This document shows, piece by piece, positions 1 through 35,872 of a stretch of DNA of 35,872 bases. The notes under the pieces are model-generated. The model saw nothing but the letters and a program-made list of their open reading frames with translations. It had not been told where the DNA came from and made no database searches. Made by a program: the position numbers and the translations under genes. The stretch lies in contig JAGQPT010000125.1 of the NCBI GenBank assembly GCA_020426575.1, positions 1 through 35,872 on the forward strand, given 5' to 3'. Each line of letters begins with the position of its first letter. Position 1 is the first letter of the stretch. The DNA comes from Planctomycetales bacterium (GTDB lineage: Bacteria; Planctomycetota; Planctomycetia; Pirellulales; JAEUIK01).

Positions 1-1006
1 GCAGCACTTCGGGGGGCGCCAGCGCCAGCCATTCGAGATGATGCCCCGTGGCGAGGATGCGTTCGGCCAGCGGCACTGGTTTGCCTGCCGCGGCATCGTC
101 GGTCACGGCATCCGCGCCTTCGTGCCAGTTCTTGGCCCAAGAACCTTCGGTATGTTGCGAACCGACCAACAGTCGGCTCACGTGGGCCAGGTGCGCCACG
201 ATCTTGGCACGGGTCTTGGGTTCGAGGGCCCCCTCGGCGTCGTCGGCCCGTAGCAGTACGACAAGCGCCTCGAGCCGATGCGTGCCGCCGCAGACACCCA
301 GCCGCAACGGCTGTGCGATCACTTCGTCGACCAGTCCGTCGACGTCGATCGTCTCGTCTTGCCGGTTGCGCCACTCGGGGTAGGGAAACACGTAGCGGGC
401 GTAGGTGATCACCGTCCACTCGTACTCGTACTGCTGACGATGGTAGCGCATCAGCGCCGAATCGACCAATCGGGCGATCGTGGTGTCGCCCTCGCGGCCG
501 TGAACGACGGTGTCACTCGGCAGGCCAATCTCGCCAAACGTCGCCAACACGTCGTCCGTGTGCACACTGGCCGTGCGCCGGTCGGGGTCGTCGCGTCGGT
601 AGCTGCGCGGTCGTTGGAATTGCTGCGTCGTGTCGATCAGCGGCGGAGCATCATCGGCCAGTCGACTAAAGACCTCATCGTCGAGCAGATAGTCGCGCAT
701 CGTCGCACCCGACGGAATCGCCGGGTCGGCAAACTTGGCCCCTGGGCCCCACAGCCGCAAAGCGTGCAGCAAGTCGTTCGTGTTCGGCGGGCCCACGGGA
801 GGCTGGACCCGCTCGAGCACCGCGGCCAGCTGCGCGTCGCTCGCCACGGCCGGCACGTCGTAGCGCGGCAGGATCGCGTGCGGCGTGGCGCGGACCACCG
901 GCACCGTCGTGGCCACGGGGGTCACGGCCGACATCACGCGATAGGCGCCGCAACAAGCGACGACAATCAACACGGGGACGAATCGGCGCAACCACAAGTG
1001 TTTCAT
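1..1006 (-). CDS. Secreted protein of unknown function, 3' end off the left edge
   Basis: The reverse strand is open for 335 codons from an ATG at 1006 to the window edge, so the C-terminus is missing. A Shine-Dalgarno-like AGGGA lies seven bases before the ATG. The product starts with a basic, hydrophobic signal-peptide-like segment (MKHLWLRRF, then VPVLIVVACCGAY). The mature part has no motif I can name with confidence. Around residues 220-275 it has an aromatic stretch (TYARYVFPYPEW), then LRLGVCGGTHRLEAL, which looks like a conserved core, and further on GSWAKNWHEGAD. It follows the sigma-54 activator gene on the same strand after 54 bp, so the two may be co-transcribed. That it is exported is an inference from the N-terminus; its function is unknown. 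Confidence 0.75.
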   Translation of the reverse strand, partial: MKHLWLRRFVPVLIVVACCGAYRVMSAVTPVATTVPVVRATPHAILPRYDVPAVASDAQLAAVLERVQPPVGPPNTNDLLHALRLWGPGAKFADPAIPSGATMRDYLLDDEVFSRLADDAPPLIDTTQQFQRPRSYRRDDPDRRTASVHTDDVLATFGEIGLPSDTVVHGREGDTTIARLVDSALMRYHRQQYEYEWTVITYARYVFPYPEWRNRQDETIDVDGLVDEVIAQPLRLGVCGGTHRLEALVVLLRADDAEGALEPKTRAKIVAHLAHVSRLLVGSQHTEGSWAKNWHEGADAVTDDAAAGKPVPLAERILATGHHLEWLALAPPEVL

Positions 1007-1060
1007 CTTTTGATCCCTGTTCTGGATGTTTGTGCTGCCGCGTTGGAAGGAGCAGCACGC

Positions 1061-2446
1061 TCAGGCGATCATGCCGAACTTTTTCATCTTGTTGTAAAGC
1101 GTCACCCTGCTGATCCCGAGTTCCTTAGCCGTGGCAATGCGGTGATGGTTGTTGCGCGCGAGCGTCTCGCAAATCACCTGCCGTTCGGCCGCGCCGACGC
1201 GGGCTTCCAACGTCATCGCCGCGCCTTCCGTAACGGGTAGAATGCGTTCCCGTGCTGTCGAAGGGCTCACCGAGCTCGGCAGATCGGCCGCCCGCAGCAC
1301 GCCGTCGCGACAATAGAGCACGGCGCGACGCACGACGTTGTCCAACTCCCGCAGGTTGCCCGGCCAACTGTACTGGCCGAGCGCCTCGAAGAACTCGGGT
1401 GAAATCTCACGCAGCGTGATGTCGTGCTGTTGGGCGTGCGTGGCCGCGAAACGACGGGCCATCAACTCGACGTCCAGCGGTCGCTCTCGCAGGGGCGGCA
1501 GGCGCAGTTCGACGACGTTGAGCCGATACATCAAGTCTTGGCGGAACTGTCCGGCCGTGACCAACTGTTCCAGGTCGCGGTTCGACGCCGTGATCAGCCG
1601 CGCTTCGCTGACGCGGGTCTCATTCGAACCGACCGGTTCGTACTCGCCGGTCTCGATCACCCGCAGCAGCTTGGCCTGTTGATGCAGCGAGAGCACGTCG
1701 ATTTCGTCTAGCAACAGAGTTCCGCTGCCGGCCGCGGCGAACTTGCCTTCACGGTCGCGGTCGGCGCCGGTGAAGGCTCCGCGCGTGTGTCCGAACAATT
1801 CGCTTTCAATCAGGTCGTTCGGCAGCGCGCCACAGGCGACCGTGCAGTGCCGCTCGTCGCGCCGGTCGGAGAGTTCGTGGATCAACCGCGCGAGGTACGT
1901 CTTGCCGCTGCCCGTCTCGCCGGTAATCAGAACCGTCACGTCGTGTCGGGCCGCCACTTCGAGTTCGTCGAGCATGGGAAACATCGACGGCGTCAGGGTG
2001 ATGAAGCTCCGCGTGGCGCTTTCGACGATGCGGTGCGGCAGCGCGTGAGGAAACTCTTCCAGCGGCGTGCTACGGGGTGGCGTGACCGCCAGGCATTGAC
2101 GCAGCACGCGGTGCAATTCGCCGGTGTCGATCGGCAGGGTCAAACAGGCGTCGGCGCGACCGTCGGCCGCGCTGCGCAGTGCGGCCGGACAATCGTTGTC
2201 GACCAGTGCGATCACGACGCGGCCACCAGCGGCCAGATCGTCCAGCATCGTGGCAGCGGCTCGTGTGTCGCTCGGATCGTTCACCAGGTGGGCCAGTACG
2301 GCTTGGCTGGCGTTCTGGTCACGCACCACTTCGCCTAGCGCGGCTGCGCTGCTGGCGTGTTCGACAATGAAACCGTCGGGTACCAGGTGCCGCAACTCGT
2401 CGATGAATCCAGTGTGGGGACTGATCAAGAACAGGGGATGACTCAT
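1061..2446 (-). CDS. Sigma-54 dependent transcriptional activator (NtrC family) with degenerate receiver domain
   Basis: This 461-residue bacterial enhancer-binding protein should open sigma-54 promoters by ATP hydrolysis. Visible in order are a receiver-like N-terminal domain (about 1-120), the AAA+ domain with Walker A GETGSGKT (176-183), the sigma-54 contact loop GAFTGA (223-228), Walker B LLLDEID (244-250), the arginine-containing FRQDLMYRLN (301-310) and WPGNLREL (361-368), and a Fis-type helix-turn-helix (about 430-458, ELGISRVTLYNKMKKFGM). Length is normal for the family. The receiver domain lacks the usual acidic pair (ISPHTG instead), has His where the phospho-accepting Asp is expected (VLAHLV), and lacks the KP motif. 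It is therefore probably not controlled by phosphorylation. The activator call is secure; its targets are unknown. Confidence 0.95.
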   Translation of the reverse strand: MSHPLFLISPHTGFIDELRHLVPDGFIVEHASSAAALGEVVRDQNASQAVLAHLVNDPSDTRAAATMLDDLAAGGRVVIALVDNDCPAALRSAADGRADACLTLPIDTGELHRVLRQCLAVTPPRSTPLEEFPHALPHRIVESATRSFITLTPSMFPMLDELEVAARHDVTVLITGETGSGKTYLARLIHELSDRRDERHCTVACGALPNDLIESELFGHTRGAFTGADRDREGKFAAAGSGTLLLDEIDVLSLHQQAKLLRVIETGEYEPVGSNETRVSEARLITASNRDLEQLVTAGQFRQDLMYRLNVVELRLPPLRERPLDVELMARRFAATHAQQHDITLREISPEFFEALGQYSWPGNLRELDNVVRRAVLYCRDGVLRAADLPSSVSPSTARERILPVTEGAAMTLEARVGAAERQVICETLARNNHHRIATAKELGISRVTLYNKMKKFGMIA

Positions 2447-3005
2447 GGGGGCGGGACTCCAAGGCCGGTGGCTGCACCTCGCGCGAGGTGGTGGCCAGCG
2501 GCCAATCCGAAATTTGCGTATGAAGTGACAATTGAGAAGTGCTGGCGTGAGGGAGCTCGTGCTGCCACCCGGTGGCTTTCCCGACGTGGCTTCCCTAACC
2601 AGGCGTGCGTTGTGCCAGGACCGGCACGGGAAAAGGTCGCGTAGCCAGCCCGATCAGGGAGATATTGTTCAGGCTACTTAGCCCGCACAGACTCTCAAGC
2701 GCTAAGCGATCGATTCACGACGAAAAACATTGGATGACCGGTTGGTCGTGATGATCCGCGCGATGGCAATGGTCGTACGCTTGCAACTTGCCACGATGAG
2801 ACTCGAATCGGTTGACGTGCCTGACTTCAAAATGCGCAAACTAGGGGGATCGGTCCGATCGCAACGAAGAATCTTGATCTACGTACCACACGTGTCGATC
2901 CAATAATGCGGGCAAACACCTGGGTGCATACCGACGCCCCAGCGCAAAGCGACGAAAACAAGCACACACCACACCGGTGCCCACTCACGCAGGAGCCATA
3001 GCCAC
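2447..3005. other. Intergenic region between divergent genes; weak sigma-54-like site
   Basis: No convincing gene is seen in these 559 bases, which separate the leftward sigma-54 activator from the rightward Cys/Tyr-rich protein. On the plus strand 2770-2785 reads TGG, nine bases, then TTGCA. The GG and GC are 10 bases apart as in a -24/-12 promoter, but the CAC part of the consensus is absent. A short palindrome GATCGG-T-CCGATC lies at 2848-2860. An operator or a sigma-54 promoter for the gene at 3006 is possible but weakly supported. Confidence 0.35.
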
Positions 3006-3479
3006 ATGCACGCGCTTATCCTTTCTGTCGTCATCGCGTCGCAGGGCGCCGGTTTCGAGGGAAACGCAAGTTCGGCAGACGCGGGCTACTGCGAGGCGTG
3101 CGACAGCGGCTGTGCCGGCGGCGGTTGCAGCGGTGCCCAGCAGGGGCGACGCTGCAGCAACTGGGTGTGCGGCCCAATGCCCCAAACGTGCTATGCACCG
3201 CGGTACGGTTGCTACCCGGGCAACAATCGCTTCATGAACCGTTATCCGGCCTTTCACGGTTCGTATTACCGCCGGCCGTACAACTACCGCAACGTCTTCG
3301 ACTATCCATGGCACGCTGAGCTGCACGAGCCGACGTCGCTGTTTGCCTACAATGTGTCCGGTGAAGACAACGGCGAAGACGACGGCGACGGTACGTTCGA
3401 CTTCGGAGCCGCCGCGCAGTCGACCGGTCACAGCTTCGGGGATCACCCCAGCGGCGCACGCGCCGGCACCGTCGATTAG
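3006..3479 (+). CDS. Small Cys/Tyr-rich planctomycete-type secreted protein
   Basis: A 157-residue protein. The first 15 residues (MHALILSVVIASQGA) form a short hydrophobic stretch that may be a signal peptide. Residues 28-70 hold nine cysteines in Gly/Ser-rich spacing (YCEACDSGCAGGGC, then CSNWVCGPMPQTC, then YGCYPG). Then comes an aromatic block RYPAFHGSYYRRPYNYR, and next NVFDYPWHAELHEPTSLF. From memory, a similar block recurs in uncharacterised planctomycete proteins; I could not check this here. The tail is acidic (GEDNGEDDGDG). CAGGAG about 11 bases upstream can serve as ribosome binding site. The composition suggests a disulfide-rich, tyrosine-containing surface or cell-wall protein, but that is inference; the function is unknown. 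The long open frame on the opposite strand looks like a shadow. Confidence 0.75.
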   Translation: MHALILSVVIASQGAGFEGNASSADAGYCEACDSGCAGGGCSGAQQGRRCSNWVCGPMPQTCYAPRYGCYPGNNRFMNRYPAFHGSYYRRPYNYRNVFDYPWHAELHEPTSLFAYNVSGEDNGEDDGDGTFDFGAAAQSTGHSFGDHPSGARAGTVD

Positions 3480-3689
3480 CTTCGGGCGAGCTTGATTGGC
3501 GAGCGACGAATCGGCCGACCTGATTGGCATGAGCTGCCTCTGCATCGGGTTTTAGCCATGTGTTCGGCGCTCGCTGTGGGGTCGGCCAATTCCTGCTAGG
3601 ATGGTGAGCGAAGGCGGCAACGTAGTCGGCGCGGGTCATGCCTCTCGCCCAGCGCCGCTGACGACACGTCGATCCGAGCGAGCCAGCCG

Positions 3690-4544
3690 ATGATTGGTCC
3701 CTTTCGCGCCGCGGTGGTGCAGATGAACTCTGGGGCTGACCGCGCGGAGAACCTTTCCCAAGCGGAGCAACTCGTCGAGTTGGCCGCCGGGCAGGGGGCA
3801 CGGCTTGTCGTGCTGCCCGAGATGTTCAACCGTTTTTGTGCGTCGCGGACGATGGTTGCCGAGGCCGAGCCGATCCAGGGTCCGACGAGTCGGGCCATGA
3901 GCTCATTAGCGGCTCGCTTGGGTATCGTGCTCGTCGCTGGCAGCATCTATGAGCGCGTCGGCGACGACGGAGCGTTCGGTGTCGATTGTGACGGGACGAA
4001 AGCCGCCAATACGAGTCTTGTATTTGACGAAGCTGGAAAGCTGCTTGCCACGTACCGCAAGCTGCATCTATTCGACGTCGATCTGCCCGGCGGCGGCAGC
4101 ATTCGTGAATCGCACTACGTCGCACCGGGAACAGCGACGAGCGTCGTCGACACGTCCCTAGGCCGACTGGGACAGACGATCTGCTACGACCTCCGCTTTG
4201 CGGCGCTGTTCGACGCCCTCAGCGCCGCCGAGTGCGATTTGATCGCGCTGCCGGCGGCGTTCACACTGGCCACCGGGCGCGACCATTGGGAAGTGTTGCT
4301 GCGAGCGCGTGCCATCGAAACGCAGTCTTACGTCCTGGCGTCGAATCAGTGGGGGCATCACCCGGATCAGCCCGACTCGTTCGGCCACTCGATGATCGTC
4401 GATCCCTGGGGAACGGTGTTGGCGCAGGTGGCCGACGGGGTCGGTGTGGCCGTGGCAACGATCGATGGTGAGCGCGCGACGGCAATTCGTGCGCGACTTC
4501 CCGTGTTGCGCCACCGTCGCGCGATTCCACCGGCCGGCGCGTGA
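3690..4544 (+). CDS. Nitrilase-superfamily amidohydrolase, Nit1-like (deaminated glutathione amidase type)
   Basis: A 284-residue C-N hydrolase, the usual length for a single-domain member. The Glu-Lys-Cys catalytic triad is visible: E44 in VVLPEMFN, K124 in YRKLHLFDVDLPG, and C165 in TICYDLRF. The stretch DHWEVLLRARAIETQSYV (198-215), then HSMIVDPWGTV (233-243), closely resembles eukaryotic Nit1, whose members hydrolyse deaminated glutathione to alpha-ketoglutarate and cysteinylglycine in metabolite repair. The subfamily call comes from remembered sequence; omega-amidase or another amide substrate remains possible. There is no signal peptide, so it should be cytoplasmic. It stands alone, 210 bp after the preceding gene and with a 0.9-kb non-coding gap behind it. 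Confidence 0.9.
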   Translation: MIGPFRAAVVQMNSGADRAENLSQAEQLVELAAGQGARLVVLPEMFNRFCASRTMVAEAEPIQGPTSRAMSSLAARLGIVLVAGSIYERVGDDGAFGVDCDGTKAANTSLVFDEAGKLLATYRKLHLFDVDLPGGGSIRESHYVAPGTATSVVDTSLGRLGQTICYDLRFAALFDALSAAECDLIALPAAFTLATGRDHWEVLLRARAIETQSYVLASNQWGHHPDQPDSFGHSMIVDPWGTVLAQVADGVGVAVATIDGERATAIRARLPVLRHRRAIPPAGA

Positions 4545-4805
4545 AACTCGCCTTTGGCATCGACGCCGGCGACAGGCGATGGTTCACTCCCGCGGAAGTC
4601 CAAGTGCGATCGCGGCACGACAAGACGTGGGCATTTACTCGGCCGGGCGAGCTGACCGAGACTGCGATCGCAACGTGACGAACCAAGTATATGTATACAC
4701 ATCATGTATATAATTAACTGGGAGCAGGATTCAGCGGAAAAGTCAAGACGACTCGGCAAAAAAATCGGTGTTCGAATGGCACAAAAAATTGTCGCCAACA
4801 GTTGC

Positions 4806-4833
4806 TTGACAACCACCGCTGACGCCCCACAAT
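4806..4833 (+). promoter_or_regulatory. Candidate housekeeping promoter of a possible small RNA
   Basis: A perfect -35 hexamer TTGACA (4806-4811) is followed after 16 bases by CACAAT (4828-4833), which matches four of six positions of the -10 consensus. Transcription would start near 4840, far from any start codon on this strand (folK begins at 5456). Motif evidence only. Confidence 0.35.
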
Positions 4834-4839
4834 GTGCCT

Positions 4840-5216
4840 TTGTGACTGGGGTCGTTGAATTCGCCGTTTCACCTTGTCCGCCGCTCCAAGTGGGCGCGCA
4901 GGGTGATCGATTAAATAGCGATTGGACGCCCCGTTGGTGACCGCCAACGGGAAGGGCATGAGCCCTGTGGTGCATTGACCACCTTGCCTGTTGCGGTACC
5001 CCATGCATCCGTGAACCATCCCCCCGACGACCTCGCGGTCGTCGGTCACGCATCCTTGGGGGGCGGCAACTGTAGGGATCGATCGTCGGCGACTCCCGTG
5101 TCGTGGCCTGGACGTCCCCCCCAAGCATTTTTGTCCGTTCGTGCTCATCAATTCACGGTGCAATGGCCCTATCGGCCGGTTGCGCATGTTGTCGCACCAG
5201 CCGATAATACAATTTT
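4840..5216 (+). ncRNA. Candidate structured small RNA
   Basis: This is a model, not a known RNA family. A promoter-like pair ends at 4833. At 4990-5070 lies a long hairpin: a perfect 9-bp stem (5024-5032 with 5037-5045, loop TCGC), extended by 25-nt arms (4990-5014 with 5046-5070) that pair at about 19 of 25 positions, with a 9-nt bulge on the 5' side only. At 5170-5206 a second stem-loop is followed by four T at 5213-5216, as at an intrinsic terminator. Together they would give a transcript of roughly 375 nt. The hairpins could equally function on the other strand or in a long folK leader. Confidence 0.35.
5170..5216 (+). terminator. Terminator-like hairpin
   Basis: The outer stem TATCGGC / GCCGATA (5170-5176 with 5200-5206) is continued inside by a 6-bp stem with one bulged T (5178-5184 with 5193-5198) and an 8-nt loop. 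Ten bases, AT-rich and ending in four T, follow. It could end the proposed small RNA or insulate folK from upstream transcription. The T tract is short and displaced by several bases. Confidence 0.35.
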
Positions 5217-5455
5217 CCCGCTTCGCACTGTGCATTAAGGAGTCAAGGCGTCTGTTATAGCAGCGTGCCCTCGGTAATGACGTGCCTTGGTGGCGCATCC
5301 CAATGGGGTTGGCACGTCGGTCCTGGTGATTTCGCTGGCTTGTGGCACAGTAACATCGCTGCGTGCCATTGCTTGTGCGCCACTTGCGCCGGTCCGCGCG
5401 GCGAAACTCCAGGCATCAGCCGTCGTCCATGTATGGTGTCGACCGAGGCGCTGCG

Positions 5456-6430
5456 ATGAGCACTTGCCTAATCGGAATCGGCGCCAACCTGGGTGATCGC
5501 GCCGCGACAATCCGCGCATCGTTCGCCTTACTCGCGGAACATCCGTCAGTCGAAACCATCGCCGTGAGCAGGCTCCACGAGACCGCCCCGGTTGGTGGCA
5601 CCGCCGGGCAGCCGAATTTTCTCAATGCCGCCGCCCGACTCGCCACGTCGCTCGCCCCAATCGCCCTGTTGGAGCTACTGCAGGAGATCGAACATCGTTG
5701 CGGCCGACGGCGTGGCGAGCGCTGGTCAGCCAGGACGTTGGATCTCGACCTGCTGTTGTACGGCGACCGTGTGGTTAGCGATGTGCGGCTCGAAGTGCCC
5801 CACCCCCGCATGACGTTCCGCCGTTTCGTGCTCCAACCGGCCGCAGAGGTGGCGAGCGACATGGTGCACCCCCGAATGGGTTGGACGGTCGCGCAGCTGT
5901 TGGATCACCTGGACGCTTCACTGCTGTACACTGCCTTGGGGGGCGGCACCGCAGAGTGGCGAACCCGTCTTGCTGATGAACTGGCCGCGAGTTGCGCAGC
6001 CCGACTGGTTCGCGCACCGTCGGCGGACCGCTCGTCACCGACTGGCCTGTCGGCCGGCTCGACCCTAGAATCACTGCGAGCGCAGGCCCGTGTTTTGGCC
6101 TCGGCGAGTTGGCCGGATGTCGGTCAATTGGCCGTGAGCGACTTCTGGTTCGACCAGTGGCCGTTGGTGGCCGACTCGCGAGATTCCCCCGAATTGGGGG
6201 ATGCCTGGCAGGAACTGCGCGGTGACGTCGTCGTGCCTCGGCTTACGGTCCTCCCCGCCGCCCCGCATGTCGGTCACGACAATCGTCCCGCTCCCCCGAC
6301 GAACGTGCTCGACCTGGCAATCGAGCGGTATGCCCAGCATCCCGCGCTGGGGCCCGTGCTCGTGGTGCCCGCGAACGACTGGCAACTCACGGTTGAGGAG
6401 TCGGTGGCGGCCTGTCGTGCGATGCGTTGA
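5456..6430 (+). CDS. folK: HPPK (folate synthesis) fused to a degenerate deoxynucleoside-kinase-like domain
   Basis: Residues 1-155 are 6-hydroxymethyl-7,8-dihydropterin pyrophosphokinase, which transfers pyrophosphate from ATP to the pterin in folate synthesis. The N-terminal IGIGANLGDR (6-15), the substrate region ETAPVGGTAGQPNFLNAA (42-59), and the signature ARTLDLDLLLYGD (92-104) are intact. The ATG at 5456 is chosen because the HPPK fold begins at once; the frame is open upstream. About 165 extra residues follow. Parts of them match the layout of a deoxynucleoside kinase: GGGTAEWRTRLADELA (162-177) where the P-loop would be, SDFWFDQWPLVADS (228-241) where those kinases have a (A/S)DY-FDK-LFA motif, then DVVVPRLTVL. 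The P-loop Lys is gone, so this half is probably not a kinase. HPPK is secure; the origin of the tail is inference. panC follows after 93 bp. Confidence 0.92.
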   Translation: MSTCLIGIGANLGDRAATIRASFALLAEHPSVETIAVSRLHETAPVGGTAGQPNFLNAAARLATSLAPIALLELLQEIEHRCGRRRGERWSARTLDLDLLLYGDRVVSDVRLEVPHPRMTFRRFVLQPAAEVASDMVHPRMGWTVAQLLDHLDASLLYTALGGGTAEWRTRLADELAASCAARLVRAPSADRSSPTGLSAGSTLESLRAQARVLASASWPDVGQLAVSDFWFDQWPLVADSRDSPELGDAWQELRGDVVVPRLTVLPAAPHVGHDNRPAPPTNVLDLAIERYAQHPALGPVLVVPANDWQLTVEESVAACRAMR

Positions 6431-6523
6431 CGGCTTGCTCGGCGAAGACGGCCCGCCGGTCACCCGACGCCGGCTCGTGCGTACGACGCGACGTGACTGC
6501 GAACACAATGAAGCAAAGCGACC

Positions 6524-7459
6524 ATGACCACTGAGCCAACGACACCGGATAAAGCTCCCAGCGAGGAAATCGAGCGCCCGATTCGCCGCCCCGAGGTACT
6601 CTCCACGTGCGACGAGATTGTCGGTGCCTGCCGGGTATTGGGCAGCGACCGCGCCACGCTGGGCCTCGTTCCCACGATGGGCGCGTTGCACGCTGGACAC
6701 CTTAGCCTCGTCGACGCGGCCCAAGCCGAATGCGACCACACCGTGGTCACGGTTTTCGTCAACCCAACCCAGTTTGGCCCCAAGGAAGACTTCTCAGCGT
6801 ACCCGCGCGATCTCGATGCCGATTTGGTGGCTCTGGGGCAGCACGGCGTGACGCTTGTTTTTGCGCCAAGCACTGAAGAGATTTACCCCGAGGGGTTTGC
6901 CACCTACGTCGAGAACGACGGTGTCGCCAGCGAGTGGGAAGGCGCGTGTCGGCCGGGACACTTCCGCGGCGTGACGACCGTCGTGGCCAAACTGCTCAAC
7001 CTCGTGATGCCCAAGGTGGCATACTTCGGCCAAAAGGACTACCAACAGTCGCTGGTGATTCGCCGCATGGTGGCCGATCTCAACATGCATCCCGAAATCC
7101 GCGTTTGCCCGATCGTCCGCGAGTCGGACGGCTTGGCGCTGAGTTCGCGGAACGTCTATCTGTCGGCTGAAGAGCGGCTACGGGCGTTGGCGCTTTCTCA
7201 ATCGTTGCGGCTGGCCGAACAACTCGTTGACGACGGCGAGGGCGACACTGCGGTGATCGAGCGCCGCATGCGTCAGCTGATTGAATCGGTCGGCGGCGTC
7301 GCGCTGGAATACATCGCGCTGGCCGACCCATACACGCTGAAGTCTGTGTCCGAGATTGCCGGACCGACGGTGGCGGCATTGGCAGCACGTGTGGGATCCA
7401 CTCGGCTGATCGACAACACGATCCTGTCGGGCACACTCTCCGATCTGGAGTTCTCATAG
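6524..7459 (+). CDS. panC: Pantothenate synthetase (pantoate--beta-alanine ligase)
   Basis: This 311-residue enzyme joins D-pantoate and beta-alanine through a pantoyl-adenylate to make pantothenate, the precursor of CoA. The ATP-binding PTMGALHAGH (50-59), VNPTQFGPKEDF (79-90), the pantoate-binding GQKDYQQ (169-175) and the KMSKS-equivalent GLALSSRN (203-210) are all present. Length is slightly above the family's usual 280-290 because of about 20 extra hydrophilic N-terminal residues. No other in-frame ATG lies before the PTMG motif, so the start stands. It lies 93 bp after folK on the same strand and is probably co-transcribed; folK and panC cofactor genes are often neighbours in bacteria. 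Confidence 0.97.
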   Translation: MTTEPTTPDKAPSEEIERPIRRPEVLSTCDEIVGACRVLGSDRATLGLVPTMGALHAGHLSLVDAAQAECDHTVVTVFVNPTQFGPKEDFSAYPRDLDADLVALGQHGVTLVFAPSTEEIYPEGFATYVENDGVASEWEGACRPGHFRGVTTVVAKLLNLVMPKVAYFGQKDYQQSLVIRRMVADLNMHPEIRVCPIVRESDGLALSSRNVYLSAEERLRALALSQSLRLAEQLVDDGEGDTAVIERRMRQLIESVGGVALEYIALADPYTLKSVSEIAGPTVAALAARVGSTRLIDNTILSGTLSDLEFS

Positions 7460-7507
7460 AGCGGGCGGTCGATACCGCGTCGTTACCACTAGCGGCATGC
7501 TGGCGTG

Positions 7508-7523
7508 CCCCGGCCGTCCGGGG
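7508..7523 (+). terminator. Short hairpin between panC and lgt
   Basis: A perfect 6-bp GC stem, CCCCGG / CCGGGG, with a 4-nt loop lies 49 bp after the panC stop. No T tract follows directly, so intrinsic termination is uncertain. A run of eight T occurs 60 bp later at 7583-7590. Confidence 0.2.
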
Positions 7524-7663
7524 GGAGACATTGGGCTTTCGAGATGCCCCTGCGAGGGCTATGCTGCGCGTTTACGGGGCGATTTTTTTTGTGTGGCTAA
7601 GTTGTGCGCAGTGCCGCGGCAACGGGACCGACAAGACCGCTTTTTGACGGGGAAGCATTTGGC

Positions 7664-8965
7664 GTGAGACAGACCCTCTTTTACATCCCCAGTGAGATCG
7701 CCGGCGTGAAACTCTTCGGCGTCGGTTGGCTGTTGGGTCTGTGGGCCATTGTCTCGGCCGTCATACTCGTGCGGCAGATTCGCCGCTCGGGCTTCGGCAG
7801 CGAAACCACAAGCTATCTCCCGTTGATTGCACTCGTCGGCGCCGCGATTGTCTGGTTCATGCCAATGGCAGAAACGCCGGCCGGCTTTCCGATTCGTGGC
7901 TACGGCACGATGCTCTTCCTGGCTGTCGTGCTCAGTGTGGCACTGGCGGCCTATCGGGCAGGGCGCATGGGGATCGACCCGGATATTATCTATTCGCTCA
8001 GTTTCTGGCTGGTGGTGTCCGGAATCATCGGTGCCCGCGCGTTTTTTGTCATCCAGTACTGGAACGAGTTCCGCAGTGATTCGCTCGCTGAGACAATGAC
8101 CCACGTCGTCAATTTCTCCCGAGGCGGGCTGGTCGTGTACGGAGGTGTGCTCGCCGGTGCGGTGGTCACCGTGGTCTATCTGAAGCGGCATCGTCTGCCG
8201 GCCTTGGCGCTCTGCGACCTGATGGCTCCCAGTGTGGCGCTCGGCCTGGGGTTGGGACGGCTCGGTTGTTTTCTCAACGGTTGCTGCTACGGCGGACCGG
8301 CTGACGTCGCCTGGGCGGTGCAGTTCCCCGAGGGAAGCCCGCCGTACGTCAACCAGATCGAAACCGGCGCGCTACCGATCGACGGGATCATGCTGGCCAA
8401 GTCGGGCGCACCGGTCATCGAGCAGGTTGTGCCGGATTCGCCCGCCGCGGTGGCCGGTGTGACGATCGGCCAAACAATTGAGCGTGTCGGCAACTACCCC
8501 GTGAAGACCGCCGACGATGCGCGTTTCGCGCTCAGTGGCGCGTGGATCGACTCGTTGGCTGGTGGCAAACCGCTTTCGCTGACCCTGGCCGGCCGCAGTA
8601 GCGCATTGAGCTGGCAACCGCGAGTTGGGACGCGGCATAGCCTGCCGGTGCATCCCACTCAGTTGTACAGCGCAACGACGGGCGTGCTGCTTTGCTTGTT
8701 TCTGCTGGCGATCTATCCATACCGACGCCGCGACGGCGAAGTGCTCGCCTGGCTGATGATCCTGCAGCCGATCGGCCGTTTTCTCCTGGAAACGATCCGA
8801 GTGGACGAGCTCGGTCAGTTTGGCACGTCGCTTTCGATTTCGCAGTGGGTCAGCCTCGGCCTGCTCGCTGGTGGTGTGGCGTTATGGCTGTACCTCAACC
8901 AACGGCCCGCCGGCAGCGTACTACCGATGACCGGAACTCCAGACCCGCGACGGTTGGCCGCTTGA
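7664..8965 (+). CDS. lgt: Prolipoprotein diacylglyceryl transferase with inserted PDZ domain
   Basis: Lgt transfers diacylglycerol from phosphatidylglycerol to the lipobox Cys of prolipoproteins in the cytoplasmic membrane. With the GTG start at 7664 (GGGGAAG about 8 bases upstream) the protein has 433 residues against about 290 usually. A longer frame starts at a GTG at 7604 but adds an unconserved tail. The signature GLGLGRLGCFLNGCCYG (194-210, Arg199 being the conserved Arg), RGGLVVYGGVLAG (153-165) and the late HPTQLY (330-335) are intact. The extra length has two sources: additional N-terminal hydrophobic helices (about 20-66), and about 100 residues between QFPEGSP and HPTQLY. That insert carries a PDZ-like core (about 248-310: APVIEQVVPDSPAAVAGV, then IGQTIERVGNYPV). 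In the family this segment is a periplasmic-side loop. The window encodes at least one lipoprotein substrate, at 26207. Confidence 0.93.
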   Translation: MRQTLFYIPSEIAGVKLFGVGWLLGLWAIVSAVILVRQIRRSGFGSETTSYLPLIALVGAAIVWFMPMAETPAGFPIRGYGTMLFLAVVLSVALAAYRAGRMGIDPDIIYSLSFWLVVSGIIGARAFFVIQYWNEFRSDSLAETMTHVVNFSRGGLVVYGGVLAGAVVTVVYLKRHRLPALALCDLMAPSVALGLGLGRLGCFLNGCCYGGPADVAWAVQFPEGSPPYVNQIETGALPIDGIMLAKSGAPVIEQVVPDSPAAVAGVTIGQTIERVGNYPVKTADDARFALSGAWIDSLAGGKPLSLTLAGRSSALSWQPRVGTRHSLPVHPTQLYSATTGVLLCLFLLAIYPYRRRDGEVLAWLMILQPIGRFLLETIRVDELGQFGTSLSISQWVSLGLLAGGVALWLYLNQRPAGSVLPMTGTPDPRRLAA

Positions 8966-9095
8966 GGTCGTGCTCGTCGGATCCGGCGGGTGCCGACAAT
9001 GGCAAACGCAAGTGATTGCGGGGTAATGGATTGAGCCAAACGATCCCTCATGACCAATGGGGTACGGCCCTCGGATTCGTCCTCAGGGATTGCGT

Positions 9096-9124
9096 GGAAC
9101 GATTCACCGCCGCACCGCATCTAA
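9096..9124 (+). promoter_or_regulatory. Sigma-E-like (ECF) promoter upstream of the sigma factor gene
   Basis: GGAACGA (9096-9102), 16 bases, then ATCTAA (9119-9124). This is close to the E. coli sigma-E consensus GGAACTT-N16-GTCTAA, spacing included. The -10 element ends 16 bases before the GTG start of the ECF sigma factor gene at 9141. This suggests autoregulation with a very short leader. It is a match by eye only. Confidence 0.45.
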
Positions 9125-9140
9125 TTTGTAGCAACGATCC

Positions 9141-9713
9141 GTGAACGACGACGCCTTGTTGATCGCGCAAACGCTCGACGGCGAAAGCAACGCTTTCGGT
9201 CGGCTCGTGCGTCGTTACCAGGACCGCCTGTTCGGCACGATGGCGCACCTGACTGGCTGCCCCGAAGAGGCCGAGGATGTCGTGCAGGAGGCGTTTGTGC
9301 AGGCGTTTGTCCGACTGGAGACGTTCGGCGGTCGTTCGAGTTTTTACACCTGGTTGTACCGCATTGCCTTTAACGTCTCGGCAAGCCGACAACGACGCCG
9401 ACGGCCACGGGTGTCGTTGGACGAACTGGGCGAAACGCGCGGCCTCGACCCGGTGGCCGACGGAGCCCGCCCTGAAGCGGCCCTCGACGCCGACGAGCGC
9501 GCGGCGCTGGTGCACCGGGCATTGGAAACCCTGAGTGAAGAACACCGCGCCGTGCTCGTACTCCGCGAAATGGAAGACTGCGACTACGAAACCATCGCCG
9601 AGGTGCTCGAAATTCCGGTCGGCACGGTCCGCAGCCGGTTGTCACGGGCACGGAGCCAGTTGCGCGACCGACTGCGTGACGTCCTGGCGCCGGACTCGAG
9701 ATCCGAGGCATAA
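9141..9713 (+). CDS. ECF-type RNA polymerase sigma factor (RpoE-like)
   Basis: This 190-residue sigma-70 family protein has only regions 2 and 4. Region 2 (about 15-85) includes LVRRYQDRLFG, EEAEDVVQEAFVQAF and SFYTWLYRIAFN. Region 4 (about 115-175) includes LSEEHRAVLVLREMEDCDYE and the helix-turn-helix IAEVLEIPVGTVRSRLSRAR. The start is GTG; an in-frame TAG 10 bases upstream rules out a longer form, and no Shine-Dalgarno is visible. A sigma-E-like promoter sits directly upstream. The gene 88 bp downstream encodes a membrane anti-sigma-like protein, the usual partner arrangement. The inducing signal cannot be read from the sequence. Confidence 0.95.
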   Translation: MNDDALLIAQTLDGESNAFGRLVRRYQDRLFGTMAHLTGCPEEAEDVVQEAFVQAFVRLETFGGRSSFYTWLYRIAFNVSASRQRRRRPRVSLDELGETRGLDPVADGARPEAALDADERAALVHRALETLSEEHRAVLVLREMEDCDYETIAEVLEIPVGTVRSRLSRARSQLRDRLRDVLAPDSRSEA

Positions 9714-9801
9714 ACCGACTGCGATAACGTTACTTTAAAGTCCCACCTCCCCGAACGCCTCGGCGCGTCACATCCAGGGTCGCGCCGCCCACACGACCCC
9801 G

Positions 9802-12114
9802 ATGAACGAAGCCGAACGAGAACTGATCAGCGCCCACTTCGACGGTGAACTCGATGAGCCGCGCCGCGCGGAGGCTGAGCGACTACTGGCCGACGACGTA
9901 GAGTGTCGCCGCTGGTGGGACGAGTTGGCGGCGCTGCGCGACACCTTGCGCTCGCTGCCTGCATCGTCGCTGGACGACGATCTGGCGGACCGTGTGCTGC
10001 GACAAGCCGAGCGAGCGATGTTCACCGTGGATGCGCCGGCGGTTGCCGCTCGCTCGCAACGTTCGGTGCCTCGGCACTTGGCGGCCGCCCGAGGTGACGA
10101 TGAACCGGGGGGCACCGTACATGCAGACGTCGCGCCACGAACAGGCTGGTTCACTGAACAACGCGTCTTGTTGGGCACGGTAGCCACGTTGGCCGCGCTG
10201 TTGCTGGTGGTTGTTCTCGTACGACGCGACACCGAAGACACCGTCGCGCTGGTCACAAAGAAAGACGGAGCTGAGCAAGATCGGTTGGCAACGCCAGCCA
10301 ACGATGCCGCGGCCAGTGCCGCCGTGCCCGCTGAAGCGCTTGCAAATGATGGGGAAGCCGCCGAGACGCGTGGTGCAACAGCCCGCACTCGCAGCGAGCT
10401 CAGACCGATGTCCAAGGGGGGCGCGGGTGAGGCGAACCCAGGCATTGCCAGTGATGGGCCGATGCGATCTCGGGCCGCCGGGGTGGCGACGACGGGTGCC
10501 CCCGCGGATGACGATACTTTGAATGCCCACGATGATCGCGGACAAGCGGCCAGTCCTTCCCCTAGTGCCACTGGAGGCGCCCGCTACAGCAAAGGGGGTT
10601 ATGGCGGGGCCGGTTACGGCGGTGATGGATACGGCTACAGCGGGGCGTACTACGGTAACTTGCCTGGCGCCAACGCCGGTTCGAGCCCCGAAGAACTAGG
10701 CCGGCGTTTGGCCGTCGAGGCCGCTCAGCGCCCCGTGTACGTCGTCGAAGTCGATGTACCGCCAGGTCCGTTGGGCGATGAACGGCTCAACACGGTGCTG
10801 GCCAATCAAATGGTGGTGACGGCGCAGTCGAATTCGGCCGCTTCGCCCCAACCAGCGCGCGCTGATGTCGACGTGTTCAGTCTCGACCTCGATGTGCAGA
10901 CGGCGGCTGAGGACGCATCACAACGCGACGCGAAAGAAGTTGCGGACGACTCGTCGCTCCGCTATTACTACGCCGAGATGACGCCGCAACAGCTTCAAGC
11001 GGCCGTCACCGACTTGAAGTCATCGAGTGACGTCTTCCGCAACGTGGCGATGCTCGACGTCGCCTCGAACCGCCTCGACGTCAATTCGCTCGGCAGGGAC
11101 GCCCCACCCGCGTCGGTCGAGGTCAGGGCGCAACGAACACGGGATGAAGTCAGTGATCGGTCAGAACAAGTCGCACAGAGCCTTGATTCCCGTGCATACG
11201 ACGAATCCGCCGCCTCGTCTGCACAGATTGCCGGCGATTTCGCGGCACCCACGACGCTCCAACAATCTGAAATCGTCACTCCGCTCAATCAGGGTGCCGT
11301 CGTGCGTCTTGGTCGTTCGCAACTGTCCCGCTCGAACGGCGAAGTCGCACTGCGGGCTCAGCTCCCATCCCTGGCCCAGGGGCGAAACTCCGAACTCTAC
11401 AGCGAATTGGCGCATGACGCCAAGCTGGCCGACACAGACGCTTCGCCATCCCCGACAGACGCAACCTTCACGGCCGACGCCGACGTGCAGCGTGCCATCA
11501 CGGAGGGCCAACAAGCGATTTCCCAGTGGCGGGCCGCCAATGTGCTCCAGGAAACGGCGAATCAACCCGGTTTCGGCGGCGCAGCGGGACAAGCTGGTGA
11601 TTTGATGATTCAGCAGGTGCTGCCCGAGCAGTCGGCAGCCAAGAGCGGCCCCACGACGAACGACGCCCTTTCGGAAGTGAACGGCTCGGCCACGCCGGAC
11701 GCGCCTTTGCCGTCCCCCCGACGACGTGCAGCCGGCAACGCTCCCAATGAAGCGCTCGCGCGTTCACAACAGCCGGCGACGCCGGCGCCGTTCGCTGCGG
11801 CACCGTCGGACTCGGCATCGAACGCTGCGGCATCGGGCGATGAATTGATTGGCACGCTGTTCGTACTCCGCGTTGCAACCCAACCGCTCGACGGCGATCG
11901 CGACAAACGCACCACAGCTGAGCAGCGCGATGCCTCTTCGGCCGAAAGCAACAAAACCAGCGGCGATGAGAACGTCCGACAAGCGGCACCGCCGGAAGCC
12001 CAGCCGAAAGACGTAGCAACCCAACCCACTCCGCACGAACGTGAAGAATCGGACGAGGCGGCCACCGAGGATGATGCGCCGGTCGAAGCGCAGTCGGAGT
12101 CACACGACGAATAA
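9802..12114 (+). CDS. Very long single-pass membrane anti-sigma factor
   Basis: A 770-residue protein directly behind the ECF sigma gene. Residues 1-75 form a helical anti-sigma-like head (ERELISAHFDGELDEPRRAE, then a WWDEL helix). The Cys/His set of zinc-binding anti-sigma domains is missing; C35 is the only Cys there. One transmembrane helix lies at about 122-141 (VLLGTVATLAALLLVVVLV), giving a cytoplasmic head and a periplasmic tail of over 600 residues. The tail contains a Gly/Tyr-rich patch (about 267-291: GGYGGAGYGGDGYGY), a folded-looking part (about 310-425: RPVYVVEVDVPPGPLGDERL, then YYYAEMTPQQLQAAVTDLK), and long Ala/Ser/Gln/Glu-rich stretches. The role, holding the sigma factor until an envelope signal arrives, is inferred from gene order and the head domain. 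Regulated proteolysis or direct sensing by the tail are both possible. Confidence 0.8.
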   Translation: MNEAERELISAHFDGELDEPRRAEAERLLADDVECRRWWDELAALRDTLRSLPASSLDDDLADRVLRQAERAMFTVDAPAVAARSQRSVPRHLAAARGDDEPGGTVHADVAPRTGWFTEQRVLLGTVATLAALLLVVVLVRRDTEDTVALVTKKDGAEQDRLATPANDAAASAAVPAEALANDGEAAETRGATARTRSELRPMSKGGAGEANPGIASDGPMRSRAAGVATTGAPADDDTLNAHDDRGQAASPSPSATGGARYSKGGYGGAGYGGDGYGYSGAYYGNLPGANAGSSPEELGRRLAVEAAQRPVYVVEVDVPPGPLGDERLNTVLANQMVVTAQSNSAASPQPARADVDVFSLDLDVQTAAEDASQRDAKEVADDSSLRYYYAEMTPQQLQAAVTDLKSSSDVFRNVAMLDVASNRLDVNSLGRDAPPASVEVRAQRTRDEVSDRSEQVAQSLDSRAYDESAASSAQIAGDFAAPTTLQQSEIVTPLNQGAVVRLGRSQLSRSNGEVALRAQLPSLAQGRNSELYSELAHDAKLADTDASPSPTDATFTADADVQRAITEGQQAISQWRAANVLQETANQPGFGGAAGQAGDLMIQQVLPEQSAAKSGPTTNDALSEVNGSATPDAPLPSPRRRAAGNAPNEALARSQQPATPAPFAAAPSDSASNAAASGDELIGTLFVLRVATQPLDGDRDKRTTAEQRDASSAESNKTSGDENVRQAAPPEAQPKDVATQPTPHEREESDEAATEDDAPVEAQSESHDE

Positions 12115-12224
12115 CGCATGCACTGATCGCGAGAGTAAAAGTCGTGTACGTGAAGTATGTAGCAACTGGAGGGAGCGTGCCCCCTGGAAAACACACGCCG
12201 ATTGGCTAAACTTCGACGATGCGT

Positions 12225-12241
12225 GTCGGCCGCTGGCCGAC
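12225..12241 (+). terminator. Hairpin between the anti-sigma and CDGSH genes
   Basis: A perfect 7-bp stem, GTCGGCC / GGCCGAC, with a 3-nt loop lies 110 bp after the anti-sigma stop. It is not followed by a T tract, so it may be a pause or processing site rather than a true terminator. Confidence 0.2.
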
Positions 12242-12300
12242 CTATAGCCCCCACGCTGGTCGCCCCGAGCGCACCACGCACGCCCCAGTGAGGACCAAGC

Positions 12301-12525
12301 ATGGCCGACGTGAAGATCACTTGCCGTAACAACGGGCCGTTTCTTGTCGAGGGATCGTTCGAGGTGGTCGACGCCGACGGCAATGCGTTTCCGCTCAATC
12401 CCGACAAACCGGCGATTGCGCTTTGTCGCTGCGGTGCTTCGGAAAATAGGCCGTTTTGTGACGGTTCGCACCGGACGATTGGTTTTGACGCCGCCGAAAA
12501 GGCGCCCGCTTCCGAAGGGGCGTAA
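12301..12525 (+). CDS. CDGSH iron-sulfur domain protein
   Basis: A 74-residue protein that is essentially one CDGSH domain. The ligands of the redox-active 2Fe-2S cluster are all there: C42 and C44 (CRCG), C53 and H57 (PFCDGSH), with the expected C-x-C-x8-C-x3-H spacing. The N-terminal half (about 4-40, IKCxNNGPFLVEG-like, then NPDKPAIAL) matches the strand region of bacterial stand-alone CDGSH proteins. Members carry electrons or transfer clusters; this one has no membrane anchor and should be cytoplasmic. GAGG seven bases before the ATG is a good ribosome binding site. Neighbours give no clue to a partner. Confidence 0.95.
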   Translation: MADVKITCRNNGPFLVEGSFEVVDADGNAFPLNPDKPAIALCRCGASENRPFCDGSHRTIGFDAAEKAPASEGA

Positions 12526-12885
12526 ATTCTGGGCATCGCGAGGCGAAAACTCATTCCGCGCGCTTTTTGTCTTCCGCTGCGCGACATGTTTTCCACCGTC
12601 ACCGCATGCCGTCGCTGCACACGCATCTGTGATGGCGTGCGTCGAAACGGCGGCAATTTCCCCGCGCCAATCGGACGTCGCGGCGCAACTTGGTGCGCAC
12701 TGCTGGTTGCCCGCGCGGCGCTGATCTAGAATTCGGGCTGCGCGCACCTGATGCCTGTTGACGGCCGGGGTGCTTCGCCATATTCGGCTCCGCCGCGGTG
12801 GCCCAGTTCACGACAGGTGCCCAAGTGCTGCTGCGGGTGCGGCAGCATCGGTAAGAGCGTTTTTTTCACCCCAGATGGAACTGAG
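12526..12885. other. Intergenic region
   Basis: In 360 bases I see no gene. A -10-like TAGAAT lies at 12727-12732 without a good -35 at proper distance. A seven-T run at 12860-12866 lies just ahead of the next start codon, and a small stem (TGCTGC / GCAGCA around 12826-12846) precedes it, but the two are too far apart for a clear terminator. Confidence 0.3.
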
Positions 12886-13773
12886 ATGTCAGAACAGGCA
12901 GCTTCACGCGCCGCAGAAACCGATGAGCACGGCACCGCCCATCTCGAGGCGACCTGTGGCGAATACGTCGGCCGTTGGAATCGACTCGTCAGCACGACCA
13001 ATTGGGAAAAGGGCCGCATCATTAACGAGTGGCGCACTGCGCTCGAAGACGATGGAGCGGCCGCTCAGGAGTACTCCGACGAAGCCTGGAGCCGACGGGT
13101 CGGTGGGGTGAGCAGCCAGCACGTCGGTCGGCTGCGCCGCGTCGCCCAGCGCTTCGGCGAGGTGCGCGAGCAATACGAGGGATTGTATTGGAGTCACTTC
13201 CTGGCGGCCCTTGACTGGCCCGACGCGGAGATGTGGCTCGAAGGAGCGGTCGGCAACGGCTGGTCGGTCTCGCAAACCCGCTTGCAACGTTGGGAGGCGG
13301 TAGGCGCACCGGCGTCGCAAAGGCCGCGCGATGAAGACGTGATCGCTACCGAACTGGACGAAGACGCCACGGCGGCCCTATTTGCTGGCACCCTGCGGGA
13401 GGGTGAACAGGACGCCCCCTTCGTTGTCGATGACACATCAACAACGGTTCATCCGACGGACCAATCGGGGGATTCGCCAGCGGCTCCTTTGCGACGGAGC
13501 GACAGATCGGACAATGAGGTGGTAAACGGACTTCTTGAGGCCGACTCATCGGACACCGATTTCGCGCCACCGCCGCACGGCGCTCCAACGCCCCAACCGT
13601 ATCGAGCGTTCGAGCAGTTGGGCGAGCTTCCCGAAGACCTTTTCGACGCCCTGGAAACCTTCAAATTGGCGATTCTCCGCCACAAAATGGCCGGCTGGTC
13701 CGACGTCTCTGCCGACGACGTGCTCGACGTGCTCGACGCGTTGCGGCAGTTGGTCCTGGCACCAAGTGAGTGA
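12886..13773 (+). CDS. Conserved-looking protein of unknown function with helix-turn-helix-like core
   Basis: A 295-residue protein. I chose the ATG at 12886 (MSEQAASRAA) over an upstream in-frame ATG at 12751, because the extra 45 residues are Pro/Cys-rich and look untranslated. Residues 20-140 look folded: NWEKGRIINEWRTAL (39-53), SSQHVGRLRRVAQRFGEV (76-93), YWSHFLAALDWPDAEMWLE (101-119), GWSVSQTRLQRWE (125-137). The order 'extended helix, SxxxVxRLRRV helix, SHF..., GWSVSQ' faintly recalls DNA-associated families such as DUF3102 and the DUF1016 N-terminal domain; this is a weak analogy. A Ser/Pro/Asp-rich linker follows (about 145-240), then a helical end (about 247-291). No signal peptide. 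It could be a DNA-binding or regulatory protein; the function is unknown. Confidence 0.75.
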   Translation: MSEQAASRAAETDEHGTAHLEATCGEYVGRWNRLVSTTNWEKGRIINEWRTALEDDGAAAQEYSDEAWSRRVGGVSSQHVGRLRRVAQRFGEVREQYEGLYWSHFLAALDWPDAEMWLEGAVGNGWSVSQTRLQRWEAVGAPASQRPRDEDVIATELDEDATAALFAGTLREGEQDAPFVVDDTSTTVHPTDQSGDSPAAPLRRSDRSDNEVVNGLLEADSSDTDFAPPPHGAPTPQPYRAFEQLGELPEDLFDALETFKLAILRHKMAGWSDVSADDVLDVLDALRQLVLAPSE

Positions 13774-14144
13774 CGGCTGACGGCCCGTGCGAGGTAGTAT
13801 CCCGCCGATATTATGCGCCTTCCCGGCATTTTTGTTTGACTCGCGTGTAGTCTCTGGATAATTTCGGAGAATCGGGTCGTGTCGTTTGCGCGGCCTAATC
13901 GGGCCAAGAAATCGATGGTCCTGGCGCCTCCAGTGCGGATGATCCGCTGACTCGGCGAACGCTGTGGCGTCGTCGCGTCCTTGAATTTTGCTCGGCGCGA
14001 GGCCCCTCCAGAGACCCAATCGGAACATACACGCAGGGCAACTCCCCGTCAGGCGGCTGCGAAGCTCACCACTAACGCAGGTCAATGCGCGCGCAATCCA
14101 CGCGCGTGAAGACCCCGCCGCGTCTAGTCAGGAGATCGAGGTAA
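13774..14144. other. Leader region of the giant repeat protein gene
   Basis: In 371 bases there is no gene. It holds the promoter-like pair at 13835-13862, then a leader of about 270 bases, unusually long, ending in AGGAG (14130-14134) ten bases before the start codon at 14145. Confidence 0.4.
13835..13862 (+). promoter_or_regulatory. Candidate housekeeping promoter of the giant repeat protein gene
   Basis: TTTGAC (13835-13840) and GATAAT (13857-13862) are separated by 16 bases in an AT-richer patch. It is the best sigma-70-like pair in the gap upstream of 14145. Support is from consensus matching only. Confidence 0.4.
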
Positions 14145-17100
14145 ATGTACCCGGACATATCCGCGAAGATATCCAGCATGTTTTCCCGCCGAGACAGCCG
14201 AGCTGGCGTGGCCAAACACCAGCGTCAGCGTCTGCATGCCGAACCGCTGGAAGATCGTCGCCTGCTCTCGCTGTCCGCCTTGACCGCGAACTCAGACGCG
14301 CAGCAGGTACTAATCGATACGGGAGGCCTAGAGGCCACGCAGCACAAGCTGGCCGCCGACTTTGACGGTGACTTCGTCGTCGCCTGGGTCTCACAAGGTG
14401 ACATCTACGCCCAACTGCTCGATCGCAACGGCGTGGTCATGCGCGACACGTTCCGCGTGAATGAAGTACCGAGCGGCGCTCTTAGTGCTCCGACCGTAGC
14501 AATGGACGCCGATGGCGACTTCGTCGTCGCCTGGCAGGGGCCCGGTCCTGAGTACGGCAGTGGCACCGACATCTACGCCAGGCGATTCAATTCGGTCGGC
14601 GTTGCACAGGGTGTCGACTTTCGCGTCAACTCGAACATCACCAATCCGCAGTTCACTCCCTCGGTCGCAATGGACGTAGTGGGCGACTTCGTGGTGACGT
14701 GGGCCAATCAGGGGCAAGACGCGAGTTTCTTCAACCACGTCAGCGCGCAACGGTATGATCGGTTCGGCAACCCGGTTGGCGCCGAATTCGTCGTCAATTC
14801 CCCCACCACGGAGATACACCGCAATCCCGACATTGACCTGGGCCGTGATGGCCGATTTGTCATTACGTGGGAACGAGGCCCCGACGTATACGCAAAACTC
14901 TACAACGCCGACGCGACGCTCATCCGCGACGAGTGGCAAATCGTGCCCAACCCTGCTTCCGATGGAACTGAATGGGTGACTTCGCAACCATCCGTCGACT
15001 TCGACTCGGCCGGCAACTTCTTCGTCGCCTACACCCGTGGTTCCTTTGACGTCGAAGACGCCGACGGTCAGTTCGCGTTTTTCTCCAACTATATGCAGGC
15101 GTTCGATGCGGCAGGAACGCTGTTGACCTTCCCCGATGATATTGGCCTGGGAATGGGGTACGAGTTCCAACTGGACAACTTGAGCATCGACCCCCAACCC
15201 AACCTGCGCCCCGATGGATTCGACGGCTTCAACGTCTTCTATGGCACGCAGACGCGCCCCACGATTTCAACCGACGCCGACGGTGACACCATCGTCGCCC
15301 AGGACGGCTACGGACAGGACGGTAGTCGGGGCTTCTTCCCCATCGCCGGCCAACAACCGGTGCTGCCGGTGGCGGGAGATCCCAACGGTGCGTTGATCGC
15401 ACAGTTCGCCGCCAGTCCGCTGCCGGGAGGCGAATTCAATGACTTCAACGTGTTGATCTCAGATTCTTATGTCAACACGAACGTCGACCACATCAACGAT
15501 GCCACGATCATCCGCGTGCAGGACGTGGACTTCGGCGACGGTTTTGGCCCGGTAATGTATGGCGGCACCTTCACGCTCGAGATGCTGGTCAGCGTTCAAA
15601 GCGCCACTCCCGGGTTCAGCACAACGATTAGCGAAGAACTGGCCGCGATCACGCTCCCCGAGAACATGAACGATTGGCCCCAAACGATTCAAGATGCGAT
15701 CCTTGCCCTCAATATCGCCAACTACGACGAAAACATGACGTACGCGAACAGTCCCGTACGCGTGTCGATCGTCACCCCGGCTTCACCCGACTTCAAAAAC
15801 GGCTTCTTCAACTTCCGCATCGACTACCAGGACGGCTGGCACGATCGCTGGATCAACTTCAACATCCTCGACAACCAGTTGGAGGCAACGGCCGAACCAC
15901 TCGACGAAGGAACCGAGCCGGCCGAACCCATGCCCGTCAACTTGATGATTGAGCATGGTTTCAAATCGGCGGGTCAGCAGATCAAGCGCTCCGACGTCGA
16001 AGGCACCTACCAGTGGAATCACCAGGTCGAAGTGCAACCCGACGGTGACTTCATCTCGGTGTGGGGTGAATTTCCGACCAACGAGCTCTATTACCGGCGT
16101 TTCGATGAGCTGACCGACACGGCCGGACCGATCGTCACCGATCTGATGACGGTAGACAATCTTTCGGTGAGTGACGGTGATTTCATCTTCGATCCGGTCC
16201 AGAAAATGACGGTCGTTTTTGACGAGCAGATGGCCGCCTCGACGGTACAAAACCCGGCAAACTGGGCCATCAATCGTCTCGACGGCGATTCACCCCAGCA
16301 GATCTACGGCGGCATCACAAAGATCGAGTACGGCTTGAACAAGTCATTCGAGCTGGGGCTCAGTCCGACTCCCACGAATAAGTGGGAAGCGGTGGTCACG
16401 TTCGACGGCAATGGCCCGCTTCCCGGCGTCACACCGCTCCAAGACGGCGTCTACGAACTTGTGGGCACAACAGCGCTGCGTGACAGGTCGCTCAACGCGC
16501 TGGCCCGCACTGGTTTCGTGCCGGCGGGCGAACAATTCGCCCGCGGGTTCCGGGTCCAGCTACCCGACGGAGACGAGTCGCGCGTCAACAGCACCGTGCC
16601 GGGCAACCAAGCCACGGAGAGCCCTCAAACGATTGCCGGCGACGCGGACGGAGATTTTGCGATCGTCTGGACAAGTGATGGCCAAGACGGCGACGGGCTC
16701 GGCGTTTTTGCTCAACTGTATAACGCCGACCGCACACCACGCGGCCCGGAATTCCAGGTCAACTCGACAACGGCCGGCGATCAAGACTATCCGTCGATCG
16801 CGATGGACTCGGACGGTGACTTTGTCGTCACCTGGACGAGCTTCAACGACGAAACGCTTTGGGACATCTACGCTCAACGCTACGATTCGGGCGGCAATCC
16901 CATCGGCGACGAATTCCTCGTCAATACCGAGACCGAGAGCATCCAGCGCTATTCAACCGTGGCCCTGGACAATGACGGAGACTTTGTCATCACCTGGCAG
17001 AGTTACGGTCAGGATGAGAGTGGCTACGGCGTATACGCCCAGCGTTACTCCCGCGAGGGTTATCGCGTGGGAGGCGCCAACGAAATCCAACTGTTGACAA

Positions 17101-20100
17101 TCGGCGGTGTACCGACGGGGGGGACGTTCAAACTCGATCTGGGGGGAAATACGACGGATGAAATCACCTTCACCGTCGACGACGACGGCGAAGGCACGGC
17201 GGAGAACATTCGCCAGGCGTTGGCACCGTTCGCCAACGTGGTGGTGACACCCGTGATTCCTTTCGTCCCGGTCGGCCCCGGCGAAGAACAAGATCCGGTG
17301 ACTGTGACCGACTACCGAATCACCTTCGTCGAAGAGGACGGCAGTACCGATCAGCCGGAAATGACCATCGCGGAAGAAAACATCACCGGTTCGGGTATAT
17401 CGGTCGAGATTGATACCGTTACCGAAGGAACAACGGGCGAGTTTCTCGCGAATCAGACGACTGGCAACAATCAGACGCGTCCCTCGGTATCTGCCGCGGC
17501 CAATGGCGAATTCGTGATCACCTGGGAATCAGGTGGGCAATTTGGCGATGCCGTCAACCGCACAAATATCGTCGCGCGACGATTTGCCAGCAACGACGCC
17601 ATCGACGATTTCGGCTTTTCTGGTCGCGGCGACTTTATCATCGGCATGTCAAGTCGGTCATTCGACGAGGCGCTGAATAACGTCGCCCCAGAAAGCGTGC
17701 AACCTCGCATCGTGACGACCGGCGATCCAGCGGACTACGTTGTGACAACCGGCCAAGGATTCGACGGCGTCGTGGCGCTGGAATACCCCGCGTTCGGCAA
17801 CTTTGAATTCTGCACCGGGTCTTTGTTGTTGACGGGGCAACACATCCTGACGGCCGCGCACTGCGTCGCCGGCTTGGCTCCTGAAGACGTTGTGATTCGC
17901 TTCGACCTGCCTTCTGGTCCGGTCCGTCTAGGGGTGAGTGAAATCCTCGTTCACCCGGGCTATTCGAACTATGCCGAGGGTAACGACATTGCGGTGCTCA
18001 CTCTGAGTTCATTCGCGCCGTCCGCCGCTGAGCGATACGACATCTATCGTGGCAGCGACGAGGTCGGCAAAGTCAGCACAAAGGTGGGATACGGACGGCA
18101 CGGTACCGGTACGGAAGGCGACACGGATTCCGATGGACGTAAACGCTCCGGCCAGAATATCTACGATGCCGTGGGCGACATTCTCGTTGGCACCCAGTAC
18201 GACTTCGGTCAAATCCTCGGCACACAACTTGCGTATGACTTTGACAACGGTGACGCCCAAAACGACTTCTTCGGGCAGGAGTTTGGCATTGGTGACACGG
18301 GGTTGGGCGACAACGAAGTCACTTCGGCTCCCGGCGACTCCGGCGGCCCAACTTTTATCGACGGCCTGATTGCCGGCGTCACTAGCTACGGGTTTGGCGG
18401 TTCCGGTTTCGTGCCCACGGACGTCGACGAGTTTTTGAATTCGAGCTTCGGCGAGGCCTCGGTTGACGCTCGAGTTTCGACCTATGCTACGTTCATTGAC
18501 ACCGCGACGGGCGGCGCCACCGGTGCCTTCCCGCTGGGCCCCGAGTTCCTCGTCAACGATCTGGCGCTACCGACAAACCAGACGCGCCCCGATGTCGCGG
18601 TTGATCTCGACGGCGACTTCGTTATCACCTGGACCAGCTACGGACAAGAAGATGGGCTGTATGGATCGGCGTACGGTTTCGTCGTCCAGAACGGCGTGTT
18701 CGCCCGACGCTTCACTGCCGATGGCGAAGGTGTCGCAAGTGAATTCCAAGTCAACGAAGTGACCAAGTTCGACCAACAGAATTCGCGCGTTGCCGTCGAC
18801 GCCGAAGGCGACTTCTTTATCGTTTGGGAGAGCCTCCAAGACGTCAACAGCACCAACACCTCGGGTGAACCGGACGATTTTGGCATCTTCGCACGTGCAT
18901 ATGCACCGTCGATGAACGGTGCTGGTCCCAACGGTGAATTCGGCCTACCCACCCGGATGAATCAGACGATCGATGGCGACCAACGTCTGGCCGGCGTTAC
19001 GTCCGACCACGACGGCGCCGTTGTGTACACCTGGAGTGGCAATGGCGAGCAACCCGGCGAGCAAGACGATCAAGGCGTGTTTCTGCGTCGGTTCGACGCC
19101 ATCTCCAGAACTGCCGGCCCGATTGTCACGGAAGTGCTTCCCTTCGACAACGACACGTTGATCGTGCGCTTCAGCGAAGACCTCAATACGATCAGCACGC
19201 TGGCCCCCGAGAGTATCACGAACGTTCTCAATTGGGCCATTTCACGTAACAACCTTGAAATCGACGAAGCGGTGGCCGACGTTGAGTTCGGACTCGACAA
19301 GGCGTTCGAGTTGGGGCTCACCGATCGCGAACTGTTCAAGTACGAAGCTGTCGTTGAACTGTCCGCGCCATTGCAAACCAACCTGGAGTATCTGCTCACG
19401 GTTCAAGACTTTGTTGAAGATGTCGACGGCAATCGACTCGACGGCAACTACGACGGAGAGCCCGGCGGCGATTTCAACGGTGTGTTCGTGATCAAGGGCG
19501 ACGAGGGGACGGGCCCCGGATTTATTGGTCCCATCGGTCCAGAAATCCCCGTCAACACCACGACCGAAAACAACCAGCGGGACTCGGCCGTGGCGGTCGC
19601 CCCCGACGGCAGTTTTGTGGTCGTTTGGACGTCAGTCAGCTCGGGGCAAGGCGACGTGTTGGCCCAACGTTTCGATGCTGCCGGTAACACCGTCGGCGGT
19701 GAATTCACGATCAACCAGGTCACGGTCGGCAATCAAGACCTCTCGCAGATCGCCATGAACGATGACGGCACCTTCCTTGTCGTCTGGGAAGGCAACGGCG
19801 TTGGGGATTCCAGCGGCATCTTTGGACGCCGCTTCGCGGCCGACGGCACGCCGCTGGGGAGCCAGTTCACCGTCAACACGACCGTCTCAGGTCTGCAGAA
19901 GAATTCCTCGGTCGCCCTGGACGCCAACGGCGACTTTATCGTTGCCTGGAGCGATTACGGATATCCCGGTAACGGGGCGGTCCGCGCACGTCGTTTCAAC
20001 GCGTCCGCCGTCGGGCAAGGAAACGACTTCCTGGTCACGACCACCGGACTGACCTCGCCGTCGGTGGCCGCCGACGCCGCGGGTAATTTTGTCGTCGTCT

Positions 20101-21689
20101 GGTCCCGGTTTGACGCCATCAACGGCTTCGACGTATATGCACAGTTGTATGACAGCAACGGCAACGCTAACGGCGTGCCGTTGCCCGTCAACGACTACAA
20201 GACTGCCAATCAAACCGGTTCGAAGGTCGGCATGGACGACAACGGCAACTTCGTGGTCGTCTGGAACAGCTTCCAGCAGGACGGTTTCGGCTACGGAGTC
20301 TATGGCCGACGCTTCAACGCTGCCGGCGTCAAACTGGGTGACGAGTTCCGTGCCAATACGGAAACATTCGGCGATCAGTACCAGGCCGACGTGCACATGG
20401 ACGGTATCGGCAATTTCACGATCGTCTGGACCGGTGAATACGCCGACGACGACGGGTTGGGAGTGCTGGTACGACGTTACACGGCCGACGGAGCACCGTT
20501 GGGTGTTGAAGAGGTCGTAAACACGACCACGGCCGAGGATCAATTCAAACCTGCCGTGGGGGCCAATGATTTGGGGCGGGCGGTCATCACCTGGACGGGC
20601 GACGACGACGATTTGCTCACCGACTTCACTGACGTCTTCGCCCAGCGGTACAATTTTGGCTCTGCTGCCTCCGGCTCCGTTCCCTCGGTGACGCAAGTGA
20701 TTCTTGCCGGCGCCAGCACCACGCACAGCGACTATCACGTTCCCAGTGGCAATGGTAACCAACTCCTCACGATTCCCGTCGGCGGTGTCGACGAAATCAA
20801 GATCGTGTTTAGCCAAGACGTCAATGTCACACAAAACGACCTCTCGGTCGTTGGGGTGACCCACGGCACGTATTCGTTCAGTGGATTCAGCTACGACAGC
20901 GGGTCACGAACCGCGACCTGGACCGTCAATGGGCTGGCACAGGGCGATGCGATCACGCTCACGCTCAGTGACAACGTCAACGCCAAAGTTGGTGGTCGAT
21001 TGCTCGACGGCGAGTGGGACAATCCAACGAGCCTGGCCGATGCCAGCAGTTCGACCTTCCCGTCCGGCAACGGCGCCCAAGGCGGCAACTTCATCTTCAA
21101 GTTCCGCGTCCTCCCCGGTGACGCCAATCAAGACAGCGTCGTCAACGGTCTGGATTACATCGTGTGGGCCCAACATTCCGATACCGTCGGTGGCGCGCAA
21201 TTCACCGACGCCGACTTCAACGGCGACGGCAATGTCAACGGTCTCGACTACATCGAGTGGGCGACTCACGTCGACACGAACCAGAACTCCCAGAGCCTCG
21301 TCGCCGAATTCGACGCTCTCGATTTCGGCAGCCTGTATCTGGACTTTGCCGCCAATTTCGACTCCTACGTGACCCCCAACACGTCCGGTGACTACGACGG
21401 TGACGGGCACGTCAGCAGCCTCGACTACCTACTGTTGGTCCGCAGTCTGGGGAACATACAATCGTTCGGCAGCGAAGCGCCGGTAACCGTATCCAGCTAT
21501 GCAGAGACGGGTAGCACGCTCCTGCCGGTGTCAAGCACGGAGGCCGCCGTCGACCAACTCTTCGTCGACCTCGACATCGAGAGCGAGGAAGACAGCGTGT
21601 TGGACGAGGACGTCGATTGGTTCGATATGCATACCGACGCCATCGACGAATTGGCGCTTTCAGCCGCCATCGACCTGCTGGATGAGTAA
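14145..21689 (+). CDS. Giant secreted repeat protein with internal trypsin-like protease and C-terminal dockerin
   Basis: A 2514-residue extracellular protein. EPLEDRRLLS at 33-42 is the planctomycete N-terminal motif of exported proteins. About 21 repeats of 45-60 residues follow, each with a core such as DGDFVVTWxSxGQDG, then YAQRYDxxGxxxG, then EFxVN; they look like beta-propeller or beta-sandwich units. Two Ig-like segments of the Big_5 type each begin TAGPIVT (about 660-810 and 1654-1790). A complete S1 serine protease sits between repeats 11 and 12 (about 1195-1470), with H1239 (LTAAHC), D1281 (NDIAVLTL) and S1399 (GDSGGP). The C-terminus has a dockerin-like pair of calcium loops (GDANQDSVVNGLDYIVW at about 2325; DFNGDGNVNGLDYIEW), and a third loop (GDYDGDGHVSSLDYLLL) near 2418. 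No sorting signal follows the dockerin, only an acidic tail. AGGAG ten bases upstream supports this start. Confidence 0.92.
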   Translation: MYPDISAKISSMFSRRDSRAGVAKHQRQRLHAEPLEDRRLLSLSALTANSDAQQVLIDTGGLEATQHKLAADFDGDFVVAWVSQGDIYAQLLDRNGVVMRDTFRVNEVPSGALSAPTVAMDADGDFVVAWQGPGPEYGSGTDIYARRFNSVGVAQGVDFRVNSNITNPQFTPSVAMDVVGDFVVTWANQGQDASFFNHVSAQRYDRFGNPVGAEFVVNSPTTEIHRNPDIDLGRDGRFVITWERGPDVYAKLYNADATLIRDEWQIVPNPASDGTEWVTSQPSVDFDSAGNFFVAYTRGSFDVEDADGQFAFFSNYMQAFDAAGTLLTFPDDIGLGMGYEFQLDNLSIDPQPNLRPDGFDGFNVFYGTQTRPTISTDADGDTIVAQDGYGQDGSRGFFPIAGQQPVLPVAGDPNGALIAQFAASPLPGGEFNDFNVLISDSYVNTNVDHINDATIIRVQDVDFGDGFGPVMYGGTFTLEMLVSVQSATPGFSTTISEELAAITLPENMNDWPQTIQDAILALNIANYDENMTYANSPVRVSIVTPASPDFKNGFFNFRIDYQDGWHDRWINFNILDNQLEATAEPLDEGTEPAEPMPVNLMIEHGFKSAGQQIKRSDVEGTYQWNHQVEVQPDGDFISVWGEFPTNELYYRRFDELTDTAGPIVTDLMTVDNLSVSDGDFIFDPVQKMTVVFDEQMAASTVQNPANWAINRLDGDSPQQIYGGITKIEYGLNKSFELGLSPTPTNKWEAVVTFDGNGPLPGVTPLQDGVYELVGTTALRDRSLNALARTGFVPAGEQFARGFRVQLPDGDESRVNSTVPGNQATESPQTIAGDADGDFAIVWTSDGQDGDGLGVFAQLYNADRTPRGPEFQVNSTTAGDQDYPSIAMDSDGDFVVTWTSFNDETLWDIYAQRYDSGGNPIGDEFLVNTETESIQRYSTVALDNDGDFVITWQSYGQDESGYGVYAQRYSREGYRVGGANEIQLLTIGGVPTGGTFKLDLGGNTTDEITFTVDDDGEGTAENIRQALAPFANVVVTPVIPFVPVGPGEEQDPVTVTDYRITFVEEDGSTDQPEMTIAEENITGSGISVEIDTVTEGTTGEFLANQTTGNNQTRPSVSAAANGEFVITWESGGQFGDAVNRTNIVARRFASNDAIDDFGFSGRGDFIIGMSSRSFDEALNNVAPESVQPRIVTTGDPADYVVTTGQGFDGVVALEYPAFGNFEFCTGSLLLTGQHILTAAHCVAGLAPEDVVIRFDLPSGPVRLGVSEILVHPGYSNYAEGNDIAVLTLSSFAPSAAERYDIYRGSDEVGKVSTKVGYGRHGTGTEGDTDSDGRKRSGQNIYDAVGDILVGTQYDFGQILGTQLAYDFDNGDAQNDFFGQEFGIGDTGLGDNEVTSAPGDSGGPTFIDGLIAGVTSYGFGGSGFVPTDVDEFLNSSFGEASVDARVSTYATFIDTATGGATGAFPLGPEFLVNDLALPTNQTRPDVAVDLDGDFVITWTSYGQEDGLYGSAYGFVVQNGVFARRFTADGEGVASEFQVNEVTKFDQQNSRVAVDAEGDFFIVWESLQDVNSTNTSGEPDDFGIFARAYAPSMNGAGPNGEFGLPTRMNQTIDGDQRLAGVTSDHDGAVVYTWSGNGEQPGEQDDQGVFLRRFDAISRTAGPIVTEVLPFDNDTLIVRFSEDLNTISTLAPESITNVLNWAISRNNLEIDEAVADVEFGLDKAFELGLTDRELFKYEAVVELSAPLQTNLEYLLTVQDFVEDVDGNRLDGNYDGEPGGDFNGVFVIKGDEGTGPGFIGPIGPEIPVNTTTENNQRDSAVAVAPDGSFVVVWTSVSSGQGDVLAQRFDAAGNTVGGEFTINQVTVGNQDLSQIAMNDDGTFLVVWEGNGVGDSSGIFGRRFAADGTPLGSQFTVNTTVSGLQKNSSVALDANGDFIVAWSDYGYPGNGAVRARRFNASAVGQGNDFLVTTTGLTSPSVAADAAGNFVVVWSRFDAINGFDVYAQLYDSNGNANGVPLPVNDYKTANQTGSKVGMDDNGNFVVVWNSFQQDGFGYGVYGRRFNAAGVKLGDEFRANTETFGDQYQADVHMDGIGNFTIVWTGEYADDDGLGVLVRRYTADGAPLGVEEVVNTTTAEDQFKPAVGANDLGRAVITWTGDDDDLLTDFTDVFAQRYNFGSAASGSVPSVTQVILAGASTTHSDYHVPSGNGNQLLTIPVGGVDEIKIVFSQDVNVTQNDLSVVGVTHGTYSFSGFSYDSGSRTATWTVNGLAQGDAITLTLSDNVNAKVGGRLLDGEWDNPTSLADASSSTFPSGNGAQGGNFIFKFRVLPGDANQDSVVNGLDYIVWAQHSDTVGGAQFTDADFNGDGNVNGLDYIEWATHVDTNQNSQSLVAEFDALDFGSLYLDFAANFDSYVTPNTSGDYDGDGHVSSLDYLLLVRSLGNIQSFGSEAPVTVSSYAETGSTLLPVSSTEAAVDQLFVDLDIESEEDSVLDEDVDWFDMHTDAIDELALSAAIDLLDE

Positions 21690-21734
21690 GCCTTTTGGAT
21701 GAGTAGGCCGAGCTGATCCACGCGAGCCTGCTGC

Positions 21735-21779
21735 CCTGGTGGCCTTTCCCTCGCGTCTATCGCGGAAGACGCCACCAGG
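21735..21779. terminator. Hairpin between convergent genes
   Basis: CCTGGTGGC (21735-21743) pairs perfectly with GCCACCAGG (21771-21779), and the 27-nt interior can form a partial inner stem. It lies midway between two converging stop codons, so it could terminate transcription from both sides. No T tract is seen on either strand. Confidence 0.4.
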
Positions 21780-21841
21780 AGCGGACGGCCGTCGAGGCAA
21801 CGTGTGACGACGGCGAACTCGGTGCCGCGCTGGGCCGGTGG

Positions 21842-24800
21842 TCAATTCGTCTTGAGGTCTGTGCTGCGCGGTCGCCGGGTGAGCGTTTCCGGTGTCGTGA
21901 GATAATCGAACAAGTCGGCAATCTCTTCGAGCTCGAGACCGTCAAGCAAGCCAGTCGGCATCGCCGAGACAAGAGCCGGGGCGATCTCTTCTACGTCATC
22001 GTTAGGAATCGTCCGTTTTTCGCCGTTCGAGTCGAGTACGACGATGGCGTCGGCGCCGGCCGCGCCGACCAGGCCCGTTACCGTCATCCCGTCAATGGTG
22101 ACGACGGTCTTACTCGTGTACTGGTCGGAGATCACGTGCGAGGGGAACATGATCGATTCAAGGATTTCCTTCTTCTGGAATCGACGCGCCAGAGTCGTCA
22201 AGTCGGGTCCGAATCCCTCGCCGCGTTCACCCATGCGGTGACACTTCAGACATTGGGCCTTCTCGAATACCAATGCTCCGCGGTGCACGTCGCCCTGCCG
22301 CCCCTCGTCGGAGTTGAGGAACGTGAGCAATTCGTCATAGGTCCACTTGGCTCCTTCCGGTTCGACCGGCAACTCGGCCGGTAACGCGCCGGGGTGCATC
22401 GTGGCGTACCACTGTTGCCAGGCCGACAACGCCTCGGCAACGGGCTGGCCAGCGTCAGTCAATTGGCTGCCGGTCCAACGTTCCAGCAGGTTGACCGCCT
22501 GTTGGCCGCCTTGTTCTCCTAGCCGTAGGCCACTGAGGATGACGTTTCGTAGCGAATCGGCGTCGTCGGTACTGCGGTCGACCGTGGCAAGTTTTGCCAA
22601 AACCTCTTGAGCGGCCACGCCGTCGACGACGGTAAGCGAGTCAACCAACAGCGGCCAGTTGTCACCGCCCGGTTCCTGGGCAATTGCCATGGCCAGTTCG
22701 GCGCGGCGTTCCGGCTCGTTTTCGTACGTTTCGCGCAGGTAGGCCATCGCCAGGTTTTCCCGGCTTTGTCCCAACACGGCAGCAATACCGGTGCGCAGCC
22801 GGCCTGCCGATTCGCTGTCCGACTCCTGCAGTTGCTGGTCCATCCGCATCAGGTGGGCAAGCAGACCAGGGGACGGGTTGTCGGCCATGGCTCCCAGGGC
22901 GAGCAACGCCGCCGTGGGAAGTTCGGCGCCGTGTTCGAGCACCATCTTGCGTTCCTCTTCACTCATGTCCTTGAAAAAGTCACGGACAAAATTGTCGACG
23001 TAGCGGGACAGGCTGAAACCGCCTTCTTGCTGGCGAGCCGACTCATAAAACTCTAGCAACTCGAGCTTTTCCTGCGGGGTCCAGCCCGCGCGCAGAAAGC
23101 GCGCGTGCGAGGCCACGTGAATCTTCTCTTCCATGGGGATTTCCGTACGGAGCTGGGCCATCAATTTCTCCGCAACACCGTCGTGCTGTAGATAAACCAG
23201 CAGGCGCACCAGCTCGCGGTTGATCGCGCTATTGTCCGACGGATACTTCTCGGCCAGTTGCGCCGACAGTCGGGGTACGTCCTCGGGAGCGACTTCACCG
23301 CGAATCAGCGCCAGTTCGGCAACGCGGAGCACGGCTGCCGTGTCGTCCCACGGCAAATTGACGTCGAGGAATTCACTCACGCCGTCGAGGATCGCCTCGT
23401 TGCTCGACGCAGGGTCGTCCACCATCAACAGCGCCACGGCACCACGTGTGAACACCCGGCAATCGCGATGCTGCAGCACTTGCGAGCGCCACTGATCGAC
23501 CGGCACCCGTTCCAGCGCCCGTCGCGCGGCCCAGGCGACAAAGCGGTCTTCGTCGGCCATCATTTCGACAAGCTGCGCGGCCGGTGCCACACTGTCGCTG
23601 CGAACGATTGATTCGCAGGCGGTCCGCCTGACCAGCGGATCCGGATCGTCGAGCAAGCGCACGAGAGTCCGCCCAGTAGCGTCGTCGACGTGGATCCCCA
23701 ACAGATACGCCGCCTTGGCACGTACGGTGCTCTCGCGATCGCCCGTGAGTTGAACCAGCAACTTCTGCGTGGGGAAGGGACCGAAGAGTTGCATCAATTC
23801 GAGCGCGCGAACGCGGTCCTTTGTTTCATAACGGCTACTACCCGCCACGGCGGCGAGTTGCCGCGACCAAAGATCTTCTCCCAACTCTTCTTTCACCTGG
23901 GCGACGCGGTCACGTCCCCAGCTACTGCTGAGCTGGGGCTGGCGAATCGCCCGCATCACGCCGTCGAGTTCCGGCTGCGGCGGCACACGGCCGTTCCAAA
24001 TGATGCGATACACGCCGCCTTCGGTACCACGGCCGCCGGTCGAGAAGTAGAGCCAACCATCGGGCCCCACTTCCAAATCGGTGACGTTGAGTGGACGGCC
24101 GACGAGGAACTCGCGGGTTTGCGCTTCATACGAGCCACCCTTGCGGCGGAGCTTCACGGCAAGAATGCGCCCCATCGACCAATCGCCGACGAACAGCGCG
24201 TCGTGGAATCGGGCAGGGAAACGGTAGTGGTCGTAGAGGGTGACGCCCGTGGGCGACCCGCGACCCGTATCGACAATTGCCGGCAGGCTGTCGACGTAGT
24301 AGTCAGGCCACTTGGCCCAACCGCTTCGCCAGCCAAACTCGGCGCCGGGCGTGACGTGGTTGATCCGCGTGGGGCGATACCAGGGCAGCCCCTCGTCCCA
24401 CTCCATGTCCGAGTCATAGGTGAACAGTTCGCCCTGGCGGTTGAAGGCGAAGTCGTACGTATTGCGCAGTCCGCCGGCGACGCGTTCGATAAACTTCCCG
24501 TCGGCGTCGGTGCGCAGGATCGTGCCCCCCGGCGCCTTGACGCCGACGGCGTGGCCACCAGCGTCTTCATAGCGCGGTTGCACTAGGTCGCCTTCGTAGA
24601 AGTGATCGTGTGGACTGCTCGGCTGTACGTCGCTCAGTAATTCGGCATGATTGCCAAACGTCAGATAAATCATGCCGTCGGGGCCGAGCACCACGGCGTG
24701 AGGTCCGTGCTCGCTCATATCGCCGTCGATTGCAAACAACAGATCGATCCGCTCGGCCTGACCATCTCCGTCGTCGTCGCTGAGCCGGTAAAAGCCCGTG

Positions 24801-25693
24801 CCTTCAGGTCCGTCGCCCGTGGCGTAGACTTTGCCATTGAGCGCCAGGAGCCCCTGGGAGTTTTTGATCCGATCGGAGAACTCGGTGACGGTTTCGATAA
24901 TGCCGTCCCCGTCGTCATCGCGAACAATCGCCAGGGAACCGCCTTCGCGCGAGACGATCAGTTGACCGCGCTCGTCGAACGTCATGGCAATGGCGCCGCC
25001 CATTTCCTCAGGAGCGACGACGCGTTGGATGCGAAAATCCGGCGCAATCATGAATCGGCCGTGCGCGGCACCACCGGCCACCTCGGTCTGTTCGCTCCAG
25101 GGAGTCGTGCGGCCGAATTCGCCGAAGCTGGTCGAAGCCGTCCAGTTGCGGTCATTGAAGCGTCGAGTTTGCCAACCGAGAAATTTTTGCGAGCCGCTCT
25201 TCCAGGTGCCGTCAGTTGAATACGAGACGTCGGTGCTGCCCTGGCCACGCACGCTGACGACGGCCACGAGCCCTGCGGCGCCTGGAGCGGCGTTCGTCGC
25301 CTCGACGGCCACTACGTTGCGACCGCTGACCAGGTAGCGTGTGATGTCGTAGCTGTCGAGCGTGCGCCAGTCGTCGCCCTGCCCAACGTGCCGGCCGTTG
25401 ACGTACAGTTCGTAGGCATCGTCACAGGCGATGCGGATTTGTCCCGAAGCGGGGTCGCGGACGTCGAACGACTTGCGGAAGTAGACCGTCCCCTGAGGCG
25501 CTTCATCGCGAGGGAACTCTGCCGACCAGATCCATTCGGCATCGCCGGACGACTCGATGGCGCTGGCACCGTCGGCGTCCTGTGCTCGGACCACCGCGAC
25601 AGACATCACGAGCAAAGACGTGACCAGCATCAGCCACGTGGCCAGAATTGTGGTCCTGCGCAACGACAGGGCGTTCGATGTTATCGCGTTCAT
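21842..25693 (-). CDS. Propeller–HEAT–cytochrome c protein (PVC 'membrane-bound dehydrogenase' type)
   Basis: A 1283-residue exported protein. The ATG at 25693 is preferred because GAAGGA lies five bases upstream and a signal peptide follows (LRRTTILATWLMLVTSLLVM, cleavage near VVRAQ); the frame runs 19 codons further upstream. In order: a galactose-binding-like domain (about 48-190; YFRKSFDV, DDAYELYVNGRHV); a six-bladed propeller resembling soluble sugar dehydrogenases (about 205-600; HGPHAVVLGPDGMIYLTFGN, VGPDGWLYFSTGGRG); HEAT repeats (about 630-1050); and a c-type haem domain with C1148-x-x-C1151-H1152 (CLKCH) followed by GFGPDLTTLARRF. This layout is common and expanded in Planctomycetes. 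It is thought to oxidise sugars or polyols and pass electrons to the haem, but the substrate is unknown. It converges on the giant repeat gene. Confidence 0.93.
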   Translation of the reverse strand: MNAITSNALSLRRTTILATWLMLVTSLLVMSVAVVRAQDADGASAIESSGDAEWIWSAEFPRDEAPQGTVYFRKSFDVRDPASGQIRIACDDAYELYVNGRHVGQGDDWRTLDSYDITRYLVSGRNVVAVEATNAAPGAAGLVAVVSVRGQGSTDVSYSTDGTWKSGSQKFLGWQTRRFNDRNWTASTSFGEFGRTTPWSEQTEVAGGAAHGRFMIAPDFRIQRVVAPEEMGGAIAMTFDERGQLIVSREGGSLAIVRDDDGDGIIETVTEFSDRIKNSQGLLALNGKVYATGDGPEGTGFYRLSDDDGDGQAERIDLLFAIDGDMSEHGPHAVVLGPDGMIYLTFGNHAELLSDVQPSSPHDHFYEGDLVQPRYEDAGGHAVGVKAPGGTILRTDADGKFIERVAGGLRNTYDFAFNRQGELFTYDSDMEWDEGLPWYRPTRINHVTPGAEFGWRSGWAKWPDYYVDSLPAIVDTGRGSPTGVTLYDHYRFPARFHDALFVGDWSMGRILAVKLRRKGGSYEAQTREFLVGRPLNVTDLEVGPDGWLYFSTGGRGTEGGVYRIIWNGRVPPQPELDGVMRAIRQPQLSSSWGRDRVAQVKEELGEDLWSRQLAAVAGSSRYETKDRVRALELMQLFGPFPTQKLLVQLTGDRESTVRAKAAYLLGIHVDDATGRTLVRLLDDPDPLVRRTACESIVRSDSVAPAAQLVEMMADEDRFVAWAARRALERVPVDQWRSQVLQHRDCRVFTRGAVALLMVDDPASSNEAILDGVSEFLDVNLPWDDTAAVLRVAELALIRGEVAPEDVPRLSAQLAEKYPSDNSAINRELVRLLVYLQHDGVAEKLMAQLRTEIPMEEKIHVASHARFLRAGWTPQEKLELLEFYESARQQEGGFSLSRYVDNFVRDFFKDMSEEERKMVLEHGAELPTAALLALGAMADNPSPGLLAHLMRMDQQLQESDSESAGRLRTGIAAVLGQSRENLAMAYLRETYENEPERRAELAMAIAQEPGGDNWPLLVDSLTVVDGVAAQEVLAKLATVDRSTDDADSLRNVILSGLRLGEQGGQQAVNLLERWTGSQLTDAGQPVAEALSAWQQWYATMHPGALPAELPVEPEGAKWTYDELLTFLNSDEGRQGDVHRGALVFEKAQCLKCHRMGERGEGFGPDLTTLARRFQKKEILESIMFPSHVISDQYTSKTVVTIDGMTVTGLVGAAGADAIVVLDSNGEKRTIPNDDVEEIAPALVSAMPTGLLDGLELEEIADLFDYLTTPETLTRRPRSTDLKTN

Positions 25694-26206
25694 GGTTCCT
25701 TCCACTTGCGACGATGAAGAGTTCCTCAGCGGACGGTGCTGAAAACGCACCTCCCGCGAAGATTACGCGGCCAACCTCCGTGGACGTAGGGGCGGTAAGT
25801 TAGCATGGTTTGCCAAAACCGATCAACAACAGTGTGACGGGCAAGCCAGACAAGTCCGCGCCGGCAAGGCGAGTGACGGCCGACGTGCCGGTTCGCGCCC
25901 GAGATGCTGGCTACTGGAGCTAGCACCCGTGGAGTGTCCGCCGGAAGTGCCGCAACGTTGACAAGCACTCAAACGGGGGCGTCGACGGGGTACATTGACC
26001 CGACCCAACCCATTGTTTAGCGTACGGTTGCGACGCGCCGGCTCGTTGGCCTGCTCCGGAGATTCCTAGCAGTACTGCCCCCCGGATATGGCGGGACCTA
26101 GTCCGCCCCTGCGAGCGAGTGCCACCGAACCGGGCCGTTGCGAATGCTCGACACCGCCGCTAGTCCCGAAGGCGGCGAAACTGATGTCCCCAAACCGGAT
26201 GCAGAT
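25694..26206. other. Intergenic region between divergent genes
   Basis: These 513 bases lie between the leftward dehydrogenase-type gene and the rightward binding-protein gene. On the reverse strand a weak promoter-like pair is possible (TTGATC complementary to 25821-25826, 18 bases, TAACTT). No promoter with good matches is seen for the rightward gene. Part of the right end may be coding if the binding-protein gene starts earlier, at 26144 (ATG) or 26138 (TTG). Confidence 0.3.
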
Positions 26207-28246
26207 ATGACGACACCAGCACCACCGTCCTTCGTGCTCGTAAAGTTCCATCGAGGGGGACGCCTCCGCCGGCTCGGCACGTTTGCACTCGACGTCAGCG
26301 CGACGTCGAGGCTCGTGCTGCTGCTCGTCGTGATCGTGACACTTGCCGGTTGTTCTGCCCCGCCCAACGAAGGGGCACCGGTTGGCACGACCGACACGGC
26401 GGCTGTGTCGGCCACAACCGAGAGCGCCGGCGTAGCGAGTGAGGAAAGTGATACGCTGATCGAACCGTTCGATCCGCCCACGCTTGCCGAACTCGACGCC
26501 AAAGTCGAATGGATTGACCAACCGGTGGTCGATGCACTCAAAGAGTTACGCGAGTATCAAGCGACCTGGCCGCCGGCCGAGAACGTCGACACGGTGCTCG
26601 CATTGCGCAACAACTCGGAAGAAGCGAACGCACGGATTCTCAATACCCTGGGCCGGCTGCCCACCAGCGACAGCGACGTCAACTACGATGCGACGTTCTT
26701 GCGCCGCTTACGTGGCGACGTGAACAGCACGAACCCGATCCTGATCAACTCGACCGAAGAGTTCGACGTGTCGGGCTTCATCAGCGCCGGGCTGTTCAGC
26801 TTCGACTGGAACATGAAGCCTTTTGCGACGGCCGACACCGTGAAGAGTTGGCAAACGTCGCGCGACGGCATGTATGACAAGGTCGTGCTCCGCGACGACC
26901 TCACGTGGTCGGACGGCAAGCCGCTCACGGCTCGCGACGTGGTTTTCAGCTTTCGCACTATCATGAATCCCAAGGTGCCCGTGCCGGCCGTGCGCAGTGG
27001 CACAGACAAGCTGCGCTGGGTCGAGGCGTATGACGACTACACGCTCGTTTACTTTCAGAAGGCGGCCGAGGCGACCAACGTCTGGAACATCAATTTCCCC
27101 ATCATTCCCGAACACGTCTACAAGGATTCGCTCAGGGAAGACCCCACGCTGCAGAACAGCCGCTATCACGTCAACCTGGAAGACGCCCCGGTGACGGGCG
27201 GTCCGTACAAGTTCGTCTCCCGCACCCGCGGACAGGACATCCTGCTCGAGCGTCGCGAGGACTACTACATGCACGACGGCAAGCAGGTGCGTGACAAGCC
27301 GTACTTCAAGTACGTTCGCTTCCGCGTGCTCCCTGAGGCCGAGTCGGCGCTGTTGGCGCTCGAACAAGGCACGATCGAAGAAATGGAGCTGACGCCCGAA
27401 CAGTGGGTGACCCGCACGGACGACGACACCTTCTACGAGCTCAACACCAAGGTGCGCGGCGTGCAGTGGCTCTACTACTACTTCGGCTGGAACATGGCAA
27501 CGCCGTTTTTCGAAGACGTGCGCGTCCGCGAGGCGATGTCCTACGCGTTTGATCACGAGGAAATGCTCGAAACGCTTCACTATGGCCTGAACGAGCCTGC
27601 GGCCGGCATGTTCTATCCCGGTTCGTGGATGGCGCCGAAAGAACCGCTCGCGCCCTATCGGCAAGACCTCGACAAAGCCGAGCAGTTGCTGGACGAGGCC
27701 GGCTGGGTCGATACCGACGGTGACGGCATTCGCGACAAGGAGATTGGGGGACGGCGCGTACCGTTCGAGTTCAACATCGTTGTGAAGACCGACCCGGTGC
27801 GGGTGGCGATCTGCGAGCTGCTGCGGCAAAATCTCGATCAGATTGGCGTCGTCTGCAACATCCAGCCCCTGGAGTCGACGGTGCTGTTGCAGCGGATGAA
27901 TGACCGCAAGTATCAGGCTTGTTTCGCTGGATGGGGAACTGGCACCGACCCCTACACGAACGAAAACCTCTGGAAAACTGGTGAAGAGCGCAACTACAGC
28001 GGCTATTCGAATCCCGAAGTGGACCGCCTGTTCGACGAGGCACGCGGCGAATTCGACCGAGAAAAACGCGGCGCGCTTTACGCCCGCATCGGAGAGATCA
28101 TTTACCAGGACCAGCCGTACACGTTCCTGTATTTTCAGAGCGCGTTTTATGGATTCAACAAAGGCCTGCGAGGGTACATGTTCAGTCCCCGCGGTCCCTA
28201 CCACTTCGCCCCCGGCATATCGGCGATCTGGGCAACGGCCGATTGA
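26207..28246 (+). CDS. Peptide ABC transporter substrate-binding lipoprotein (SBP_bac_5 family)
   Basis: A binding protein that should capture oligopeptides or similar solutes outside the inner membrane. From the ATG at 26207 it has 679 residues. The start is uncertain: in-frame ATG 26144 and TTG 26138 lie upstream. A hydrophobic stretch (RLVLLLVVIVTLAGC) ends in a lipobox with Cys49, so it is a lipoprotein processed after Lgt. Family hallmarks are LRDDLTWSDGKPLTARDVVFSFR, APVTGGPYKF, VRVREAMSYAFDHEEML, and near the end GTGTDPYTNENLW, then YSNPEVDRLFDEAR. The DTDGDGIRDK element in the second lobe is typical. An extra region of about 150 residues (about 50-210) precedes the family core and has no known domain. 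The two permease genes follow after 60 bp and 29 bp, forming an operon. Confidence 0.93.
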   Translation: MTTPAPPSFVLVKFHRGGRLRRLGTFALDVSATSRLVLLLVVIVTLAGCSAPPNEGAPVGTTDTAAVSATTESAGVASEESDTLIEPFDPPTLAELDAKVEWIDQPVVDALKELREYQATWPPAENVDTVLALRNNSEEANARILNTLGRLPTSDSDVNYDATFLRRLRGDVNSTNPILINSTEEFDVSGFISAGLFSFDWNMKPFATADTVKSWQTSRDGMYDKVVLRDDLTWSDGKPLTARDVVFSFRTIMNPKVPVPAVRSGTDKLRWVEAYDDYTLVYFQKAAEATNVWNINFPIIPEHVYKDSLREDPTLQNSRYHVNLEDAPVTGGPYKFVSRTRGQDILLERREDYYMHDGKQVRDKPYFKYVRFRVLPEAESALLALEQGTIEEMELTPEQWVTRTDDDTFYELNTKVRGVQWLYYYFGWNMATPFFEDVRVREAMSYAFDHEEMLETLHYGLNEPAAGMFYPGSWMAPKEPLAPYRQDLDKAEQLLDEAGWVDTDGDGIRDKEIGGRRVPFEFNIVVKTDPVRVAICELLRQNLDQIGVVCNIQPLESTVLLQRMNDRKYQACFAGWGTGTDPYTNENLWKTGEERNYSGYSNPEVDRLFDEARGEFDREKRGALYARIGEIIYQDQPYTFLYFQSAFYGFNKGLRGYMFSPRGPYHFAPGISAIWATAD

Positions 28247-28306
28247 CCGTGTGCGCCGCCAGCAGCTCGCCGATCTCACCTGCTCAGCCCGCCCGACCGA
28301 CTTGTC

Positions 28307-29287
28307 ATGATCCACTACATTGTTCGTCGCCTGTTAATCGGCGTGATGACGCTCGTGATGATCACGTTTTTCATCTACGGTCTGATTCGCGCGATGCCCG
28401 GCAGTCCCCTGTTGGTGCAGATGGCGCAGCTCGACCCCAGTCGCGAGATGAACGCCGAAGATCTCAAGCGGATGGAAAAAGCGTTCGGTCTCGACAAGCC
28501 GTGGTACCAGGCTTACGGCGTTTGGGTCGGCAACCTGGTCCGCATGGACCTGGGCCAATCGCTCTCGCGCAAGCAGCCCGTCACGCGGTTGATTCGCGAA
28601 CGAATCGGCCCGACGTTGATGCTAAGTATCACGTCACTACTGCTGGCCTACCTGCTCTCAATCCCGCTCGGGCTTTGGTTCACCGTGCGGAGCGGCCACC
28701 TCGACGAGCGGATCGGCAGCACGGTGCTCTACATGCTCTACTCGTTCCCGGCGTTTGTTGCTGCGCTGTTCATGCAGATTTTCCTCGCCGTGAAGCTCGG
28801 CTGGTTTCCGTTGTTTGGCATGGTGAGCGACAACCATCAAACGCTCTCGACGCTTGGCAAGACCTGGGACATCTTTATCCATTCGGTACTGCCAGTCACG
28901 TGCTACACCTACACTAGCCTGGCGTTTCTCAGCCGCTTTGTTCGTTCGAACATGATGGAGGTGATCCGCCAGGACTACATCCGCACCGCCCGAGCCAAGG
29001 GCGTGGCGCCGCACAATGTGATCATGCACCATGCCTTCCGCAACACGCTGATACCCCTGGTCACGCTGATCGGACTCGAATTGCCGACGCTGCTTAGCGG
29101 TTCGATCGTGCTGGAGCAGATCTTTAGTTGGCCGGGCATGGGTCGGCTGTTTTTCGAGTCGATCAGCGAGCGCGACTATCCGACGATCATGGGGCTCACG
29201 CTGATGTTTTCGCTGCTCACGCTGGCAGGCCAATTGCTGGCCGACCTGTTTTATTCGATCGTCGACCCGCGGGTCAGCTTGTCCTGA
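28307..29287 (+). CDS. Peptide ABC transporter permease, DppB/YejB-like
   Basis: A 326-residue inner-membrane permease with about six helices, the normal size for the first permease of peptide importers. It starts with IVRRLLIGVMTLVMITFFIYGLIRAMPGSP, the usual first helix and PG-x-P turn (split here: IVRRLLIGVM, then LIRAMPGSP). The ATPase-contacting EAA loop is YIRTARAKGVAPHNVIMHHAFRN (split: YIRTARAKGV, HHAFRN, residues about 225-246). GSIVLEQIFSWPGMGRL and the ending YSIVDPRVS are family hallmarks. The loop GWFPLFGMVSDN recalls YejB. It sits between the binding protein and the second permease. The ATPase is not encoded in this window. Confidence 0.94.
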   Translation: MIHYIVRRLLIGVMTLVMITFFIYGLIRAMPGSPLLVQMAQLDPSREMNAEDLKRMEKAFGLDKPWYQAYGVWVGNLVRMDLGQSLSRKQPVTRLIRERIGPTLMLSITSLLLAYLLSIPLGLWFTVRSGHLDERIGSTVLYMLYSFPAFVAALFMQIFLAVKLGWFPLFGMVSDNHQTLSTLGKTWDIFIHSVLPVTCYTYTSLAFLSRFVRSNMMEVIRQDYIRTARAKGVAPHNVIMHHAFRNTLIPLVTLIGLELPTLLSGSIVLEQIFSWPGMGRLFFESISERDYPTIMGLTLMFSLLTLAGQLLADLFYSIVDPRVSLS

Positions 29288-29316
29288 ATCACCGACCGCT
29301 ATACGGCAACGGCCGC

Positions 29317-30420
29317 ATGTCCAGCGCTTCCCCCACTTCGACGACCGACGTGCTCGACGAGCCCTCGCGCGGATTTTGGTCGATGGTCTGGAAACGATTC
29401 CGTCAGCGGCGACTGGCGATGATCGCCCTGGCGTTCATCTTCCTGTTGGCGATGACGGCGATCTTTGCCCCGGCGATCGCCGGTACCAAGCCGATCGTCT
29501 GTCGCTACAAGGGACAGACTTACTTCCCGGCACTCGGCTACTTCAACCGCAATTGGGAGAACCCGATCTTCCAAAAGGACGGTTTTCGCCGCATCTATCC
29601 CAAGAACCTCGCCGAGAAAGATCCCGAGAGCTGGGCGATTTGGCCACTTGTCTATCAAGATCCCTACCGACGCGTGAGGGCCGACGAATGGGGTGATCGC
29701 CCCGGTAATCCCACCGGCGTCGACGGACATCCGAGCCGGCTCAACCTTTTCGGCACCACACAGACCGGCGCCGACGTGTTCGCCAGCATGGTCCACGGTT
29801 CTACGATCGCGTTGCTGGTCGGCTTCGTTTCGATGGGCATTGCGGCGGCCATCGGTATCGTCGTCGGTGCGTTGGCGGGTTACCTGGGGGGCTGGTTTGA
29901 CATGGCGCTAAGCCGGTTGATCGAGGTCGTGATGTGCATCCCGGCGCTCGTATTGATTCTGGCGCTGATGGCCATCGTTGAACGACCGACGATCTGGCAC
30001 ATGATGGCGATCCTGGGCTGTACCCGCTGGACCAGCATCGCGCGACTCTGTCGCGCCGAGTTCATCAAGCTGCGGGGCTCGGACTACGTGATCGCGGCGC
30101 AAGCGATCGGCGTGGGACGGGCGCGGATCATGTACCGCTACATCCTGCCCAACGCGCTGGCGCCAGTGCTTGTGCCGATCACGTTCGGCATCGCGGCAGC
30201 AATCCTGATCGAGGCCTCGTTGAGCTTTCTCGGCTTCGGTGCCCCACCGCCGAACCCGAGTTGGGGTGTGTTGCTGAACTACGGACGTTCCAACTACCAG
30301 CTATGGTGGCTGATCGTATTTCCGGGTTCGGCAATCTTCCTGGTCGTGTTGGCGTATAACCTGATCGGCGACGCACTGCAGGAAGCCATCGACCCCCGAT
30401 TGCACGATCCCGGCGAATAG
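29317..30420 (+). CDS. Peptide ABC transporter permease, DppC/YejE-like
   Basis: A 367-residue second permease. The ATG at 29317 (MSSASPTSTT) is used; an earlier in-frame ATG at 29128 overlaps the previous gene by 160 bp and gives a tail that is a shadow of that gene. TM1 (about 33-55) is followed by an extracytoplasmic loop of about 100 residues (KPIVCRYKGQTYFPALGYF, split after 19; then NRNWENPIF), longer than in DppC and similar to YejE of the microcin C/peptide importer. The family core follows: NLFGTTQTGADVFASMVHG, the EAA loop YVIAAQAIGVGRARIMYR, SLSFLGFGAPPPNPSWG, and the end DALQEAIDPRLHD. It lies 29 bp after the first permease gene; no ATPase gene follows. Confidence 0.94.
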   Translation: MSSASPTSTTDVLDEPSRGFWSMVWKRFRQRRLAMIALAFIFLLAMTAIFAPAIAGTKPIVCRYKGQTYFPALGYFNRNWENPIFQKDGFRRIYPKNLAEKDPESWAIWPLVYQDPYRRVRADEWGDRPGNPTGVDGHPSRLNLFGTTQTGADVFASMVHGSTIALLVGFVSMGIAAAIGIVVGALAGYLGGWFDMALSRLIEVVMCIPALVLILALMAIVERPTIWHMMAILGCTRWTSIARLCRAEFIKLRGSDYVIAAQAIGVGRARIMYRYILPNALAPVLVPITFGIAAAILIEASLSFLGFGAPPPNPSWGVLLNYGRSNYQLWWLIVFPGSAIFLVVLAYNLIGDALQEAIDPRLHDPGE

Positions 30421-30513
30421 GGCGGGATGGGGAGACCAAGGCCGCCGTGGCTTCCCTGCGATGGCCCGAAACATTCATCCCAGCCCGAAGCGCAACTTCT
30501 AAAGGCGTCAGCG

Positions 30514-30535
30514 AGGGACGCACCGGTCCGTCCCT
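30514..30535. terminator. Hairpin between convergent permease and sirtuin genes
   Basis: AGGGACG (30514-30520) and CGTCCCT (30529-30535) form a perfect 7-bp stem around an 8-nt loop, 94 bp after the permease stop and 62 bp beyond the end of the converging sirtuin gene. No T tract is seen, so a termination role is only suggested by position. Confidence 0.25.
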
Positions 30536-30597
30536 TGGTGACGCACTGGGCTGGGACTGCGGGCGCTGCTGGATGGCGGCGAGTTGGGGGAGCATGT

Positions 30598-31404
30598 CTA
30601 CCGTGGCGCGAATGCGGTGTTCATCAGCTCCGGCACGATCTGTGTGGCCGTACCACGCAGCCAGATGTCCCCTTGGCCGCTGTGTGGGTCGACGTCGATG
30701 ACCGTCGCTCCCTGCGCTCTGGCGATCTCGGGCAACGTTGCGGCGGGGTAAACCATTCCCGAGCAGCCCACCTGTATCACGCAGTCGACCTGTTCGGCGG
30801 CCCGCCTCGACGCGCTCCAGGCGGGTTCGGCCAAGGCGTCGCCGAACAGTACGAGGTTGGGAAAATGGATGCCGCGCACACCGATACCGGCGATTCTTCG
30901 CACGGCCCACATCACGCGTGGCAGTGTCAACAGTCCCCGGCTGGCGCGTTCGATCGCCGTGGCGACGCGGCGCAGCTGTTGCCGCGACACGTAGCGACGA
31001 AAACGTCGTCGTCGGTCGACGATCTCGAACATCGACCCGTGCACCTCGTGCGTGGTCGTGGTGCCGGCCTCCCAGTGCAGCCGGTCAATGTTCTGTGTCA
31101 CCACCGTCACGTCGACGTGCCGCTCGGCGTCGGCGATAGCACGATGCGCGGCGTTGGGCTCGGCCGCGGCGATCGGCGCGATCACGGCATGCACAAACTC
31201 GGCAAACGCCCGTGGTTGATGCAGGGCCGTCTTGAAAAGCCCATCCCAGGTGGCGAACCGCTCGGGGGGAAACTCACGCCAGAAACCGTCATCGTCACGA
31301 AACGTGGGGATGCCGCTCTCGGCCGAGATGCCCGCACCGGTGAAAACGAGCAACCGCTCCGAGTGGCGCACCCACTCAGCAGCCTCGCGGATGTCGTTGT
31401 TCAT
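30598..31404 (-). CDS. Sir2-family NAD-dependent protein deacylase lacking the zinc-binding cysteines
   Basis: A 268-residue sirtuin. The ATG at 31404 is chosen because AAAGGGG precedes it by seven bases; the frame continues 11 codons upstream. The NAD-binding FTGAGISAESGIPTFRD (21-37), TQNIDRLH (103-110), the catalytic His of VHGS (H122) and LVLFGDAL (184-191) are intact, as are VIQVGCSGMVYPA (209-221) and VIDVDP (235-240). Between His122 and LVLFGD, where sirtuins carry two Cys pairs for structural zinc, there is no Cys; this stretch is Arg-rich instead (DRRRRFRRYVSRQQLRR). The enzyme should remove acyl groups from lysine with NAD, or act on ADP-ribosyl groups. The missing zinc makes the specificity uncertain. 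It is transcribed toward the ABC operon and separated from its own upstream neighbour by a REP-like element. Confidence 0.9.
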   Translation of the reverse strand: MNNDIREAAEWVRHSERLLVFTGAGISAESGIPTFRDDDGFWREFPPERFATWDGLFKTALHQPRAFAEFVHAVIAPIAAAEPNAAHRAIADAERHVDVTVVTQNIDRLHWEAGTTTTHEVHGSMFEIVDRRRRFRRYVSRQQLRRVATAIERASRGLLTLPRVMWAVRRIAGIGVRGIHFPNLVLFGDALAEPAWSASRRAAEQVDCVIQVGCSGMVYPAATLPEIARAQGATVIDVDPHSGQGDIWLRGTATQIVPELMNTAFAPR

Positions 31405-31479
31405 CAGAGTACCCCTTTCGCGCGAAACGTTACCCACAGCACGAGTTGACCGGCGGCCGGCTGTGCAGGTTCACGCGTT

Positions 31480-31593
31480 CGGGTGCCATGTCCACGCCCC
31501 GTGGGCGTGGACATGCCGTGGATGTCACCATCGACGGCAGCGCCAAACGCGACCCACATGCCCACGCCGTGGGAGGCGTGGGCATGGCACCCG
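31480..31593. repeat. REP-like double palindrome
   Basis: Two near-identical palindromes are nested in an outer inverted repeat. The first is a perfect 13-bp stem with a 3-nt loop (31487-31499 with 31503-31515, arm CATGTCCACGCCC). The second is a perfect 12-bp stem with a 6-nt loop (31557-31568 with 31575-31586, arm CATGCCCACGCC). The outer arms CGGGTGCCATG (31480-31490) and CATGGCACCCG (31583-31593) also match perfectly. It lies between two leftward genes. The arrangement resembles REP/BIME elements; similar CCCACGC...GTGGGCATG words, as I remember, are frequent in planctomycete genomes, but copy number cannot be judged here. Confidence 0.8.
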
Positions 31594-31602
31594 ATTCGTT
31601 GG

Positions 31603-31845
31603 TCATCCTGGCACACCCAGCCACCACCAGATGAGAAACACCAATGCTAAAATCGTCTCCATCATCGCGAGCATTCTGTAAGCGCGTCGAAATGCCGCTC
31701 CTCGTGGCAGTGACTTCGCATTTCGACGAAGTTCATCGGGTGTCGAAAACAACCGAATGAACAGACGCCGCCGCGTAGAGAAGACAAGGCTCGACACCGC
31801 CAAGATAAAGAACGTGCACGAAAGAAAAAGCCAACCCGAAATCAT
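31603..31845 (-). CDS. Small two-helix membrane protein
   Basis: An 80-residue protein with two transmembrane segments: MISGWLFLSCTFFILAVSS at the N-terminus and METILALVFLIWWWLGV at the C-terminus. They are joined by a basic, Arg-rich loop (STRRRLFIRLF, then PDELRRNAKSLPRGAAFRR) likely on the cytoplasmic side. The ATG at 31845 has GGAGG eight bases upstream. In-frame GTG 31863 and ATG 31860 are alternatives; the ATG 31860 would share its A with the TGA stop of the sulfatase gene. Either way it is tightly coupled to the sulfatase gene. I do not recognise a family and infer no function. Confidence 0.65.
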   Translation of the reverse strand: MISGWLFLSCTFFILAVSSLVFSTRRRLFIRLFSTPDELRRNAKSLPRGAAFRRAYRMLAMMETILALVFLIWWWLGVPG

Positions 31846-31859
31846 CGTGCCTGCCTCCA

Positions 31860-33242
31860 TCACTCATGCTCGTACTTGATCACCCAGGGGTCCTTCGTTC
31901 GCACTTGCCATTTCTTTAGGCGGCTTTGCAAGTCGGTCAGCACTTTGGCGTGGGCCGCGTCGTCGGCGAGGTTGACCAGTTCGTCGGGGTCGGCCGACAC
32001 GTCGTACAACTCGCGCCGCGGGCGGTGGATGTAGGCGTCGACCGTGCGGCCGGCGTACATCGGCGCGTGGTTGGCGACAACTTCCTGCCAGGTCGGCGAG
32101 TCCCAGAGGTCCGAGGCGAAGGGGTATTCCAGGCCTGAAGCGAGGTTGAAGATGTACTTGTATTGCCGCGTGCGGATCGCCCGCATCGGGTAATACATCG
32201 TGATCTCGTGGAACGTGTGCGAGGCCCGCACTTCGTCCCAGCCGGGCGGGTCGCTCTGGTCGATGATCGAGAGGAACGAGCGGCCGTGCAGCGGGTAGTC
32301 GGGGGCGGCCGCGCCGGTGAACTCGAGAATCGTCGGCGTGAGGTCGACGAACGAGACCATCGCGTTGTTGACGACGCCGGGCGACTGCCCCGGCCGGCGA
32401 ACGAGCATCGGCAGGTGAATGCCGGGGTCGTAGATCGTCGTCTTGGCGCCGGGAAACGGCGGGCCGTTGTCGCTGATGTAGATCACCAGCGTGTCGTCGG
32501 TGTGGCCCGTGTCGTCGAGCACCTGCATCAAACGGCCGACGCCCTGGTCGACACGCGAGATCGCCTGGTAGAACTCGGCCAACTCGCCGCGGACGGCGTC
32601 GGTGTCGGGCAGGTAGGGCGGCACGACGACGTCGGCCGGGTCGTAGTGGACCTCGTCGACGCCGGGATGGGGCTGATCGTTGCTGAAGCCGACGCGGGCG
32701 CGGTGCGGATCGCTCGTGCAGAAATAGAGGAAGAAGGGATCGTCGCCGATGTCCTCGATGAAGCGGCGGGCGTTCTCGGCCATCCGCACCGGGTTGCGGG
32801 CCCCCTGGATGCCGTCGTTGGCGTAGACCTCGAAGTCAAACGTCTCTTGTGGTGCGACGTGGAACTTGCCGATCGAGCAGGTGCGATAGCCGGCGTCGGC
32901 CAGCAGCAGACTGAGTCCCCGCACGCGCGGCATGGCGGCGAAGTGATGGTAATCGTGGGCGTGGCCGTACTGCCCGTTGTTGTGATTGAACAGTCCGCTG
33001 AGGATCACACTGCGGCTGGCGCTGCAACTGGCGACCGTGGCATAGGCCTGGGTGAAGCGTGTGCCGGACGCGGCCAGAGCGTCGAGGTTGGGCGTGCGGA
33101 TCGTGTCGTTGCCGTAGCAACCCATCTCGAAACCCTGGTCGTCGACGACGATGAGCACGACGTTCTTGTTGTCCGCCGCTGTAGCCGGCGAGAGACACTG
33201 AGGCAATACGAACAAACAGGTCAACGCGACGCAAAACCGCAT
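31860..33242 (-). CDS. Secreted sulfatase, heparan N-sulfatase (SGSH)-like
   Basis: A 460-residue formylglycine sulfatase. The ATG at 33242 is followed by a signal peptide (MRFCVALTCLFVLPQCL, cleavage near ATAAD); the frame runs a further 47 codons upstream, but those lie in the inverted-repeat element. Metal-binding Asp34/Asp35 (IVVDDQG), the modification motif C73-S-A-S-R (TVASCSASRSVILSG) and Asp258/Asn259 (ISDNGPPFPG) are visible. The unusual order HDYHHF after the active site, GKFHVAP, PHRAR, FHEITMYYPMRAIRTRQYKY and the ending KDPWV match human N-sulfoglucosamine sulfohydrolase well from memory. It may therefore remove N- or O-sulfate from glucosamine-type sulfated glycans in the periplasm. 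It needs a formylglycine-generating partner, not seen here. The specificity is inferred. Confidence 0.92.
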   Translation of the reverse strand: MRFCVALTCLFVLPQCLSPATAADNKNVVLIVVDDQGFEMGCYGNDTIRTPNLDALAASGTRFTQAYATVASCSASRSVILSGLFNHNNGQYGHAHDYHHFAAMPRVRGLSLLLADAGYRTCSIGKFHVAPQETFDFEVYANDGIQGARNPVRMAENARRFIEDIGDDPFFLYFCTSDPHRARVGFSNDQPHPGVDEVHYDPADVVVPPYLPDTDAVRGELAEFYQAISRVDQGVGRLMQVLDDTGHTDDTLVIYISDNGPPFPGAKTTIYDPGIHLPMLVRRPGQSPGVVNNAMVSFVDLTPTILEFTGAAAPDYPLHGRSFLSIIDQSDPPGWDEVRASHTFHEITMYYPMRAIRTRQYKYIFNLASGLEYPFASDLWDSPTWQEVVANHAPMYAGRTVDAYIHRPRRELYDVSADPDELVNLADDAAHAKVLTDLQSRLKKWQVRTKDPWVIKYEHE

Positions 33243-33302
33243 GAACACGGCGGGATTCCTCACAACGTTGAACTCGACGGGATCGTGGCGCTTAACAAGG
33301 CT

Positions 33303-33465
33303 AATCGCGAAAGAGCGAAAACGCGAAAGTGAGAATTTGGGTGACGGGGACACTCGATCGGATTGCGTCTTGATCGCTGGCAAGACTAGGTCGATCGAGT
33401 GTCCGCGCCACCCAAGTATTCTCTCGCGCTCTTTCTCCCTTTCGCGCTTTCGCCTTTTCGCGATT
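33303..33465. repeat. Imperfect inverted-repeat element (MITE-like)
   Basis: The left arm (33303-33360) and the reverse complement of the right arm (33392-33465) match at about 51 of 58 aligned bases. The right arm has one 16-base insertion, and a 31-base centre joins the arms. The tips are AATCGCGAAA outside and GGACACTCGATCG inside. It lies between the PQQ-like gene and the sulfatase gene, both leftward. I see no clear target-site duplication and no transposase. In RNA it would form a long hairpin that could end, slow or process the transcript. Confidence 0.75.
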
Positions 33466-33519
33466 AAACATAGGCACGGCCGCAGGCCAGGTTTCGGCCG
33501 CGTCGCCTCGACAGGCGCC

Positions 33520-34815
33520 TTATTTTTCGCCGATGCAGTACAGGTGCGTTGCCGTGCGGATGAAGATCTGACCGTCGCTCACGGCCGGGCTGCTGTTGCT
33601 CGATTCGCCGAGCGGATTGCGGGCGACTTCTTCGTATTCGGTCGGGTTGGGGCGGAAGACAAGCGTCGTGCCGTCCTGGTCGGTGACGTAGAGCAGGCCG
33701 TTGGCCATCACCATCGATCCCCACTGGGCCGCCGGGGTGCGCTCCGACCAGACGATCTCGCCCGTCGCCGGATCGACGCAATCGAGTCCCTTGCCCGCTT
33801 CGGCGTTGGGGCGGTAGACGTAGCCGTCGACGAAGATGCCGGTGCCGATGTTCTGCGGATTTTCTTCGATGCGCCAACGGCGGTGGGTGTCGGTGACGTT
33901 GCCGCGGCCGTCCAGGGCGATCGCCATGGCGGGGCCCTTGTAACCGCCGGTGACGAAGCAGACGTCGCCGGCGACGATCGCCGACGAGTAAGCGAGGTCA
34001 CCGCGATCGTGGCTGATGCCGTCGCAGGTCCAGATCACCTCGCCAGTGGCGGGGTCGTATGCGGCGACGTGGTCGGTGTGCATCACAATCACCTGGTCTT
34101 TGCCGGCGACGTGGGCCACGATCGGCGTGCTCCAGGAGCCCATCGGTGCTTCGTCGTCGCGGCGTTCGCCGTTGCCCGTCTGCGCGACTTCGTGTTGCCA
34201 GAGCGTGTTACCGTTGGTCGCGTCCAGCGCGAGCACGAGCGGCTGGGCACCGGGGCCGGTGTTGAGGATCACGCGGCCGTCGACAATGATGGGCGAGGAG
34301 CCGTAGCCCCACATGTGGCGGAACTCGCCGAGGTCGCGAGACCAGAGTTCATTGCCGTCCATGTCGTAGCAGTACAGGCCGGCCGAGGCGTGCCAGACGA
34401 CGACGCGCTGGCCGTCACTGGCCGGCGTCGTGCTGCCGTGGGGGTTCGTGGCGTGGTGGGGCATTTCTTCGCCGAAGTCGACCGTGCGAACCCAACGCTG
34501 TTCGCCCGACGCCTTGTCGTAGCAAAACAGGCTGCGATGTTTGCCGAGTTCGTCGAGCGAGGTGGTGACGAACACGCGGTCGGCCACGACGATGGGGCTG
34601 CCGTTCGAGGGTTGCGGCAGTTCGGTCGCCCAGAGGACGTTGTCCTCGGCGCTCCAGTGCAGCGGGGCGGCGTCGGCCGTCTGGCCGTTGCCGTTGGGGC
34701 CGCGAAACATCGGCCAATCCGCGGCGCGGACGAGCGTCACGCCGGTGAGCGATCGCCCCAGAACTGCGGCAAGGGTGGCGGCCAGCAGGATCGAGCGATT
34801 TCGTGATGAATTCAT
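33520..34815 (-). CDS. Exported PQQ-like beta-propeller protein
   Basis: A 431-residue protein beginning with a signal peptide (MNSSRNRSILLAATLAAVL, cleavage near VRAAD). The frame continues 42 codons upstream of the ATG at 34815, but that part is unlike a signal sequence. After DWPMFRGPNGNG, a common start of planctomycete propeller proteins, come repeats of the PQQ/BamB type: NVLWATELP, GSPIVVADRVFVTTS, LFCYDKASGEQRWVRTV, LALDATNGNTLWQHE, AAYDPATGEVIWTCDG, CVDPATGEIVWSERTP, GLLYVTDQDGTTLVF, and it ends near HLYCIGEK. About seven to eight blades fit. Catalytic residues of quinoprotein dehydrogenases are not evident, so binding or scaffolding is as likely as an enzyme. The sulfatase gene lies downstream beyond the inverted-repeat element. 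Confidence 0.92.
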   Translation of the reverse strand: MNSSRNRSILLAATLAAVLGRSLTGVTLVRAADWPMFRGPNGNGQTADAAPLHWSAEDNVLWATELPQPSNGSPIVVADRVFVTTSLDELGKHRSLFCYDKASGEQRWVRTVDFGEEMPHHATNPHGSTTPASDGQRVVVWHASAGLYCYDMDGNELWSRDLGEFRHMWGYGSSPIIVDGRVILNTGPGAQPLVLALDATNGNTLWQHEVAQTGNGERRDDEAPMGSWSTPIVAHVAGKDQVIVMHTDHVAAYDPATGEVIWTCDGISHDRGDLAYSSAIVAGDVCFVTGGYKGPAMAIALDGRGNVTDTHRRWRIEENPQNIGTGIFVDGYVYRPNAEAGKGLDCVDPATGEIVWSERTPAAQWGSMVMANGLLYVTDQDGTTLVFRPNPTEYEEVARNPLGESSNSSPAVSDGQIFIRTATHLYCIGEK

Positions 34816-35230
34816 TGTTCGCGTCCAATGAAGAAGATTTCGATGCGGTGAAACAAGCGATTGCGCTCGGACGACGATTTCGCCGCAAGCAATCGGACAA
34901 ATTGTACGGACTGGAAATCGCGGGCGGCAAGTGATTCTCATGCGAAGCTGCCCGCCGGCCTGAATTGCGGAGAGTCCCGCCGGGCCCGACAGTCAGGCTT
35001 GCATTTGGCGGCCGTTCCACTAGCATCGATTCATTCGGTTGTGTCGTTTCGCGGGCTTGTGTCGGCCCGGCTGGGGAGTGGCCGTGAGCTATGGTTTAGC
35101 GTGACGGCCAAGTGGGCCGGCGGGGCCCTGTTCTCAGTGGGGCACGACCGGCACATTTCTCAAACTTGCGTGTCCTCCGTTCTCATATTTGTCCCATCTC
35201 TTTTGTCCCCATAGGGTCGTCAGGCAGACT
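34816..35230. other. Intergenic region between divergent genes
   Basis: 415 bases between the leftward PQQ-like gene and the rightward gene at the right edge. I see no gene, no repeat and no convincing promoter pair. CAGG lies about eight bases before the ATG at 35231. Confidence 0.3.
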
Positions 35231-35872
35231 ATGGCCATTCGGGCTGTTACCGACCGACGTTTTTACCTTCGCTATCTGCTGATCGGGCTCGTTGCGCTGG
35301 GCTTTGCATGCTGGGCGATGTACGACGGGATGATCGGGTATCCGAACGAAAACGTGATCCGCAACGCGTACGCCCAGATGGCGGAAGAGGGCCGCGAGGA
35401 CGAGTGGAAAGATTATGCCAAGGAGCAGGGCTGGTCGACGTTGAAGCCGGAACGGCCGCACGGGCCCGGCGACATTGCCATGCAATACATCATGGCAGGC
35501 ATTGCAGGCTTTGCCAGCCTGGTCCTGCTCACGGTCGTGCTGCGGTCGCGCGGGCGCTGGATCGAGTTGGACGGAGATCGCCTGCACGCGAGTTGGGGAC
35601 AATCACTCACGAGCGATCAGATTGTCGAGATTGACAAGAAGCGCTGGCGCGACAAGGGCATCGCCCGAATCAAGTACGAGCAGGACGGCCGCAAGCGCGT
35701 CTTCGTTGTCGACGACTTCAAATTCGTGCGCAAAGAGGCCGACGAAATCCTCTATGAGATCGAAGGGCAGATCGACATGCAGCGGATCGTGGGAGGCCCG
35801 CCGGAGTTGCCGCCGGGCCACCAGGTGGCGGAGGCAAGCGACGCCGCCAAGCCGACCGACGAAGCAGCCGCC
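35231..35872 (+). CDS. Two-helix membrane protein of unknown function, 3' end off the right edge
   Basis: The frame is open for 214 codons from an ATG at 35231 to the window edge. The protein has a transmembrane helix at about 13-31 (LRYLLIGLVALGFACWAMY), a hydrophilic, charged loop (about 35-80), and a second helix at about 82-104 (AMQYIMAGIAGFASLVLL, then TVVLRS). A cytoplasmic-side domain follows (about 105-190: WIELDGDRLHASWGQ, EIDKKRWRDKGIARIKYEQ, then FVVDDFKFVRKEADEILYEI). Its strands and the final helix recall a small PH-like domain, as in bacterial membrane proteins of the PH/DUF304 type, but I cannot assign it. An Ala/Pro/Glu-rich tail begins at about 195. Function unknown. Confidence 0.75.
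   Translation, partial: MAIRAVTDRRFYLRYLLIGLVALGFACWAMYDGMIGYPNENVIRNAYAQMAEEGREDEWKDYAKEQGWSTLKPERPHGPGDIAMQYIMAGIAGFASLVLLTVVLRSRGRWIELDGDRLHASWGQSLTSDQIVEIDKKRWRDKGIARIKYEQDGRKRVFVVDDFKFVRKEADEILYEIEGQIDMQRIVGGPPELPPGHQVAEASDAAKPTDEAAA

Follow-up and report, generated by a model that had tools for sequence, protein, structure and literature searches.

A probable peptidase socket in a propeller hairpin of giant planctomycete proteins

Why should a complete serine peptidase lie in the middle of a giant repeat protein, when enzymes of its family usually stand near an N-terminus? The window analysed here, a stretch of 35,872 nucleotides from a Planctomycetales bacterium (contig JAGQPT010000125.1), contains an open reading frame on the forward strand that is open over 2514 residues without a stop on translation. 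A sequence-only reading of this DNA had described an intact S1 domain within the encoded protein, placed in lieu of the linker between two repeats, and had proposed that the protease is presented on a fibre or adhesin, or that it cuts the giant protein itself at maturation. We followed up this reading by profile searches, structure prediction and comparison with related genomes. The features of the protein are collected in Table 1.

Table 1. Features of the giant protein, with positions in the window
Feature	Position	Strand	Remarks
Giant ORF, 2514 aa	14145..21689	+	three 7-blade propellers, Ig-like domains, dockerin
Candidate N-terminal planctomycete extracellular-type motif EPLEDRRLLS	14220..14267	+	PF07595 E 0.33, below Pfam cut-off
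Propeller 1 (predicted)	14313..16124	+	blades begin at residues 57, 105, 161, 217, 280, 366, 620
Propeller 2, CylK-type 7-bladed, host of the S1 cassette	16584..19109	+	repeat profile and AlphaFold2 model
Insert domain i, blade 3 C-D hairpin, neighbour of the S1 slot	17067..17447	+	
Flexible linker ahead of S1, residues 1152-1188, ends in R1188	17598..17708	+	mostly pLDDT < 50
S1 peptidase domain, residues 1189-1456 (approx.)	17709..18512	+	Pfam, profile, structural alignment
Catalytic His1239 (H57)	17859..17861	+	
Catalytic Asp1281 (D102)	17985..17987	+	
Catalytic Ser1399 (S195), after Asp1398 (D194)	18339..18341	+	
Propeller 3 (predicted), seven blades, residues 1803-2180, insert-free	19551..20684	+	repeat profile
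Big_5-like Ig domain	20790..20993	+	Pfam 22.9 bits vs cut-off 23.6 (just below)
Dockerin type I	21114..21251	+	PF00404 44.9 bits vs cut-off 22.9, E 1.3e-11

The S1 domain and its place in the propeller

The domain matches the Pfam Trypsin family (PF00089) with 53.6 bits (cut-off 20.6; E 3.5e-14), and its triad of H1239, D1281 and S1399, numbered correctly in the earlier reading, stands in the TAAHC, D and GDSGGP contexts of peptidase family S1; NCBIfam returned nothing for the S1 loop of the window. The start given for it previously, 17725, is out of frame and leads into stops on translation, and the in-frame domain has the approximate bounds listed in Table 1. The claim of a complete S1 fold was borne out by structure prediction, since the S1 stretch of our model (model residues 377-655) aligns with the double beta-barrel of solved trypsins with a Z of about 27 (best match 27.2, 220 residues, 3.0 Å). 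Asp189 in the S1 pocket is the mark of the Arg/Lys-specific trypsins. The window S1 has Thr at this position, and across 38 related loops C, N, I, M, S, A and T were found but never Asp, so that the domain is not a trypsin proper and trypsin-like specificity is not expected.

A profile built from thirteen of the approximately 54-residue repeats was run on the 2514-residue protein and found exactly 21 copies in three groups of seven (residues 57-620, 814-1606 and 1803-2125). The S1 domain falls between repeats 11 and 12 (start residues 1102 and 1477), as had been proposed. Residues 814-1786 were modelled by AlphaFold2 from an alignment with 27 other rows (pLDDT 74.7, pTM 0.66), and among solved structures this module is matched best by the CylK seven-bladed propeller (Z 37.3, 366 residues, 2.9 Å), over model residues 1 to 841 and thus across the insert. 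With its seven repeats the module belongs to the CylK-type propellers, in which seven four-stranded blades close one ring. This match came from the VIA comparison; Foldseek returned nearly only S1 enzymes among the best 50 matches of the first model, and a PDB sequence search with the profile of the N-terminal half found matches to insert domains only and no propeller. The module model of an S1-free relative (L111) likewise matches CylK (Z 36.4), with the integrins 5e6r and 9t3y among its further fold matches. For propellers 1 and 3 we infer the propeller fold from the repeat; an insert of about 250 residues precedes blade 7 of propeller 1. CylK-type propellers have blade-bridging Ca2+ sites, and Asp-rich turns are visible at the level of sequence.

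The final strand of blade 4 that precedes S1 in the model spans residues 327-334, and the next strand of the same blade follows the peptidase. The S1 domain, as modelled, is therefore located in the hairpin between strands C and D of blade 4 in propeller 2. While the location between two repeats was correct, its description as a linker had to be dropped, since the repeats form three sets of seven and strands of a single blade flank the domain on both sides. Judged by the general propeller topology given in the CylK paper (PMC8916777), the C-D hairpins would lie on the bottom face. Domain i occupies the equivalent hairpin of blade 3 in the model; it resembles repeats of the phage tail-tip cage protein gp23 (9d93, E 1.4e-10) and, weakly, the tubular mastigoneme protein 9ufe (E 0.00099).

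The giant protein is probably secreted, as suggested by its extracellular-type motif, which scores below the cut-off, together with the C-terminal dockerin. It has 75 matches in its own genome, most of them on the dockerin part, which points to many dockerin proteins in this organism.

Recurrence of the module and occupants of the slot

Using a profile of the half-module b1-b3-i-b4, we found matches at E <= 1e-40 in 61 of the 396 genomes searched from the order, which is very probably the Pirellulales; three of these genomes (G022, G125 and G309) had partial matches only. A draw across the phylum gave matches in two of 392 genomes, namely the source genome and G022. The module is concentrated in family f17 (58 of 119 genomes at E <= 1e-60); outside it we found the source genome and G004, both of family f1, and G008 of family f3. 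Giant ORFs carrying the module reach 7783 residues (G065) and 11,118 residues (G776, with the module at G776:C411:70735-71601). CylK-like repeat proteins (L145-L208) occur, according to their record labels, across cyanobacteria, proteobacteria, Bacteroidota and others. We also considered whether the contig of the window is a contamination from f17 and rejected this, because the nearest relatives of its housekeeping gene for pantoate ligase are in two genomes of its own family (62 and 59% identity, against 55% for an f17 genome); this is not strict proof. The 770-residue neighbour had only partial and weak matches and is uninformative on the origin of the contig.

The slot was read wherever the half-module matched at E <= 1e-30 over the greater part of the profile, within the fetched regions and leaving same-contig copies (L132-L208) out of the counts. 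The first 65 slots comprised 53 with S1, two with an M8-like and one with an M10 peptidase, seven empty ones and two cut by contig ends. Three further slots from new genomes, read once the pattern was set, all held S1, which brings the S1 slots to 56 of 68; no other domain type was seen among these 68 slots. The seven empty slots measure 18-28 residues. Five of them are additional slots of proteins in which another slot is occupied (L092 twice, L094, L096 and L098), and the remaining two belong to L110 and to the short contig L226. A chance or frameshift artefact in the window was ruled out by the same placement of S1 in 55 other slots, all from other genomes.

The occupant of L111 was assigned to M10 (matrixin, PF00413) with a Pfam E-value of 7.5e-30, and those of L129 and L131 to M8 (leishmanolysin, PF01457) with 1e-8 and 2.3e-13, respectively. 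The sequences of all three have HExxH motifs and downstream Met-turn-like segments. The identity of the M10 occupant rests on Pfam, as the insert has a pLDDT < 50 over residues 337-575 of the second model. Among the S1 occupants, H57, D102, D194 and S195 are kept in all 53 aligned loops, with a median pairwise identity of 0.38, as well as in all of the 38 loops compared at residue 189, and 52 of the 53 match Pfam Trypsin; these rows are not independent, as they include the near-identical genomes G184 and G377 and identical copies of G113. By eye, H, D and S are also in place in the three slots read later, giving an intact triad in 56 of 56.

As a control, motifs were scanned in 145 ORFs with at least four repeats, comprising 643 inter-blade gaps longer than 60 residues, slots and named duplicates included. 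No HExxH, GDSG[GSA] or two subtilisin-type motifs were found in the non-slot gaps of this set. Outside the slot, HExxH occurs only in C-terminal tails, i.e., in L129, its named copy L142 and L131; in the two M8-like giants L129 and L131 it lies in the C-terminal approximately 500 residues. Plain domain shuffling, in which propeller hairpins accept any insert and peptidases have landed there at random, with no function that depends on the propeller, would account for the inserts that exist elsewhere, such as domain i in blade 3 and the large insert of propeller 1. It is difficult to reconcile with peptidases that are found in the blade-4 slot only, with the lack of any other domain there and with a triad that is kept in all 56 S1 slots, and we regard it as improbable.

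The best reading of the C-D hairpin of blade 4 is that of a socket through which a giant exoprotein displays a peptidase. Presentation on a large surface protein or exoprotein, as envisaged earlier, gains from the finding of the module with its intact triad in many giants; a fibre or adhesin in particular is conjecture. In L096, the linker before S1 contains THGLGLEHSDP, which resembles part of the zinc-binding motif HExxHxxGxxH and is possibly a relic of an earlier metallopeptidase.

Activation and descent of the S1 occupant

Activation of the chymotrypsin type requires a new N-terminus at residue 16, which pairs with D194. V1190 (model residue 377) corresponds to chymotrypsin residue 17 in the VIA alignment, so that the bond between R1188 and I1189 is the 15|16 bond; the window S1 possesses both R1188|I1189-V1190 and D1398, and the model has a pLDDT < 50 over residues 341-372 ahead of the S1 start. 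According to a hand count, 37 of the 53 embedded loops show two hydrophobic residues and then S/T-x-D/N, or a similar motif; K or R stands in front of it in 21 loops and Y, Q or other residues in 16. In several free relatives, the start motif comes immediately after a signal-peptide-like end or an LExRxLL motif, so that export could suffice to make the free forms active, while the embedded form would require its own cut. VVGA or VVGE follows the LExRxLL sorting motif directly in the free proteins L014, L018 and L024, hinting that the planctomycete extracellular motif may be cut right there.

These features suggest that the S1 version is probably a zymogen, turned on by a single nick that leaves the enzyme tethered. 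The expected nick lies in the hairpin and on its own would leave the propeller in one piece. HtrA-like S1 enzymes are active without a new N-terminus, and a constitutively active S1 without any nick, which would leave the slot idea unaffected, is a less likely but real alternative: it fits the 16 of 53 loops in which no start motif was recognised by hand count, but not the complete conservation of D194 or the motif visible in the majority of loops. Given the unrecognised motifs and the limited occurrence of K/R, activation may also differ between members.

Self-cleavage at maturation, the second proposal of the sequence-only reading, survives only as this one expected nick at the zymogen-type site. 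In its wider form, the S1 domain would cut its own giant at several sites to free fragments instead of digesting external protein. The enzyme does form one polypeptide with thousands of further residues, and a zymogen-like site adjoins it. Yet unrelated peptidase classes in the same hairpin would each need new self-cleavage sites, the variation at residue 189 does not point to a single shared cleavage rule, and empty-slot proteins of the same build show that cutting is not required to make them. The exchange of S1 for metallopeptidases speaks against a fixed self-cleavage site elsewhere in the chain, and we consider a maturation protease unlikely.

The comparison of the triad also took in 24 rows of free relatives, which, less an embedded copy of G046 and one duplicate, represent 22 distinct sequences; 20 of these keep the triad. 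The fragmentary rows L025 and L035 were dropped for length, and the own-genome trypsin matches L034 and L036-L040 were left out because their match to the S1 profile was too weak. The statement that S1 domains are usually N-terminal held for the free relatives seen. The 53 embedded S1 domains group together in the tree with one free S1 of G004 among them; a single clade of all 53 was not rejected (p 0.519), and in this alignment they look like one inherited capture. A separate capture in the lineage of the window is unsupported by these data. The genome G004, of the window's own family, has a giant with an empty slot (L110) and elsewhere a free S1 (L042), located close to the start of an RTX-like protein, which is among the closest to the window S1; exit of S1 from the slot, or its loss, is possible in this lineage.

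The tree of the module with the slot excluded implies five changes of occupant, where three is the minimum possible. Neither S1 modules (p 0.117) nor M8 modules (p 0.666) were rejected as one clade, so that there may have been only three independent captures. Stated with care, one hairpin has captured peptidases of at least three unrelated folds.

Proposed function and comparison with known systems

We propose that the S1 enzyme is made inactive, with its residue-16 N-terminus buried within the chain. A partner protease or another copy would then cleave the R1188|I1189 bond, where the flexible linker ends, whereupon the freed I1189 would pair with D1398 and render S1 active. The nicked enzyme would stay attached to blade 4 via its C-terminal side while the propeller ring stays closed, and the scaffold of propellers, Ig-like domains and dockerin would hold the active protease in the extracellular space, where it would most likely digest external protein. 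Of this scheme, we infer the export, the mode of activation and the substrate, as well as the continued attachment of the nicked enzyme. The exchange of S1 for metallopeptidases suggests that proteolysis at that place is what is kept, and external digestion fits this exchange better than a fixed self-cut. We assign a probability of roughly 0.6 to a peptidase socket in the blade-4 hairpin whose S1 form is a zymogen nicked at R1188|I1189 and whose scaffold holds the protease outside the cell. For the stricter version, a dedicated socket in which S1, M8-like and M10 peptidases are swapped on one scaffold and the S1 zymogen is nicked in the hairpin without leaving the propeller, we see the chances as evenly balanced.

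If at least three unrelated peptidase folds do share one hairpin, selection would act on the presence of a protease at this place and not on a given enzyme. The socket reading would furthermore provide a function for giant planctomycete proteins of a class that lacks one, and it points to a natural scaffold that takes different enzymes in one loop. A literature search of titles and abstract starts, with most subscription papers and all preprints outside its scope, returned no exchangeable peptidase slot in giant planctomycete proteins. The propeller fold, the S1, M8 and M10 families, the dockerin and the insertion of a domain into a propeller, as in integrins, are already known, and so are tethered exoproteases.

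Integrin alpha chains with an inserted I domain share with the giant a working domain in a loop of a seven-bladed propeller. The integrin I domain, a vWA domain inserted between blades 2 and 3, binds ligands. The insert described here, in contrast, is a peptidase in the blade 4 hairpin, and its occupant varies among relatives. The C-terminal propeller of CylK (7ron, 7roo, 7fh6-8) is the best fold match of both modelled modules and has the same seven four-stranded blades. CylK acts in biosynthesis as an enzyme with an active site made up of Arg105 and Tyr473, and it has a separate Ca-binding domain at its N-terminus; no peptidase insert is mentioned in the description consulted (PMC8916777). 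Free planctomycete S1 proteins, such as L059 of the source genome (S1 and dockerin) and L042 (S1 and RTX-like repeats), belong to the same subfamily by profile and tree, but carry S1 near the N-terminus and outside any propeller. The metallopeptidase occupants match M10 (PF00413) and M8 (PF01457) above the cut-off and differ from these families in being inserted in a propeller hairpin.
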